From positions 932,242-996,241 of the forward strand of contig CP070671.1 in assembly GCA_020351875.1 (NCBI GenBank): a stretch of 64,000 bases of DNA, in the 5' to 3' direction. The position numbers and the translations under genes are program-made. The notes below the pieces were generated by a model, which did not search any database, had not been told where the DNA came from, and worked only from the letters and a program-made list of their open reading frames with translations. Shown here piece after piece: positions 1-64,000 of the stretch (positions within the stretch are counted from its first letter, which is position 1; every line of letters starts with the position of its first letter). This DNA comes from Chromatiales bacterium. Its GTDB lineage: Bacteria > Pseudomonadota > Gammaproteobacteria > Steroidobacterales > GCA-2729495.

Positions 1-612
1 GGCCGGCGCCACGCCCTGCTCCACGCGCGGGAAACAGAAGATGCACTTCTGCGACTTGTTCTTGATGTAGTTGAAGTAGACCTTGTCGTAGGGACAGGCG
101 CGGTTGCACAACCGGAAACCCTGGCACTTGTCCTCGTCCACGAGCACGATGCCATCCTGTTCGCGCTTGTAGATGGCCCGCACCGGGCAGGCCTCCAGGC
201 ACGCTGGCTTGGTGCAGTGGTTACAAAGTCGCGGCAGGTAGAAGTGATAGTTGTTCGGGTACTCGCCGGAGCTGGTGTCCTCGTCCCAGTTCGCGCCATA
301 ACCCATCGGCCGCTCCTGCTTCAGCCGGTCCGCGGTGCCTTCGAAGTACACGGCCGCGTGGTTCAACGGTATCTCGCCGCCAAAATTCTCGTCGGGCGGC
401 AACTCGCCCAGCTGCAGTTCGCCGTCTTTCCAGCCCCCGCCCTGTTCTTCCCAGCCGCGCGGATAGCCGGGTCCCGGCTTGGTCTCCACGTTGTTCCAGA
501 GCATGGCTTCCTGGCCTTCTTCATCCGTCCACAGCGACTTGCACGCCGCCGTGCAGGCCTGGCAGCCGATGCACTTGTTCAGGTCAATGACCATTGCGAC
601 CTGTTTACCCAT
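1..612 (-). CDS. Type II DMSO-reductase-family FeS (beta) subunit, 3' end beyond window
   Basis: Electron-transfer subunit of a periplasmic molybdoenzyme, carrying several [Fe-S] clusters between the molybdenum subunit encoded just upstream and a downstream electron carrier. Visible in the 204 codons present: an N-terminal ferredoxin motif CIGCQACTAAC (Cys14, 17, 20, 24), a second set around CNHCTKPACLEACP, the family-typical CQGFRLCNRACPY and then KCIFC. This spacing matches NarH, EbdB, SerB and DdhB-type beta subunits. The ATG at 612-610 follows GGACGGAGC and lies 29 bp after the alpha stop, so the two are surely cotranscribed. The frame is open at base 1; the rest, and any gamma (heme b) or delta (chaperone) genes, lie outside. 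Substrate cannot be inferred from this subunit. Confidence 0.92.
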   Translation of the reverse strand, partial: MGKQVAMVIDLNKCIGCQACTAACKSLWTDEEGQEAMLWNNVETKPGPGYPRGWEEQGGGWKDGELQLGELPPDENFGGEIPLNHAAVYFEGTADRLKQERPMGYGANWDEDTSSGEYPNNYHFYLPRLCNHCTKPACLEACPVRAIYKREQDGIVLVDEDKCQGFRLCNRACPYDKVYFNYIKNKSQKCIFCFPRVEQGVAPA

Positions 613-641
613 TCGTCTTGCTCCGTCCCTTTCGGCCCAAC

Positions 642-3425
642 TCAGGCCGCGTATTTCTCAAATTCGCAGGTGGCGTCGTGGTAAGTCTGGTTCGGCACGT
701 ACACCGGCGGTTTGTAGCGAATGTGGCCGTAGCCCCCGACCAGCGACGTCGGCTTCAGCAAACCACCGGTGGGAATCGCCGAACTGAAGTTCTCGCGGCC
801 GCGAAACATCATCGGGTCCCAGCCGTGGTACATGAACAGCGTCCCGGGCTGGTTGCTGGACGTGACCCGGGCCTGGGCCACGAAGGACCCGAAGTTGTTG
901 TAAACCCGAACGAGGTCACCGTCGGCTACGCCTCGTTCCGCCGCATCGTCCGGGTTCACGAACACGTCGGGCTCGCCGCGCTGCAGGCTGACCAGCAACG
1001 AGTCGTCGCGGTACATGCTGTGCACCCCGTGGCGAGCGTGGCCCATGGTCAGGCGCAGCCCGTAACCCTTCACCGCAAGCGGCGCGCGATGCTCCGGCAG
1101 CGCCTCACCTTCCTGCAGGAACCAGTCATGGTCGAAATAGAACTGCTGGCGACCGGTCAGCGTGTCGTAGGGCTTCTTGCCACGGGTGCGCGCCAGCACG
1201 TAATAGCTGAATGAAGAATTCGGCCCGAACTGCACGCCGTCGGCATCGTCAGTACGGATCATGCCCTCCTGCTGCAGCTTGTCGAAAGACACCTTCGACA
1301 TGCCGGGTGAATTCTCGATAATGTATTGTGCGGCGTCGGCACTGGTCTCAGTCGTGAAGGCCTTACCGTCTTTCGTGTACAGCGTGCGGAACTCGTCGTA
1401 GGCCTTGCTGTAGTCGGAACTCACCGTCTGGCCGAAGACCGTGTGTTCGATCGGCGCGATGCCGCGCGCCGCGGCCCGCTCGCTGATGGCCTGGATCAGG
1501 CGACGCAGTGCGGTGTAGTCGTCCACCGATTCACCCAGCGGCGGTACCGCCTGGTCTATGACCTGCACGTACGGGGTGCGGCCCTCCATCACGAAGTCCT
1601 GGCGCTCGTAGTGATCGGCGATGGGCAGCACGTAATCGGAGTACATCGCCGTGACACTCATGTTCGGTGTCATGGCCACGATGGTCTCGAGCTGGAGCAT
1701 CGCGTTCCGCTTCCAGCCCTCGCCCGTGGCGCGCCAGTTGCCGGGATTGTGGCCGGCCATGATGCCCATCTTCCACGGGATCCGGCCGTAGTCGGGCACC
1801 CAGCGATTACCGACCGCTTCGCGATACGCACCTTCCACCCGGTCGGCCAGCTGGTCGCCGTAGATCTCGCGGTTGGTCTTCTCGTGGTTCGCGTGCGTGT
1901 AATCCCAGATGGATATCGCTGCAACCTTCAGCCGCGGCCCAACGCCGTTGAAGGCGTAACTCAGCAGCCCGTCACCGCGGGGCAACTGCGTGGTCTGCAT
2001 CCCGCCGCCCTCGCGGCCGGTGTTGCCGGTGAGCGCGCACATCAGCAGCCACGCACGGTGCAGCTTGTCGCCGTGCACGAATTTGCAGGAGCGATACCCG
2101 GCAAAGATCATGCTGGCTTTCGCCGCGGCAAATTGCTTCGCCACCTTGCGGATGTTGTCCGCATGCACGCCGGTGACTTCCTGAGCCCGCTCGGGTGTAT
2201 AGCCCTGCAACATTTCGCGAGTCAGCTCGAAGACCGTGGTGATCTCAACGGGGCCGTCCGCCGCGTCCACCGTCCAGCGGCCTTCCACGGCCGGTCTCAG
2301 GTCACCCAGCGCCAGTGTCGACTCCGTCTCCATCTGGCTGACCCGGCCTGCGGTCTCACCGTAGCCGGTGGCCGGCACTTTAGCCAAACCGTCCTGTGTC
2401 TCGTCCCAGAAGAAAAAGCCCTTGTCACCTTCCTTGTCGGTGGGATCCATGTCGGACACGCGCAGGAATTTGCGATTGTCGGTGCGCACGAGGAATGGCA
2501 GGTCCGTCTGCTCGCGCACGTAATCCCAGTCGATCGTGCCATCCTCGATAATCACCTGCGCCATCGCCAGCGCCAGCGCGGTATCGGTGCCAGGTTTCGG
2601 GTTCAGCCAGCTGGAGGAGTGCATCGCCGTGGCATTGAAATCGGGCGAAATTGCGACTACCTCGGTGCCGTTGTACCTGGCTTCCCAGAAGAAATGCGCA
2701 TCCGGAATGCGTGTCGCGGCCGGGTTGCAGAACCACACCAGGCAAACTTTCGACTTGAACACGGCCGCCATGTTGTCGCCGGGCAATTCGAAGCCCAGCG
2801 TCATGTAGGCACCCACCGGCAGATCGCCGACGCCGGCGAAGGTTTCCGGCACCATGATCCCGGTGATATTTGCGAAGCGGAACAAGGATGCAAAAGACGC
2901 GCGCTTCAGCGTCAACTGCGTACCCATCGCCAGCGTGATGGACTCCGGACCTTCGGCCACCGCGTGGTCGATGAACCGGTCGGCGATTTCGTTCACCGCC
3001 TGGTCCCAGCTGATGCGCTCCCAACGGCCTTCACCACGGTCACCGAGCCGCTTCATCGGGTACAGCACACGCTGGTTGCCGTACATGTATTTCGCGTGGC
3101 GCAGGCCCTTCTGGCAACCGCGCGGGCCATAGTCAGGCGTGTTGTCCCCGGAACGACCGTACTCGCCCTGCTGCTCTTCGCGCCACGCGATGCCGTTTTT
3201 CACGTACACGTTCATCGCGCAGTGGCCGGTGCAGTTCAGGCCACGGCTGCCGCGCACCACGCGGTCCCAGGTCCACTTCTGCCGCATCAGGTCTTCCCAC
3301 TGCCCGTAGGGCCCGTCGGCGGCCCCCTGGGCCAGGGCTGGCGCCCCGTATTTCAAAGACAGCGCAGCGGCAACGGCACCGCTACCGCGCAGAAACTCCC
3401 TGCGATCGGCAGTAATCGAGGACAT
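642..3425 (-). CDS. Type II DMSO-reductase-family molybdopterin catalytic (alpha) subunit, Tat-exported
   Basis: Catalytic subunit binding bis-MGD molybdenum and one FeS cluster; relatives include nitrate, selenate and chlorate reductases and ethylbenzene and dimethyl sulfide dehydrogenases. Start chosen at the ATG at 3425 because GGAGAAGG precedes it; an in-frame GTG at 3440 lies within that site. The N-terminus has a Tat motif (RREFLR, residues 8-13) and a hydrophobic stretch ending APALAQ. The FeS region reads GLNCTGHC with Cys65, Cys69 and Cys104. The expected first ligand (His four residues before the first Cys) is Arg61. GDLP at about Asp201 matches the Asp molybdenum ligand of type II enzymes (NarG CDLPP). 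Length 927 aa is normal. The beta gene follows by 29 bp. Reaction and substrate are unresolved. Confidence 0.93.
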   Translation of the reverse strand: MSSITADRREFLRGSGAVAAALSLKYGAPALAQGAADGPYGQWEDLMRQKWTWDRVVRGSRGLNCTGHCAMNVYVKNGIAWREEQQGEYGRSGDNTPDYGPRGCQKGLRHAKYMYGNQRVLYPMKRLGDRGEGRWERISWDQAVNEIADRFIDHAVAEGPESITLAMGTQLTLKRASFASLFRFANITGIMVPETFAGVGDLPVGAYMTLGFELPGDNMAAVFKSKVCLVWFCNPAATRIPDAHFFWEARYNGTEVVAISPDFNATAMHSSSWLNPKPGTDTALALAMAQVIIEDGTIDWDYVREQTDLPFLVRTDNRKFLRVSDMDPTDKEGDKGFFFWDETQDGLAKVPATGYGETAGRVSQMETESTLALGDLRPAVEGRWTVDAADGPVEITTVFELTREMLQGYTPERAQEVTGVHADNIRKVAKQFAAAKASMIFAGYRSCKFVHGDKLHRAWLLMCALTGNTGREGGGMQTTQLPRGDGLLSYAFNGVGPRLKVAAISIWDYTHANHEKTNREIYGDQLADRVEGAYREAVGNRWVPDYGRIPWKMGIMAGHNPGNWRATGEGWKRNAMLQLETIVAMTPNMSVTAMYSDYVLPIADHYERQDFVMEGRTPYVQVIDQAVPPLGESVDDYTALRRLIQAISERAAARGIAPIEHTVFGQTVSSDYSKAYDEFRTLYTKDGKAFTTETSADAAQYIIENSPGMSKVSFDKLQQEGMIRTDDADGVQFGPNSSFSYYVLARTRGKKPYDTLTGRQQFYFDHDWFLQEGEALPEHRAPLAVKGYGLRLTMGHARHGVHSMYRDDSLLVSLQRGEPDVFVNPDDAAERGVADGDLVRVYNNFGSFVAQARVTSSNQPGTLFMYHGWDPMMFRGRENFSSAIPTGGLLKPTSLVGGYGHIRYKPPVYVPNQTYHDATCEFEKYAA

Positions 3426-3509
3426 CAGGCCCTTCTCCACGGAAACCGGATAGACGTCAGAAAATCGATGCTAGGCCACGCGGGCCAACAGGTGCAAACA
3501 CGGCGGCCC

Positions 3510-4583
3510 CTATAGCAGTCCAGCCTTGATCAACCGCTCGATCGTGTCCTGCTGGCGCTTGCGGAACACCAGCCGGTCGGGGGGCTCGACCACCTCACCG
3601 TCCTGCAGCAGGAAGTTGCCGCGATGGTAGTCCGCCTGCGCGTAGCTGTCGGCGAACAGCCCGTAGGCCTGGCGTGACAGGATATTGGCCATGCCGATGC
3701 GCCGGCGCTCGCGGCGCAGCGCGCCGATGTCCAGCACCGCGTTGGCGGACATGCTCTCGCCACCCTGCCCGGCCTCGATCATGACCTCACCGTGAGGGCC
3801 CACGATCTTGGACATCGCACTGCAGGTGTAAGGCGGGATCGGGATGTCGTCAATGCTGGCCGAGTTCGGCGACACGACGTAGGCCATGTTCTCCACGGCC
3901 CGCGCACGGCGCGCGATTTCCTTGATGGTGAGCTGCGGACTGCCCGGCTCACTGGTCGGATGGATGATCACCTCCGCGCCCCGCATCACGTGCATACGGG
4001 TGAACTCGGGGTACAGAATTTCCTCCGACGCGATCATCGCCAGGTTGCCGATGTCGGTCTTTGCGACCGGGAACACGCCGTCGAGACCGTAGATGTCCAG
4101 GTACTTGTCCCAGACATCGTGCGGCGTGGGCTCGAAACTCGAGGTCAGGCGGCGATAACGCAAGATCACGTCACCGGACGGTGCAATGATGAAACAAACC
4201 TGGAAATACAGCTCCGGAAAGTTCGGATCCACCTCGTAGACGTTGCCCGCCAGGTAAATGTCATTGTCCTGCGCGACCTTGCCCAGCGCCTCGTACTCCG
4301 GGCCGTCATAGGCCAGGCAGGCCTTTTCACGCCATTCCGCGGGCGTTTCCTTCAGCGGAAACCCCGTCACCGCGTACTCGGGCAACGCGACCAGGCGCAC
4401 CGGCGCACCGTAGAACCACTCGCAGAAATTCGACGCGGTCGTGGCGTAACCCTGGATCCTGGCGATGTTCTCGGCAATGCGGGCGCGCGCACTGTCGGCA
4501 TCCGGGCAACGATTGACCCCGGTCACAGACACCTGCAGCGCGACGGCAATGAACTCAGGCCCGGACGAGTCGTGCTCCGGCAT
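3510..4583 (-). CDS. Nitrilase/amidase-fold protein with altered catalytic triad
   Basis: A 357-residue carbon-nitrogen hydrolase (PF00795) fold protein closest in layout to aliphatic amidase/formamidase. The Glu of the triad is present in ALPEYAVTG (Glu69). The usual Lys in YRK is Arg145 (RYRRL), and the nucleophile Cys, in the position of AmiE CDDGNYPE, is Ser186 in ASEEILYPE. The codon is TCG on the minus strand near 4029, so this is not a reading error on my part. Start chosen at the ATG at 4583 after AAGGGG; an in-frame start 48 bp upstream is less likely. It sits 84 bp upstream of the molybdoenzyme alpha gene on the same strand and may be cotranscribed. Fold confident; activity doubtful. 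Confidence 0.85.
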   Translation of the reverse strand: MPEHDSSGPEFIAVALQVSVTGVNRCPDADSARARIAENIARIQGYATTASNFCEWFYGAPVRLVALPEYAVTGFPLKETPAEWREKACLAYDGPEYEALGKVAQDNDIYLAGNVYEVDPNFPELYFQVCFIIAPSGDVILRYRRLTSSFEPTPHDVWDKYLDIYGLDGVFPVAKTDIGNLAMIASEEILYPEFTRMHVMRGAEVIIHPTSEPGSPQLTIKEIARRARAVENMAYVVSPNSASIDDIPIPPYTCSAMSKIVGPHGEVMIEAGQGGESMSANAVLDIGALRRERRRIGMANILSRQAYGLFADSYAQADYHRGNFLLQDGEVVEPPDRLVFRKRQQDTIERLIKAGLL

Positions 4584-4752
4584 GGTCTTACCCCTTGCTA
4601 ATCCCTGTTCTTGTTCCAGCCCGCGGGCCACCCCAATGCGGGCGCAAGTATAGAAGCTGGACCGCAGGCGCAGGACGCGAAGTCTGCCGGCGACCGCGTG
4701 ACAGCCAGCCGCTCGCTTGTGGCGTCGCGCTCGCCGGCGTTAGCATCCAGGA

Positions 4753-5529
4753 ATGGCCGGGAAAGACCAGCAGGAGCCCGCAACGGAATCCTCACGGGCA
4801 AGTACCGCGTGGACCCAGTCGCAAATGCGTCCGACGCTGAACGGCACCGGCTTCATGTTCGAGGTGCTCGACGAGTTTGCCGACGATTTCATCCACTACG
4901 CGGGCACGATTCCGGACCCCGTACTCGAGGTGGGCTGCGCTTATGGCGTGGCAACGCTGCCGGCCCTCGCCGGTGGCGCCCGGGTCGTGGCCTGCGATAT
5001 GGAACAGGGCCACCTCGACATCCTCACGGACAGCGCACCCGCCGAGCAGCGCGACCGGCTGGAATGCGTGCAGGGGCAGTTGCCGGGGGTCGACTTCGAA
5101 GCGGAACGCTTTGGCGCAATACTGTGCTCGCGGGTGCTGCACTTTCTGGACGGCAGCGCGGTGGATGCATCGGTGCGCAACATGTATCGCTGGCTCAAAC
5201 CCGGTGGTCGGCTGTACCTGGTGGCGGACACGCCCTACGGCATCTGGCGCAAGTTCATCCCGGTCTTCGAAGCCCGCCGCGAGCGGGGCCACCGTTGGCC
5301 GGGGGTGATGATCGCGCTGGAAAATTACCTGCCGAATGTGCCGCCCGACCGGCCCATCAAGGGCCCACCGTTCATGAACCTGCTGGACGCCGACCTGTTG
5401 ACGCGGACCTGCGTGGAGGCGGGCTTTCGCATTGAGCGAGCCAGCTTCATAGACCGCAGCGATTTCGTGGGCCTGGGTAGCATGGATGGACGGGAAAACG
5501 CCGGCGTGCTCGCCATCAAGCCCCGCTAG
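4753..5529 (+). CDS. Class I SAM-dependent methyltransferase
   Basis: A 258-residue Rossmann-type methyltransferase. Motif I is VLEVGCAYG (SAM binding, about residues 55-63), followed by VVACDME (acidic loop after beta 2), an ILCSRVLHFL segment typical of motif II/post-II and LKPGGRLYLV (motif III). The substrate is unknown; the layout resembles small-molecule methyltransferases of the Methyltransf_25/11 type. It is transcribed alone, divergent from the nitrilase-like gene. Its last 14 bases overlap tail-to-tail with the next minus-strand gene. Confidence 0.85.
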   Translation: MAGKDQQEPATESSRASTAWTQSQMRPTLNGTGFMFEVLDEFADDFIHYAGTIPDPVLEVGCAYGVATLPALAGGARVVACDMEQGHLDILTDSAPAEQRDRLECVQGQLPGVDFEAERFGAILCSRVLHFLDGSAVDASVRNMYRWLKPGGRLYLVADTPYGIWRKFIPVFEARRERGHRWPGVMIALENYLPNVPPDRPIKGPPFMNLLDADLLTRTCVEAGFRIERASFIDRSDFVGLGSMDGRENAGVLAIKPR

Positions 5530-6052
5530 GTTCCGGGAACGCCGCTGCCAGCAGCGGGCGCATCGCGACCGCGGCCGCTGACGTGTCGACGTCCGCCGCG
5601 GCCAGGTAGGCCACCAGGTTACTGGCGGCCGCTGCGGCCGGTTCGGACCCGGGGCCCGACGGCTCACGCGCTGCGGCCCAGTTTTCCAGCAGCTCGAGTT
5701 CCGCGCGCTCCGCGGCCAGTTCCGCCGCCTGCAGTTGCTCGCCAATCGCCTTCGTCGTCGCCGCCGGGATCCGGTCGAACCCGCCACCACTGCGGCGCCG
5801 AAGCGCTCGCAGCGGCTTCACCAGCTGCTCGCGCCAGGCGTCAGTCAGTTCGATGCACTCGCGAAACGCGCCCACGTCCAGCTGGCCCGGTCCGGCCACT
5901 GCACTCCAGACCGCGAACAGCAGCAGGTCGACATCGAGCCCGCAACGGTCCTGCAGATCCAGGCAAGCGTCGGCCACGCCCTGACGGCCATAGATCTCGA
6001 CGGCGAAATCCCACAGCGTGGCCGAGTCGCCCTCTTTATTAATGTCGGTCAT
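5516..6052 (-). CDS. TIGR02444/DUF2390 family protein
   Basis: A 178-residue soluble, Ala- and Leu-rich, probably all-helical protein. The N-terminal half, with LWDFAVEIYGRQGVADACL followed by QDRCGLDVDLLLFAVW, matches the TIGR02444 family of short gammaproteobacterial proteins of unknown function. No signal peptide, membrane segment or catalytic motif is visible. Its 3' end overlaps the methyltransferase gene by 14 bases on the opposite strand. Function unknown. Confidence 0.8.
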   Translation of the reverse strand: MTDINKEGDSATLWDFAVEIYGRQGVADACLDLQDRCGLDVDLLLFAVWSAVAGPGQLDVGAFRECIELTDAWREQLVKPLRALRRRSGGGFDRIPAATTKAIGEQLQAAELAAERAELELLENWAAAREPSGPGSEPAAAAASNLVAYLAAADVDTSAAAVAMRPLLAAAFPEPSGA

Positions 6053-6289
6053 TCACGGATCCAGCCCCGGATCGAGCCTAGCACGGGGTCGCTGCCGGCC
6101 CGGCGACGTGACGCGTGTCTCAACTGGAGCGGCTCTGGCGTAATTATGTCAAGTCACACAGCGCGCCCGGCATGACTGGTTCCACAGCCAGTCGATAACG
6201 TGAAGCAGTCAAGCGTTTTCAAAGGTTTGCCGTTGCTAAGCTGATTCTCCCCTGGTGACTGCCGCAATGCGCGGGCGGCAGGAAACGCG
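6053..6289. other. Intergenic region with small hairpin, presumed divergent promoters
   Basis: 237 bp between two divergent genes. It holds an inverted repeat GACTGG/CCAGTC (6174-6179 and 6188-6193, 8-base loop) and a short AT-richer stretch (taattatgtcaag, about 6140-6152). No convincing -35/-10 pair could be fixed by eye. Confidence 0.3.
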
Positions 6290-8800
6290 ATGGTCGCTGG
6301 AAACGACATGGAAGGCTCTGCAACCAGCCTGGACGACTTGCTCCAGCTGCTGGATCAATTTCTTGCGGGCCGCGTTCACGTCGACCTGCTGCTGGCATCG
6401 GTCACGCGAACTCTCGCGAGTGATCTCACGGCCGCGCACGTGTTGCAGGAAAAAATCGACGGCGCCCTGCGCACCGGCGACTTGCCGGAACGCGTGTGGC
6501 AACGCATCACCGCCAAAGTCGACCATGCCCTGTCTGAGGATGCGCCCACCGATTGGTCCGAAGATCCGGCCACGGCTCCGCAGCCGCCAGATTCGCTGGC
6601 CGACAAGGACGTATCCGGCGCGCAGGCGGCCGGCCCGCCGGTGCTGGAGGATCGAGTGGCAACACGCGCGGGGAACACGCGCGCAAGCGGTGAGGAAAAC
6701 ATGCCCCCCGGCACCCTCCTCGGCGACCGCTACGTTATCGTATCGCGGGCGCACACGGGCGGCATGGGCGTTGTCTACAAAGCCCTGGATCGCACCCGGA
6801 AAGAAGCCGGCGACCAGAACCCGTGGGTCGCGATCAAGGTCATCAGCCAGGCGTTCGCCCGGCATCCGCAGGCCCTCGAAACCCTGCAGCGCGAAGCGGA
6901 AAACTGCCGGTCACTGGTGCACGAGAATATCGTGCGGGTATTTGATTTCGAGCGTGATGGCCGCAACTGCTTCATCACGATGGAGTGGCTGGAAGGCGAA
7001 TCGCTGGTGCAGTTGCTGGACCGCGCCCGGCAGAAACCACCGAACCCGACCCAGCTGAGACGCATCATCCTGGGACTCGGCGCCGCACTCGCCCATGCGC
7101 ATTCCAAGGGCATCACTCACGCCGACGTAAAACCGGGCAACGTCTTCATCACCCACGGCGGTGAAGTCAAACTGCTGGACTTCGGCGCCGCCCGCGATTC
7201 AACAGGCAAGAGCGGTGCCCACGTGGACGCGCGGACACCCGCCTACTCCAGCTGCGAGGTATTGGAAGGCAATGCGCCGTTGCCCAGCGACGACGTGTTT
7301 TCCTTCGCGCTGGTGGTCTACCGCTTGCTCACCGGCCAACGCGCCCTTGGTCAGAACAATGCGCTGGAGGCAGAAGCGGCCCAGCTGAATCCGCAACCGG
7401 TCAGCGGTTTAGCCGATCAGGCCTGGCAGGCGCTGGCCCGGGGCCTGGCTCTCAGGCGCGCGGATCGATACCCCGATGTCGCGAGCTTCCTCGAGGGCTT
7501 CAGCGCGCCACCGGCCGCATCCAGTGCAGCCGCGCCGGCCGCGGCTGGCTCTGGTTCGGCGAGCGATTCGGCGCACGCAACCGCTACTTCCGAGGTGGCC
7601 GCTGCCCCGGCGACAGCCGAAGCCACTGCGGAGCTCGCGCCACGCCCCGCGCCCGTTGCCATGCCTGTCGCAGAAGAGGCCGATACGGCCGCAGAAACCG
7701 GCATTGCAGAAACAGAGTTGCCTGAACTCGACGACGCTGGCTCCGCTTGGGGCCGGCCGGCACTGATCGCAGCGTCGCTCGTCGCCTGCGCCGGCGCTGC
7801 CTGGTGGTTCTGGAGCAGCGAACCCAAGCCCGCGCCGGGGGCGGCCTCACCGCGGGCCACGCAGCCGGCGCCCAAACCGCCGCCGGCGCGCCGGACCGAA
7901 GAACTCGAACCGGTTGTGGTGCAGGCGGAACGACTTGGCAGCCTGTTCCCGCTCGAGATCATCGAACCAGGCGCTACCGGCAATTTCGCTTTCGACGCGC
8001 AACCAGAAGCGACGACGGCAAAAGCCATCGCACTGGCTGCAATGGCCCAGTCAGAATTGACTGCCACGCCGAGGCCCGATGCACAGCTGGCGTCGGTCGT
8101 TGCAGCGCCGGCCGTGTCACCGCCCGCGCGCGCCGGTGGCGCAACGGCTGATGTTGCCGCACCCACCGAGAAAGCAGCGCCAAAGCCCAAGGCAGAGCCG
8201 GAGCCGAAACCGAAAGCCAAGACCGAACCGAAGCCGAAGCCGAAACCCAAGCCGAAACCCAAGCCGAAAGCGCAGCCGAAACCGAAGCCCAAGGCACCTG
8301 ACGAGTCGAAGTCGGCCGGCGCTGTCGCCGATACCGCCAGTGACACGCCGCCCAAGGCGGCATCGCAGTTGGCACGCCCGGCGCCGAAAGCCCCAGACAG
8401 CGGGCCGGGTGAGTCACCTGCCGTTCCCGCGCCGACGGCGCCCCCGGTACCCCAGCCAGGCCCTGCCGCACCCGACGACTACGGCCCGTTGCCCGATCCC
8501 GGCGACAAAGGCCCACCGGAAGTCGCAATGTCGGAGCTGGATTTCGATCGCTTCGTGGAACCGCGCTATCCGCGCTCGCGGTCCCTCAGAAAGACGCGTG
8601 GGTGGGTGGAAATTGAGTTCCAGGTAACCCCTGACGGCAAGACGAGCAACGTGCAGATCGTGGGCTCGTCCCCACCGGAAGTCTTCGATGAAGTGGCCAG
8701 CTCCGCGGTGTCGAAGTGGCGCTTCAAGCCAAAACTGATCGATGGTGAGCCGGTCACGGTCACGAGCCTCGTCCGGCTGCGCTTCGAGCCGAAACGCTGA
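6290..8800 (+). CDS. Membrane Ser/Thr protein kinase fused to a TonB C-terminal domain
   Basis: An 836-residue fusion. Residues 1-140 are a helical then Pro-rich leader. Residues about 147-405 are a Hanks-type kinase: glycine loop HTGGMGVVYKA, Lys183 in VAIK, Glu202 in helix C, catalytic HADVKPGN (Asp279) and DFG (297-299), all intact. An Ala/Pro-rich linker leads to one membrane helix (about 489-508, ending WWFW). A second linker contains many KP repeats (about 635-675), as in TonB. Residues about 745-835 match a TonB C-terminal domain (EPRYPRSRSLRKTRGWVEIE and WRFKPKLIDGEPV). The likely topology is cytoplasmic kinase with periplasmic TonB end. Start ATG at 6290 follows AGGA with good spacing. 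Targets unknown. Confidence 0.9.
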   Translation: MVAGNDMEGSATSLDDLLQLLDQFLAGRVHVDLLLASVTRTLASDLTAAHVLQEKIDGALRTGDLPERVWQRITAKVDHALSEDAPTDWSEDPATAPQPPDSLADKDVSGAQAAGPPVLEDRVATRAGNTRASGEENMPPGTLLGDRYVIVSRAHTGGMGVVYKALDRTRKEAGDQNPWVAIKVISQAFARHPQALETLQREAENCRSLVHENIVRVFDFERDGRNCFITMEWLEGESLVQLLDRARQKPPNPTQLRRIILGLGAALAHAHSKGITHADVKPGNVFITHGGEVKLLDFGAARDSTGKSGAHVDARTPAYSSCEVLEGNAPLPSDDVFSFALVVYRLLTGQRALGQNNALEAEAAQLNPQPVSGLADQAWQALARGLALRRADRYPDVASFLEGFSAPPAASSAAAPAAAGSGSASDSAHATATSEVAAAPATAEATAELAPRPAPVAMPVAEEADTAAETGIAETELPELDDAGSAWGRPALIAASLVACAGAAWWFWSSEPKPAPGAASPRATQPAPKPPPARRTEELEPVVVQAERLGSLFPLEIIEPGATGNFAFDAQPEATTAKAIALAAMAQSELTATPRPDAQLASVVAAPAVSPPARAGGATADVAAPTEKAAPKPKAEPEPKPKAKTEPKPKPKPKPKPKPKAQPKPKPKAPDESKSAGAVADTASDTPPKAASQLARPAPKAPDSGPGESPAVPAPTAPPVPQPGPAAPDDYGPLPDPGDKGPPEVAMSELDFDRFVEPRYPRSRSLRKTRGWVEIEFQVTPDGKTSNVQIVGSSPPEVFDEVASSAVSKWRFKPKLIDGEPVTVTSLVRLRFEPKR

Positions 8801-8809
8801 TCGTCAAGC

Positions 8810-9607
8810 TCAGTATCCCAGCGGGCCGAATACGTCGCGCTTGCGAAACAGGCTCATGAAAAACCGTCGGCGCACCTTGCCCGGGGTCAGCCAGCGCACC
8901 GCCCCGCCATTCTTGTCCGTCTTCAGGATCCCGTCCACCAGGTAAGGCGTCACCGTCTCGACGGTGTCGGCCAGTATGTTCAGGATCTTCTTGCTTTGCT
9001 CCCAACGCTCGCCGCGCTGCTCCGGGGGTGGCACGAGCAGGTCGGTGACGACGATGCCCGGACTGAGATAGCACATCTTCACGGGCGTGCCCTTCAGCTC
9101 CAGCGCAAGGGCCTTGGTCAGGTAAACGAGGCCGTACTTCGTCGTGCCATAAGGCGCCACGGCCGGACGGACCTGCCCGTTGCTGCCGAAACCTTCCATG
9201 TTGAATATGCGGCCGCCGCCCTGCGCATACATGCCCGGAATTGCGACCCGGCAACAGTTCATGACGCCCAGCAGGTTGGTCTGCACGGTCAACGCATAGT
9301 CTTCCGGCGGAATTGCGAAGAACGGTGCCTTCACACCGTCCCGACCCGCGTTGTTCACCCAGATGTCCACCTGCCCGAGTTCCCGGGCCGCAGCCTCCCA
9401 CAGCGCCTCAACCTGTGCGTAATCGGCCACGTCGCAGGCCGCGCCCGTCACCCGGCGGCCCGGGAATGCCTGGCGCAGCTCATTGACCACCGTGTCCACC
9501 GCATCGGGACGCCGGCTCGAGATCACCACATCGTGTCCCCGCTGCAAAAACTCCCGGGCCATGCCAAGGCCGATGCCCTTGGTACTGCCGGTTATGACTA
9601 CGTTCAT
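8810..9607 (-). CDS. Short-chain dehydrogenase/reductase, chlorophyll b reductase (NYC1/NOL)-like
   Basis: A 265-residue classical SDR. It has the NAD(P) loop TGSTKGIG (6-13), SSRR after beta 2 (favouring NADPH), NNAG (85-88) and the catalytic Ser142-Tyr153-Lys157 set (YGTTK). From memory, the stretch around TGSTKGIG, REFLQRGHDVVISSR and IFNMEGFGSNG is unusually close to plant NYC1/NOL chlorophyll b reductases; this recollection was not checked by a search. The substrate in a non-phototroph is unknown. The C-terminus is basic (RRRFFMSLFRKRD) and may touch the membrane. It converges with the kinase-TonB gene with only 9 bp between stops. Confidence 0.85.
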   Translation of the reverse strand: MNVVITGSTKGIGLGMAREFLQRGHDVVISSRRPDAVDTVVNELRQAFPGRRVTGAACDVADYAQVEALWEAAARELGQVDIWVNNAGRDGVKAPFFAIPPEDYALTVQTNLLGVMNCCRVAIPGMYAQGGGRIFNMEGFGSNGQVRPAVAPYGTTKYGLVYLTKALALELKGTPVKMCYLSPGIVVTDLLVPPPEQRGERWEQSKKILNILADTVETVTPYLVDGILKTDKNGGAVRWLTPGKVRRRFFMSLFRKRDVFGPLGY

Positions 9608-9796
9608 CGTCGACTCCAGGCCAGGCGTTTTGCCGCTATCGCGCCCGCACGGCGGGCAACCGGCGGTATTCTTGCACAGCCCAAGGCGGGCTAAGGGCGA
9701 ATCCGCCTATCTCTCCCGGCCGAAAACTGATAACACCTGCGTCGCGGCCGGCAGGCGTAGCAATGGCCGCACCATCCTGAGTACAGGGGAAAGACC

Positions 9797-10102
9797 ATGC
9801 GCAAGACTCAAAGACTGGCCTGGACGGCGGCACTTGGGTGCCTCACTTTTGCGTCCCTCGCAATCGCTGGCGGCCATTCCGGCGGCGCGCCGAAAGGCGA
9901 TGCGAAGGCGGGCGAACAAAAAATCAGCGCCTGCACCGACTGTCATTCAGCGGCCGATTTCGCGGGCCAGAGCGAAGCCCAGATCAACAGCGCCATCAAG
10001 AACGTCGCCGCTGGAGGCGTGGCCGGGCATCCGGACGTTGGCCAAGTCAGTGATCAGGACATCGCCGATTTGGCCGCGTTCCTGGCGAGCGCGAACCAGT
10101 AG
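9797..10102 (+). CDS. Small periplasmic monoheme c-type cytochrome lacking a Met ligand
   Basis: A 101-residue class I-like cytochrome with a signal peptide (cleavage near residue 24) and one heme motif CTDCH (46-50). The tail SDQDIADLAAFL is the usual C-terminal helix of cytochrome c5/c553-type proteins. Where these have a Met axial ligand (HPxM), this protein reads HPDV, and the only Met is the initiator, so the distal site is His or open. GGGGAAAG precedes the ATG. It is divergent from the SDR and lies 1.6 kb from the decaheme cluster, so it could shuttle electrons in the periplasm; that role is inference. Confidence 0.88.
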   Translation: MRKTQRLAWTAALGCLTFASLAIAGGHSGGAPKGDAKAGEQKISACTDCHSAADFAGQSEAQINSAIKNVAAGGVAGHPDVGQVSDQDIADLAAFLASANQ

Positions 10103-10110
10103 ACCCCGGG

Positions 10111-10133
10111 GTCCGCGGCGTCCGGCCGCGGAC
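10111..10133. other. GC-rich hairpin between convergent genes
   Basis: An 8-bp perfect inverted repeat (GTCCGCGG/CCGCGGAC, 7-base loop) just after the cytochrome stop codon and before the convergent radical SAM gene. There is no T tract, so a role as a factor-independent terminator is unproven. Confidence 0.4.
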
Positions 10134-10251
10134 TCGTCAATTCGCTGCGGGAAAACTGCGAATCAGACGACGGCGCCGAGTGGAACGCCGAATGTCCGCC
10201 ACGCCTGCGGCCGACGCCACAGCGCGCTGTCGGTGCGGTCGTTACTGTCGT

Positions 10252-11556
10252 TCATCGGGCTGCTCGCTCAAACTCGGCCTGTCGTGCGGTCGCTGATCGC
10301 GAATCGACCCGCCACTGTTCCCGCATTGCTTCACGGAAGCGGTTCACCTCGCTAAAGAATTCTCGCATCATCACCACCCAGTAATACATCCCGCGCCGGG
10401 TCAGCCGCAATTCGCTGCCGGTGTCCCGGACAGCGCCCGCCAGCTTCAGGGCGGTGATCTCCGGCCACAGCGAACGCCAGGCGTTCTCACCAAACCGTTC
10501 GCGCGTGACAGCCTTGTCGAGCCGCAGTCCGAACAGGCGCATCAACAGGTGGTATCGCAGCTGCTCGCGACGGGACAAATGCCGGCTACGGGTAATGCCG
10601 AGTTGGCCGGCCGCGATGCGTGCCTCGTACTCCCGCAGTGAAAAGGTGTTGGCGGTCAACCGGCCGTCCAGGTAGCCAAAGGCACCACTGCCAGCGCCCA
10701 CATAGTCGTCCTGGTCGACCACGTACTCGTCGACCATGCCAGCCCCACGGGAAAAGCACCAGGCCGAATCCGCCTGGTATTCCGGGCCCAGGCCGCCGGA
10801 GATCATGTTGTAGAACTCGAACTCGTGATCGCGCCCGGCCACTCCCATCTCCCGGCGCATGCGCTCCCGCGTGGCTTCCGTTGCCATCAACGGGTAGAAA
10901 GAGACCTGCGTGGCCCGCACATCGTCGCGCAGTATCTGCAGGTCCCGCGCAAAACTGTCGGCGCCCTGGTCGGGCAAATTGAAGATCAGGTCTACGTTCA
11001 AAGTGCGAAACGCATCGCGAAACCGGGCCAGCCGCGCCACTGCCTGCTCGCTCGAACCGTAGGCCTGGTAGCGCCCCATTCGCTTCAACAACGCGTTGTC
11101 GAAGCTCTGTACGCCGACCGATAAGCGTGTGACGCCCGCCGCCTGCAGCGTGTCGACCACCTCGTCCGTCAGGTGGTTCGGGTTGGTTTCCACCGAAATA
11201 TCGCGGACCGGGAAGCGATTACGAACCAGCGCCAGGATCGCGGCCAGTTTATCCGGCAGCACGGTGGGCGTGCCGCCGCCGACATAGACCTCGTCGAATT
11301 CGAATCCCAGGTCGGCGTAATGGCGAATTTCGGCGCCCAGCGCGTTGAAATAGCGCTCGGCACGAGCCGCCTGGAACCGGATGCGGTGGAACGAACAGAA
11401 CGGGCACAGCGACTCGCAGAACGGCACGTGCAGGTACAGCAGGTAGCGCCGGCCCGGCGCCGGGACCGGCGGTCCACCGGGATCTGGGTCGAAGCGCAAC
11501 GCGCGCGCATTTGTGCGGCGCATCGCGGCGCCCAGCAGTCGGGCAGCCACTGTCAT
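10252..11556 (-). CDS. Radical SAM coproporphyrinogen III oxidase-like (HemN/HemW family) protein
   Basis: A 434-residue radical SAM enzyme. The cluster motif is CESLCPFC (Cys47, 51, 54), followed by VGGGTPTVL, SVETNPNHL and LSVGVQSFD, the hallmark order of the HemN/HemW superfamily. A C-terminal HemN-like domain follows (YLDGRLTANTFSLREYEARI). True HemN versus the HemW heme chaperone or another family member cannot be decided by eye. It lies divergent to and 140 bp from a cluster whose two cytochromes carry 20 hemes, so a role in heme supply is attractive but inferred. Confidence 0.85.
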   Translation of the reverse strand: MTVAARLLGAAMRRTNARALRFDPDPGGPPVPAPGRRYLLYLHVPFCESLCPFCSFHRIRFQAARAERYFNALGAEIRHYADLGFEFDEVYVGGGTPTVLPDKLAAILALVRNRFPVRDISVETNPNHLTDEVVDTLQAAGVTRLSVGVQSFDNALLKRMGRYQAYGSSEQAVARLARFRDAFRTLNVDLIFNLPDQGADSFARDLQILRDDVRATQVSFYPLMATEATRERMRREMGVAGRDHEFEFYNMISGGLGPEYQADSAWCFSRGAGMVDEYVVDQDDYVGAGSGAFGYLDGRLTANTFSLREYEARIAAGQLGITRSRHLSRREQLRYHLLMRLFGLRLDKAVTRERFGENAWRSLWPEITALKLAGAVRDTGSELRLTRRGMYYWVVMMREFFSEVNRFREAMREQWRVDSRSATARQAEFERAAR

Positions 11557-11696
11557 ATTGGTTTCACACTCGATCGGCCGGGACTGGCCCGACTCCGAAG
11601 TCAGTATACGTACTTGCCGCAGTGCTCAGCATCTGGGTAAGCTGCCAGAATCCACCGTAACTAAAAAGAAAGAATCTGCAGATCGAGGGGGATTCC

Positions 11697-13922
11697 ATGG
11701 GGACGATGTCACTCCAGCTGCGGCGGGCCGGACTGCTTGCCATTGCCGCGCTTGCGCTGACCGGCTGCAGCGACGGCGACGATGGCAATGATGGTGCACC
11801 GGGTGAGCAGGGTCCGCCGGGCCCGGCGACGCCCGTTGATGCGGGAGACGCCACCGAGATCGAAGCGACCATCGACGGTGTGACCATTGCGAGCCAACCG
11901 GTGGTGAACTTCCGCCTGGCCGACGGTAGCGGCGCCCCCGTGGTGGGTCTCCAAGACGGTTCGATCAGTTTTTACATCGCCAAGCTGACACCGGGCACCA
12001 ACGGCAACGCCAGCGCCTGGCAGAGTTACATCAATCGCGTCGAGAGCGCGGGCGCCGGGCCGTGGCCGGGCACCGAAGACCAGGTGCAGGCCACGTCGGA
12101 AAACGTGAACGGCACGTACGGTACCCTCGACGACAACGGCGACGGCAGCTACCAGTACACCTTCGCGACTGACGTCGCCAACGTGCCCGGCGTTCCCTAC
12201 GACCCGGACCTGACTCACCGCGTCAGTTTCGAGATTCGCGGCCTGGTGCCGGTGCTGAACCCGACTTACGACTTTCAGCCATCCTCCGGCGCGACGACGA
12301 ATCTGTTCACCCGCAAGATCGTGAAGGACGCGACCTGCAACGTGTGCCATGACCAGCTGGCCCTGCACGGCAATGGTCGTTTCACGGTCGACAACTGCAT
12401 GACCTGCCACAACCCCGGCTCGACGGACGCGCAGAGCACCAACACCGTGGACATGAAGGTCATGACCCACAAGATTCACTTCGGCGCGGAGCTACCCAGC
12501 GTACAGGCCGGCGGCGAGTACGCGATCTGGGGTTTCCGTAACGTCAAACACGATTACTCGGGCGTGATCTATCCCGGCGATATCCTGGACTGTCGGGGCT
12601 GCCATGACGAAGGCGACCAGGAAACGCCCGATGCGGCCAACTGGTTCAACGTGCCGACGATGGAAGCCTGCGGTTCCTGCCACGACGACGTGAACTTCGA
12701 GACCGGCGAGAACCATGCCACCGGCATCAGCGCGACCAACAACGAGTGCACGATCTGCCACGGCGGAGACAGCCAGCTACGCGCCGACCGCGTGCACGTG
12801 AACGCGGCCCGGGAGGCGGCCAAGGCCTTCCAGTACAACATCATCGACATCGTGGACACGGGCGCCGGCGAATCTCCGACCGTATCCTTCTCGGTGACGG
12901 ATCCGACCAACGGCGATGCGCCTTACGACATTCTGAACGACGAGCCATTTACGTCTGGCCAGAGCAGCCTGGCCATCAATATCTCCTGGGACACACTGGC
13001 CCTGAACAACCTGGGCAGCGACTCGGGCAGCGCCTCCGGCGCACCGGCCCAGCCCATCGAGATTGACCTGCTCGACGGCAGTTCCTCTGACCCCGACGGC
13101 GACCTTGTCTTCGAAGCCACGGCGGCCGATGCGATTCCACTGCTGACCGAAGGTTCGGGCATCGTGGCCATGGAGGGTCATCCGGCGGTAGATCTCGACG
13201 GCGACGGTGACAATGAAGACCGTGGCGATCGTGTCCCGGCGACGGGTGCATCAGATACCTTCGCCATCACCGACGGGACGCCGCAGGATCGCGCGGCCAT
13301 CGTGACGATCGAGCAGTGCAACGCCTGCCACGTACCGCTGAGCCTGCATGGCAACAATCGTACGGACAACATCGAGCTGTGCCTCACCTGCCACACGTCC
13401 GACACCACCGACATCCGGCGCCGCGGCCAGGCGGGGTGCGACAGTGATACCTGCATCGACGGCAAGGACGAGGAAACTGTGGAGTTCAAGACCATGATCC
13501 ACGCGATCCACGCCGGCGAAGAGCGCACGAACGGCTACGTCGCTTACGCGTTCGGTGGCAGGGCTGCCGACTTCGGCGAAGTGGTGTTCCCCGGCAACCT
13601 GGCGAACTGCGAGAACTGCCACCGGCCGGGCACCTACTATCCCGTCGGCGTGTCGGCGCTGGCCGCGACGATCGACACGGGTGCGGACATCGACTCGCCG
13701 TTCGACGATCTCAACATCACGCCCAATTCGGCTGCGTGCTGGGGTTGTCACGACCGGCCCGAGGCCGTATCGCACATGACACTGAACGGCGGCGCCTTCG
13801 ACGCGATTCAGCAGCCCGATGGCACGCTAATCTCGCAGTCGGCAGGCACGGTCATAGAGGCCTGCGATGTCTGCCATGGCGAAGGCCGGATTGCCGACGT
13901 CGGCGAAATTCACGCCCATTGA
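11697..13922 (+). CDS. OmcA/MtrC-family surface decaheme c-type cytochrome lipoprotein
   Basis: Extracellular terminal of an outer-membrane electron conduit, passing electrons to minerals, other acceptors or cells. Ten CxxCH motifs fall into two pentaheme groups (about residues 214, 234, 299, 325, 351 and 540, 561, 637, 680, 722), separated by about 180 residues of beta-rich sequence, as in MtrC/OmcA. The N-terminus has a lipobox LTGC (Cys24) followed by six collagen-like Gly-X-Y triplets (27-44). An extra Cys pair near 580-585 (CDSDTC) is not a heme motif. Start ATG at 11697 has a strong GAGGGGG site. The next gene overlaps its 3' end, indicating an operon. Confidence 0.95.
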   Translation: MGTMSLQLRRAGLLAIAALALTGCSDGDDGNDGAPGEQGPPGPATPVDAGDATEIEATIDGVTIASQPVVNFRLADGSGAPVVGLQDGSISFYIAKLTPGTNGNASAWQSYINRVESAGAGPWPGTEDQVQATSENVNGTYGTLDDNGDGSYQYTFATDVANVPGVPYDPDLTHRVSFEIRGLVPVLNPTYDFQPSSGATTNLFTRKIVKDATCNVCHDQLALHGNGRFTVDNCMTCHNPGSTDAQSTNTVDMKVMTHKIHFGAELPSVQAGGEYAIWGFRNVKHDYSGVIYPGDILDCRGCHDEGDQETPDAANWFNVPTMEACGSCHDDVNFETGENHATGISATNNECTICHGGDSQLRADRVHVNAAREAAKAFQYNIIDIVDTGAGESPTVSFSVTDPTNGDAPYDILNDEPFTSGQSSLAINISWDTLALNNLGSDSGSASGAPAQPIEIDLLDGSSSDPDGDLVFEATAADAIPLLTEGSGIVAMEGHPAVDLDGDGDNEDRGDRVPATGASDTFAITDGTPQDRAAIVTIEQCNACHVPLSLHGNNRTDNIELCLTCHTSDTTDIRRRGQAGCDSDTCIDGKDEETVEFKTMIHAIHAGEERTNGYVAYAFGGRAADFGEVVFPGNLANCENCHRPGTYYPVGVSALAATIDTGADIDSPFDDLNITPNSAACWGCHDRPEAVSHMTLNGGAFDAIQQPDGTLISQSAGTVIEACDVCHGEGRIADVGEIHAH

Positions 13923-14859
13923 TGTAGTGAGGCGTGGCCTGAAAATATCCCTAGCGCTGGCCATGCTCTGCATGGCCAGCGCAGTTTGGCCACAAGATGA
14001 CGACAGCGGGCCCGCGCTTAGCCGCGGCGGCGCCGACACCTGCATAAACTGTCATCGGGATGAAAAACTGCCGGGGGTCGAGGGCAGGCTGCAGCGCTTG
14101 GTCGCCAGCCCGCATGGCGAACGCGGCGATCCGCGCACCCCCTTCGGCCAACTCGAATGCGAGAGCTGCCACGGCCCGCAGGGCGACCACCCCAGGGGCG
14201 GGAAAGAAACAATCATCGATTTCGGCGCGAATGATACAGCGTCGCCCGTCGACGAGCAGAACGCCGCGTGCCTGGGCTGCCACGAGAACCCCGTGGGCAA
14301 CGACTGGCACGCGGGCGAGCACGCCGCCCAGGACCTGAGCTGCGCCTCCTGCCACCGGGCCCATTTGGCTCGCGACCCGGTGCTGGCAAGCGAGACCCAG
14401 ACAGAAGTCTGCTACCAGTGCCATCAGCGCCAGCGCGGGCAGGTGCAGAAGCCGTATGCACACCCGGTGCGTTTCGGTCGCATGGACTGCAGCAGTTGCC
14501 ACGCACCGCACGGCTCGGCCACGGAAGGTTCGCTGCGCCGGCTGACCCTGAATGAAACCTGCTACGAGTGCCACGCGGAAAAACGCGGGCCCTTCGCCTT
14601 CGAACACCAGCCGGTGACCGAGGATTGCTCGCTGTGCCACGCGCCGCACGGCTCCAATCATCCGGCCATGCTAACGCGCCGTGCGCCGCTGCTGTGCCAG
14701 CAGTGCCATTCGCAGGCGGGACACCCGAGCCTGAGCCTGACCTCATCGGGGCTCCCGAATGATTCACCCTCCGGTTTCCTGCTCGGCGGCAGCTGCCTGA
14801 ACTGCCACGCGCAGGTCCACGGCTCCAATCACCCGTCCGGCATCACCCAGATGCGTTGA
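13867..14859 (+). CDS. DmsE/MtrA-family periplasmic decaheme c-type cytochrome
   Basis: The heme wire that sits inside the outer-membrane barrel and connects periplasmic electron carriers to the surface cytochrome. All ten CxxCH motifs are present in about 330 residues, from CINCH near the mature N-terminus to CLNCH near the C-terminus, many followed by APHGS or RAH as in MtrA/DmsE. Start uncertain: ATG at 13867 has AGAGG upstream but overlaps the preceding gene by 56 bp and puts about 20 residues before the signal peptide. GTG at 13927 would give a clean leader (RRGLKISLALAMLCMASAVW) but has no clear ribosome site. The 3' end overlaps the barrel gene by one base (TGATG). Confidence 0.94.
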   Translation: MSAMAKAGLPTSAKFTPIDVVRRGLKISLALAMLCMASAVWPQDDDSGPALSRGGADTCINCHRDEKLPGVEGRLQRLVASPHGERGDPRTPFGQLECESCHGPQGDHPRGGKETIIDFGANDTASPVDEQNAACLGCHENPVGNDWHAGEHAAQDLSCASCHRAHLARDPVLASETQTEVCYQCHQRQRGQVQKPYAHPVRFGRMDCSSCHAPHGSATEGSLRRLTLNETCYECHAEKRGPFAFEHQPVTEDCSLCHAPHGSNHPAMLTRRAPLLCQQCHSQAGHPSLSLTSSGLPNDSPSGFLLGGSCLNCHAQVHGSNHPSGITQMR

Positions 14860-16961
14860 TGATGAGCGCTGCGAAGACAAGCTGGCGTGGTGCCGTCGGG
14901 CTGACCATCGGGCTGGCAGTCACCGGGACGGCGGCTGCGGCAGACCGACCGGCCGGCTGGCAATGCGCCAACTGCCCCGCCCCCGAGGGCGTGCAGCTGA
15001 AAACAACCGCGGGTGGCGGCTACGTGTCGGACGACAGCTTCAAGTTCGGCGACTACACGGGGCTCAACGATGATGGTGGGTTTTTTGTCGGCGATTTTAC
15101 GGCCGACTACTTCGGCGACGACGCCTGGCGCTGGCGCGCGGAGGGTCAGGACCTCGGGCTGAATTCGCGCCAGCTGAGCCTGGAAGGCGGCCGGCAGGGC
15201 CTGCTGGAGCTGCGCTTCGGTTACGAGGAACTGCCCCGGCACCTGTTCGAGACCGCCCTCACCCCGTACCCGACACCGGGCGCAGACTCACTCGCCCTGC
15301 CGGCCTCGTGGGTCCGTGCGCCGAGCACCGGCGGCATGACCGCGCTGGATTCCACGTTGCGCCCGGTCGATGTCGAATGGGACCGGGAGAGCTGGAACGC
15401 CGGGTTCACTTTCGTCTACACACCAAACTTCAGTTACAACGTGGACTATCGCCACGTCGAACGTGACGGCAAGCAACTGCGGGGCGTGAGCTTCCTGACT
15501 GCCGCAACGACGCTGTTGCGGCCGCTGGACGACTCGACGGACATGGTGGACGCCGGGCTGAACTATACGGCCGACACCTGGAATGCACGGCTTGCGTACT
15601 TCGGGTCTTTTTACAGGAACGACTCCGACCGCCTGAACTGGGAGAACGCCTTTACCGCGCCGGCGCCAGGCGCGGACGACGGCCAGACCACGCTGGAACC
15701 CGACAACGATTTTCAGCAGATTTCACTGTCGGGCCAGTATCACGGCTGGGAGCGCACGCGGGTATCCGGCCGTGTCGCGGTGGGCAGAATGGAGCAGGAC
15801 AATGGCGTGCTGCCTTACACCGTGAATCCCAACCTGGCGGGTGGCCCGTTGCCGCGGAGCCGGTACAACGGCGAGGTGGACACCATCCATGCCGACGTGC
15901 GCGTGTCGTCCCGGCTGGCAAAGTCGCTCAGGCTGCGCGGCGATATCGTCTATGACAAACGCGACAATGACACCCAGCGCGACACCTGGAACTACGTGGT
16001 GACGGATGCGGTCGCCGCGGGACTGCCTCGCGAGAACCTGCCCTACGGCTACGAGCGCTACCGCATCGCGCTGTCGGCCAGCTACCGGTTCCCGTTTGGT
16101 ACCAACGGTCGGCTCGGCTACCAATACGACAACAACGACCAGGACTTCACCGAGGTCGACGAAACGGAAGAACACGAGGCGTGGGCAGAGCTGCGCATCA
16201 ACCCGCTGGATTTCGCGAGCCTGCGGCTGAAGTACGCCTACGCGGACCGGGACGGGGACGACTACAGCCCGGTGCCGGCCACCCAGCCACCCCAGAACCC
16301 GCTGATGCGCAAATACAATCTGGCTGATCGCAACCGGGAAAGCCTGGAAATCGCCCTGAGTGTGCAGCCCCTGGAACGGCTCGACCTGACCTTTACCGCG
16401 CTGGTTGCCGAAGACGACTACGATGACAGCGACCTGGGCCTGCAAGAGGGGGAATTCCGAAACTTCACGCTCGACGCCGGTCTGCGGTTGCCGGGCGATG
16501 CCGTGCTGACCGGCCAGCTCGGCTACGACAAGTTCGAGACCACGCAATTCGGCAGCCAGTCTTTCAGCACGGGCGACTGGACCGCCGACCAGGAAGACGA
16601 AAGCTGGATTTCGGGCGTGAGCCTGGACCTGCCCCGACTCATCGACCGCGTGCGTGCCCGCATCGGTTACACCTACATCGACACCACCGGCGAGATCGAC
16701 AACAACACCAGCGGTCTCGACTCCGCGTTCCCGGACCTGGAGACCAACCGGCACCGGGTGGAAGTGGATATCAGGTACGAACTGCGCGACAACATCGACA
16801 TCGGCCTGGCCTACCTGTACGAGGACTACGATGTCGATGACTGGACGCTGGACGGCGTCGCGCCCGACACCGTCGGCAACCTCCTGGCCACCGGCGCGCG
16901 CTGGCTCGGCTACGACGTCAACCTCGTGACGCTGTCCTTTACCTGGTCGCTGGACCGCTAA
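14859..16961 (+). CDS. MtrB/PioB-family outer-membrane beta-barrel of a decaheme conduit
   Basis: A 700-residue porin-like barrel that encloses the periplasmic decaheme cytochrome and joins it to the surface cytochrome. It has a signal peptide ending TGTAAAA, the CxxC motif CANC (36-39) known from the N-terminus of MtrB proteins, and many alternating aromatic/charged strands of the type RVRARIGYTYIDT and DIGLAYLYEDYDV. The C-terminal strand LVTLSFTWSLDR ends in the aromatic-rich pattern of outer-membrane proteins. Start ATG at 14859 overlaps the previous stop (TGATG), implying translational coupling. The gene order surface cytochrome, periplasmic cytochrome, barrel is that of mtrCAB. Confidence 0.94.
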   Translation: MMSAAKTSWRGAVGLTIGLAVTGTAAAADRPAGWQCANCPAPEGVQLKTTAGGGYVSDDSFKFGDYTGLNDDGGFFVGDFTADYFGDDAWRWRAEGQDLGLNSRQLSLEGGRQGLLELRFGYEELPRHLFETALTPYPTPGADSLALPASWVRAPSTGGMTALDSTLRPVDVEWDRESWNAGFTFVYTPNFSYNVDYRHVERDGKQLRGVSFLTAATTLLRPLDDSTDMVDAGLNYTADTWNARLAYFGSFYRNDSDRLNWENAFTAPAPGADDGQTTLEPDNDFQQISLSGQYHGWERTRVSGRVAVGRMEQDNGVLPYTVNPNLAGGPLPRSRYNGEVDTIHADVRVSSRLAKSLRLRGDIVYDKRDNDTQRDTWNYVVTDAVAAGLPRENLPYGYERYRIALSASYRFPFGTNGRLGYQYDNNDQDFTEVDETEEHEAWAELRINPLDFASLRLKYAYADRDGDDYSPVPATQPPQNPLMRKYNLADRNRESLEIALSVQPLERLDLTFTALVAEDDYDDSDLGLQEGEFRNFTLDAGLRLPGDAVLTGQLGYDKFETTQFGSQSFSTGDWTADQEDESWISGVSLDLPRLIDRVRARIGYTYIDTTGEIDNNTSGLDSAFPDLETNRHRVEVDIRYELRDNIDIGLAYLYEDYDVDDWTLDGVAPDTVGNLLATGARWLGYDVNLVTLSFTWSLDR

Positions 16962-16973
16962 GCCACCCAGGAA

Positions 16974-17115
16974 TCGCGGCTGAAGCCGCTCCCACCGGAA
17001 GACTGCGTCAAGTTCCCGGCCTGGCGAAATCCGGTCGTCCCCACCAGGCGGGCCGTTCCAGGCAGAAAATGCGGAGCCGTCGCCGAGTCCCCGGTGGGAG
17101 CGGCTTTAGCCGCGA
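16974..17115. repeat. Inverted pair of REP-like palindromic elements
   Basis: Two 25-base REP-like units, 16974-16998 and 17091-17115, are reverse complements of each other at 24 of 25 positions and 92 bp apart. Each contains its own small palindrome (CGGCTgaAGCCG type). This is the arrangement of bacterial interspersed mosaic elements in gammaproteobacteria. It fills the gap between the barrel gene and gnd and could stop or protect the mtr-type transcript. A related core occurs at 20347-20363. Confidence 0.8.
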
Positions 17116-17221
17116 CTCCGGCCTGCCCTGGATCATGTCATGGGATCCCTCTGTCCGCAGACTGTCCCCGTTCCTGCAGGGTGGTAATCTGCTGCCAAAA
17201 GGCAGCTAGGAAGAACAAGCA

Positions 17222-18142
17222 ATGACCCTCGGACTACTGGGCCTCGGGCGGATGGGCGGCAACATGGCGCGCCGGCTGCGCCTGGCAGACATCCCCGTCA
17301 CCGGCTGGAATCGCCAGCGGGACGTCAGCGATGCGCTGGCTGAAGAGAGCGGCCTGGTCGCGGTCGGCACCGTCGAAGAACTGGTGGCTACCCTGCCCCC
17401 GCCACGCACCGTCTGGCTGATGCTGCCGGCCGGCGACATTACGGAACAGTACGTGACACAAGTCGGCGAGCTGCTCGACCCGGGCGACCTGCTCGTGGAC
17501 GGCGCCAACTCCTGGTTCAAGGACTCGGTGCGCCGCAACGAGGCGCTGCGTGCTCGCGGCCTGGAGTTTGTGGATGCCGGTGTGTCCGGCGGCATCTGGG
17601 GCCTGAAAGAAGGTTACGCGCTGATGGTGGGCGGCAGCGATGCGGCCGTCGAGCGACTGACGCCGATACTCAAAGCCCTCGCCCCTGCAGCGGATCGCGG
17701 CTGGGTGCACTGCGGGCCGGCCGGTTCGGGGCATTTCGCGAAGATGGTCCACAACGGCATCGAGTACGGAATGATGCAGGCCTACGCCGAAGGCTTCGCG
17801 CTGTTGCGTGGCCGGGAAGAGTTCGACCTGGACCTGGCGGCGATTGCGGAAAGCTGGCGCCACGGCAGCGTCGTGCGCAGCTGGCTGCTGGACCTGACAG
17901 CGGAATTCCTGGCCGAAGACCAGGGTCTGGAAGACCTCGCACCAGTCGTTGCCGACTCCGGCGAAGGGCGCTGGACCGCCGTGGAAGCGGTTGAACAGGG
18001 GATCCCGGCGCCGGTCATCACCACCGCGTTGGCCATGCGCTTCGCCAGCCAGGGCCGCAACGACTACGCAGCGCGGGTGCTTGCGAGCATGCGGCGGGCC
18101 TTCGGCGGCCACGCGGTCACGACTCGTCCTGATAAGGGCTGA
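17222..18142 (+). CDS. gnd: 6-phosphogluconate dehydrogenase, short (decarboxylating) form
   Basis: Converts 6-phosphogluconate to ribulose 5-phosphate with NAD(P)+ reduction and CO2 loss. The N-terminal Rossmann motif is [16 protein letters not shown]. The substrate loop [21 protein letters not shown] and the catalytic region [19 protein letters not shown] (Lys and the HNGIEY block) are intact. At 306 residues it belongs to the short GntZ/YqeC-type subgroup, often NAD-preferring, rather than the 470-residue form. The ATG follows AGGAAG. It is the first gene of gnd-zwf-pgl, with 2 bp to zwf. Confidence 0.93.
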
Positions 18143-18144
18143 CC

Positions 18145-19600
<1,456 letters not shown>

Positions 19601-19611
<11 letters not shown>

Positions 19612-20326
19612 GACGTCCTGCAGCCCGGACTGGCGGGTCTGTGCGGATGCCGCAGCCCTCGCCACCGAAGCGGCCGCGTGTGTGGCTGCGCTCGCGGAGG
19701 CCGCCATCCAGCGGCGGGGGGAATTTCGCATCGCACTGGCGGGCGGCACGACGCCCCAGGCCCTGTATCGCGAACTGCGATCGCTGGCCGCCGACTGGGC
19801 CGCCTGGCACATCTATTTCGGCGATGAACGCTGCGTACCGGCCGACGATCCCGACCGCAACGACCGGATGGCCCGCGAAGCCTGGCTGGATCACGTGCCG
19901 ATTCCAGCGGCCCACGTGCACCCGATCCCGGCCGAGGCCGGCGCCACCGCAGCCGCGCGCATTTACGCCGATGCACTGCAAAGCGCCGGACGCCTGGATC
20001 TCGCGTTGCTGGGCGTCGGCGAAGACGGCCACACAGCCAGCCTGTTCCCGGGCATGGACCTCGGCGATGCACCCGATGCACCGCTGGTTCTGCCGGTCTA
20101 CGGCGCGCCCAAACCCCCGGCCGAACGGGTGACCCTGAGCCTCGCCGCACTGAACGCGGCGCGGTCCATCATCGTAATCGCCGACGGACCCGGCAAACGC
20201 AACGCCATCGCGAAATGGCAGTCGGGCGCAGATCTTCCCATCTCCCGTCTCGCACCATCGGAAACACTGCTCGTGTTCCTCACCGAGTCCGCCGCGCCGG
20301 ATGGATTGCCAGGTAGTTCCCGGTAG
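19601..20326 (+). CDS. pgl: 6-phosphogluconolactonase
   Basis: Hydrolyses 6-phosphogluconolactone, the middle step between the zwf and gnd products. The 241-residue protein shows the glucosamine/galactosamine-6-phosphate isomerase-like fold with [12 protein letters not shown], the [10 protein letters not shown] block and the [14 protein letters not shown] signature of DevB-type lactonases. The ATG lies inside the zwf 3' end (11-bp overlap). A strong hairpin begins directly after the stop codon. Confidence 0.95.
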
Positions 20327-20358
20327 AAGCGGCTCTTCAGTCGGAACTGAAGCCGCTT
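20327..20358. repeat. Hairpin with REP-like core after pgl
   Basis: An imperfect stem (20327-20340 with 20347-20358, one bulged base, 6-base loop) starts one base after the pgl stop. Its right arm, with the next few bases (20347-20363), matches the REP-like core at 16980-16996 in 15 of 17 positions. It may serve as a 3' mRNA-stabilising or transcription-stopping element; no T tract follows. Confidence 0.65.
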
Positions 20359-20380
20359 ACACCAGGACACTACCGGCGCA

Positions 20381-20597
20381 GCAGACGCGCAGGCGATTTT
20401 TTCCTGAGCGACTTTTTCGGAGCGAAGGAAAAGATTCGCCGATAGCGGCTGCGGCAACGAAGGGCAACCGATGGCGCCCGAAACCACTCCCGCTAGCCAG
20501 CTGCCCGGCCAGCAGTCGCGCAGCCGATTTGTTCCCGAGGGAGTTTTTCCGACCGAGGGAATAAATTCGGCGAAAGCGGCTGTGGCAACGAAGGGCG
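20381..20597. repeat. Two direct copies of an 86-bp structured repeat
   Basis: Copies 20381-20466 and 20512-20597 (period 131 bp) align without gaps, with 71 of 86 identical bases. Bases 12-60 of each copy form a long imperfect hairpin. Several differences between copies are paired exchanges that keep the stem: positions 13/59 (G-C to C-G), 25/46 (T-A to C-G), 29/42 (C-G to G-C) and 32/39 (C-G to G-C). The 3' part (AGCGGCTGYGGCAACGAAGGGC) is nearly invariant. There is no coding sequence in the region; it fills the gap between pgl and the convergent TonB-domain gene. Confidence 0.75.
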
Positions 20598-20623
20598 ACA
20601 GTCGAGATCGCCGCTGATCGCTT

Positions 20624-21688
20624 CTAGGTGGACCCCCCGGGAAGCTCCAGCAGCGTAAACCGCGCACCGCGTTTACCGGTCAGGTACACGTCACAATCCC
20701 CCCACTCCGCCGGCAGCGTCCACGTCACCCCTTCCTTGGGCTTGTGTTTCGCGCGACCCCACTCGCAACGAAAATCCACCTGGTCGAGCTTGCCGCGTAT
20801 CGCCTCGAGCGAGACCTGGCGGCGCAGCAGGCGGCGTGTCCACAACGGCCTGCCGGCGACGTCGACCAGCGCTCCCTGCACGCTCAGGACTTCCCGGCCG
20901 GTGGCCAGTTCCCGCAGCGCAGTCGCCGCCTCACGGAGCTGCGGGTAGCCGTCCAGCGCGCCGGACTGGCGTTCGAGCCGACTGTAGACCATCAGGGCCC
21001 CGGCATGGTCGTTCGCGCGCAGCCGCAACACGAACATCTTGCGCAGCGCGGCCTGGTAGAAATCCTTTTCCAGGTAGGCCACACCGCCGCGTGTCGCCCG
21101 CTCCAGGCCCGCCAGGGCCTTGCCATCGTCGCCGGCCGCTTCACCGATCAGCCCGTACAACGCCCACAGGCGCGCGGTTTCATAGAGATTCCACCCGTCA
21201 TGGTCGCGAAGGCTTTGCCATTCCTGCTCTGCCCCGACGGCATCGCCCTCCGCCAGCCGCTCGGATGCGCGCGTGTAGCCTTCCCGAAAGCGCAGGCCGG
21301 CACCACGGCGCGGCAGGTCCATGGCAAAGCTCAGCACCAGGCGTGTCTGGCGTTGTGGCACCGGCTCACCGTCCAGCGTGGCCGGATCGTAGCGCCAGCT
21401 CTTGACCGCGCGCAGCGCGGCCTTGTCGAAATCCGGTTCGCCGCTGGAGTCCTCAATCACCGGATCAGCGACCGCCCCGTTCTCGCGAATCACAAAGCTC
21501 AGCATGACCCAGCCTTCCTGGCTGCGCCGCTTTGAAGCGCCGGGATATTTGGGGGGTGTCTGCTTGAGTATCGTGGCCCGGGTGCCCGCATAGCGGGGCG
21601 CGGTGGCCTGGCTCCAGGCTGCCGACACGACGACAGTGCAGAGGAAGGCCAGGACCGGACCTGCAAACCGGACAGCCAGCGGGCTCAG
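20624..21688 (-). CDS. Periplasmic TonB C-terminal-domain protein with probable CTG start
   Basis: About 354 residues. After a signal peptide comes a TonB-type C-terminal domain (about 40-125: PPKYPGASKRRSQEGWVMLS, then SWRYDPATLDGEPVPQRQ), followed by a helical TPR-like region and a C-terminal domain of unknown type. The first standard start (GTG at 21628) would cut the signal peptide in half. Reading upstream in frame gives LAVRFAGPVLAFLCTVVVSA, with no ATG, GTG or TTG. A CTG at 21688, overlapping the CBS gene stop as CTGA and preceded by GGAG, gives the full leader. There is no TonB membrane anchor with Pro-rich linker, so it is not a standard energy transducer. Confidence 0.75.
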   Translation of the reverse strand: MSPLAVRFAGPVLAFLCTVVVSAAWSQATAPRYAGTRATILKQTPPKYPGASKRRSQEGWVMLSFVIRENGAVADPVIEDSSGEPDFDKAALRAVKSWRYDPATLDGEPVPQRQTRLVLSFAMDLPRRGAGLRFREGYTRASERLAEGDAVGAEQEWQSLRDHDGWNLYETARLWALYGLIGEAAGDDGKALAGLERATRGGVAYLEKDFYQAALRKMFVLRLRANDHAGALMVYSRLERQSGALDGYPQLREAATALRELATGREVLSVQGALVDVAGRPLWTRRLLRRQVSLEAIRGKLDQVDFRCEWGRAKHKPKEGVTWTLPAEWGDCDVYLTGKRGARFTLLELPGGST

Positions 21689-22083
21689 TAGATCTTCTCC
21701 AGCGCGCGCAGCACGTCGCGGCGGCTGATCTGGCCCACCAGGCGCTGCCGCTCCAGCACCGGGAAGCGCCGCAGTTTGCTCTCGAGGAATTCCTCGGCGA
21801 GCTCCACGATGCTGTCGTCCGCATCTACCGTTTTCACGCCATGGCTCATGTACTCGCTCACGCTGCCGCCCAGCTCGCCGTGGTAGCTTGCCTGTATTGC
21901 GATCGGCAGGCAGTCCGACTCCGACAGCATGCCGACCACGTTGCCGCGCAGGTCGACGACCGGCAGGCCGGAAATGCGATGTTCAATCAACAGGTGCACG
22001 GCCTCCAAGATTTGCGTGTCGGGCGTCACCGTAATCGGATTCGCCGCCATGTAATCCCGGACTCTGACTTTTCGCAGTGGCAT
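21685..22083 (-). CDS. Tandem CBS-domain protein
   Basis: A 132-residue protein made of two CBS domains (about 8-65 and 75-132), which usually bind adenosine nucleotides and act as regulatory modules. Visible signatures are MAANPITVTPDTQILEAVHL with ISGLPVVD, then MSHGVKTVDADDSIVELAE with LRRFPVLE and LVGQISRRDVLRAL. There is no attached effector domain, so its partner is unknown. Its stop codon overlaps the probable start of the downstream TonB-domain gene, suggesting coupling. Confidence 0.9.
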   Translation of the reverse strand: MPLRKVRVRDYMAANPITVTPDTQILEAVHLLIEHRISGLPVVDLRGNVVGMLSESDCLPIAIQASYHGELGGSVSEYMSHGVKTVDADDSIVELAEEFLESKLRRFPVLERQRLVGQISRRDVLRALEKIY

Positions 22084-22139
22084 GGTGAGCCCCCTTAACC
22101 CGGTGTCACGTCAGTCGGCAGGCCGCGGGTAGCCAAGCG

Positions 22140-22322
22140 TCAGCCCCGCTCACCGCGGCGTCGGCGACACGGCCGGCTGCACGCCGCGCACTGGCTGCCG
22201 CCGTCCAGGCCGGCCAGCGCTCCGCAGCTGCCCCGAATGCCGCCGCGGCCGAGCAGGCGCCCGACCGACATCGCCACAACGGCGGCCAACATCAACAACA
22301 AGCTGACCAGAAACACTTCCAT
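22140..22322 (-). CDS. nqrM: Na+-NQR maturation protein NqrM (DUF539)
   Basis: A 60-residue protein with one N-terminal membrane helix (VFLVSLLLMLAAVVAMSVG) followed by a Cys-rich tail (CGAL, CAACSRPC). This is the form of NqrM, which is thought to supply iron for the Cys-ligated centre of NqrD/NqrE. Start ATG at 22322 lies two bases after the nqrF stop; an in-frame TTG at 22328 is less likely. As the last gene of nqrABCDEF-M, its place fits the known pattern. Confidence 0.9.
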   Translation of the reverse strand: MEVFLVSLLLMLAAVVAMSVGRLLGRGGIRGSCGALAGLDGGSQCAACSRPCRRRRGERG

Positions 22323-22324
22323 CT

Positions 22325-23548
22325 TCAACCCCCGAAGTCGTCGAGCATGATGTTTTCACGCTCCACGCCAAGGTTCTCCAGCATGTCGATCACCGCAGCA
22401 TTCATCACCGGCGGCCCGCAAAGGTAATACTCGCAGTCTTCAGGCGCCGGGTGATCCCGGAGGTATTCCTGGTACAGGACCTTGTGGATGAAGCCGGTGT
22501 GCCCGTCCCACTGGTCTTCCGGCAACGGCTCGGACAGCGCCACATACCAGTCGAAATTGTCGTGATCGGCGGCCAGCCCGTCGAAATCTTCCACGTAGAA
22601 CATCTCGCGCTTGCTGCGCGCGCCGTACCAGAAGCTGATCTTGCGAGTCGACTGCAGGCGCCGCAGCTGGTCGAAGATATGCGAACGCATCGGCGCCATG
22701 CCGGCACCACCGCCGACGAAGACCATCTCCTTGTCGGTGTCGCGGGCGTAGAACTCGCCGTAGGGGCCCGAGACTTTCACTTCATCGCCGGGCTTCAGGC
22801 CAAAGATGTAGGACGACATCGCACCGGGCGGCACCTTGGTCCACAACGCCGGCGGGGGTGTGGCGATGCGCACGTTCAGCATGATGATTTCCCGCTCTTC
22901 GGGATAATTCGCCATGGAGTAGGCGCGCACCAGCGGCGCCTTCACCCTCGCGTGCAGGTCCCAGAGCTTGTAGTGATCCCACTCGCTCCGGAACGCGTCA
23001 TCGACGTCGATGTCCTTGAAGTCCAGTTCGTAGGCCGGGCACTCGATCTGGATGTAACCACCAGCCTTGAAATCCAGCGTCTCACCCTGCGGCAGTTCCA
23101 GCACCAGCTCCTTGATGAAGGTCGCGACGTTGTGGTTCGACCGGACCCTGCAGGTCCATTCCTTCACGCCGAAGACCTCGTCCGGCACGAAGATCTTCAT
23201 GTCGTGCTTCACGGTCACCTGGCAGGCCAGGCGCTCGCCTTCCCGCGCCTCCCGCTTGCTGATCAGGGACTCCTCGGTGGGCAGAATGGCGCCACCGCCT
23301 TCCAGGATCCGGCAGCGGCACTGGCCGCAAGTGCCGCCGCCACCGCACGCAGAAGCCAGGAACAACTGGGCGTCGCCGAGGGCTGTCAGCAGCTTGCCGC
23401 CCACCGGTACACGCAGCGTGCGTTCATCGTTGATCAGCAGGTCCACGTCACCCGACGGCACCAGCCGGCTGCGGGCGGCCAGGATGAAGACCACCAGCAG
23501 CATGACCACCGCGGTAAACAACACAACGCCGAGGATGATTTCCTGCAT
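22325..23548 (-). CDS. nqrF: Na+-NQR subunit F (NADH dehydrogenase, FAD and 2Fe-2S)
   Basis: Entry point for NADH electrons in the sodium-pumping NADH:ubiquinone oxidoreductase. It has one N-terminal membrane helix, a 2Fe-2S domain with the cluster Cys in [14 protein letters not shown] plus ACQV further on, an FAD-binding motif [11 protein letters not shown] and an NADH-binding part with [17 protein letters not shown] and a C-terminal YYLCGPPVM. Length 407 aa is normal. It is followed directly by nqrM. Confidence 0.97.
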
Positions 23549-23566
23549 GCCGATCCTCTCAGCGCG

Positions 23567-24175
23567 TTACAGCTGGATACCCGAGAAGGCCATGAAGCCG
23601 AGGGACATCAGGCCGACGGTGATAAACGTAATCCCCAGGCCCTGCAGGCCCTCCGGCACATCGCTGTATTTCAGCTTCTCGCGGATGCCCGCCAGCGCGA
23701 TCACGGCGAGCGCCCAGCCGATGCCGCCGCCCAGGCCGAAGACCAGGCTCTCGGTGAAGTTATAGCTCCGCTCCACCATGAACAGCGATGCACCGAGAAT
23801 CGCGCAGTTCACGGTAATCAGCGGCAGGAAGATACCCAGCGCGTTGTACAGCGCCGGGAAATAACGGTCCAGCACCATTTCAAGCACCTGCACGATGGCC
23901 GCGATGACCCCAATGTAGGTGATCAGCCCGAGAAAGCTCATGTCAACATACGGCAGACCGGCCCAGGCCAGCGCGCCCTTATCCAGCAGGAACTTGAACA
24001 ACAGGTTGTTGACCGGGACGGTGACCGTCATCACGACGATCACCGCAATACCGAGACCGAAGGCTGTCGCCACGCGCTTGGATACCGCGAGAAATGTGCA
24101 CATGCCGAGGAAGAAGGCGAGCGCCAGGTTCTCGACGAAGACCGACCGGACGAACAGGCTGATGATGTCATCCAT
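23567..24175 (-). CDS. nqrE: Na+-NQR subunit E
   Basis: Integral membrane subunit of 202 residues with six predicted helices, homologous to NqrD and to RnfA. With NqrD it coordinates an iron centre through membrane Cys residues; one candidate is in [10 protein letters not shown]. Family blocks [21 protein letters not shown] and [12 protein letters not shown] are clear. It abuts nqrD (one-base overlap) and lies 18 bp before nqrF. Confidence 0.96.
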
Positions 24176-24837
24176 CAGAGCACTTCCTGGCGGTGAATCG
24201 CGTGAATCTGGAATTCTTCCGGCTCCACCTGGTCACGCTTCCAGGTGCGGATGCCCCAGATCATCAGGCCGATGATGAAGAAGGCGCTGGGCGGCAACAG
24301 CAGCAGGCCATTGGGCACGTACCAGCCGCCGTCCTGGGCCGGCGTCAGGATCACGATGCCCAGCAGGCTGCCGGCACCAAAGAGTTCACGCACCGCCCCA
24401 ACGACTATCAGCACGGCGCTGTAGCCCAGGCCATTGCCCAGCCCGTCCAGCAGGCTCAGGCCTACCGGGTTCTTGCTGGCGAAGGCTTCGGCGCGACCCA
24501 GCACGATGCAGTTGGTGATGATCAGGCCGACGAACACGGACAACGATCGGGACACTTCGTACGCAAAGGCCTTCAACAACTGGTCCACCACGATGACGAG
24601 CGACGCGATGATCGTCATCTGCACGATGATGCGAATGCTGCTGGGCATGTGGTTGCGGATCGCGCTGACCGCGCCATTGGAGAACACGCAGACGACGGTC
24701 AGCGCCGCGCTCATTATCAATGAATTCAACAGGTTAGTCGTTACCGCCAGCGCCGAGCAAACGCCCAGCATCTGCAGCGTGACGGGGTTGTTGTCGACCA
24801 GCGGGTCGAACAGCACCTTGCGTGGTGACGCATCCAT
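24175..24837 (-). CDS. nqrD: Na+-NQR subunit D
   Basis: Integral membrane subunit (220 residues, six helices), the pseudosymmetric partner of NqrE. It shows [35 protein letters not shown] and [13 protein letters not shown], all NqrD signatures, with the Cys of the intramembrane iron site in ITNCIVLG. It lies one base after the nqrC stop and overlaps nqrE by one base. Confidence 0.96.
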
Positions 24838-24838
24838 C

Positions 24839-25639
24839 TCAGGCTCCTCCCGTGCGCAGATTGTCGAGAAACTGCCCGAAGCCCGATTCCCCGAACCAGA
24901 AGACGATCATGTTCGACACACCGTTGCCGGTGAGCGTTGCGCCGGCCATGCCATCCACTTCGTGAATGGCATTCGGGCTGGCCGAGTCCACGCGCCCCCG
25001 AATCACCCGCAACCGCGGTTGTCCCTGCGCGTCGAAGATCTGCCGACCTGCCCACAGGGCCCGCCAGTCCGGATCCTCGATCTCATCGCCGAGCCCCGGC
25101 GTTTCGGCATGTTCGTAGAAATTGATCGCGGCGACCGTATTCAGGTCGCCTTCCAGCGCTATGAATGCAAACATCGTGGACCAGAGCCCGTAGGCGCGCA
25201 CCGGCAGAACCAGCCGACTGATCGCGTCGCCGTCGCGCAGTATGTAGACCCGCGCATAACGTTCCCGGCGGCCCAGACCGGCCACATCGTCATCATCCGG
25301 AATCTCGTCGCTCATGTTGGGGTCACGCTTCGCGGCCCGCGGGTCGAAAGTGGCCGGGTTGACCGCATCGGTAAACTGCCCCGTATCCAGGTTCACGATC
25401 CGCGCCTCGATCTGCTGAAACAGCTGATTGACCTGCACGTCTTCTTCGCCCTCTTCGATCAGGCCCGCGGCCAGCAGCACGTTCATCCGCCGGTTTTCCT
25501 GTTGCTGCGCGGCCTGGATCGGCGCCAGCAGCACCGCAGCCGAGGAGACCATCAGCGAACACACCAGGCACAGGCTCACGGCGATGAACACGATCTTGCG
25601 CGAATCGTCGTTCGGCAGGTCCAGCAGCCGGCGAATCAT
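24839..25639 (-). CDS. nqrC: Na+-NQR subunit C (covalent FMN subunit)
   Basis: A periplasmically exposed flavoprotein subunit with one N-terminal helix and an FMN attached to a Thr by ApbE. The attachment region reads [13 protein letters not shown]; the Thr is present, but the Ser or Thr normally three residues before it (SGAT) is Ala. The rest of the family pattern ([30 protein letters not shown]) is intact. Length 266 aa is normal. It overlaps nqrB by 4 bp. Confidence 0.95.
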
Positions 25640-26859
25640 GACGACACCTGGCGGAAACGCCGCGCGCGGCGACGCACGTTGAACTGCACGACAAGATGGT
25701 CGAAGACCGGCGCAAACAGGTTCGCGAACAGGATCGCGAGCATGATGCCCTCGGGGTAGGCCGGGTTAACCACCCGTATCAGTACCGTCATGACCCCGAT
25801 CAGCGCGCCGAACACCCACCGACCCGGGTTCGTCATCGCGGCAGTGACCGGATCGGTGGCCATGAACACCATGCCGAAGGCGAAGCCGCCCAGCGCAAAA
25901 TGCCATTGCCAGTTCATCGCGAACATCGGGTTCGTGTCGCTGCCCACCGCGTTCAGCAACAGCGCGGTGGCGACCATGCCGACGAAGACGCCCGCCATGA
26001 TGCGCCACGATGCCACGCGGGTGTAAATCATGAATGCCGCGCCGAGCAGGCAGGCCAGTGCCGACGTGGATCCGATCGCGCCCTGGATGCTGCCGACAAA
26101 CGCGTCGCGCAGCGTGATCCCGGCAGACTCCAGGCCTGCCATGCCGCTACTGGCAGCAACGGCCAGTGGTGTCGCACCACTGAAGCCGTCGACGGCCGTC
26201 CAGACCGCGTCGCCGCTGAGGTCCGCGGGGTACGCAAAGAACAGGAACGCGCGGCCGGCCAGGGCCGGGTTCAGGAAGTTCTTGCCGGTGCCGCCGAAGA
26301 CCTCTTTCGCAATCACCACCCCAAAGCTGATACCCAGCGCGACCTGCCAGAGCGGAATGGTCGGCGGCAGAATCAGCGCGTACAGCATCGAGGTCACGAA
26401 GAAACCTTCGTTGATTTCGTGATTGCGCACGCCGGCGAACAGCACCTCCCACACCCCGCCCGCCACCATGGTGACCACATAGATCGGCAGGAAATACAGG
26501 AACCCGTGCCACAAGCAGTCGGCGAGGCTTGCCGGATCATAGCCGAGCCCGAGCAGCGCCAATGTTTCACCGCGCCAGCCCGGCGCCGCCGCAATGCCCA
26601 GGTCCTGCATCGCGAGGTTGGCCTGGTAGCCGGTGTTCCAGAACCCGACGAGCGCGGCGGGCATCACGGCAATGACGACGTAGATCATCACCCGCTTCAG
26701 ATCGATGCCATCGCGCAGATGCGGCGCCGTGGGCGTGACGTCCGGCGGCGAGTAGAAGATGGTATCGACCATCTCGTAGATGATGTGCAGATTTTCGTAG
26801 CGCCCGCCTTTCGTAAACAGCGGCTCGAGACGATCCAGCCAACGTCGCAAGCTGAGCAT
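25636..26859 (-). CDS. nqrB: Na+-NQR subunit B (covalent FMN, riboflavin, Na+ channel)
   Basis: The largest membrane subunit, carrying covalent FMN, riboflavin and the sodium path. Start taken at the ATG at 26859 (TGATG overlap with the nqrA stop); this gives the usual NqrB N-terminus ([20 protein letters not shown]) and 407 residues. An in-frame start 69 bp upstream would add a non-homologous leader. The ApbE target site is [10 protein letters not shown]. Blocks [33 protein letters not shown] and [15 protein letters not shown] are clear. Confidence 0.96.
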
Positions 26860-28217
26860 CAGCCTTCCTTCTCGATGATGTCGAGGTTCGCGCGCAGGGC
26901 CGGACCGTAGTCGTACTTGCCCGGGCACACGAAAGACATCAGGGCCAGGTCTTCTTCGTCGAGTTCCAGGCAGCCGAGTGTCTGGGCCACCGTCGTGTCC
27001 TGCACCAGCAGCGAGCGCAGCAGCTGGGTCGGCAGCAGATCCTGCGGCATCATGGACTCGTAGATGCCGATCGGCACCATCGCTCGTGGGCTGCCGTTCG
27101 TCGACGTGTTCAGTGCAAAGCGGCGCCCCGGGAACAAACGCGACACGAAGACGCGCGTCGCCGAAAACTTTTGCCGCCCCGGCCGGATCCAGCCGAACAG
27201 CTCACGCTCGCGACCCTCGGCCAGCACACTGACCTGGTTGTGGTAGCGCCCCAGGTAAGCCGCCCAGCTCGCGGCGCGGCGTCCCGACAGCACCGAACCC
27301 GAAATCACGCGCGACTCCACCGGCGGCAATTCAGCGCCGATCAGGTCATCCAGGTTCGCGCCGGCCCGCGTGCGCAGCAGGCGCGGGTTGTCAATCATCG
27401 GGCCACCGAACGCAATCACCCGCTCGGTCCACAACACGCCTTCGGTGAACAGCTTGCCGATGGCGATCACGTCCTGGTAGCCGACGGTCCACACGGAGCG
27501 CTCCAGGCTTACGGGCTCCAGGAAATGAATGTGCGTGCCAGCCAGGCCCGACGGATGCGGCCCGGCAAATTCGGCGATGACTGCCTGCACGGTGTCGGGC
27601 TTCGGCAACGACTCGCCCGCGCTCTGGCAGACATAGACCTTCCCCGTGGTCAGCGTAGTCAGCAGTTCCACGCCAGCGCGAAAACTATCGCCCTGTTCCG
27701 CAATGACGATACGGGGATCTGCCGCCAGCGGGTTGCTGTCGATGGCCGTGACGAAAATGGCGGCCGGTTCGGCGTCGGCGACTGGAATCTTGCTGAATGG
27801 CCGCGTGCGAAACGAGGTCCACAGCCCGGACTTCAGCAGTCGGTCGACAACCGTGCCCCGGTCCAGCGCGGCCAGGCTGTGGCTGTGCAGCGACGGAAAC
27901 ACCACGGCGGGCTCGTCCTCACCGTCCAGGCGAATGACCACCGACTGCAGCACGCGCCGCTGGCCCCGGTTGATTGCCGTGACCTCACCGCTGCCGGGTG
28001 CCACGAACGGCACGCCGGGCAACTTCTTGTGCGTGAACAGGCATTGGCCGAGCCGCACCCGGTCGCCGACCTGTACCTCCAGGGACGGCCGCAACCCGAG
28101 GAAATCCTGGCCCACGAGGGCCACGGATTTGACGGGCGGGACGTCGAAAACGGTCTGCTCCGGGGCGCCAGTCAGCGGTATGTCGAGACCACGACGAGAC
28201 CGAAAATGAGTGGACAT
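26859..28217 (-). CDS. nqrA: Na+-NQR subunit A
   Basis: Peripheral cytoplasmic subunit of 452 residues implicated in ubiquinone binding, and first gene of the operon. Family blocks include [14 protein letters not shown] near the N-terminus, [19 protein letters not shown], and the [16 protein letters not shown]-terminus. It is divergent from apbE with only 66 bp between the start codons. Confidence 0.96.
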
Positions 28218-28232
28218 CCAGAGGGGCCTTCG

Positions 28233-28261
28233 TTGCGGCGAACAAAGCGGCGCTTATGATA
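28233..28261. promoter_or_regulatory. Divergent promoter region for nqr and apbE with overlapping -10 boxes
   Basis: On the plus strand TTGCGG (28233-28238), a 16-base spacer and TATGAT (28255-28260) form a plausible sigma70 promoter for apbE. On the minus strand TATCAT (28261-28256) could be the -10 of nqr, but its -35 (TGGCAG) is poor. The two -10 boxes overlap in the near-palindrome TTATGATAA. Prediction by eye only. Confidence 0.45.
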
Positions 28262-28283
28262 AAGAACCCGTTCGCCACCTGCC

Positions 28284-29369
28284 ATGCCGATATTCCACGA
28301 TACCAACCACCGAACCTGGTCACTGCTGACCGGTTGCGTGGCGCTCACCTGCGCCCTGCTGGGCGCCTGCGCCCCGCCCGGACCGCCGCCACCACTGCGC
28401 GGGGCCACCATGGGCACCAGCTACAGCGTGAAGGTCACGGCCCTGCCGGCAACGCTGAGCCGGGCAGATCTGCAGGCGCTGGTGGAACAGGAACTGCAGC
28501 AGGTCAATGCGGCCATGTCCACCTACGACCCGGCATCGGAAATCTCGCGCTTCAACCGGCACCAGGACGATGGCTGGTTTTCGGTGGGACCGGATCTCGC
28601 GGGCATCGTCATGCGCGCACGAGATATCGGTGCGCGCAGCGGCGGCGCTTTCGACATCACGGTGGGGCCGCTGGTGGAAGCCTGGGGCTTCGGCGCGAGC
28701 GGCCCCCGCGACCTGCCGCCGTCCGGCCAGGAGCTGGCCGCGGCGAGCGCCGTGATTGGCATACACCGCCTGTTGCCACGCGTGGAACCCCCGGCCCTGC
28801 GCAAATCGGTTGCCGGGCTGCAGATCGACCTGGGCGCGATCGCGAAGGGCTATGGCGTAGATCGCATAGCCACGGCCCTGGAAGCGGCCGGTATCGACAG
28901 CTACCTGGTGGAAATCGGCGGGGAACTGCGCACCCGCGGCCGGCGCCACGATGGCGCCATGTGGCGCGTGGGCATCGAACAGCCCGCGCCGGACGGGCGC
29001 CGGGTGCAGCTGGCCTTGCCCATGCACCGCGATGGTGCCGTCGCCACGTCTGGCGACTACCGAAACTTTGTCGAAACCAACGGCCAGCGCTACGCGCATA
29101 TCATCGACCCCCGCACGGGTCGTCCGGTCGATCATCGGCTCGCGTCCGTCACCGTGATCGCCGACAACTGCGAGACGGCCGACGCGTGGGCCACCGCGCT
29201 GAGTGTGCTGGGCACCAGTGAGGGTTACCGTATCGCCGAAGCCGAAGGACTCGCGGCATTGTTCATAGAACGCGACGACGACGTTTTCAAGGAAACCACT
29301 ACGCCGGCTTTCGACGCGTGGCTGTCGGCCGCCAATCAAAGCCCACAGGAGACTGAAAACAATGATTGA
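28284..29369 (+). CDS. apbE: FAD:protein FMN transferase ApbE, lipoprotein
   Basis: Attaches FMN through a phosphodiester bond to Thr/Ser of NqrB and NqrC. A signal peptide with lipobox LLGAC near residues 26-30 places it in the periplasm, where its targets lie. Family signatures present are GATMGTSYSVKV, STYDPASEISRFN, GGAFDITVGPLVEAWGF, the FAD-binding DLGAIAKGYGVD, EIGGELRTRG and HIIDPRTGRPV. Length 361 aa is typical. Its position divergent to nqr fits its role. The 3' end overlaps the next gene by 8 bp. Confidence 0.96.
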   Translation: MPIFHDTNHRTWSLLTGCVALTCALLGACAPPGPPPPLRGATMGTSYSVKVTALPATLSRADLQALVEQELQQVNAAMSTYDPASEISRFNRHQDDGWFSVGPDLAGIVMRARDIGARSGGAFDITVGPLVEAWGFGASGPRDLPPSGQELAAASAVIGIHRLLPRVEPPALRKSVAGLQIDLGAIAKGYGVDRIATALEAAGIDSYLVEIGGELRTRGRRHDGAMWRVGIEQPAPDGRRVQLALPMHRDGAVATSGDYRNFVETNGQRYAHIIDPRTGRPVDHRLASVTVIADNCETADAWATALSVLGTSEGYRIAEAEGLAALFIERDDDVFKETTTPAFDAWLSAANQSPQETENND

Positions 29370-29727
29370 TCACACAGGCCTGATCGTCAGCTCTGGCGAA
29401 CGCAGCCGGGATTTCTACACGCAGGCCCTGGCGCCTTTGGGCTACGGGCTGGTGGTATCTCACGACGGTGTGGCCGCCTTCGGCCCACCGGGCATGCCGC
29501 TGTTCTGGATCTACCAGGGGCCGAACCCGCACACCGGGGTGCACATCGCGCTGTCGGCCGCCGATCACGACGCCGTGGACCGCTTCCACGCCGCGGCGCT
29601 GGCGGCAGGGGGCACCGACCACGGCGCCCCCGGACTGCGCCCCGAGTACCACGAGCACTACTACGGCGCCTTTGTGCTGGATCCTGACGGCAACAATATC
29701 GAGGCGGTTTATCACGCGCCAGCTTGA
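29362..29727 (+). CDS. VOC (glyoxalase/bleomycin-resistance-like) family protein
   Basis: A 121-residue single-module vicinal-oxygen-chelate protein. His4 in IDHTGL, GVHIALSA and a C-terminal VLDPDGNNIEAVYH supply the usual metal-binding His and Glu residues. Related proteins act as dioxygenases, isomerases or resistance proteins; the reaction here is unknown. The ATG overlaps the apbE end by 8 bp, so it is translationally linked to apbE, though a functional link to flavinylation is not evident. Confidence 0.88.
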   Translation: MIDHTGLIVSSGERSRDFYTQALAPLGYGLVVSHDGVAAFGPPGMPLFWIYQGPNPHTGVHIALSAADHDAVDRFHAAALAAGGTDHGAPGLRPEYHEHYYGAFVLDPDGNNIEAVYHAPA

Positions 29728-29971
29728 GGGTCGGTGGTCGGGCGCTGCGGCGGGAGGAGGGAGTGCTTCAGGGCGTCGTCCCGGAGGAGTGGAGCCATGG
29801 ACGGCGGGAACGACGGAGGGCCGATCCGACTGAGGACAGGGATGTCCGAAGGAGGTTAAGCCCGGAAGACACTCTGCCCCGCGCCACCGCGCCCGCCACC
29901 AAGCGATCAACCTGTATCCCAACAGCCAAGCCACGCTAAAGTGACACATGCGCGATAGCCACGGAGAACAA
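29728..29971. other. Purine-rich non-coding stretch with a small hairpin
   Basis: 244 bp before the PQQ dehydrogenase. From 29730 to 29855 the plus strand is strongly G/A-biased. A short perfect hairpin GGACA-ggga-TGTCC lies at 29834-29847. No open frame here has a recognisable product. The last 30 bp contain the GGAG site of the next gene. Confidence 0.4.
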
Positions 29972-31975
29972 ATGAAGCGCAACCGAATTTCCATGGCGGC
30001 CTCCCTGCTCGTTGTATTGCCACTGCATCTTCATGCGGAGCAATGGGCGCACTACGGCGGTGACGCCGGTGGTCGGCAGTACTCTCCCCTGGACCAGGTC
30101 GACGTGAACAACGTGCGCGACCTGGAGGTGGCGTGGCAGTACCGGACCGGGGAGCTGGAACGGCGAACCGAGTTCCAGAACGCAACCGCCAAAGTGCAGG
30201 TCAACCCGATCCTGTTGCCCGACGCCGCGGGTGGACACCTGGTGTTGTGCACACCATTCAACCGTCTCATTGCGCTGGACCCGGGTACCGGCGCGGAACG
30301 CTGGGTGTACGACCCCGAGATTCGTATCGGCGGTTATGCGTCCCCCGAAGATCCCGAGGGCCTTGCAAGCCCGGCGTTTGCCAACTGCCGGGGCGTTGCC
30401 TATCGCGAGGATGCCCGCACGCCGGCCGATGCGGCGTGCCGACATCGCCTGTTAATGGCGACGCACGACGTACGACTGATTGCGGTGGACGCAATGACCG
30501 GTGAAGCGTGTGACGGATTCGGGGATGCCGGCACGGTGAATGTGGAACCCCTGGTGTTGGGCGCCGAGCCGCCGGCTGCCATCGGCGAAGTGAAGTTTCC
30601 ATCGCCGCCGGTCATCGTGAATGACGTCGTGGTGGTTGGCTCATCGGTGCGGGACAACCACCGCTTCAACGCGCCCAGCGGCGCGGTGCGCGCCTTCGAC
30701 CTGCATAGCGGGGAACTGCGGTGGACCTTCGACCCGGTGCCGCGTGATGCGTCCGACCCCGAATACCGCAACTGGCAGCCGGATGCAGCCCGCCAGACCG
30801 GGGGCGGCAACGTGTGGGGCCTGATGAGCGTTGACGAGGAAAGGGACCTGGTGTTCCTGCCCACGTCCGGACCCTCACCGGATTTCTATGGCGGTACGCG
30901 GCCCGGTGACAACCGCTACGCCGACTCCCTCGTCGCGCTGCGCGGGGAGACTGGCAAAGTGGCCTGGCACTTCCAGACCATTCACCACGACGTGTGGGAC
31001 TACGACAACGCAGCGCAGCCGACCTTTGTCGACCTGGAGCGGGACGGCGAGCCGTTCCCCGCGGTGATCCAGGCCACCAAGACCGGGATGCTCTACATCT
31101 TCCATCGCGAGACCGGCGAGCCCTATTTCCCGATCGAAGAGCGGCCGGTCCCGCAGGACGGCGTACCCGGCGAGCAGCTGTCGCCGACCCAGCCCTTCCC
31201 GGTTGAACCGCCGCCGCTGGTGCCCCACGGCTTCGACGCCGACGACTTCTGGGGCATCTCCTTCCTGGACCGGGGCGAGTGCCGCAAGCAATACGGGGAC
31301 TTCCGGTTGGGGCCGATCTTCACGCCCCCGAGCCTGCGGGGCACGATCATCTCGCCGTCAACGGCCGGCGGCATAAACTGGGGCGGCGTGGCCGTGGACC
31401 CGCGCTCGAAGCTGCTGGTGGCCAAGGTGCTGCGCATGGCGCACTTCGCCCGGCTGATCCCGGTCGAAGAGCTGCCGGCCGGCATTGAAGCCGCCGGCGA
31501 GAACATCATGGATGCGGCCCGGCCGCTGCTCGGTACGCCATACGCGCTGAAGCAGGGCCCGGTCGTGTCACCGATGTTCACCCCCTGCTCCCCGCCACCG
31601 TGGGCGGCAGTCGTGGCCGTGGACCTGGAGGCCGGTGAGATCGCCTGGCAGAGCACCCTCGGCTCCCTGGATGCACTGATGCCCATACCGCTGCCGCTGC
31701 GCTGGGGCACCGCGAGCTTTGGCGGTCCAATCATTACCGGCGGGGGGCTGATCTTCATTGGTGCCACGCAGGACAATCGCTTCCGCGCCTTCGACCTGTT
31801 CACGGGCGAGGAACTCTGGAGCGCCCTGCTGCCCACCGGCGCCTTCGCGGTACCGATGACCTACGAACACCAGGGCCGCCAGTTCATCGTGATTGCGGCC
31901 GGCGGGCATCCCTTCATCTATCCCCGCCCCGGTGACTACCTGACGGCCTTCGCCCTACCCAAATCCAACGATTAA
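29972..31975 (+). CDS. PQQ-dependent dehydrogenase (quinoprotein glucose dehydrogenase-like), periplasmic
   Basis: An eight-bladed propeller quinoprotein of 667 residues that should oxidise a sugar or alcohol in the periplasm using PQQ. Start taken at the ATG at 29972 after GGAG, giving a signal peptide cleaved near HLHAEQ. Blade motifs are clear: WAHYGGDAGGRQYSPLDQ, DLEVAWQYRTGE, LIALDPGTGAERW, GKVAWHFQTIHHDVWDYD, TKTGMLYIFHRETGEP, GGINWGGVAVD and GGPIITGGGLIFIGATQDN. It lacks the five-helix membrane anchor of Gcd and has no heme domain, so the electron acceptor must be separate. PQQ synthesis genes are not in the window. Confidence 0.9.
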   Translation: MKRNRISMAASLLVVLPLHLHAEQWAHYGGDAGGRQYSPLDQVDVNNVRDLEVAWQYRTGELERRTEFQNATAKVQVNPILLPDAAGGHLVLCTPFNRLIALDPGTGAERWVYDPEIRIGGYASPEDPEGLASPAFANCRGVAYREDARTPADAACRHRLLMATHDVRLIAVDAMTGEACDGFGDAGTVNVEPLVLGAEPPAAIGEVKFPSPPVIVNDVVVVGSSVRDNHRFNAPSGAVRAFDLHSGELRWTFDPVPRDASDPEYRNWQPDAARQTGGGNVWGLMSVDEERDLVFLPTSGPSPDFYGGTRPGDNRYADSLVALRGETGKVAWHFQTIHHDVWDYDNAAQPTFVDLERDGEPFPAVIQATKTGMLYIFHRETGEPYFPIEERPVPQDGVPGEQLSPTQPFPVEPPPLVPHGFDADDFWGISFLDRGECRKQYGDFRLGPIFTPPSLRGTIISPSTAGGINWGGVAVDPRSKLLVAKVLRMAHFARLIPVEELPAGIEAAGENIMDAARPLLGTPYALKQGPVVSPMFTPCSPPPWAAVVAVDLEAGEIAWQSTLGSLDALMPIPLPLRWGTASFGGPIITGGGLIFIGATQDNRFRAFDLFTGEELWSALLPTGAFAVPMTYEHQGRQFIVIAAGGHPFIYPRPGDYLTAFALPKSND

Positions 31976-32023
31976 CGATCCGGCAAACCAGAATAGCCCG
32001 CTGCGTCGAAGTCACGGGTACGC

Positions 32024-33250
32024 ATGGCCAACACGGACAACAATCTGACCGACCGGTTGCTGCTGGTGGCAGGCGTCGCGCTTTTTGCCCTCGGCCAGTC
32101 CCTGAATTTCCTCATCGTCGCGCCGATGGCCCGCGCCGCGGGATTGACGGTGCCGCAATTCGGCATCGCCTTCACGATTGCCAGCCTGCCGATGATTTTC
32201 GCGGCGCCCTTCTGGGGCCGGCGCAGCGATGCCCTGGGGCGCAAACCCGTCTTCATCATCGGCCTGCTCGGCAGCGGCCTGGGAACCGGCGTACTGGCGC
32301 TGACCCTGTCCTGGGGCATATCCAGCACGGTCTCCATCATGGGTCTGCTAGTGGCCCTGACCTGCGCACGGACCTTTTACGGACTCACGTCCTCGGCCAT
32401 TTACCCCGCAGCAGCCGCCTACATGGCCGATGTCACGACCTTCGAGAACCGGGCCAAGGGCATGGCCCTGATCGGCAGCGCCAACAGCCTCGGTGCAATC
32501 TTCGGGCCGTTGCTGGCGGCAGGCCTGACTTTCGCGGGGGAACTGGTGCCGATGTATGCCGCGGCGGGGCTGTGCGTCATTGGCGCGGGCGCAGCCGTGT
32601 TCCTGCTGCGCGAACCCGAGGTTCATAAAGAGGCACGCCGGCAAAAGTCCGACCTGAAGTGGACGGACCCCCGGCTCAGGCCCTTCCTGATTATCTGGGC
32701 CTGCTTCTTCCTCGTGTTCATCTCGATGAACCTGCTCACGGCCTTCTATATCGAGGACGCCCTGGGCGTAACAGATAAAAAGCAGGTCATCCGGATCGCG
32801 AGCCTCGTATTGATCAGCATGTCAGTGGTCATCGTCGTCGTGCAGGGCGTCATTCTGCAAATCTGGCGGGTGTCGCCAAAGATACTGCTGCGGCTGTGCA
32901 GCCCGGCCTTTTGCATCGGGCTGTTGCTGATTGCCATCGCCGAAAGCGTGCCGGTGCTGGCGGCCGGCTTTGCCTGGTTCGGGCTGTCTTTCGCGCTCGC
33001 CACGCCGGGAATCAATGGCAGTGCGAGCCTGGCGATGGAAGCCCACGAGCAGGGCGCGGCCGCCGGCTACCTGAGCGCGTCAAACACCGCGGGCGCCATC
33101 GCCTCACCGTTGGTGGGTACCAGCATCTACCAGATTGCGCCCAGCGCGCCGTTTTTCGCCGGCGCGGCGCTGTTCTTCGTGATCAGTCTCTACGCGCTGA
33201 CCATCAAGGTCCAGGATCCGGCAACCAGAGCGGCAACCACAACCGCCTGA
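32024..33250 (+). CDS. Major facilitator superfamily transporter
   Basis: A 408-residue membrane protein with about 12 hydrophobic helices. The MFS loop 2-3 motif appears as GRRSDALGRKPV, and GSANSLGAIFGPLLA resembles motif C of drug/proton antiporters. The substrate is unknown. It starts 48 bp after the PQQ dehydrogenase and could be cotranscribed. It converges on the DUF2860-like gene across a terminator. Confidence 0.9.
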   Translation: MANTDNNLTDRLLLVAGVALFALGQSLNFLIVAPMARAAGLTVPQFGIAFTIASLPMIFAAPFWGRRSDALGRKPVFIIGLLGSGLGTGVLALTLSWGISSTVSIMGLLVALTCARTFYGLTSSAIYPAAAAYMADVTTFENRAKGMALIGSANSLGAIFGPLLAAGLTFAGELVPMYAAAGLCVIGAGAAVFLLREPEVHKEARRQKSDLKWTDPRLRPFLIIWACFFLVFISMNLLTAFYIEDALGVTDKKQVIRIASLVLISMSVVIVVVQGVILQIWRVSPKILLRLCSPAFCIGLLLIAIAESVPVLAAGFAWFGLSFALATPGINGSASLAMEAHEQGAAAGYLSASNTAGAIASPLVGTSIYQIAPSAPFFAGAALFFVISLYALTIKVQDPATRAATTTA

Positions 33251-33280
33251 AGAATCCACTTGGCCACGACAGGGAGCCGC

Positions 33281-33317
33281 AAAAAACCCGCGGAAGCCGG
33301 CCAGCTCCCGCGGGTTC
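33281..33317 (-). terminator. Rho-independent terminator of the DUF2860-like gene
   Basis: Read on the minus strand, an 8-bp GC-rich stem (33308-33315 with 33286-33293, core CCGCGGGT) is followed by a run of six T (33286-33281). It lies 20 bp past the minus-strand stop codon. In the plus direction there is no matching T run, so it mainly serves the minus-strand gene. Confidence 0.85.
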
Positions 33318-33336
33318 CATAGTCAGGTGGCAAGTC

Positions 33337-34371
33337 TTACTTGTCCGGCCCGAAGCGCCACTCCGCCCCAAGCGTGAACAGCAGGTTGCGCTGGTCGTGG
33401 AAGTTCACATTGTTTTCTTCCTTCGCCCAGGCCACGCCGCCCGTCCCGAACCAGTTCTCGCCCCACGGCAGCCGGTAGTTGCCCCTCAGCACAATCTCGT
33501 ACCAGTCGCCGTCCGTGCGCCGGTTGTAGACCGGGTTCCGCTCGCTCTTGTCCTTGCTGCCGACCCGCGCGCGGCCGGCGACGCCCCAGGTTTCATTCTG
33601 GTAGCCGGCATCCAGGCCGACATACGGGCCGCTGTACTTGGTCGCATCGCCGTCAAGGTCCGCATCCACATAACCGAAGTACGGCCTGAAGACCTCGTTC
33701 GCCGACCGGCGCCAGGTGTAGCTGAACTCGGCACGGTAGTTGTCGCCTTCACGACTCAGGTCGCTCTGCTGCTCAAGGGTCAGGCCCAGGGCAGAACCAC
33801 TGCGCTCGTCATCGACCTCGATATCCTTGTACTGGAACAGCAAGCCGATGGGCAGGCCCGCGATCCGGTCCCATTCGAAGCGCACGCCGGTGAATTCCCG
33901 GTCCGTGTCCGAGCGTGAAGACCCGCTGCTGTAAGGATCCTGCCAGACTTCCTGGTTCAGCAATCCGGAAGTCACGTAGCCGAGCGACACGATGCCGAGC
34001 GTCTCGAACTGCTTCCTGATGCCAACCTGCTGCAGCACCTCGAGATCGACCAGCTCCTCGACGTCGCTGGCGAGGAACAGCTGAATCTGCGGACCACCAA
34101 AGGTGTAAGCAAATTCTCCGCGCGGGAAGATGAACGCATCGTCTTCCCCTTTTGGACTCCGGGACACGGAGCTCACGCTTTCCTGGCCGATGTCCCAGAG
34201 CGAGCTGCCCTTCACGAGGTTGGTTTCCGCATCGGTGTAACCGGCGCCGATACCCAGGGTGCCGCTGAAGCCCGACGTGGTCGGGATGTCTTCCAGGGCA
34301 TAGGCCCCCTGCGCACCGGTTGCCAACACCAGCCCGCACGCCGCCAGACGAAACATTCTTGTGACGCTCAT
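33337..34371 (-). CDS. DUF2860-like outer-membrane beta-barrel protein (copy 1)
   Basis: A 344-residue protein with a signal peptide (cleavage near GAYALE) and many amphipathic strands. It starts after the leader with IPTTSGFSGTLGIGAGYTDAETN and ends in an outer-membrane-type strand LLFTLGAEWRFGP. The layout resembles DUF2860 proteins of marine gammaproteobacteria, function unknown. A paralog lies immediately upstream on the same strand; both share AGYTDAETNLVKG/NVTDAETNLVKG, SLGYVTSG and RNPVYxRRTDxDWYEI. Confidence 0.8.
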   Translation of the reverse strand: MSVTRMFRLAACGLVLATGAQGAYALEDIPTTSGFSGTLGIGAGYTDAETNLVKGSSLWDIGQESVSSVSRSPKGEDDAFIFPRGEFAYTFGGPQIQLFLASDVEELVDLEVLQQVGIRKQFETLGIVSLGYVTSGLLNQEVWQDPYSSGSSRSDTDREFTGVRFEWDRIAGLPIGLLFQYKDIEVDDERSGSALGLTLEQQSDLSREGDNYRAEFSYTWRRSANEVFRPYFGYVDADLDGDATKYSGPYVGLDAGYQNETWGVAGRARVGSKDKSERNPVYNRRTDGDWYEIVLRGNYRLPWGENWFGTGGVAWAKEENNVNFHDQRNLLFTLGAEWRFGPDK

Positions 34372-34485
34372 ACCGGAGCCTCCTCCCCAGGTTGTGCTGC
34401 TCCTAAGCGGCGCATTCTAAACGCAGTGCGACACGAGTGCCATGCGTGGTCTCCGAGCAACACACTGAGCCACTGGCCGGGATGG

Positions 34486-35583
34486 CTAGGGCCGTTCGCC
34501 GGCGCCCCCAGGGCGGCCACCCGGCGGTCCGCCGCGCCGCGCGAGTTTGCCGAAGCGGTACTGGGCACCGAGTTGGAACAGCAGGATCCGCTGATCATGG
34601 AAGCGGACGTTGGAGTTGTCCTCTGCGTAGGCAACGCCGCCGACTGCGGACCAGCGGCCGTTGCCGAAGGGCAACGCGAGCGTCGCATTCAGCGCTATTT
34701 CGTACCAGTCCGTGTCGGTCCGCCGCCCATAGACGGGATTGCGCTCGTCGTAGTCCCGGTTGCCGACCCTGAGCCGGCCCAGCACTCGCAGCGGGCCGCC
34801 AAAGTACGCCGCATCCAGGCCCACGTAGACCCCTTCGTTCTTCACGGCATCGCCGTCCCGATCGGCCTTCGTGTAACCCACGTAGGGATTGAAGACTTCC
34901 CGCCGCGACTTCTGCCAGGTGTAGCGCAACTCGGTGCGATAGTCGTCACCGTCACGTTCCAGCAGCGTGGCCTGCTCCGCGGTGAGCGTGCCGGCGGACA
35001 CCAGGGCGGCACCACTGCGCTCTTTATCGATGTCCATATCACGCCACTGGAACAGGAACTCGATCGGCAGCCCCAGGATCTTGTCCCACACGAAGCGCGC
35101 ACCGCCGAATTCCTGGTCCGTGTCATCGCGGGCCGTTGTCGCATCGTAGGGGTCTTCCCAGACTTCCTGCGGGACGATCCCGGAGGTGACATAGCCGAGC
35201 GAAAAGACCCCCAGCGTGTCGAATGCCTTGCGCACGCCGATTTCCTGCAGGGTTTCCAGGGTCACGAGCCGCTCGGGACCGCCGGACAGGAACAGCTGGA
35301 GCTGCTGGTCGGCGAAGGTGTAGGAAAAACTGCCGGCCGGGGACAGGAACACATCGTCGTTGGACTTCGGGCTCCGGGTCACGGACGAGACGCGCTCCTT
35401 GCCCAGGTCGCCGAGGGGGATGCCCTTTACCAGGTTGGTCTCGGCATCCGTCACGTTCATGGCAACGCGCAATGAGCCGCGGAAACCGGATTCAGTCGGA
35501 ATGGGCGGCAGAGCCCACGACTGCATGCTGACCAGCAGTGCCAGCCCGCACGCGACCAGGCTCCCCAGCATTGAGCTGCACAT
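34486..35583 (-). CDS. DUF2860-like outer-membrane beta-barrel protein (copy 2)
   Basis: A 365-residue paralog of the downstream gene, with the same start (PPIPTESGFRGSL), the same internal blocks (TLGVFSLGYVTSGI, ERNPVYGRRTDTDWYEIALN) and the same barrel end (LLFQLGAQYRFGK). Unlike copy 1 it carries an extra Gly/Pro/Arg-rich tail after the final strand (RRGGPPGGRPGG), which would lie outside the barrel. A 114-bp gap separates the copies, so they are a tandem duplication. Function unknown. Confidence 0.8.
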   Translation of the reverse strand: MCSSMLGSLVACGLALLVSMQSWALPPIPTESGFRGSLRVAMNVTDAETNLVKGIPLGDLGKERVSSVTRSPKSNDDVFLSPAGSFSYTFADQQLQLFLSGGPERLVTLETLQEIGVRKAFDTLGVFSLGYVTSGIVPQEVWEDPYDATTARDDTDQEFGGARFVWDKILGLPIEFLFQWRDMDIDKERSGAALVSAGTLTAEQATLLERDGDDYRTELRYTWQKSRREVFNPYVGYTKADRDGDAVKNEGVYVGLDAAYFGGPLRVLGRLRVGNRDYDERNPVYGRRTDTDWYEIALNATLALPFGNGRWSAVGGVAYAEDNSNVRFHDQRILLFQLGAQYRFGKLARRGGPPGGRPGGAGERP

Positions 35584-35716
35584 GCCGCAATCCCTCCCGT
35601 TGCGCTATGCTGCGGCACCTTTTTCACCGATACTATCGGCCCTCCGGTCCGCGGACCACGCGACATATACCTACAAGCAGCGCGCGGCCGGGCCCATCCA
35701 GACAAGCCAAAGCCCG

Positions 35717-38700
35717 ATGAAGCGATTCCTGTTCATTCTGTTGGCCCTCGCGATCGTGCTGGCCGGCGCGGCCGTCGCACTGCTGAACGACGCCAACATC
35801 CAGCGCTTCACGGAGTACTGGCTGAGCGAGCAGATGGCTCGCCGGATCGAGGTGCAAGGCGACTTCAGCGTGGAACTGGGCAATCCGTTACGACTGAAGG
35901 CCGAGTCCGTCCGGTTGGCGAACCCGGACTGGGCGGAGAACCCGGTCATGGCCAAGGCCGACCGGGTTGAGGTGGCCATCGATCTGTCGACGATTCTGGG
36001 AGATGAGCCCCTGATCCTGAATGAGTTGATTATCGAGAACCTCGATGGCGAACTGATCAGCAACGAGGCGGGCGAGAATAACTGGACCTTCGGTGACCCG
36101 GACAGTGACACCGGTGCCAACTTCCTGATCCAGGAACTGGAGGTCACGACGGCCAAGCTGAACGTGCGTCGCTACGCGCTGCGGGCCGTGGATTTCGACA
36201 TCGACTCGCTACGGCAGATCGAGAACGAGAATGGGCTGCTGCAAACCTCCCTGGTCGGCAAGTACAACGATCGTCCGGTCAGTGCGAACGGCAAGCTCGG
36301 ACCCTTCAGCAACCTGCTGGACGGCGAAAATGTCCGCGTGGCGCTAAGCGCCCGCTTTGGCATCCTGGAGATCGATGGTTCGGGCACGATCGACGATCTC
36401 GACGATCCGCGCCAGCCGAAGCTCAGCCTGGCCATCAAGGCGCCGGATGCTGGCGAAGTGGCCAACATGTTCGGCTTCGAGGTCGATTCGCCCAGCGACA
36501 TCGACCTGAAAGCAGAAATCGCGCCGGTGGACGTGGGCGTGACCTTCAATGCGGGCGGCCGGTGGGGCTCGGCGGACCTCGACTTCAAGGGCAGCGTGAA
36601 GGATCTGCCCAGCCTGGATGGCGTCGACCTGAAGGCCAAGGGTAAGGGCGAGGAGCTGCGCAATGCGCTGCGCCTGTTTGGCATCCGCGGTATGCCGGCC
36701 GTGCCGTTCGAGTTTTCCGGCGACCTCTCCCGACACGGCGAGGAACTCGATATCCGGGAGCTGCAGGCCACCGTGGGCGATTTCGTTTTCCAGCTGTCCG
36801 GCGACGTGAATCGTTTCCCGTCGCTGAACGACGCGAACCTGACCCTGTCGGTCAAGGGCGACGACGTGGCCCGGTTCCGCGAACTGTTCGGCATCCCGGG
36901 CGTCGCAGAGGGCGCCTTCACGCTGGATGCGCAGCTGGGTCGCTCTCCCGACGGGCTGGAAAAGTTTGAGGTCATCGCACAGACCGCCCTCGGCAAAGGC
37001 ACCATGACGGGCACCCTGGGCAGCGCCCCGGGCTATGTTGGCACCAAAGCCAGTCTCCGCGCCGACGGCCAGAGTCTGGGCCGCCTGTCGCAGGTCTTCC
37101 TGGTGCGCGAACTGAAAGACCAGCCCTTCGTCGTCGCCGCGGAAGTGGAAGTGGTGCCCGAGGGCTACCAGCTGAAGAAAGGCAGCTCGTTCCGGTCCGG
37201 CGACACGGTGATCCAGGCCAAGGGTCTGCTCGGCCCGGACCCCCTCGAGCAGGGCACCGTGCTGGACTGGTCACTGACCAACGTCGAACTGGCGGAACTC
37301 GGCGCTGTGGTCCTGGACGCAACGGACCTGCCGTCACGCCAGGTGAACGTTAGCGGCACGACCCGGGTCAGGCCGAACGACCTGGTGCTCAGCGACGTGA
37401 AGGGCACGATCGGGGAGGCAGAGTTTCAAGTGGCGGGGCAGCTCGGCCGCGGCAAGAACTACCGGGGCACCGATCTGCGCGGCTCGCTGCGCGGGCCGGA
37501 ACTCGAGCGCCTGGCTTTCCTGCTGGGCGACGTGAATTTGCCGGCCGGGCCCTTCCAGCTGACCGGCCGGGTGCAGCGCACGGCGGACGGAATACGCATC
37601 TCGGAGTCCGTGGTCGACGTGGCCGGCGCCGAGGGCCGGGTAGACGGGGAACTGGCGCTGCCCGCCGACACCCTGAAGGGCAAGTTCGACATCGAACTCT
37701 CTGGCCCGGACGCGTCGGCCTTCTGGGAAGGGCGCTATGCCGTGGCGCTTGGCAAGCAACCTTTCTCGATCGACCTGCGGGGCGAACTCACCGACGACCT
37801 GCTGCAGCTGGACGACGGCGAGCTGAAAATCGGCCAGACCGAGCTGACGGCCACCGGCGCGATCCGGCCCGCGCAGGATAGCGGCAAGCTGCAGATCCGA
37901 GCAAGATCGCCGGAGATCTCCCGACTGGGCACGATCCTGGGCATCGAGATCCTGCCGGGCCGGAGCCTCGATTTGAGCGGCACGCTGGAACGCAATGGCG
38001 ACGTGTTCCAGCTGACGCGGTTTCTCGTGCGCACCAACAAGGGTGACCTCGCGGGCAACCTGACGTACACACTGGGCGCCCCGCCCAGCATCAACGGCGC
38101 GCTGACTTCCACCCTGCTCGACATCAGCTGGATCACGGACCCGACCCGGGATGAGATTCTGCAGAAAAAACCCAGGCGCGAAGCCGAAGAGCGGGGTGAC
38201 GGTCGCCTGATTCCCGACTGGGAGCTGCCGCTGGAATTATTGCAACGCTGGAACGTGGACCTGTCGATCGCGGCCGATGGGGTCTTGCGCCAGCGCCGCG
38301 ATGTGAAGAACTGGTATGTCCATATCGTATTGCAGGATGGCGCGCTGACGGTTGCACCCTGGAGCTTCGGTGGCGACTCGGGCTCACTCAATGGAGAAGT
38401 GCGCGTGACACCTGCGTCCTATGGCGCGGACGTGCAGTTGCGCGTGACGGCGGAAGATCTCGTGACCGGCATATGGCAGCCCGACAATGAAGACCTGAGC
38501 ATGCTCCCGAAGGGCGACTGGAACATCAACCTGACGAGCCGAGGGAAAACCGTCAGGGAACTCTTTGCAAACCTGGACGGCACGGGCAAGCTGAGCAGCG
38601 CAGCAGGCCGGCTGGAAAACGCACAAACCCGGAGTGCGCTGTTCGGCGACCTGTTGGGCAACATCGTGGCAAACGTCAACCCCTTTACCGAGCAAGAACC

Positions 38701-39115
38701 TTATACCGAGATCACCTGCGCGGTATTTCCGTTTGTCTTTGCGGACGGTGTGATGAAAAGCGCGCCGTCGGTGGTTGTACAGACGGACAAACTGAACATC
38801 ATCAGCCGGGGTGAGGTGAACCTGGAGACGGAGGAGCTGGATCTCAGCTTCAACTCCAAACCGCGGCGCGGACTCGGGATCAGCGCCGGCAGCCTGGTGA
38901 ACCCGTTCGTGCGCATCGGCGGCACGATGGCGGAGCCCGCAGTAGAAATGGACAGGACCGGCGCAGCGTTGACCACGGGTGCGGCGTTCTTCACGGCCGG
39001 GCTGTCGCTGCTCGCGAAGGCGGCCTTCGACGCGGCCTGGCGCTCGCCCGACCCGTGCGGCCGGGTGCTGGAAGAAGCGGAGAAACGCTTCGCTAAAAAG
39101 AATGGTGGAAAGTAA
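35717..39115 (+). CDS. AsmA-family inner-membrane-anchored periplasmic protein
   Basis: An 1132-residue protein with one N-terminal membrane helix (FLFILLALAIVLAGAAVALL) and a long beta-strand-rich periplasmic part with the AsmA pattern: VEVAIDLSTILGDEPLILNELII at the N-terminus and LSFNSKPRRGLGISAGSLVN near the C-terminus. AsmA-like proteins (AsmA, TamB, YhdP) are thought to move phospholipids between membranes or assist outer-membrane assembly. The true start is the ATG at 35717; the frame stays open 357 bp upstream but without homology, running antisense to the DUF2860-like gene. Divergent from that gene. Confidence 0.9.
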   Translation: MKRFLFILLALAIVLAGAAVALLNDANIQRFTEYWLSEQMARRIEVQGDFSVELGNPLRLKAESVRLANPDWAENPVMAKADRVEVAIDLSTILGDEPLILNELIIENLDGELISNEAGENNWTFGDPDSDTGANFLIQELEVTTAKLNVRRYALRAVDFDIDSLRQIENENGLLQTSLVGKYNDRPVSANGKLGPFSNLLDGENVRVALSARFGILEIDGSGTIDDLDDPRQPKLSLAIKAPDAGEVANMFGFEVDSPSDIDLKAEIAPVDVGVTFNAGGRWGSADLDFKGSVKDLPSLDGVDLKAKGKGEELRNALRLFGIRGMPAVPFEFSGDLSRHGEELDIRELQATVGDFVFQLSGDVNRFPSLNDANLTLSVKGDDVARFRELFGIPGVAEGAFTLDAQLGRSPDGLEKFEVIAQTALGKGTMTGTLGSAPGYVGTKASLRADGQSLGRLSQVFLVRELKDQPFVVAAEVEVVPEGYQLKKGSSFRSGDTVIQAKGLLGPDPLEQGTVLDWSLTNVELAELGAVVLDATDLPSRQVNVSGTTRVRPNDLVLSDVKGTIGEAEFQVAGQLGRGKNYRGTDLRGSLRGPELERLAFLLGDVNLPAGPFQLTGRVQRTADGIRISESVVDVAGAEGRVDGELALPADTLKGKFDIELSGPDASAFWEGRYAVALGKQPFSIDLRGELTDDLLQLDDGELKIGQTELTATGAIRPAQDSGKLQIRARSPEISRLGTILGIEILPGRSLDLSGTLERNGDVFQLTRFLVRTNKGDLAGNLTYTLGAPPSINGALTSTLLDISWITDPTRDEILQKKPRREAEERGDGRLIPDWELPLELLQRWNVDLSIAADGVLRQRRDVKNWYVHIVLQDGALTVAPWSFGGDSGSLNGEVRVTPASYGADVQLRVTAEDLVTGIWQPDNEDLSMLPKGDWNINLTSRGKTVRELFANLDGTGKLSSAAGRLENAQTRSALFGDLLGNIVANVNPFTEQEPYTEITCAVFPFVFADGVMKSAPSVVVQTDKLNIISRGEVNLETEELDLSFNSKPRRGLGISAGSLVNPFVRIGGTMAEPAVEMDRTGAALTTGAAFFTAGLSLLAKAAFDAAWRSPDPCGRVLEEAEKRFAKKNGGK

Positions 39116-39144
39116 CAGTTGTGGAAGCCGACGGTGGCCGGGGA

Positions 39145-39158
39145 CAGGCTTAAGCCTG
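39145..39158. other. Perfect 14-bp palindrome between convergent genes
   Basis: CAGGCTTAAGCCTG is flanked by GGGGA and ACCCC, so the hairpin can extend further. It lies in the 47 bp between the AsmA-family stop and the convergent UbiD-like stop. No T tract follows on either strand; it may act as a weak bidirectional terminator. Confidence 0.45.
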
Positions 39159-39162
39159 ACCC

Positions 39163-40818
39163 CTAACGACGGACGCGCCGCCGCCGCAACTTCAACCAGT
39201 CTTCCAGCATGTCGCCCCACTCGGCATCCACGCGCTCGAAAGATTCCGGCGCCAGGTCTTCCAGCAGCGTCCGGTTCAGTGCCGGGTATTCTTCCGGCCC
39301 GCCCTCTTCCGGCCACTGGCGTGTCGCATCGATGATGATCTTGCTGCTCATCGGCCGGTTCGGTGAACTCGGGTCCAGCGGCATGCCGCGCGCGGACTCG
39401 ATGATTTCGGTGGCCGGGAACGGCTGCCAGCGCGAGCCCATTGCGAACATCATCTGCCTGCGGTTGTACACATCGATGTCCTCGGCGTCGACCACCACCA
39501 GCACCTTCGTGATCGGCACGATGCGCGCCACCCGCTTGCCGATGCTCAGAGCCTGGCCCGGCTTGGTCTTCTTGATGCTCAGGAAGCCGAGACCCGTCGC
39601 TTCTACCGGTGAATGAAAGGCCACGATCTGCGGTGCCAGTTTCCTCAGCCGCGCCAACGATACGCCTTCGAGCGGTGCGGTGACAAAGCCGCGCGTCACG
39701 CCGGTGAACTGGTTCAGGATCCACGGGTCCTTGCGGCAGGTAATCGCCGTGATGTTCATGAAGAAATTCTCGCTCTTCTTCAGCCCGAGATACCCGTACA
39801 TTTCGCCGAAGGGGCCTTCCGGCTCCATCGGCGCATCGAGGGGCACGATACCTTCGATCACCATCTCCGCGTTGGCCGGGATCATCATGTTATTGGTCTC
39901 GGATTTCACGACCTCCACCGGCTTGCCGCGCAGGCCGCCGGCCAGCGCCAGCTCGTCTTCCTTGCCACTCTTGGCGATCGCCGAGCCGCTGATGGTCCAG
40001 ATCATCGGGTCCTGGCCGAGCACGATGGAAACTACGGCCTCTTTCTCGCCGCGCTCCTTCTTTGCCATGAACATCTTCCACGCGCCCTGCCCCGGCTCCG
40101 GATTCACGCCGATCTTGCGCGGCCCCTTGATCTGGCAGCGATAGGTGCCGAAGTTCTTGCCGAGTTCCACGTCCTCGGTAAACACCGAGCCCGTGTTCAC
40201 GTAACGACCCGAGTCGCCGGGATTCGACGTGATGAACGGGAACTGCGTGATATCGATGTCGTCGCCGGTGTAAACCTGTTCTTTCACCGGCGCCTTGTCG
40301 CGCGGGACTTCAACCGGCGGGATCTGCGGCAGCTTGCCGCCGTTTTTCTCGAGCAGGTCGAGGATGTACTGGATCACGTTGCGATAGGTTTCGATGCCGT
40401 GATTCGGGACGGGCTCCAGGCCCAGCGCAATGGCCTCGGTGTCCCAGTGCCCCATGTGATTGAAAATCACCGGCCCCTTCTGCCACTTGCCGTCAATCTT
40501 TACCTCTTCGGCGAGGTAAGCCGGCGCTTCGTACATGCCCAGGCAATCCATCATCCGGTAGGCGATCGCCGTCATCTCGTAGGCGTCCTGGTCGACGCGT
40601 TTCTGGCGCATCACCAGGCCGCGGCGTTCGATGTCGTCCATCCACTCGCGGAAGCTGTCGTGCGGAAACATGGACTTGTACTTGCGCGCGCCGCTGGCAG
40701 CCGAGACGGCCGCGGCGGTGGCCCCACCGCCGGCCGCGGCCGGGCCGCTGGCCGCAGCGCCCGCGAGCAGGGTCATCAGTTCTCGGCGGTCCAGCCTGAA
40801 ATTGCGGTCCTGGGTCAT
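39163..40818 (-). CDS. UbiD-family (prenyl-FMN) decarboxylase with Tat-like leader
   Basis: A 551-residue UbiD-superfamily protein; members (de)carboxylate aromatic or unsaturated acids with prenylated FMN. Family blocks are TGDDIDITQFPFITSNPGD, GTYRCQIKGPRKIGVN, EMVIEGIVPLDAPMEPEGPF with GEMYGYLG, and NRPMSSKIIIDATRQWP. Start ATG at 40818 follows AGGA. The first 45 residues are not UbiD-like: RLDRRELMTLLAGAAASG is a twin-Arg motif plus a weakly hydrophobic Ala-rich stretch, as in Tat signals. UbiD proteins are normally cytoplasmic, so export would be unusual. No UbiX-type prenyltransferase gene is in the window. Confidence 0.87.
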   Translation of the reverse strand: MTQDRNFRLDRRELMTLLAGAAASGPAAAGGGATAAAVSAASGARKYKSMFPHDSFREWMDDIERRGLVMRQKRVDQDAYEMTAIAYRMMDCLGMYEAPAYLAEEVKIDGKWQKGPVIFNHMGHWDTEAIALGLEPVPNHGIETYRNVIQYILDLLEKNGGKLPQIPPVEVPRDKAPVKEQVYTGDDIDITQFPFITSNPGDSGRYVNTGSVFTEDVELGKNFGTYRCQIKGPRKIGVNPEPGQGAWKMFMAKKERGEKEAVVSIVLGQDPMIWTISGSAIAKSGKEDELALAGGLRGKPVEVVKSETNNMMIPANAEMVIEGIVPLDAPMEPEGPFGEMYGYLGLKKSENFFMNITAITCRKDPWILNQFTGVTRGFVTAPLEGVSLARLRKLAPQIVAFHSPVEATGLGFLSIKKTKPGQALSIGKRVARIVPITKVLVVVDAEDIDVYNRRQMMFAMGSRWQPFPATEIIESARGMPLDPSSPNRPMSSKIIIDATRQWPEEGGPEEYPALNRTLLEDLAPESFERVDAEWGDMLEDWLKLRRRRVRR

Positions 40819-40985
40819 GGCGGGGTCCTCGCTTCTCGAACCGCCGAGCATCGCCGAGCGTCGCCGGGCCTTTCAAGTCCAAATGCGCGACCGCCGCGAC
40901 GTGGACGGCCCCGCGCTGCGGGCCGCTGGAAAAGCCCCGGCGGCCTGTCTATTCTTGTCGTCCAACCTCACCAGGAGCGCTCACA

Positions 40986-41576
40986 ATGCGCGTGAACAGA
41001 CTTCTCGTCGCCGCGACCGCGTTGGCCTTACTGGCCGGCTGCGCCGCCCCGGCACCGACCATTCGCTCGAACGAAGACCCGGCCGCCAACTTTGCGAATT
41101 TCAAGACCTATGACTACGTCCCGGAACTCGCGGGCGACGACTTCGGTTACCAGAGCTTCCTGGTGCAGTACCTGAAAAATGCGATCAATCGGGAGATGCA
41201 GGCCCGGGGCTACACCCTGTCGCCTGATGATCCGGACCTGCTCGTGAACTTCTACGTGAACACGAAGGAAAAAATCCGCTCGACGACGACGCCCACCATG
41301 AGCGGCGGCTATTACGGCTACCGTCGCGGCTACTACGGCGGCTGGGGCGGTGGCTACGAAACCACCGTGACCCAATACACGGAAGGTACGCTGAGCATCG
41401 ACATCGTCGATGCGGTGCGCAAGCAACTGGTATGGGAAGGCGTTGCAGTGGGCCGCATCCGCCAGAGCACGCTGGACGACCTGGAGGGCGCCGCCAACCG
41501 CGTCGTGCCGCAGATCTTCGCGGAGTTTCGGCACCAGGCAGGAACCAGCGCCTTAACGCCGCAACCGACCTCCTAG
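40986..41576 (+). CDS. DUF4136-domain lipoprotein
   Basis: A 196-residue outer- or inner-membrane lipoprotein with lipobox LLAGC (Cys19). The DUF4136 pattern is visible as NFKTYDYVP near the mature N-terminus, then AINREMQARGYTL, DLLVNFYVNTKEK and the end EGVAVGRIRQ. A Gly/Tyr-rich loop (GGYYGYRRGYYGGWGGGY, about 106-123) is an insertion. Function unknown. Its 3' end overlaps the next minus-strand gene by 24 bases, tail to tail. Confidence 0.88.
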   Translation: MRVNRLLVAATALALLAGCAAPAPTIRSNEDPAANFANFKTYDYVPELAGDDFGYQSFLVQYLKNAINREMQARGYTLSPDDPDLLVNFYVNTKEKIRSTTTPTMSGGYYGYRRGYYGGWGGGYETTVTQYTEGTLSIDIVDAVRKQLVWEGVAVGRIRQSTLDDLEGAANRVVPQIFAEFRHQAGTSALTPQPTS

Positions 41577-43820
41577 TTCCAGCGCGCGCTCGGTATTGCC
41601 GCTGCGCTGGTACAAACTGGCCAGCGCGGCCATCAGCGACGGATCGTCGCTGAACCGCACGAGCGACTGCTCCAGGTAGGCCAAGGCGGCTTCGTTTTCC
41701 CCCTGCGCGTCCATGATCAGCGCATAGGCCAGCGCGAAACGCGGCGTGGCGTCCTGGGCTTCCGCCGCAATGCGCAACTCTTCGTAGGCGGCCTCGGCGC
41801 GGCCCTGCCGCACCAGGCTCAGACCGAGCGCATGGTGCAGGGCCGCCTGTCCGGGTGCGGCCTCGAGCCCGGCGCGCAACAGGGATTCTCCCACCGGCTC
41901 GTTGCCCTGCGCGCGGTACAGGTCGGCCAGGTTCACGTAGGCCGGCACGAATTGCGGGTTCAGCTCGATTGCGGTGGTGTACTCGGCAATGGCGCCATCG
42001 AATCGGCCGAGGTGCCGCTGCAGGTTACCCAGGTTCACGTGCGACTCGGCCCGCTCTGCGTTGACGAGTTGTGCCGCAATGTACTCGTCGACCGCGGAGT
42101 CGAAGGCTGCCTGGGACGCCGGTGGAATCACTTCCGGCCCGAGGGGCGCCAGCACCATGACCCCCGCCAGCCGTACCGCCAGCACCGGGTCTGCCAGGAT
42201 CGCGGGACCGAATTGTACGCGCGCCCCGGGCGCGGCCGTTTGCAGCGCCCGCGCAGCACCCAGGCGCAGTAACGGGTCACCGCTCTGCAGCTGCTGGCCG
42301 ACGACAGTCGCTCCCAGGGAGTCCGACGACAGGTCGAGGCGGGCCATTGCCGACGCACGAATGATGTTCGGCACCAGCGCATCGGAAGCGAGCCCGAGCC
42401 GCAGGTTACGCGCTTCCAGCGGCAACGCTTCCGCACCGGCGAGTCGTCGCGTCCAGTGCACCGACTCGCCCGGCGGCTCGCGCCCCGCTTCCCGGAGCAC
42501 TTCAGCCGCCCACGCCGCCTCCTGGTCCGCATGGCAATTGAGGCAGGACACCGGCGTACCGAACTCCACTGCCAGCGCGGCACGCGGAATCCGGAAACTG
42601 TGATCGTGACGCACATCCACCTGCATGAAGGTCGTTGGCGGCATGTGGCATTCCACGCAGTTCGCGCCCGGGCTGTCGGCTTCGTGCAGGTGATGGTCGG
42701 GCGCAGCAAATCGAGCCCCATCGTGACACTGCAGGCACACCTGCTGACCGGGCGCGCGCAACGCGAGCGAATGGGGTTCGTGGCAATCGCTGCACGTGAC
42801 ACCCTGCTGGTACATCCGGCTCTGCAGGAAGGAGCCGTAGACATAGACCTCGTCGCGAACCTGGCCATCGGCGTGGTACAGCAGCGGCGCGATCAGCGCC
42901 GGCTGGTAGCTGTCGAGGAACTGCCCACCTGACCAGGTGCTGGCACCGATCCGGGAACGGCGCGAGTGGCACGCCGCGCAGGTGTTGATTTCGCGGGTGG
43001 TACGGCGGGGCTCGCTGCGCCGGCTGTTGCCGGTGTCCGGATCCATGATCCACGTGACGCCGGCCCGCTCGTCCAGGCTTAGTTCCAAGCCACGGCTCGC
43101 GTCGTCGGTCGGTTGCCTGGCCCACGCGACGTGGCGGCTGCCCGGTCCGTGGCAGGCCTCGCACGCAACATCGATCTCGGCAAAGCTGGTGTCGAAGCGG
43201 TCCGTCTCCACGTCGTACTGCTTGGTCAGCGCGGTGGAATGGCAATCAGCGCACATGGTTTCCCAGTTCTGGCTGGGCTGCGTCCAGTGCAGGATATCCG
43301 TATGGTCGATGGCTTCATCACCGTACACGTGGAACCATCGTTGCCCGCCCGCATCGACCGCACGGCCGTCCCAGGCCAGCGACAGGGCCTGCACCTTGCC
43401 GTCCGGTAACTCCAGCAGGTACTGCTGCAGCGGGTCCACGCCAAACACGTAGCGCACCGGGAACTCGGCGAGTGCACCGTCTGCGCCATCCGTAGTGACC
43501 AAAAACGCATCGCCACGGCGCTCAAAGCGGCTGTCGACGCCCTGCCGGTTCAGTTCGGCGGCATCAAAGTCGCCCAGCACGCGGCCCGGCGCCGGCAACT
43601 GCATCGACAGGTCGTGATGGGAGTCCTGCCACAACTCGAATTGCTCCGCGTGGCATGCCGCGCAGGCTTTCGCACCCACGTAGGCCGGTGCACCCGCGTC
43701 GGCGCTTGCAGGCGCTGGTGCGGTTGCATCGGGCTTACCGCAGGCAGACAACAGGAGCACCCAGACGAGCTGCAGAAAGAGCGGGCGTGCACGGCGCCAG
43801 GACAGGGAAAGCGGCTGCAT
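41553..43820 (-). CDS. Octaheme c-type cytochrome lipoprotein with C-terminal TPR repeats
   Basis: About 755 residues from the ATG at 43820. The signal peptide ends in lipobox LLSAC (Cys27). Eight CxxCH motifs lie between about residue 53 and 400 (CAACH, CADCH, CEACH, CAACH, CSDCH, CLQCH, CVECH, CLNCH), in the pattern of cytochrome c554/NrfA-related multihemes. A HEAT-like helical stretch follows, then TPR repeats to the end (GRFDGAIAEYTTAIELNPQF and similar). The enzyme activity is unknown; such fusions occur in multiheme respiratory complexes. A weak ribosome site leaves the start a little uncertain. It lies 55 bp downstream of the ExbB-TonB gene on the same strand. Confidence 0.88.
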   Translation of the reverse strand: MQPLSLSWRRARPLFLQLVWVLLLSACGKPDATAPAPASADAGAPAYVGAKACAACHAEQFELWQDSHHDLSMQLPAPGRVLGDFDAAELNRQGVDSRFERRGDAFLVTTDGADGALAEFPVRYVFGVDPLQQYLLELPDGKVQALSLAWDGRAVDAGGQRWFHVYGDEAIDHTDILHWTQPSQNWETMCADCHSTALTKQYDVETDRFDTSFAEIDVACEACHGPGSRHVAWARQPTDDASRGLELSLDERAGVTWIMDPDTGNSRRSEPRRTTREINTCAACHSRRSRIGASTWSGGQFLDSYQPALIAPLLYHADGQVRDEVYVYGSFLQSRMYQQGVTCSDCHEPHSLALRAPGQQVCLQCHDGARFAAPDHHLHEADSPGANCVECHMPPTTFMQVDVRHDHSFRIPRAALAVEFGTPVSCLNCHADQEAAWAAEVLREAGREPPGESVHWTRRLAGAEALPLEARNLRLGLASDALVPNIIRASAMARLDLSSDSLGATVVGQQLQSGDPLLRLGAARALQTAAPGARVQFGPAILADPVLAVRLAGVMVLAPLGPEVIPPASQAAFDSAVDEYIAAQLVNAERAESHVNLGNLQRHLGRFDGAIAEYTTAIELNPQFVPAYVNLADLYRAQGNEPVGESLLRAGLEAAPGQAALHHALGLSLVRQGRAEAAYEELRIAAEAQDATPRFALAYALIMDAQGENEAALAYLEQSLVRFSDDPSLMAALASLYQRSGNTERALELGGRLRR

Positions 43821-43875
43821 GCGCGCAGTCAGCCCGAGCGGTGCGAGCTTGTCAAATACTGGCGGGCGCCTGGCG

Positions 43876-45042
43876 CTATTCTTCGACGTCGAAGCGGATG
43901 TAGTGCAGCACGCCGGTGACTTCAACTGCCTCGCCGTCCACGATCCGTGGCTTGTATTTGAACTTCAATGCGGCCTGCACGGCTGCGCGTTCGAAGATCG
44001 GATCCGTGGATTCCAGGACTTCGACGTCTTTCACCGAGCCAGCGGCGGTCACGGTGAAGCGCAGCAGCACCCAGCCGGCGAGCCCCCTGGCCGCGGCCCG
44101 GCGCGGGTAGATCGGCGCCACCTTCACCAGCGGCATGTAGTCTGCGTCCGCGTTCTCGAAGCTGGTGACACCGGTCACGTTCAATGTGAAGCCCGTGTCC
44201 AGCTGGCCCCCTCCGGTGCTGAAATCCACACCAATGGCCCCGGCGCTGTCGCTCTCGGCGATGTCCGGAATGACGGTGCTGTCCGGTGCCGTTTCCGCCG
44301 TGGCGACCTTCTCAGGTTTCACCTGCTTGCGCTCGATGGTCTCGTCACGCTGGATGCGCACGAAGTCCGCGATGTAAATCCGGGTTTCTTCCGTCAGCGC
44401 ACGCTCACCGGTTTCGATCAGGCGCTGCATGCCGTAAACGAGCAGCATCGTAATCAGGAAGGCCATGCTCAGCGCGATGATCAATCGCACGGCCTGGTTT
44501 AGTGGCGGCAGGCGTGTCGGCGGAAACTCCACCACCGCGTCATGGGTGCGCAAGGTGCTGATGTTGTGGCTGCTGACCCGCGCCAGCAGGACGGCGGGAA
44601 ACACGCCGCTCAGTGCGCCGACCATGCCGGCCATGGTTGTCATCGTGGCCTGGGCCACACCCCCGGCCACCGCGCGCGGCGAGCTGTTACCCATGGCAGC
44701 CATCACATCGAAGATGACAATCATGCCGGTGACCGTGCCCAGCAGGCCAAGCAACGGACACACCGCGGCGAGCGTGCGAATCATCGGTATGCCGGCCTGC
44801 AGGCGCTGGCCGAGCTGGGAGATTGCGCCGGAGCGCACCGCCTCGAAAGACCAGGAGCCTTCATCGGGCCGCTCGCTCAGCTCGTCGAAAGCCTGCTTCA
44901 CACGCTGGCGATGCTCGGTGCGCAGGTACAGCACGCGCTCGATGATCATCGTCCACATCGCGAAGATCACCCACGCGATGATGACGATCACCTGGCCGCC
45001 GCGGTCCAGGAAATCCCGGATGGTTTCGAAAATATCGTACAA
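43876..45042 (-). CDS. ExbB-TonB fusion protein
   Basis: A 388-residue fusion. Residues about 10-165 are a MotA/TolQ/ExbB proton-channel subunit with three helices (17-37, 90-115, 135-155) and the core LAAVCPLLGLLGTVTGMIVI followed by ATMTTMAGM. Directly after, residues 185-207 form a fourth helix with the sequence style of TonB2 anchors (AVRLIIALSMAFLITMLLVY), a periplasmic linker, and a TonB C-terminal domain (about 300-388: KVAPIYPRRAAARGLAGWVL and KFKYKPRIVDGEAVEVTG). No ExbD is fused or present nearby. It could energise TonB-dependent uptake with an unlinked ExbD. The octaheme gene follows by 55 bp. Confidence 0.9.
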   Translation of the reverse strand: MYDIFETIRDFLDRGGQVIVIIAWVIFAMWTMIIERVLYLRTEHRQRVKQAFDELSERPDEGSWSFEAVRSGAISQLGQRLQAGIPMIRTLAAVCPLLGLLGTVTGMIVIFDVMAAMGNSSPRAVAGGVAQATMTTMAGMVGALSGVFPAVLLARVSSHNISTLRTHDAVVEFPPTRLPPLNQAVRLIIALSMAFLITMLLVYGMQRLIETGERALTEETRIYIADFVRIQRDETIERKQVKPEKVATAETAPDSTVIPDIAESDSAGAIGVDFSTGGGQLDTGFTLNVTGVTSFENADADYMPLVKVAPIYPRRAAARGLAGWVLLRFTVTAAGSVKDVEVLESTDPIFERAAVQAALKFKYKPRIVDGEAVEVTGVLHYIRFDVEE

Positions 45043-45160
45043 GGGGCCTATTTCCCCCCTTTTTGCAGGCTTGTTTGTTGCTTATTACTGAATTAAATCA
45101 GCTATATTCGCCCCGGCAATCCGTATAAGTGCGGAGTCCCGCCCCGGAATATAACCTGCC
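45043..45160. promoter_or_regulatory. AT-rich divergent promoter region
   Basis: The 118 bp between the ExbB-TonB gene and the metallopeptidase gene is the most AT-rich stretch nearby. On the plus strand TTGCTT (45078-45083) and TATATT (45103-45108) are separated by 19 bases, slightly long for sigma70. An imperfect palindrome CTGAATTAAATCAG (45088-45101) lies between them and could be an operator. Prediction by eye. Confidence 0.35.
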
Positions 45161-45901
45161 ATGCAGCTGGACCTGCAATTTCCCGACCTGCCGTCCTACC
45201 GGGTGCGCCGCTCCGCGCGCGCCCGGCGGCCGAGCGTGTCCGTGTGCCTGCACGACGGGGTCATACTGACCTTACCGCAACGCTTCGACGAGCGCCGGGT
45301 GCCGGCGCTGCTGGCCGAATGGCGGCCGTGGATCGACCGCCAGCTCAGGCACATCGATGGGCACCGGGCCACGCTGCCGCTGCACATGACGAGCCCCCTG
45401 CCCGCCAGGATCCAGCTGCCGGCCGCGGGCCAGGCTTGGAACGTGGCCTACCAGGCCAGCGGTGACCCAAAATCGCGCATCAACGAAGGCTCGGGCCGGC
45501 TGCTGGTCAAGACCCCCACGGCCAATCACAAGGCACAGTCCGGGGCAGCGCTGCGCCGCTGGCTCGCGCGCAAGGCGCGGACCCACCTGCAAACAGAACT
45601 GGACCGGCTGGCCGGGCAACACGCGCTGCGCTACCGCAAACTCACGATTCGCGGCCAGCGCACGCGCTGGGGCAGCTGTTCGTCCAACGGGACGATCAGC
45701 CTGAACTACCTGCTGATGTTCCTGGCGCCGGACGCGGCCAGTTCAGTGGTGCTCCATGAGCTCTGTCATACCCGCTATATGAGTCACGGACCGCGCTTCT
45801 ACGGGCTGCTGGAACGGCTGGAACCCCGCTACCGGGAATTGGACCGCGCAGTGCGGGACGGCTGGCAGACCGTGCCCGCATGGGCGTGGCCGTCGCGCTA
45901 A
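45161..45901 (+). CDS. YgjP-like M48-family zinc metallopeptidase
   Basis: A 246-residue soluble protein of the DUF45/YgjP family (WSS1/SprT-like zincin fold). The zinc motif HELCH is followed by a third His in MSHGPRFY. The conserved block before it, RTRWGSCSSNGTISLNYLLM, is typical of YgjP and of bacterial M48-like hydrolases found near restriction and DNA-repair genes. The physiological substrate is unknown. Single gene, divergent from the ExbB-TonB fusion. Confidence 0.9.
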   Translation: MQLDLQFPDLPSYRVRRSARARRPSVSVCLHDGVILTLPQRFDERRVPALLAEWRPWIDRQLRHIDGHRATLPLHMTSPLPARIQLPAAGQAWNVAYQASGDPKSRINEGSGRLLVKTPTANHKAQSGAALRRWLARKARTHLQTELDRLAGQHALRYRKLTIRGQRTRWGSCSSNGTISLNYLLMFLAPDAASSVVLHELCHTRYMSHGPRFYGLLERLEPRYRELDRAVRDGWQTVPAWAWPSR

Positions 45902-45935
45902 AGCCTGCGCAGCGAAAGCGCGAAGCCTGCGGGGC

Positions 45936-46700
45936 TCACTTCTGACGGCGACGAATCGTGACCAGCGTCCCGAGACCGGACAACAATAACCAGGCGGCAG
46001 CCGGCACGGGCACGATCTCCGTGCTCGAGAAGGTCTCGCCCACCGAGGCCAGGTTGTAGGTGTCCTCGCCGAGGACGTCGTCACCTGTTAAAAGGGTCAG
46101 GGGTACCACCCCGAAGTCGTAATAGAAGCCTAGCGCTACGTCGTAGAAACCTGGGTCCAGCGGAAAACTCAGAGTCCGTGAGCCATCTTCGTCCGGGAAA
46201 AAGTCGAACCCGTCCGTGAATTCATCGTCGCCGGTCGCGTAGGTAATGATCAGCGCGTCCGCCGTCGCGTCTCCCCCGACCCACTGGGCGGTGGGGGTCG
46301 GTCTATCGTCCACGGTCAAGAATGACGCCGGCACAGGGAAATCTCCCGGGCCCGGCGCACCCACGCTCGTGCCCCGGTAAATGCTCTGGCCGGCGGAATG
46401 ATTGATTTCCAAGTCGAAGGTGGTGTCAAAAAAGGCCCCCAACTCTGCCAGCTCAAGGTCTTCCGCCTCGGCATCCCAGTTACCTTCGCCGCTGTCGAAG
46501 AAAAGCGGGACCCGCCCGGCAGCGTCGTTAACCACAAAAATTGAATTGGCGTCAGTGAAGTCCGCAACTTCCACTTCAACCGCGTAGCTGCCGGCGGCGG
46601 TCACTTTCGCGAAGACGTTGACGAACGCCGCCTGGGCGCTCACTGTCAGCAATGAACCGACGAGTACCGAGCACCCGGCGCCCCAAACACGTGTTGTCAT
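45936..46700 (-). CDS. PEP-CTERM (VPxP-type) sorting-domain exported protein
   Basis: A 254-residue exported protein with an N-terminal signal peptide (cleaved near SAQAA) and a C-terminal sorting tail: VPVPAAAWLLLSGLGTLVTI then RRRQK. This is the VPLPAAAWLF variant of the PEP-CTERM signal recognised by exosortases, which release substrates to the surface or matrix. The central domain is acidic, beta-rich and unrecognised. Start ATG at 46700 is preceded by GGGAG; an in-frame TTG at 46715 is less likely. No exosortase is in the window. Confidence 0.87.
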   Translation of the reverse strand: MTTRVWGAGCSVLVGSLLTVSAQAAFVNVFAKVTAAGSYAVEVEVADFTDANSIFVVNDAAGRVPLFFDSGEGNWDAEAEDLELAELGAFFDTTFDLEINHSAGQSIYRGTSVGAPGPGDFPVPASFLTVDDRPTPTAQWVGGDATADALIITYATGDDEFTDGFDFFPDEDGSRTLSFPLDPGFYDVALGFYYDFGVVPLTLLTGDDVLGEDTYNLASVGETFSSTEIVPVPAAAWLLLSGLGTLVTIRRRQK

Positions 46701-46793
46701 TATTCTCACTCCCAAAGGCCTAGCGGGCTTCGCGCGTCATCGGGAGCACGTCGAGATCTTGGTTGGTCGCCCTTCCCACGCGACCATAAAAAA

Positions 46794-46828
46794 ACGCGAA
46801 GCGCCCTCCACCGGAGGATCGTTCGCGT
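46794..46828 (-). terminator. 5'-leader hairpin followed by seven T, possible attenuator
   Basis: On the minus strand, arms ACGCGAA and TTCGCGT (46828-46822 with 46800-46794) enclose an inner stem CCTCC/GGAGG, and a run of seven T follows (46794-46788). It has the form of a factor-independent terminator but lies 94 bp upstream of the PEP-CTERM start codon and just past a predicted promoter, so it may attenuate that gene or end a very short transcript. Confidence 0.65.
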
Positions 46829-46839
46829 CATCAGTTTAT

Positions 46840-46868
46840 GTTGTACCGTCGGGAGCCGGAAATGTCAA
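46840..46868 (-). promoter_or_regulatory. Predicted sigma70 promoter for the PEP-CTERM gene
   Basis: On the minus strand a perfect TTGACA (46868-46863), a 17-base spacer and TACAAC (46845-46840, 4 of 6 matches to TATAAT). Transcription would begin near 46833, only a few bases before the hairpin at 46828-46794, giving a leader of about 133 nt to the ATG at 46700. Confidence 0.6.
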
Positions 46869-46900
46869 CAAAATAGGGGGCTTAGGCCCGGCGCAGGCCG

Positions 46901-46936
46901 CAAAAAAGAAGGCCCGGACATCCTGTCCGGGCCTTT
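46901..46936 (-). terminator. Strong bidirectional-type hairpin terminator, no gene upstream on minus strand
   Basis: A perfect 10-bp stem (GGCCCGGACA/TGTCCGGGCC, 46911-46920 and 46924-46933, 3-base loop). In minus reading it is followed by TTCTTTTTT; in plus reading only by TTT. No coding sequence precedes it on the minus strand back to the response-regulator promoter, so it may end a small RNA. Confidence 0.6.
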
Positions 46937-47202
46937 AGACTGCATCTGGAGGATTGTCTCAATTTGTTGGTGCTGACGCCGGTCCGGTTTGGGAGGACTG
47001 GGAGCAGGGGGACTCCCGGGGTTTTGCGTCGTCCGGCCCGGGCCAGCACCTGATGGCAGGCATATTAGGCACTGCCCCATGGACGCAGGCTTTCCCGGAC
47101 ATTAACAATCTTTAATGTTGCGAAGTAGCCCGCAACGCACTGTTTATACTATTATTTTTCACCGTTTTTGGCCCGACGACCCCGAGGATTCCAAGCCCCG
47201 CC
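46937..47202. promoter_or_regulatory. Regulator promoter region with inverted repeat
   Basis: 266 bp upstream of the response regulator. Bases 47099-47118 form ACATTAA-caatct-TTAATGT, a 7-bp perfect inverted repeat. A good plus-strand -10 (TATACT, 47145-47150) follows 26 bp later, with no good -35, which would suit an activator-dependent promoter bound at the repeat. The part from 46940 to 47090 shows no open frame of note. Confidence 0.45.
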
Positions 47203-47880
47203 ATGCGCATCCTGGTGATAGAAGACGACGCGAGCGTCGCCGAATTCCTGTGTGGCGGCCTCCGCGAGGCTGGCCACACGGTGGATCACGCGGACAACGG
47301 CAAGGACGGGCTGTTCCTGGCCACCACGGAGACCTATGACGCGATGGTCATCGACCGCATGCTGCCTGCGGTGGACGGGTTGTCCGTGGTCCGCACGCTG
47401 CGCGCGTCCGACAACGATACCCCGGTGATCATCCTCAGTGCGCTGGGCCAGGTGGACGACCGCGTAAAAGGCCTGCAGGCCGGCGGCGACGACTACCTGA
47501 CCAAGCCCTTTGCATTCAGCGAGCTGGAGGCCCGCCTCGAAGCCCTGGTGCGCCGCCAGCGCGGTGGCACCGGCGCACCCGAGACGACCCTGACCGTGGG
47601 CCCGCTGGAGATGGACCTGCTCAAGCGTGAGGTCCGCCGCGACGGTGAACTGATCGAACTGCAACCGCGCGACTTTCAGCTGCTCGAATACCTGATGCGC
47701 CACGCCGGCCAGGTCGTCACGCGCACCATGCTGCTGGAGAAAGTCTGGGACTATCACTTCGATCCGCAGACCAACGTGATCGACGTGCACATCAGCCGCC
47801 TGCGGTCGAAGATCGATAAAGGCCAGCCGCAGGCCCTGATCCAGACCGTGCGCGGCGCAGGCTACAAGATTGGCGGCTAG
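47203..47880 (+). CDS. OmpR/PhoB-family response regulator
   Basis: A 225-residue two-component regulator. The receiver domain (1-115) has the acidic pair EDD (7-9), phosphoacceptor Asp51 in MVIDRMLP, and Lys in LTKPF. The C-terminal winged helix (about 125-225) has the OmpR signature ELQPRDFQLLEYLMRHAGQV and NVIDVHISRLRSKID. It closely resembles the CopR/CusR/QseB branch, but the signal is unknown. The kinase gene follows after 3 bp. Confidence 0.93.
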   Translation: MRILVIEDDASVAEFLCGGLREAGHTVDHADNGKDGLFLATTETYDAMVIDRMLPAVDGLSVVRTLRASDNDTPVIILSALGQVDDRVKGLQAGGDDYLTKPFAFSELEARLEALVRRQRGGTGAPETTLTVGPLEMDLLKREVRRDGELIELQPRDFQLLEYLMRHAGQVVTRTMLLEKVWDYHFDPQTNVIDVHISRLRSKIDKGQPQALIQTVRGAGYKIGG

Positions 47881-47883
47881 CAC

Positions 47884-49251
47884 ATGGGCCTGAAGCAACA
47901 GCTTCGCACCACCACGTTCCTGCTGACGTTGCGGTACATGGTGTTGTTTTTCGTGTCCGTCACCATCCTGATGGCCGTCATCAACTGGGCGATCACCGAC
48001 TACATCGAAAGCCGCGCCGACGAGTCACTGCAAACCTCGATACGGACGTTCACCAAGCTCTATCGGCTGGGCGGATTGGCCGCAATAGAGCCGCTGGTCA
48101 AATCCAGCGAGGCGAGCGAGAACCCCGGCGAAGCGCTGTACCTGCTGGCGGACCAGCGCTATCAACCGGTCATCGGGAACCTGCCCGAGTGGCCAACCCT
48201 GCAGGCAACCGGCGACGGCTGGGTGGCCTTCGCCTACCAGACGCCCGACGGCGATACCGCACCGGCGCGCGGCCGCGTGGTCGCCCTGCCCCCGGCGGCG
48301 TGGCTGCTGGTGGGCCGCGAGATGCAGACACTGGGTGCACTGGAAAAGATCCTCGAGCGGGCCTTCGTGCTGGTGCTGGGTATCACGCTGGTGCTGGCGC
48401 TGCTGGGTGGCCTGCTGATGAGCAACGATGTCCTGGGTCGCGTGAATGCGATCAACACCGCGTCCAGGCAAATCATGGCCGGGGACCTGTCGCAGCGTAT
48501 GCCGGTGAGCGAGACTCGCGATGAGTTCGATGCGTTGTCGCGCAACCTGAACGCGATGCTCGACCAGATCGAATCCCTGATGAGCAGCGTGCGGCACATG
48601 TCCGACAACGTTGCCCACGATCTGCGCACACCGCTCACGCGCCTGCGCAACCGGCTGGAGACATTGCGGGCGCGAGCGTCCGTCGGTGAAGCCGAAGACA
48701 TTGACGCGTGCCTGGAAGATGCGGACAGCCTGCTGTCCACCTTTGCGTCGCTGTTGAGCATTGCCCGCATCGAGTCCGGTGCGTCGGGCGAAGAGATGCA
48801 GCCGGTGGACCTGACGGCGGTGACCCGTGATGCCTGTGAACTCTACCAGGCACTGGCCGAAGAAAAAGATATCGAACTCAGCTGCCAGGCCACCGACGGC
48901 GCGCGCATCCTGGGTGATCGCAACCTGATTTTCCAGGCGCTCACGAACCTCCTGGACAATGCGATCAAGTACACCCCGGCCGGCGGCCGGATCAGTGCCC
49001 GCGCCGTAGCCGACCCGGAGCACGTCAGGCTCACCGTGGCCGATTCCGGGCCGGGCATACCCGAAGGCCAGCTCACGCAGGTACTCGATCGCTTCTACCG
49101 CGTGGATGAAAGCCGCTCAGCGCCTGGCGCGGGCCTGGGGCTGAGCCTGGTCAACGCGATTGCATCCCGCCACAGGGCAACCCTGACACTGGAAGACAAC
49201 CATCCCGGCCTGCGCGTGAGCCTCGCATTTCCATCGGAGCAGGCGGCTTGA
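47884..49251 (+). CDS. Membrane sensor histidine kinase, partner of the preceding regulator
   Basis: A 455-residue kinase with two membrane helices (about 20-38 and 158-180) enclosing a periplasmic sensor of about 120 residues. A HAMP linker follows (VNAINTASRQIMAGDLSQRM), then the dimerisation/phosphoacceptor helix with His245 in NVAHDLRTPLTRL, and an ATPase domain with N box NLLDNAIKYTP and G boxes ADSGPGIP and GAGLGLSLV. The sensor part is not recognisable. It forms a standard operon with the regulator 3 bp upstream. Confidence 0.93.
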   Translation: MGLKQQLRTTTFLLTLRYMVLFFVSVTILMAVINWAITDYIESRADESLQTSIRTFTKLYRLGGLAAIEPLVKSSEASENPGEALYLLADQRYQPVIGNLPEWPTLQATGDGWVAFAYQTPDGDTAPARGRVVALPPAAWLLVGREMQTLGALEKILERAFVLVLGITLVLALLGGLLMSNDVLGRVNAINTASRQIMAGDLSQRMPVSETRDEFDALSRNLNAMLDQIESLMSSVRHMSDNVAHDLRTPLTRLRNRLETLRARASVGEAEDIDACLEDADSLLSTFASLLSIARIESGASGEEMQPVDLTAVTRDACELYQALAEEKDIELSCQATDGARILGDRNLIFQALTNLLDNAIKYTPAGGRISARAVADPEHVRLTVADSGPGIPEGQLTQVLDRFYRVDESRSAPGAGLGLSLVNAIASRHRATLTLEDNHPGLRVSLAFPSEQAA

Positions 49252-49290
49252 GTTAGCATTCGCGGTCCTTCATCCGTTCTGAAACGACGA

Positions 49291-50139
49291 ATGACTAATC
49301 TATTCAAGGAACCGCTGGTTCACTTCCTGGTTGTCGGCGCGCTGCTATTCGGCGTCTACAGCTGGATGAACCCCGGGGCCGGGACAGCAGATGACCGGGT
49401 CATCGAGATCACACCGGGCACCGTGCAACGCCTGCAGGACGCGTGGGCCCGGCAATGGCGTCGTCCGCCCACACAGCAGGAACTGGACGGCCTGATCGAA
49501 GATCACATCCGGGAAGAGGTCCTGTACCGGGAAGCGATTGCATTGGGCCTGGAACGCGACGACACGATCATCCGCCGCCGCCTGGCTCAGAAAATGGAGT
49601 TCCTGAGTGAAGACATCGGCACACTCGTTGAGCCCAGCGACGTGGAGCTGCGCGAGTTTTTCGCCGAACGCCAGGCCGACTTTGCCGAACCGGCCCGAGT
49701 GTCATTCACGCACGTGTACTTCAGTCCGGATCAGCGCGGCCCCAGGGGGGCCACCGATGCGGAACTGGTGCTCGCCGAGCTGCAGGCAGCCGACATTACC
49801 GATGCCAGCGAGCGCGGCGATCGATTCCTGATGCAGCTGCGCTACGACGCACTAACGGAACGCGACGCGGCACAGTTGTTCGGCAGCAACTTTGCCGAGC
49901 GCTTGTTCGCGTTGCCGGTCGGCGGCTGGCAGGGCCCGGTGGAATCGGGCTTTGGGTGGCACCTGGTGCGGGTCACCGAGCGGGTCGCACCCCGCATGCC
50001 CGACTTTGAGGTGGTGCGTGACGAAGTGCGCCGTGAGTTCGACTACGAACGCCAGCGAGAAGCCCGGGCCGCCACTTATGAAGCGCTGCGTGCACGCTAC
50101 GAGATTGTGTTCAGCGACGATGCGGAGAACGCGGGTTGA
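49291..50139 (+). CDS. Membrane-anchored parvulin-type peptidylprolyl isomerase
   Basis: A 282-residue protein with an N-terminal anchor (VHFLVVGALLFGVYSW), a SurA-N-like helical part (EDHIREEVLYREAIALGL) and a PpiC-type rotamase region (VSFTHVYFSPD, then GWQGPVESGFGWHLVRVTERV). The rotamase core is short and somewhat degenerate. Proteins of this kind are often next to HupE/UreJ-family genes, as here, where the stop overlaps the next start by four bases. Confidence 0.87.
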   Translation: MTNLFKEPLVHFLVVGALLFGVYSWMNPGAGTADDRVIEITPGTVQRLQDAWARQWRRPPTQQELDGLIEDHIREEVLYREAIALGLERDDTIIRRRLAQKMEFLSEDIGTLVEPSDVELREFFAERQADFAEPARVSFTHVYFSPDQRGPRGATDAELVLAELQAADITDASERGDRFLMQLRYDALTERDAAQLFGSNFAERLFALPVGGWQGPVESGFGWHLVRVTERVAPRMPDFEVVRDEVRREFDYERQREARAATYEALRARYEIVFSDDAENAG

Positions 50140-51119
50140 TACGTCGGGCGGTACTGCTCGCGCTGTTGCTATGGCCGCTCACCGGCGCGGCTCACGAATC
50201 GCGCCCCGCTTACCTGGAGTTGATCGAAAGTTCACCAGGTACTTACGCGCTGACCTGGAAGGTACCGCGCCGCGGCGACCTGATCCTGCCCCTTCAGCCG
50301 GTGCTGCCCGAAATCTGCAGCGACACAGTACCGCCGGCGCAATCGGTGACGCCGGGCGGCCTGCTCGTTCGCCGCAACATCGACTGCGGGGATCAGGGCC
50401 TCACGGGCGCAGAACTGCGCATCGACGGCCTGTCTGCCAGCATCACCGATGTGCTGGCGCGCGTGACGCTGGCGAACGGCGACACGCAAACAGTCATTCT
50501 GAAACCGGATACTCCGGCTTTCATCGTGGCCGGCGCGCAGTCGGGCTGGGCGGTGTTCGGCGCCTACCTGGTACTCGGCATCGAACACATCCTGTTCGGC
50601 ATCGATCACCTGCTGTTCGTGCTGGGCCTGCTGCTCCTGGTGAATGGCGTCGGGCTGCTGGTCAAAACCATCACAGCGTTCACGTTGGCGCACAGCGTCA
50701 CGCTGGGAGTGGCGGCCCTGGGCTTCGTCAACGTGCCGCAGGCACCGGTCGAAGCCGTTATCGCATTGAGCATCCTGTTCCTCGCCACCGAGCTGGTGAA
50801 ACGCCGGCGCGGCCGGATCGGCCTGGCGGAGCGGCGACCGTGGCTCGTGGCGCTGACTTTCGGCCTGCTGCACGGCTTCGGCTTTGCCGGCGCGCTCGCC
50901 GAGGTCGGGCTGCCCCAGTCGGCGATTCCGCTGGCGCTGTTCAGCTTCAACATCGGCGTGGAAGTGGGGCAGCTACTATTCGTGTTCGCCGCGCTGCTGG
51001 TGATCGCCGGCCTGCGGCGCGTGCCACAGGTTTGGCCCGGTTGGGTGGAAGTGCTGCCGGCCTATGGCATCGGCTGCGTCGCCGCCTTCTGGACCATCCA
51101 GCGCGTGGCTGGGTTCTGA
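50136..51119 (+). CDS. HupE/UreJ-family membrane protein
   Basis: A 327-residue protein with a signal peptide (ending LTGAAHES), a periplasmic domain of about 130 residues and six or seven membrane helices. The motif LGIEHILFGIDHLLFVLGLLLL, with its His-rich first helix, and LTFGLLHGFGFAGALAEVGLP are typical of the HupE/UreJ_2 family, proposed metal (Ni or Co) permeases. The start is TTG at 50136 in a TTGA overlap with the previous stop, with GGAG upstream. The metal is not established. Confidence 0.9.
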   Translation: MIRRAVLLALLLWPLTGAAHESRPAYLELIESSPGTYALTWKVPRRGDLILPLQPVLPEICSDTVPPAQSVTPGGLLVRRNIDCGDQGLTGAELRIDGLSASITDVLARVTLANGDTQTVILKPDTPAFIVAGAQSGWAVFGAYLVLGIEHILFGIDHLLFVLGLLLLVNGVGLLVKTITAFTLAHSVTLGVAALGFVNVPQAPVEAVIALSILFLATELVKRRRGRIGLAERRPWLVALTFGLLHGFGFAGALAEVGLPQSAIPLALFSFNIGVEVGQLLFVFAALLVIAGLRRVPQVWPGWVEVLPAYGIGCVAAFWTIQRVAGF

Positions 51120-51490
51120 TGATTGAAGTGATGGATGATTTTCCCGACTCGGTGCTCGCGGTGCGAGCGCGCGACCGCGTCACGGCCGAAGACTACCGCG
51201 ACGTCCTGACCCCCGCCGTCGAAGATAAACTCAGCCGTCACCCGAAGCTGCGGCTGCTGTATCACCTCGGCCCGGACTTCACGCGCTTCACCACTACCGC
51301 GCTGTGGGACGACGCGCGGCTGGGCTTTCATCACTTACGCGACTTCGAGCGCATTGCCCTCGTCACGGATGTCGGGTGGATTGGCAAGCTCGCCAGGACT
51401 GCCGGTCGCGCGCCGGGTATAGACATTTCGGTATTCCCTAACGCTGAGATCGAGGCCGCGAGCGCATGGATTCGCGATGGCCTTGGCTAG
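51119..51490 (+). CDS. SpoIIAA-like (DUF3478/STAS-type) protein
   Basis: A 123-residue soluble protein matching the SpoIIAA-like family: short beta strands and helices with VTAEDYRDVLTPAVEDKLS, LRLLYHLGPDFTRFT and a C-terminal FPNAEIEAASAWI. Function unknown; the fold resembles STAS domains. The ATG overlaps the HupE stop as TGATG, making it the third gene of the PPIase-HupE operon. Confidence 0.88.
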   Translation: MIEVMDDFPDSVLAVRARDRVTAEDYRDVLTPAVEDKLSRHPKLRLLYHLGPDFTRFTTTALWDDARLGFHHLRDFERIALVTDVGWIGKLARTAGRAPGIDISVFPNAEIEAASAWIRDGLG

Positions 51491-51506
51491 CCAAGACACC
51501 AGGAAA

Positions 51507-51539
51507 ACCGCCGACCTCCCGTCTCGGGAGGTCGGCGGT
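51507..51539. terminator. Perfect 14-bp hairpin between convergent operons
   Basis: A 14-bp perfect stem (51507-51520 with 51526-51539, 5-base loop) lies between the SpoIIAA-like stop and the SYLF-protein stop. On the minus strand it is followed by TTTT, so it likely terminates the SYLF transcript and, less efficiently, the plus-strand operon. Confidence 0.75.
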
Positions 51540-51560
51540 ACAACCGCAACGGCTTGTAGC

Positions 51561-52115
51561 TTACTCGGCTTTCGGGTTGATCTTCGTGTACTTCGACCCG
51601 GCCAGGCTGATATCGGCCATCAGGCCGGCATTGGTCGTCACGAAGCCGAGGATCGGCGACTTTGCTTTTGTCGTATCGACTGCTCCGGCCGCGCCGACAT
51701 TGATCAGCGTAATCGCGCCGTCGACACCGGCTTCCCAGCCGGAACTGGCCCGGAATTTCTCCAGCGCGTCTTCCGTCATGAACAGCACATAGATGCTCTT
51801 TTCCTGGCCACCCGCCTGCAGCCCGAAGGATCCTGCGGTCGTGTTGTAGTAGTCGACGGTCTTGCCGTCCACCCGCAGCGCGCCTTCTCCAAATTCGCCA
51901 GCGATGATCAAGCCAGCCTTGATGACCTTGGGCAGAACCAGCACACCTTTCGCGCTGTCCAGGTACCCTTGTGCGCCTTCGACCTCGGCCGCAAAACGCG
52001 CCAGGGCCGCGTCAACATTTGCGTCGATGACCTGCGCGGAGGCAGCACCGGCGAGGGACGGCACCTGCAGGAAAAGGGCTATCGCCAGCGCGGCGAAAAC
52101 TCTGCGTTTCATCAT
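51561..52115 (-). CDS. SYLF/Ysc84-domain secreted lipid-binding protein
   Basis: A 184-residue protein with a signal peptide (cleaved near AGAASAQ) and one SYLF domain: AKGVLVLPKVIKAGLIIAGEFGEGAL, YYNTTAGSFGLQAGGQ and FMTEDALEKFRAS. Eukaryotic SYLF proteins bind phosphoinositides; bacterial exported forms are of unknown function. Start ATG at 52115 (or the next ATG) follows GGAG; the frame is open farther upstream into the MscS gene but without homology. Confidence 0.88.
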   Translation of the reverse strand: MMKRRVFAALAIALFLQVPSLAGAASAQVIDANVDAALARFAAEVEGAQGYLDSAKGVLVLPKVIKAGLIIAGEFGEGALRVDGKTVDYYNTTAGSFGLQAGGQEKSIYVLFMTEDALEKFRASSGWEAGVDGAITLINVGAAGAVDTTKAKSPILGFVTTNAGLMADISLAGSKYTKINPKAE

Positions 52116-52159
52116 TTCAGTATTCTCCAGTCCGGGTTCCGTTAACCGGGAGAGCGGCA

Positions 52160-53941
52160 TCATAGCGACGTGGGCTCGCCGGTACCATCCCCGCCCGGCT
52201 CCGCAGAAATACGGATATCGCGCTGGGGCCGGGGCGGGTGGAGGTTCGCTGCCGCGAAGCGGCGCTGGACCTCCCGCGTCAGGTCCCAGTAAACGCCCCA
52301 GTAGTCGGTGGTCTTCACCCACGGTCGCACGATGAAGTCGTAGGATGCGTCGCCCAGTTCGTGCAGCCGGATAGTGGGTTCCGGCTCCGGCAGCACGCGT
52401 TCATCGCCGGCCACGATGTCTTGCAAGATCTCTTCGGCCATGTCCACGTCATCGTCACGACTGATCCGGAAGACGAAATCCACGCGCCGCGTTCTCTGGT
52501 GTGTCACGTTGCGAATCACGTCGCCCCAGATCTTGCTGTTCGGCACGATCAGGGTCTGGTTGTCGAAGGTCAGCACCGTGGTCGACACCAGGTTCATGGT
52601 CTGTACCTTACCGTTGATGCCCGCTGCCTCGACCACGTCGCCCTCATCGAAGGGCCGGTAAATCAGGATCATCACCCCCGACGCGAAATTGCCCAGCGTG
52701 TCCTGCAGCGCGAAACCGACGATGAACCCTGCGATACCGAGGCCGGCAAGCATCGGCCCGATTGAAATGCCAAGCTGCGACAGTGCCACCAGGATGCCAA
52801 GTATCAGTACCAGGTTGGCGGCGACGCCGGCCAGCATCGACTGCAACAGACGAGACATGGAGGCGCGGCCGCTGATCAACGCCTTGTAGACGAACTTTCT
52901 GACGAGCCGTGCCAGCACCCAGGCGGCCAGCAGGATCAGCAGCACGATGGCAACACGAATGACCAGCGACCAGCCTTCCGCTCGCAGCCACTCGCGAGCC
53001 TGCTCCACCCAATCCTTGAGCAGGCCGGTCACCACTTCGGTGTCGAGCCCGATGTCACTGACGTCACCGGTAAAGGTGAACAGCAGCTCCTGGTACTCAA
53101 CCGTATCGGCATCGAGCTCCTGCAACAGATCCACCATCCGTCGCAGGGCCTCTACCGTGCCTTTCTGGTTTACGTTCAGCAGTACCAGCCGGGCCTTGGA
53201 CTCTGCATCTTCAGGATTCAACTTGAGTCTTTCTTCGAGTGTCCCGATCTCTTCGTCATTCGCCTTGGCGAGAACGGACAGCTCATCAGCGCGATCTTCC
53301 AGCTGTTCGGTCAGAGACTGGCGCGCGACGCTGTCATCCAGCCCCAGTTTCTGCATTAAGCGCACGTGACGTGCGTAGAATCGGAAGACATCATCAACTG
53401 CCCGGGCGGCCGCGGTCACGGCGTCCTGGGCATCAATAGCGGCTTCCGGCGGTGCGGCGTCCCGCTGCTGGCGGCGCGCTTCCAGCAGCGCAAACCGCTC
53501 GTCGAGGGCCCGCTGAATGCCGGCAGGCCCCGCGTCCATGATTTGCAGCAGTTCCTGGCGCGCTGCGCCCAGTTGCTCGGCATCCTCGACAGCCGCGATT
53601 ACCAGCTCCGCCAGTTCGTGGGCGACTTGGCCACCCCGCAACTCTTCTTCCTGAATCTGGCGAATCTGCAGGCGGCGGCTTTCGCCGGTCTTCTCCTCCA
53701 AACCCTCGCGCAACTCGGCGATGCGCTCTCGAGATTCGCCGAGCTCCTCCAGCATCGCTGCCGCCCGTTCGGCGGACGACGCGGGTTCTGCTTCAGGTTC
53801 AGGGTCTTGGGCCTGCGCCGTGGCAACCAGCGCAAGCAAAACCATGAGGGTGAGCAGCGCGGCCCGATCAAGCGCCCAAACGCGCGCGACCGCACCAATG
53901 GGTGAAAAGCTTGACAGAGACTTAGGACAGCGGGAACGCAC
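52160..53941 (-). CDS. MscS-family mechanosensitive channel with long periplasmic N-domain
   Basis: Small-conductance-type channel. A signal peptide (ALLTLMVLLALVATAQAQ) is followed by a coiled-coil-rich periplasmic domain of about 230 residues, then membrane helices and the MscS pore: LAGLGIAGFIVGFALQDTLG, NFASGVMILIYRPFDEGDVV and VPNSKIWGDVIRNVTH. The C-terminal domain is soluble. Start uncertain: GTG at 53941 gives a leader with a long n-region; ATG at 53845 would shorten the signal peptide to 13 residues, and neither has a clear ribosome site. Divergent from the SPOR lipoprotein with 17 bp between. Confidence 0.87.
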   Translation of the reverse strand: MRSRCPKSLSSFSPIGAVARVWALDRAALLTLMVLLALVATAQAQDPEPEAEPASSAERAAAMLEELGESRERIAELREGLEEKTGESRRLQIRQIQEEELRGGQVAHELAELVIAAVEDAEQLGAARQELLQIMDAGPAGIQRALDERFALLEARRQQRDAAPPEAAIDAQDAVTAAARAVDDVFRFYARHVRLMQKLGLDDSVARQSLTEQLEDRADELSVLAKANDEEIGTLEERLKLNPEDAESKARLVLLNVNQKGTVEALRRMVDLLQELDADTVEYQELLFTFTGDVSDIGLDTEVVTGLLKDWVEQAREWLRAEGWSLVIRVAIVLLILLAAWVLARLVRKFVYKALISGRASMSRLLQSMLAGVAANLVLILGILVALSQLGISIGPMLAGLGIAGFIVGFALQDTLGNFASGVMILIYRPFDEGDVVEAAGINGKVQTMNLVSTTVLTFDNQTLIVPNSKIWGDVIRNVTHQRTRRVDFVFRISRDDDVDMAEEILQDIVAGDERVLPEPEPTIRLHELGDASYDFIVRPWVKTTDYWGVYWDLTREVQRRFAAANLHPPRPQRDIRISAEPGGDGTGEPTSL

Positions 53942-53958
53942 GATGCGATAGTAACAAA

Positions 53959-54666
53959 ATGCCTGCCCGGACCCTGTTGCTGACCCTGTTGCTGCTGCTC
54001 GCCGCGTGCGGCAACCAGGAAAAGGCGTGGGAACTGGCCGAACGCGAGGACACGAACCAGGGCTACCTGGAATTTCTCGCGAAGTACCCCGACGGTGACA
54101 ACGCAGACCGCGCGCGCACGCGCATGCTGGAACTGAAAGAGCTGCGCGGCTGGGAGCGTGCCCAGTTTCGCGACCGGATCGAGAATTACCAGCGCTTCCT
54201 GGAGCAGTATCCCGACAGCGAGAATGCCCCGGCTGCCGTGGCCCGCATCTATGAGCTCGAGCGGGATGCGGCCTGGGCCGCGGCTCAGGATGCCGGTGAC
54301 GCCGGGACGCTGCAAACCTTCCTGGCGGTGTACCCGGATGCCCCGCAGGCCTGGGAAGCAGAGCAGCTGCTGGCCTCGCTGACGCCCGAGGAACCAGAAC
54401 CGCCGGCGCCACCCCAGGAACGTCCTGGCAATTTCCGCCTGCAGCTGGGGGCATTCCGCACGGCCGCGGCCGCCGAAACGGAAGTTCGCCGGCTCGCACC
54501 CCTGTTCGAGAAGATTTTGCCGGGGCCGGTGCGCATTGTGACGCCGGTGGAACATCGCGGAAGTTTCTTCCTGCTGCAGAGCGCGCCGGTCAATGGACAA
54601 GAAGCCGACGAAGCCTGCCGCGCGTTGCGGGAGGCCGGCCAGGCCTGTTTGCGCATCAACCGCTGA
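53959..54666 (+). CDS. SPOR-domain lipoprotein with TPR-like repeats
   Basis: A 235-residue lipoprotein (lipobox LLAAC, Cys17). Two or three short repeats of the type YLEFLAKYPDGDNADRART and YQRFLEQYPDSENAPAA suggest a helical repeat domain. The C-terminus (about 157-235) is a SPOR domain (NFRLQLGAFRTAAAAETEVR), which binds denuded peptidoglycan at division sites. The exact cellular role is unknown. Short gap to pdxH. Confidence 0.87.
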   Translation: MPARTLLLTLLLLLAACGNQEKAWELAEREDTNQGYLEFLAKYPDGDNADRARTRMLELKELRGWERAQFRDRIENYQRFLEQYPDSENAPAAVARIYELERDAAWAAAQDAGDAGTLQTFLAVYPDAPQAWEAEQLLASLTPEEPEPPAPPQERPGNFRLQLGAFRTAAAAETEVRRLAPLFEKILPGPVRIVTPVEHRGSFFLLQSAPVNGQEADEACRALREAGQACLRINR

Positions 54667-54720
54667 GTGCGGTTTGGCAGGGTCGCGGCAGCCATCCAGC
54701 CGGCCCGCTACAATGCGCCA

Positions 54721-55371
54721 ATGGCCGCCGTCAGCACTGATCTCGCCGACCTTCGCCGGGAATACCGCAACCGCCCCCTGCACCGCGCAGACCTGGACCC
54801 GGACCCATTCATCCAGTTCGACCGCTGGTTTCAGGAAGCCGGCAAAGTCGAAGCCATGGACACGAATGCGATGAGCATTGCCACGGTGGGCCCGGACGGG
54901 CAGCCATCGCTGCGCACGGTGCTGCTGAAGTATTACGGTGAAGAAGGCTTCGTGTTCTACACCAACCTCGGTAGCCGCAAGGCCGTCGAAATCGACAATA
55001 ACCCACAAGTCGCATTGCTCTTCTACTGGCATGAAGTGCACCGGCAGGTGAAGATCCTGGGTGAGGCCGTGCGCAACACCATTGCCGAGGACACGCGCTA
55101 TTTCATGCGCCGTCCGCGCGACAGCCAGCTCGGCGCGTGGGTCTCAAGGCAGAGCAGCCTGATTTCCGCCCGTTCGGTGCTCGAGAGCAGGTTCACGGAA
55201 ATGAGAGAGCGTTTCGCGAAAGGCGAGGTGCCGTTACCCAGCTTCTGGGGCGGCTACCGCGTGGTGCCGGATTCCATCGAGTTCTGGCAGGGCCGCGAGA
55301 ACAGGCTGCACGATCGTTTTCGCTACGATCGAGATGACGACGGGTGGACCATCTGCCGACTGGCCCCGTGA
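54721..55371 (+). CDS. pdxH: Pyridoxine/pyridoxamine 5'-phosphate oxidase
   Basis: FMN enzyme making pyridoxal 5'-phosphate. The 216-residue protein shows the family blocks AMSIATVGPDGQPSLRTVLLK, FVFYTNLGSRKAVEIDNNP, VALLFYWHEVHRQVKI, the SFWGGYRVVPDSIEFWQG substrate region and the C-terminal RLHDRFRY and WTICRLAP. Start ATG at 54721 gives the standard N-terminus; an upstream in-frame start adds only unconserved residues. Confidence 0.96.
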   Translation: MAAVSTDLADLRREYRNRPLHRADLDPDPFIQFDRWFQEAGKVEAMDTNAMSIATVGPDGQPSLRTVLLKYYGEEGFVFYTNLGSRKAVEIDNNPQVALLFYWHEVHRQVKILGEAVRNTIAEDTRYFMRRPRDSQLGAWVSRQSSLISARSVLESRFTEMRERFAKGEVPLPSFWGGYRVVPDSIEFWQGRENRLHDRFRYDRDDDGWTICRLAP

Positions 55372-55388
55372 CGTTCGCATAAGCCCCA

Positions 55389-56936
55389 ATGATGTTTCGC
55401 AGTCGACTGCCCGGCGCCTCGCTCGCCATATGCCTGCTGGTCCTCACCGGCTGCGCCACCGTCAACTTCGATGCACCGAAGGAGCCGTCGTACTCGGTCT
55501 GGCCCGCGAACGACACCTACCTGGCCAGGCGGACGGCGGGGCTTGCCGATCAGACCCCGGACCGGGGCGGGTTTTACGATCTCGGCGATGGCGTCGACGC
55601 GCTGGCGGCCCGCTACGTGCTCGCGCGACGCGCCGAGCGCAGCATCGATACGATGTACTACCTGGTCAAGCAAGACCCCGTCGGTGCCTTGTTCATTCTC
55701 GGTCTACTGGAAGCGGCCGATCGCGGCGTGCGGGTCCGGGCGCTGGTGGACGACGCGGAACGCTCCAAGAATTCTCGCGTTATTGCGCTCAACGGCCATC
55801 CCAACGTGGAGATTCGCGTCTTCAACCCCTTCGCGCCCGGCGCGCCACGCTGGTGGAATGCCGTGACCGATTTCCGGCGCATCAACCGGCGCATGCACAA
55901 CAAGGCCTTCATTGCAGACAACGAAATCGCAATCATCGGCGGGCGCAATATTGCCGGCGAATACTTCGGTGCGAACGCCGACGTGATGTTCGCAGATGCC
56001 GATGTCGGGTGCGTCGGGCCGCTGGTCGGTGAATTGTCGGCCATGTTCGACGAATACTGGAACCATCGACTTGCCGTACCCGTGGAAACGCTGGCAAGGG
56101 GTCCGGATGATCCGGAAACCACTCTGCGCGAGGTGCGCCGGGAGATACTCGAGGACCGCAAGAGGCTCCGGGACGGGCCCTACCAGCGCGCGTTGACCCG
56201 GGCCATATCCGATACGGTCGCCGTCACACCAGACCAGGTTCGCTGGAAGCCCTATCGACTCGTCTACGACAACCCGGACAAGGGATTGAAACGCCGCCCT
56301 GATGACATCAAACCGCTCATCACACCACAGCTGCTCGAGTTTGCGCGGCAGGCGGAAGAGGAACTGATCATCCTGTCGCCCTACTTCGTGCCACGCAAGG
56401 AGGGCATGCAGCTATTTCGCGACCTGCGTGCGCGTGACGTAAAGGTAAAGGTCATCACCAACTCACTCGCCTCTACCAACCAGGTCCTCGTGCACAGCGG
56501 TTATGCGCCGGTGCGCAAGCGACTCCTGAGCATGGGCGTGCAGCTCTATGAGATCAATCCGACCGCCACGGAATTAAAGGAGGCCCGCGACGACGTGCGC
56601 GCCGGTGCCGGCACGCTGCACGGCAAACTCTTTCTTGCAGACCGAAAACGCGTGTTCATTGGCACCTTCAACTTCGATCCCCGTTCGGCGTACATCAACA
56701 CCGAAATGGGCGTGATCATCGGAGACGAAGAGCTGGCTACGGATTGGGCCGAACGCATCGTCGCCGCGCTGCCCAACGTAACTTACGAAGTGACTATGAA
56801 CGACAAGGCCGCGCTGCGGTGGACGAGCACGGTCCAGGGAGAGACAAAAACACTGAAGCGGGAGCCGGAAACCAGCTTCTGGAAACGCTTTGGCGTGAAT
56901 TTCCTGCGCATCTTCCCGATCGACGATCAACTATAG
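55389..56936 (+). CDS. Phospholipase D/cardiolipin synthase-like lipoprotein
   Basis: A 515-residue lipoprotein (lipobox LTGC near residue 22) with two intact HKD motifs: HNKAFIADNEIAIIGGRN and HGKLFLADRKRVFIGTFN. The layout resembles ClsC (YmdC)-type cardiolipin synthases, which transfer phosphatidyl groups, though here the protein would face the periplasm. The first ATG of ATGATG is taken. It starts 17 bp after pdxH; a shared transcript is possible but no functional link is obvious. Confidence 0.9.
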   Translation: MMFRSRLPGASLAICLLVLTGCATVNFDAPKEPSYSVWPANDTYLARRTAGLADQTPDRGGFYDLGDGVDALAARYVLARRAERSIDTMYYLVKQDPVGALFILGLLEAADRGVRVRALVDDAERSKNSRVIALNGHPNVEIRVFNPFAPGAPRWWNAVTDFRRINRRMHNKAFIADNEIAIIGGRNIAGEYFGANADVMFADADVGCVGPLVGELSAMFDEYWNHRLAVPVETLARGPDDPETTLREVRREILEDRKRLRDGPYQRALTRAISDTVAVTPDQVRWKPYRLVYDNPDKGLKRRPDDIKPLITPQLLEFARQAEEELIILSPYFVPRKEGMQLFRDLRARDVKVKVITNSLASTNQVLVHSGYAPVRKRLLSMGVQLYEINPTATELKEARDDVRAGAGTLHGKLFLADRKRVFIGTFNFDPRSAYINTEMGVIIGDEELATDWAERIVAALPNVTYEVTMNDKAALRWTSTVQGETKTLKREPETSFWKRFGVNFLRIFPIDDQL

Positions 56937-57164
56937 ACGGAGTTGAGAATCGGGGATCCGCTTTACGGGTCTGTGCCCTGCTGTTTCCCTGGTTGCGGGC
57001 CAGTGGCGAACGGCGATCCGGAAGAGGCGCCGCAGGTGGCGGTTGTCGGGGAACCGGCTCAAGATTCCGTGGTCCTAAGCCTTTCGTGGCGCCACACGAA
57101 CGAAGAACGGGCGATTCTGGCATCACGGGGAGGGAAGCATGTCTACCGCTGCAGGAAGCCGCCC
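56937..57164. other. Intergenic region upstream of the antiporter gene
   Basis: 228 bp with no recognised gene. An open frame joined to the antiporter frame runs through it but has no homology-like pattern and no ribosome site at its start. The AGGAAG before 57165 serves the antiporter. No clear promoter or hairpin was found. Confidence 0.4.
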
Positions 57165-58439
57165 ATGAATGCCATGTCACTGGCCATCGGTGCCGGCGCG
57201 CTGCTGTTGTACTCGCTGATCTCGGGGCGGCTGCAGGGGACCATCATCACCGCGCCGCTGGCGTTCGCGGCCTTTGGTCTCGCCGTCGGCACGGGTGGCT
57301 TCGGCGTCGCGGAGCTGGATTTCGAGCACGGGGCGATCCACGTGGTGGCGGAACTCACGCTGATCCTCGTGCTGTTCACGGATGCCGCGCGCATCGATCT
57401 CCGCTGCGTGCGCCGCGACCACAACCTGCCGGTGCGCATGCTGCTGGTGGCGCTGCCGCTGGCCGTGCTCGTCGGAGCCGTCATCGCCAAGTGGCTGTTT
57501 CCGTCCATCATGATCTGGGAGGCCGCGTTGCTGGCTGCACTGCTCGCGCCCACCGATGCGGCGCTTGGGCAGGCCGTGGTGTCGTCCAAAGACGTGCCCG
57601 TGAGGATTCGCCAGGCACTGAACGTGGAGAGCGGTTTGAACGACGGCATCGTGCTGCCCGCCGTGCTGCTGTTCGCCGCGCTGGCCAGCGCCGGGCAAGA
57701 GACCGCGTCGGCCGGCTCCTGGGTGCAGTTCGTATTGCTGCAGCTCACCCTCGGCCCGCTCACGGGCGTGGTGCTCGGTTACCTGGGCGCGCGCTTGCTG
57801 GACACGGCCGCCGAACGCGGCTGGGCCAGTGCCGCCTACCAGGGCATCGGGATACTGGCGATGGCCGTGCTGACCTATCTCGTGGCAGAACTGCTGGGCG
57901 GCAACGGCTTCATCGCCGCCTTCATCGGCGGCATGGTGTTCGGCAACTGCCTGCGCCATCCCTGCACCTTCCTGTTCGAGTTCATGGAAACGGAGGGGCA
58001 GCTGCTGATGCTGATCACTTTCCTGGTCTTCGGCGCAGCCCTCCTGCCCGAGGCTATCGAACACTTCCACCCGGAGTACGTGGTCTACGCGCTGCTCAGC
58101 CTGACCGTGATCCGCATGGTCCCGGTGGCGGTATCGCTGATCGGTGCCCGGGTCCGCCTGCCGACACAGCTGTTCCTCGGCTGGTTCGGCCCGCGGGGGC
58201 TGGCGTCGATCCTGTTCGTGCTGCTGGTGATGGAAGAAGCCGACGTGCCCAATCATGAAATGCTGTTATCGATCACGATGATTACCGTCGCACTGAGCAC
58301 GCTGCTGCACGGGGTGACCGCCGCACCGTTCGCAAAGCTGTACGGCGGGATGACCCAGCGCATGGGTGAGTGCGCGGAGAACCAGCCGGTGCCGGAACTT
58401 CCGTTGCGCGAAGGTCCGATGCCGGCGATCAACGACTGA
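57165..58439 (+). CDS. CPA1-type Na+(K+)/H+ antiporter
   Basis: A 424-residue membrane protein with about 12 helices of the NhaP-like CPA1 family. The ion-binding helices show LLAALLAPTDAALGQAVVSS and, following it, ALNVESGLNDGIVLPAVLL (the ND pair of CPA1 carriers), plus GNGFIAAFIGGMVFGN and LGWFGPRGLASILF. Start ATG at 57165 follows AGGA; the next ATG (57174) is possible. It should exchange Na+ or K+ for protons, which suits a cell with a sodium-pumping Nqr. Confidence 0.92.
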   Translation: MNAMSLAIGAGALLLYSLISGRLQGTIITAPLAFAAFGLAVGTGGFGVAELDFEHGAIHVVAELTLILVLFTDAARIDLRCVRRDHNLPVRMLLVALPLAVLVGAVIAKWLFPSIMIWEAALLAALLAPTDAALGQAVVSSKDVPVRIRQALNVESGLNDGIVLPAVLLFAALASAGQETASAGSWVQFVLLQLTLGPLTGVVLGYLGARLLDTAAERGWASAAYQGIGILAMAVLTYLVAELLGGNGFIAAFIGGMVFGNCLRHPCTFLFEFMETEGQLLMLITFLVFGAALLPEAIEHFHPEYVVYALLSLTVIRMVPVAVSLIGARVRLPTQLFLGWFGPRGLASILFVLLVMEEADVPNHEMLLSITMITVALSTLLHGVTAAPFAKLYGGMTQRMGECAENQPVPELPLREGPMPAIND

Positions 58440-58454
58440 TACGGGACGGGACTG

Positions 58455-60086
58455 ATGAACAAAATAGCCATCAAGAAATGGGACGAGCTTGCCGACCGGG
58501 AGCCCGAACATGCGCTGGTTGCTGACGTCGACCTGGTCGTGGTGCGTTTCGACGATGAGGTGAGCGTGCTGTACGGGCGCTGCGCCCACCGCGGGGCGCT
58601 GATGGCCGACGGTCACGTGCGGGGCCAAAACCTGATCTGCGGCGTGCACGACTGGGACTATCGCCTGGACACCGGGGTCAGTGAGTACAACAACAGCGAG
58701 ACGCTGCCGAAATTCTCTGCCTGGATCGAGGACGGCCAGGTGCTGGTAGACGAAGACGAGATTGCCGCCTGGGCGAGTGAACATCCGCAGCCTTTTGATC
58801 GCGACGCCTACCAGGGTGCCTACCAGGACCCCACCGGCACGGCGGATGAGCCCTACGTGAAATACATCCGCAAGCTCGCGGACGAGGGGTTGAGCAAGAC
58901 CGGGCATCACGGCCCGGCCTCTGCGATGGGCGTACCGCGCGACCAGCTGCCGAAGTGGGATGACCTGCAGTTCGTCGTCGGCCAGTTGCACAAGCTGCCC
59001 TTGCTGGACGAGGAAGACGTCGGCACCGACATCGTGATCGGCCCGGGTGCGAAGAAACCCCTGCGCCTGGACATTCCGCTGTTCGTGTCCGACATGAGTT
59101 TCGGCGCGCTGTCAGAGGAAGCGAAAATCGCGCTGTCCAGGGGTGCGGAACTCGCGGGCACCGGCATCTGCTCCGGCGAGGGCGGCATGCTGCCGGAGGA
59201 GCAGCAGGCGAACACGCGCTATTTCTATGAGCTCGCGTCCGCCCGCTTCGGTTTTTCCTGGGACAAGGTCAACAAGGCGCAGGCCTTTCACTTCAAGGGC
59301 GGCCAGGGCGCAAAGACCGGCACCGGCGGTCACCTGCCGGGCAACAAGGTGAAGGGCAAGATTGCCCAGGTGCGTGAACTGGCGGAAGGTCAGTCGGCCA
59401 TCTCTCCGGCGCGCTTCCCGGAGTGGAGCACACACGACGAATTCCGGGATTTTGCCGCCGAGGTGCGCGAGCAGACCGGCGGTATCCCGGTGGGCTTCAA
59501 GCTGTCGGCGCAACACATAGAGAAAGATATCGACGCGGCGCTCGACGTGGGCGTGGACTACGTGATCCTCGACGGGCGCGGCGGCGGGACCGGCGCGGCC
59601 CCTTTGATCTTCCGCGATCACATCTCGGTGCCGACAATTCCGGCCCTGGCACGGGCGCGCCGGCACCTGGATCGCTGCGACGCCGGCGACGTGACGCTGA
59701 TCATTACCGGCGGGCTGCGCCACCCGGCCGACTTCGCCAAGGCCATGGCACTGGGCGCCGACGGCGTCGCGGTATCGAACGCCGCCATCCAGGCCATCGG
59801 TTGTCTTGGCATGCGCGCGTGTCACACGAACAACTGCCCGGTGGGTATCGCCACGCAAAAACCGCAACTGCGTGCGCGCCTGCCGGTAGACATCGCGGCG
59901 GAACGGCTGGCCCGGTTCTTCCAGGCCACGGTCGAACTGATGACCGTCGTGGCGAGAGCCGCCGGCCATCGCCACCTGAACGAGTTCAACGCGGCAGACC
60001 TGACGACGTTCAACTCCGACATGGCACAACTGACCGGCGTCGCCTACGGCGGCGTGTCACCGGTAACCGGAGACAACAGCGCATGA
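58455..60086 (+). CDS. Rieske domain fused to a glutamate synthase-type FMN domain
   Basis: A 543-residue fusion. Residues 1-105 are a Rieske [2Fe-2S] domain with ligands Cys43-x-His45 and Cys62-x2-His65. Residues about 150-540 match the FMN/[3Fe-4S] synthase domain of GltB-like proteins: SDMSFGALSEEAKIALSRG, GQGAKTGTGGHLPG, ILDGRGGGTGAAP and the cluster Cys450, 456, 461 in CLGMRACHTNNCPVG. It lacks a glutaminase domain, so it cannot make glutamate from glutamine alone. The family is annotated as FMN-binding glutamate synthase-like; the true reaction is unknown. It overlaps the next gene by four bases. Confidence 0.92.
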   Translation: MNKIAIKKWDELADREPEHALVADVDLVVVRFDDEVSVLYGRCAHRGALMADGHVRGQNLICGVHDWDYRLDTGVSEYNNSETLPKFSAWIEDGQVLVDEDEIAAWASEHPQPFDRDAYQGAYQDPTGTADEPYVKYIRKLADEGLSKTGHHGPASAMGVPRDQLPKWDDLQFVVGQLHKLPLLDEEDVGTDIVIGPGAKKPLRLDIPLFVSDMSFGALSEEAKIALSRGAELAGTGICSGEGGMLPEEQQANTRYFYELASARFGFSWDKVNKAQAFHFKGGQGAKTGTGGHLPGNKVKGKIAQVRELAEGQSAISPARFPEWSTHDEFRDFAAEVREQTGGIPVGFKLSAQHIEKDIDAALDVGVDYVILDGRGGGTGAAPLIFRDHISVPTIPALARARRHLDRCDAGDVTLIITGGLRHPADFAKAMALGADGVAVSNAAIQAIGCLGMRACHTNNCPVGIATQKPQLRARLPVDIAAERLARFFQATVELMTVVARAAGHRHLNEFNAADLTTFNSDMAQLTGVAYGGVSPVTGDNSA

Positions 60087-60928
60087 ACAACGAAAATTTC
60101 CCGGTATTGGATCCAGACGCTATCGCGGCAACGCGAGATGCTCTCCACGCTTACTCGCAGGTGCTGGGCAGCTGGCCCGAAGCCTGCCGGCCCCGCCGCA
60201 AGCACTGGTGGCACATCAGCCTGAGACCCACCGTCCGTGGCTTGTCCACCGGACTCGTCCACGCGACTGTCGATTTCGAACTGCAACTCGATCTGCGCGC
60301 GAGCGTGCTGAGCGGCCAGGTGGCCGGTGGCGGCGAGCTCCGTGAATCTCTCCAGGGGCAGTCGGCCGCGGAACTGGCGGATTTGACAACGGCCTTCCTC
60401 GTTCGCGAAGGCGTGTCCCCGGATTTGGCGCCCGACGCTGACACATCGCAGGAATGGACGCAGGCGTGGTCCGGCTATCAGCCCGACACCGCCGCGGCTA
60501 TCGCCCGAGCCTGGACCTCGATTGCCGGCGCGATGGCAACCCTACGCGCCGGTATCCCGGAAGAGACCAGCCCAATCCAGCTCTGGTCGCATCATTTCGA
60601 CCTGGCGATGGTCTGGCTGCCGGGCGAGAAAATTCCCGGCCAGGATCCAGCCGACGAAGAACATTCTGACAAGCAGATGAATTTCGGCTTCACGCTGGGC
60701 GATGCCGGCATCCCGGAACCGTATTTCTACGTCACCGCGTACCCCCAGCCAGACGCGTTGCCCAACCTCCCATTACCCGACGGCACAACCTGGCATACCG
60801 AAGGTTTCAGCGGCGCGGTATTGCTCTACCGTGACCTGTTGGAACAGGCCGAACCGGAGCGCTACCTGCTCGACCTGTGGCGCACTCTGGTGGCGGCCGG
60901 CCGCGAGCATCTGCTCGAGAAATCCTAG
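60083..60928 (+). CDS. DUF5996 family protein
   Basis: A 281-residue soluble protein with RPRRKHWWHISLRPTVRGL, VHATVDFELQLDL, then SPIQLWSHHFDLAMVWLPG and EPYFYVTAYPQPD, the pattern of DUF5996. Function unknown; Trp and His residues are clustered in the conserved parts. Start ATG at 60083 in an ATGA overlap with the Rieske-glutamate synthase gene, indicating coupled translation. Open frame upstream of the ATG is only a shadow of that gene. Confidence 0.85.
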   Translation: MNNENFPVLDPDAIAATRDALHAYSQVLGSWPEACRPRRKHWWHISLRPTVRGLSTGLVHATVDFELQLDLRASVLSGQVAGGGELRESLQGQSAAELADLTTAFLVREGVSPDLAPDADTSQEWTQAWSGYQPDTAAAIARAWTSIAGAMATLRAGIPEETSPIQLWSHHFDLAMVWLPGEKIPGQDPADEEHSDKQMNFGFTLGDAGIPEPYFYVTAYPQPDALPNLPLPDGTTWHTEGFSGAVLLYRDLLEQAEPERYLLDLWRTLVAAGREHLLEKS

Positions 60929-60962
60929 TCGGTCCCTGGATCGGGCGACTGCTATCGGAGAA

Positions 60963-60976
60963 CGCCCAAATGGGCG
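60963..60976. terminator. Small GC hairpin between convergent genes
   Basis: CGCCC-aaat-GGGCG, followed on the plus strand by a weak CTTTCTTC stretch, lies in the 95 bp between the DUF5996 and MBL-fold stops. A weak candidate terminator. Confidence 0.3.
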
Positions 60977-61023
60977 CTGCGCTTTCTTCGTTGGTGTTGA
61001 TGACGCTATCGTTCAGCCGGGCA

Positions 61024-61947
61024 CTAGCGGCCGATCGCGTAGTAGGCGGCTACCCGGTCGACGAGTATCTTGAACTTGCGCTTCTGGAAGCCGCGGATGT
61101 CTGCCCACGGCGACAGGTCCAGCCGGCCTGAGACCAGGAAACTAGGCGTGCCGTTGTCCATCTCTGCATTCACCGCCTGCATCAGGCCTTCCCAGAATTC
61201 GCGGCGTTCGCGAATCTGGATGATCGGGCCCATGGACGGCGCTGCCTTGAAGCCGCCCTTGCCGGGCAATGGCACCAGGTGTGCACCGATCACCTGCTCC
61301 AGCCCCTCGCGCTCCGCCAGCCCTTCTATGGCCTTTAGCGACTCGACGGCGTTGTAGAAATGAAAGTCCGCCACCTGCGGGTCCCACGGCAGGTAACCGC
61401 CGCCGGCCGGCCGCGGCGTCACGAGGTCGACCGTGTAGATCATCCTGTGCGGACGCGGAATCATGACCACCAGGCACGTGCCGTGACTGGGCCCGAAGTA
61501 GTGCAGGTCCAGAGACTGGCCGCCCAGTTTCACCTTGTACGTGTTCTTGAAAGTGATATCCGGCGGCACCACGTCGGCATTCGGCGATTCGCGCCACACC
61601 TGCACGCAGCGCTTGTGGGCCACGAAACGGGCGCCCTCGTCCTTGAAGATCTGCCCGCCGCGTGCGTGGTCCCAGTGGGCGTGGGAATAGACCACGAATT
61701 TCACGGGTAATTCAGTGACAGCCGATATGGCCTTTCGGTACTCCGCGGCCGCCTCAGGCGACTGCGGGTCGGTCACGATCACACCCTTCGGCGTCACCAT
61801 GAACAGGCTGCGATAGGGCCCGTAGCGGAAGGTATACAGCCCGTCGGCCAGCTGCTCCGTCTCGCTGAACGGAATGCCCGGGGGTATCAGCTGGGCGGTG
61901 GCGGAGCCGGCAATCAGACACAACAGCAGCGCGAAGACTGCGATCAA
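61024..61947 (-). CDS. Exported MBL-fold metallo-hydrolase
   Basis: A 307-residue metallo-beta-lactamase-fold protein with a signal peptide (cleaved near GSATAQ). The metal motif HxHxDH is SHAHWDHARGG; further ligands are plausible in GPSHGTCLV, YTVDLVTPRP and GAHLVPLPG. The reaction is unknown; relatives include quinoprotein-associated and SoxH-like hydrolases. The start is a TTG at 61947 in a TTGA overlap with the upstream channel gene, with GGAG before it. Confidence 0.87.
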   Translation of the reverse strand: MIAVFALLLCLIAGSATAQLIPPGIPFSETEQLADGLYTFRYGPYRSLFMVTPKGVIVTDPQSPEAAAEYRKAISAVTELPVKFVVYSHAHWDHARGGQIFKDEGARFVAHKRCVQVWRESPNADVVPPDITFKNTYKVKLGGQSLDLHYFGPSHGTCLVVMIPRPHRMIYTVDLVTPRPAGGGYLPWDPQVADFHFYNAVESLKAIEGLAEREGLEQVIGAHLVPLPGKGGFKAAPSMGPIIQIRERREFWEGLMQAVNAEMDNGTPSFLVSGRLDLSPWADIRGFQKRKFKILVDRVAAYYAIGR

Positions 61948-64000
61948 TCCGCCGCTCCGGGCCCGATGTTCCTGAACGGCGTTGTGGTGGCCTGTTCCGC
62001 ACCGGCCGGGGCGCCGGGCTGCGGCACTCCGACGGCATCCACAGCCTCCATGTAAACGTGCACGTCACGCTGCGGGAAGGCGATGGTGATCCCGGCCTCC
62101 TTGAACTTTTGGTCGATACGAGTCAGCACGTCCGTCTGCGACGACAGTCGCTCGGACGTTGAGCCAATGAATATCCGCAGCCCCAGGTTCAGGGAGCTAT
62201 CGCCAAACTGCTCGAAGTGGACGAAAGGCGCCGGTTCATCCAGTACAGTCGGGCATTCGTTCGCTGCCTCCACCATAAGGGCCATGGCTTTCTCCGTGTC
62301 GCTGCCGTAAGCGACGCCGACCACGATCGTCATACGGGTCATCGTATCGCCCAGGGTCCAGTTCAGCAGCCGCCCGGTGATCATCTCCTTGTTGGGAATG
62401 ACCAGTTCCTTCTGCTCCCAGTCGCGGATGGTCGTCGCCCGAATTCGAATCTTGCTCACGGCACCGCTAGCGTCCCCGACGGTAATAATGTCCCCCACCC
62501 GGATCGGGCGCTCAAACAGCAGGATCAGGCCGCAGATGAAATTCGCGACGATTTCCTGCAGCCCAAAGCCGATGCCGACGCCGAGGGCCGCGGCCAACCA
62601 ACCCAGCTGGGAGGCACGGACGCCGAGCAGGCTGAGTATCACGACGACCACGACCGCAGTAATCGCGTACTTCGTCAATGTCTGTACGGTGTAGCGCCCG
62701 CCCGCGGTGACGCTGCCCTGCTTCAGAAGAATGATGTTCAGCAACGACGGCAGGTTAGTGGCGAGCACGTAGCCGCCGATCCCGACGACGGCCACCAGCA
62801 ACAGGTCCTCCAGCGTGACCGGAACAAGCTGCTCCACCCCATTCACGAGCGCGGTCTTGTTCCACAGGCTAATGCGTTCGAGGACCCCGAAGGCCGGCAG
62901 CACCTTGCCCCATACCGCGGCAAGCCCGAGCACGACCAACAGTAAGACGGTCGCGTTCAGCAACTGCCGGCTGTCCGTGTCGAGGGCCACCAGGTCGATT
63001 TCGGGTTCACCGATATCGCCCTCCTCGGATGGTTCAGCATCTTCCGCCTCGCCGGCGCGCCTCGCGCGGGCGGCTTCGAGCGCCGCCACGGCCTTGTTGT
63101 AGGCGAGGCGCCGATTCGTCATCAACAGCCACCGACGCACGAGAGCGGCGCCCAGCCAAATAGCCGTGATCAGCCAGATGGACTCGAACAGGCTGGCGGC
63201 GAGTTGCTGGGTCGTGTAGTCGTAACCAAAATAGGACAGCACCATGAACGCGACAGGCACCAGCACGGCCAAGGGAAACCACAGGTAGCGCCAGCGCCAC
63301 CAGCGGCTTTCGGGATGGGCGGCGAACACATCCTTCGCGGCACCCCGGGTGGGATGGCCGATGCTAATGGCCAGCCACACCAGGGTCACCATCAACGCGA
63401 AGAAACTCATGTTGGTGAGCACTCCGCCAAAACCGCCAGTCAATTCGTCCGTCGTGTTGGAGGTGCGAAACACGAAGAAGATCGGGAATGCGATCGCGAT
63501 GAAGATCCGGAGCTGCCGGCGCACCTTCTTGAGCACATCCCGGTTCCAGCCGAAGTGACGGCCCGCAACTCCTTTCTCGCGGAGCAGCTCCAGCACCAGC
63601 AGAGGAAATGCGACCCAGATGGCGACTTCGACCAGGGCCTGGCCGATAGCCGTCGCAAAGGTTGAACCGAAAGGCGCAGTGGCCAGACCACCGCCGACCG
63701 CGCCGAGCAGCAATGGCAGGGGGGCTGCCAGCAGCACGGAATAGCCCACAGCCTGGAAGGTGGGCGCCATCGAATCGTCGCGAATACGGCCTACCTTCTC
63801 ACCACACTCGACCAGACCCTGACTGAAGCGCCGGCTACGCAACGCCAGCACGATGCCCACGATCACGAGCAACAGGTAAATCGGTGCTTCCAGTGCACGC
63901 ACCAGCGCGAGGCTGACGGTTTCCAGCCAGGGCGCCGGCGCCAGGTAGCGCGCAATTTCGCGCGGCAATTTCGCCCATTGGGCGGCGTCCACGCGCGCCG
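61944..64000 (-). CDS. MscK/KefA-like mechanosensitive channel, 5' end beyond window
   Basis: At least 685 residues, open to the right edge. About ten membrane helices are followed by the MscS-type pore and beta domain: GWLAAALGVGIGFGLQEIVA, NFICGLILLFERPIRVGDII, IRIRATTIRDWEQKELVIPN and KEMITGRLLNWTLGD. MscK proteins are about 1,100 residues with a large periplasmic N-domain and extra helices, so the missing part is probably several hundred residues. It overlaps the MBL-fold gene by four bases. Confidence 0.92.
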   Translation of the reverse strand, partial: ARVDAAQWAKLPREIARYLAPAPWLETVSLALVRALEAPIYLLLVIVGIVLALRSRRFSQGLVECGEKVGRIRDDSMAPTFQAVGYSVLLAAPLPLLLGAVGGGLATAPFGSTFATAIGQALVEVAIWVAFPLLVLELLREKGVAGRHFGWNRDVLKKVRRQLRIFIAIAFPIFFVFRTSNTTDELTGGFGGVLTNMSFFALMVTLVWLAISIGHPTRGAAKDVFAAHPESRWWRWRYLWFPLAVLVPVAFMVLSYFGYDYTTQQLAASLFESIWLITAIWLGAALVRRWLLMTNRRLAYNKAVAALEAARARRAGEAEDAEPSEEGDIGEPEIDLVALDTDSRQLLNATVLLLVVLGLAAVWGKVLPAFGVLERISLWNKTALVNGVEQLVPVTLEDLLLVAVVGIGGYVLATNLPSLLNIILLKQGSVTAGGRYTVQTLTKYAITAVVVVVILSLLGVRASQLGWLAAALGVGIGFGLQEIVANFICGLILLFERPIRVGDIITVGDASGAVSKIRIRATTIRDWEQKELVIPNKEMITGRLLNWTLGDTMTRMTIVVGVAYGSDTEKAMALMVEAANECPTVLDEPAPFVHFEQFGDSSLNLGLRIFIGSTSERLSSQTDVLTRIDQKFKEAGITIAFPQRDVHVYMEAVDAVGVPQPGAPAGAEQATTTPFRNIGPGAAD

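Follow-up and report, generated by a model that had tools for sequence, protein, structure and literature searches.

Within the window, by which we mean the whole 64,000-nucleotide stretch of DNA that we analyzed, a 388-codon frame with a TTG start runs along the minus strand from 45042 to 43876 and encodes an ExbB domain, followed by a TonB anchor, a linker and a TonB C-terminal domain. A G-rich stretch 5' of the TTG codon is a possible ribosome-binding site for this ExbB-TonB fusion gene; a promoter scan of positions 43700-45400 called no promoter, a result that carries no weight in either direction. The gene and its parts are the following:

43876..45042, minus strand: ExbB-TonB fusion gene, 388 codons, TTG start
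44578..45042, minus strand: ExbB2-type domain, residues 1-155 (Pfam; overlay of the AlphaFold model, residues 7-171, on ExbB/TolQ structures)
44941..44997, minus strand: membrane helix 1, residues 16-34 (hydropathy, AlphaFold model)
44710..44766, minus strand: membrane helix 2, residues 93-111, which includes T103 (hydropathy, alignment to E. coli ExbB)
44581..44637, minus strand: membrane helix 3, residues 136-154, with T136 as its first residue (hydropathy, alignment to E. coli ExbB)
44494..44577, minus strand: ExbB/TonB joint, residues 156-183, predicted to be cytoplasmic; length kept, sequence drifting (comparison of the fusions)
44428..44493, minus strand: TonB membrane anchor (helix 4), residues 184-205 (hydropathy, comparison set, AlphaFold model)
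44341..44373, minus strand: candidate D-box (putative ExbD-binding strand), residues 224-234, with the core D-F-V-R at 226-229 (sequence pattern)
44128..44340, minus strand: periplasmic linker, residues 235-305 (sequence comparison)
43879..44127, minus strand: TonB C-terminal domain, residues 306-388 (Pfam, structure overlay)

The initial annotation had described this frame as ExbB followed by a TonB2-like anchor, a linker and a C-terminal domain, and we found that both Pfam and hydropathy agree with that description. MotA_ExbB (PF01618) matched residues 48-162 (E 1.3e-20; 73.9 bits against a curated cut-off of 22.9), and TonB_C (PF03544) matched residues 309-384 (E 1.2e-16; 61.3 bits against a cut-off of 24.6). 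Hydropathy predicted four membrane segments (16-34, 93-111, 136-154 and 184-202), and these predicted segments fit three ExbB helices plus a TonB anchor. Such a join would be topologically sound, because the C-terminal end of ExbB and the N-terminal start of TonB both lie in the cytoplasm. The initial annotation had also held that ExbD was missing from the polypeptide, and an ExbD-like domain was indeed not found: a Pfam scan at E <= 1 reported no domain besides MotA_ExbB and TonB_C, and a profile of the two ExbDs of the host's ordinary TonB2 operon gave -1.1 to 1.4 bits on the four known fusions (see below), the host fusion scoring 1.4 bits as against 264.8 bits for one of the ExbDs from which the profile was made. 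The fusion fell below the cut-off of the NCBIfam exbB2 equivalog TIGR02805 (34.8 against 135.35 bits), as did the host's unfused ExbB2 (30 bits).

An AlphaFold2 single-chain model of the fusion, made with 32 alignment rows, had a mean pLDDT of 78 and a pTM of 0.57; by ten-residue blocks, pLDDT was 81-97 up to residue 210 and fell below 50 at 220-229 and at 257-310. Residues 300-388 of the model overlaid TonB (6i97_D; Z 10.2, rmsd 2.4, 85 aligned), and residues 7-171 overlaid ExbB (5sv0_C; rmsd 2.8, 164 aligned) with a Z of 11.6, a value within reach of unrelated helical bundles; yet each of the top 16 rows was an ExbB or a TolQ, in line with the sequence searches.

The architecture is not confined to the host: we found three further full-length orthologues, in G001 (64% identity), G003 (60-61%) and G009 (49%; another genus), in answer to the search of other genomes that the initial annotation had suggested. 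Two of the three also stand on public contigs that carry a Gammaproteobacteria MAG label (CAKZWQ010000017.1 and JASJBD010000060.1). Together with the host (G000), whose assembly is a single contig of 3.49 Mb, these genomes make up 4 of 40 in the family, and the other 36 gave no full-length match. A sequencing error that joined two genes, one of the two objections that the initial annotation had raised against itself, is excluded because the three full-length orthologues stand in separate assemblies. To such an error, or to a decaying pseudogene, we assign next to no probability and regard it as already refuted: the patchy distribution alone speaks for it, but the fusion is common to four separate assemblies, one of them a single contig, it contains no stops, and its dN/dS ratios are low in both domains. 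Across the six pairs of fusion genes these ratios, which are rough because dS is saturated, were 0.18-0.43 when taken over the full gene; the ExbB part gave 0.11-0.42, the TonB C-terminal domain 0.10-0.20 and the linker (238-305), which is looser, 0.17-0.84. We conclude that the ExbB-TonB fusion is genuine and is no assembly error; as judged from the substitution ratios, both of its halves are under purifying selection. The joint (156-183) has kept its length, and only 7-32% of its residues are identical between fusions. The fusion also evolves faster than the operon genes, as seen in ExbB identity between G000 and G001 (79% for the fusion versus 87% for the operon).

Wider searches were made with a profile of the four fusions at strict cut-offs (1e-62 for the order, 1e-70 for the class and phylum), and as a rule only the best four or five candidates per genome were scored. 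In 396 genomes of the order at 1e-62, no full-length match was obtained beyond the same four fusion genomes, and in 369 class and 398 phylum genomes at 1e-70 the host alone was matched. A sample of 339 class genomes, overlapping with the 369, was searched at 1e-45 and gave no further match covering both halves; the longest partial matches there ran from 3 to 198 (through three stops) and from 171 to 384. Given the four-fusion profile, the strict cut-offs and the few candidates scored, these searches could have overlooked fusions that derive from other families of ExbB or TonB. Separately, an ExbB-ExbD-TonB triple fusion in relatives was hinted at by rows that gave both halves an 'open frame' of the same size, 523 or, in one search, 547. 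It was ruled out at L026, L032, L118 and L128, where stops bound the TonB ORF at 210-224 residues and ExbB2, ExbD and TonB each have an ORF of their own; G083 and G622, which gave the same sign, lay outside this check.

Directly downstream of the fusion, positions 41553-43925 (minus strand) encode a multihaem cytochrome c554-like protein with TPR repeats. As a constant partner of the fusion this gene was rejected: it is present in 23 of 40 family genomes (E <= 1e-80), mostly without the fusion, as against 4 of 40 for the fusion, and in G009 it is on a different contig from the fusion. In that genome the fusion gene (L106:8346-9503) is flanked by lipid transport genes, one MlaA-like and the other MlaC-like. 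Elsewhere in the window, 6290-8800 (plus strand) encodes an 836-residue kinase-TonB chimera, with a Ser/Thr kinase domain at residues 156-362, a TonB C-terminal domain at 757-833, a long Pro/Lys-rich stretch and a hydrophobic segment between the domains (by eye). In a 334-residue ORF at 20624-21628 (minus strand), a TonB C-terminal domain lies close to the N-terminus (25-94). At 11697-16961 (plus strand) three genes stand side by side, one MtrC/OmcA-like, one for an NrfB-like multihaem cytochrome and one for an MtrB/PioB barrel, and together they resemble an extracellular electron transfer conduit.

The best other matches of both halves within the host genome fall in a single operon at C1:1.530-1.532 Mb, with identities of 47% for ExbB2 and 45% for TonB. 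The order of this operon is DUF3450, a 462-residue ExbB-like protein, ExbB2, ExbD, ExbD, TonB2 and an open frame of ~450 codons. Every fetched locus with separate ExbB2 and TonB2 genes had at least one ExbD between them, and among the fetched loci ExbB2 and TonB2 shared one frame in the four fusion genomes only. In all four of these genomes, two exbD genes separate the operon ExbB2 from TonB2. The initial annotation had suggested a check for an exbD unlinked to the fusion, and such genes are present: the host genome has six matches to PF02472 (ExbD), none of them inside the 64-kb window, and both host operon ExbDs carry the membrane Asp motif LTPMLDVVF. The motif is likewise present in both operon ExbDs of G000, G001, G003 and G009, and no exbD was found near the other three fusions in the 16-17.5 kb read around each. 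In the 16 family genomes whose operon gap was read, two exbD genes were present in 7, including all 4 fusion genomes, and one was present in 9, none of which has a fusion; relatedness alone could explain this correlation.

We built trees of each half from 73 rows (score at least 150, coverage 85%, identical rows dropped; the TonB set still includes L003, a truncated version of the host TonB2). The fusions formed one clade in both trees (ExbB, 100/99; TonB, 99/94), a result consistent with a single origin in a TonB2-type cluster. The branch leading to the clade is long; in the TonB tree the clade groups with family f2 (97/76, modest) and not with the operon TonBs of the host family. The landmark-to-landmark span across the joint is 59, 60, 60 and 60 residues in the four fusions, which by a count made by hand is ~10 residues longer than the ends of unfused ExbB2 and TonB2 joined to each other; thus, neither partner is visibly cut at the joint. 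From these results, we conclude that the gene probably arose by a single fusion of duplicated exbB2 and tonB2 genes of the TonB2 type, with loss of the intervening exbD genes. This retains much of the origin first proposed, namely loss of exbD from an exbB2-exbD2-tonB2 order, in that ExbB2 and TonB2 flank ExbD in the host operon and no shortening of either partner is visible at the joint. That proposal needs amending in two respects: two exbD genes lie between the partners, not one, and the fusion is an extra copy, because the intact TonB2 operon is still in the genome.

In an alignment with E. coli ExbB (5sv0), with positions counted off on the printout, T103 of the fusion corresponds to T148 and T136 to T181, and both threonines are kept in 4/4 fusions and in 69/69 unfused ExbB2 proteins. 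The Asp of ExbD engages a conserved ExbB Thr, and T148 and T181 are named as essential (PMC12905483, excerpt). The unfused proteins have 51 ExbB columns with conservation of 95% or more, and all four fusions retain 41 of these. At eight positions (14, 80, 92, 109, 110, 130, 135 and 149), the residue common to the fusions is rare in unfused ExbB2. Two of these changes, I110 and T135, occur in 4/4 fusions and 0/69 unfused proteins, all 69 of which have V at 110 and P at 135; T135 directly precedes membrane helix 3. Because six of the eight fall within model helices 85-117 and 122-165, which hold the pore-lining TM2 and TM3, the proton path of the fusion may have changed or disappeared. The position of E176 is occupied by Q, Q, Q and K in the four fusions; its loss is a feature of the class, since K or R stands there in 49/69 unfused ExbB2 proteins.

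On the TonB side, the initial annotation had remarked upon an anchor helix without Asp or His. This is true of the fusion: Asp, Glu and His are absent from the anchor in 4/4 fusions. It is, however, ordinary for the TonB2 class and not special to the fusion, because the same holds for 68/69 unfused TonB2 anchors. With no His in the anchor window of any of the four fusions, the SHLS anchor motif is absent. The linker measures 100-104 residues in the fusions (104 in the host) versus 95-108 in the 69 unfused TonB2 proteins, and 32 of the 45 TonB columns that are at least 90% conserved are kept in the fusions. A D-box-like core is also kept, as [DE]F[VI]R in 4/4 fusions and as [DE][FI][VI]R in 64/69 unfused TonB proteins; the candidate D-box matches the core alone of the published seven-residue hydrophobic/hydrophilic pattern (PMC10907165, excerpt). 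Over the full stretch 222-237 identity between fusions is no more than 31-62%, and invariant columns are weakly enriched at the candidate D-box (5/16 versus 5/61; one-sided p = 0.03). At this site the AlphaFold model has a low-confidence helix (227-239) and not a strand. The helix is not decisive, because the D-box is described as unstructured until bound (PMC12905483, excerpt).

On the strength of these comparisons, we think it rather likely that the gene encodes a pre-joined subunit of ring and arm, derived from duplicated exbB2 and tonB2, that borrows ExbD in trans and energizes TonB-dependent receptors. The protein would have four membrane helices, assigned by sequence: three of ExbB and then the TonB anchor, which is predicted to run back out, placing the linker and the TonB C-terminal domain in the periplasm. 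The fusion would form the ExbB ring of a Ton motor, either alone or mixed with operon ExbB2, and an ExbD dimer would be supplied in trans by the intact TonB2 operon. The TonB arm, permanently tethered to the ring, would then pull on some of the TonB-dependent receptors. We infer the borrowing of ExbD because the residues expected to meet ExbD are kept, an Asp-bearing ExbD is present in 4/4 genomes, and the host has 34 matches to TonB-dependent receptor barrels. No receptor gene was present among the neighboring genes of the fusion that were searched for domains.

How many arms the ring would carry is where the readings part. A ring of five ExbB-TonB chains around a borrowed ExbD, with five TonB arms that never leave and with receptors still energized, strikes us as rather doubtful; if it were true, release of TonB from ExbB would not belong to the Ton cycle. 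The initial annotation had expected five fixed TonB copies per motor unless a partner is used; such a number is possible, and admixture of operon ExbB2 would lower it. A mixed ring is a serious alternative, and one that we hold to be a real possibility, if short of an even chance: the fusion would be a minor subunit in a pentamer of operon ExbB2, with one or two tethered TonB arms and the operon ExbD. This is a narrower form of the explanation that we favor, and it is serious because known complexes have one TonB (5:2:1), or one to three TolA per motor, so that five would be unusual (PMC12905483, excerpt). It also accords with the 47% identity of the ExbB half to operon ExbB2 and with the 41 of 51 conserved ExbB2 columns kept in all four fusions. 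The residues at 110 and 135, present in every fusion and in 0/69 unfused proteins, argue the other way and suggest a ring that has diverged from ExbB2.

The fusion could instead work without ExbD and without being energized, as an immobile mount that presents a TonB domain at the membrane and serves, for instance, as a scaffold or a brake on receptors. We consider such a role unlikely. In its favor are the absence of exbD from the fusion locus, the changed residues in the pore helices and the precedent of a TolQ-like pentamer gene with a vWA partner and without tolR/exbD, which has already been described (PMC12204202, excerpt). Against it, all four fusions retain the two pore threonines and the D-box-like core, and their anchor offers no acidic residue as a substitute for the Asp of ExbD. 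Quite improbable, in our judgment, is the release of two products from the fused frame, by cleavage at the joint or by internal initiation, to give an ordinary ExbB and an ordinary TonB. The sequence of the joint is unconstrained (7-32% identity), so a cut would be tolerated, but the length of the joint is kept while its sequence drifts, and inspection by eye of the printed codons at the joint revealed no conserved internal start codon in the four fusion genes.

The component parts of the fusion are known, and the covalent union of ExbB and TonB without ExbD is undescribed in the open-access literature that we found: this literature yielded no report of such a fusion, and the text consulted in an evolutionary survey of these proteins mentions TolB-Pal and CpoB-TolB-Pal fusions but not ExbB-TonB (PMC12204202). 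The best PDB match of the TonB arm is Vibrio anguillarum TonB2 (2k9k; 2.6e-22), and the Vibrio TonB2 genes are ordered ttpB2-ttpC2-exbB2-exbD2-tonB2-ttpD2 (PMC6957404, excerpt). The host operon is similar: labelled by position alone, DUF3450 takes the place of ttpB, the larger ExbB-like protein that of ttpC and the ~450-codon frame that of ttpD. Unlike the Vibrio system, the fusion has ExbB2 and TonB2 in one polypeptide and no ExbD in its locus. TolQ-like/vWA systems share with the fusion a MotA/ExbB-type ring gene that lacks a neighboring exbD; they differ in having a separate vWA partner with its own pore helix and Asp (PMC12204202, excerpt), whereas the TonB helix of the fusion is non-acidic.

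In the E. coli ExbB-ExbD-TonB complex, which has a 5:2:1 composition (PDB 9DDO), the TonB anchor contacts one of the ExbB subunits from outside (PMC12905483, excerpt). The fusion turns this contact between neighboring TonB anchor and ExbB into a covalent one, and it conserves the pore threonines. In contrast, TonB of the E. coli complex is a separate protein that has been observed at three different ExbB subunits (PMC12905483, excerpt), and its anchor has the SHLS motif with the His that the fusion lacks; moreover, the fusion has no adjoining exbD. How force is coupled from ExbB/ExbD to TonB is not understood, and in one model TonB diffuses freely before docking (PMC12905483, excerpt). A naturally tethered TonB, as in the pre-joined subunit with borrowed ExbD that we favor, would offer a one-gene test of arm release: if the fusion works, then the arm need not leave the ring. 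The fusion may also be read as an evolutionary witness that the TonB anchor adjoins ExbB, in agreement with 9DDO.
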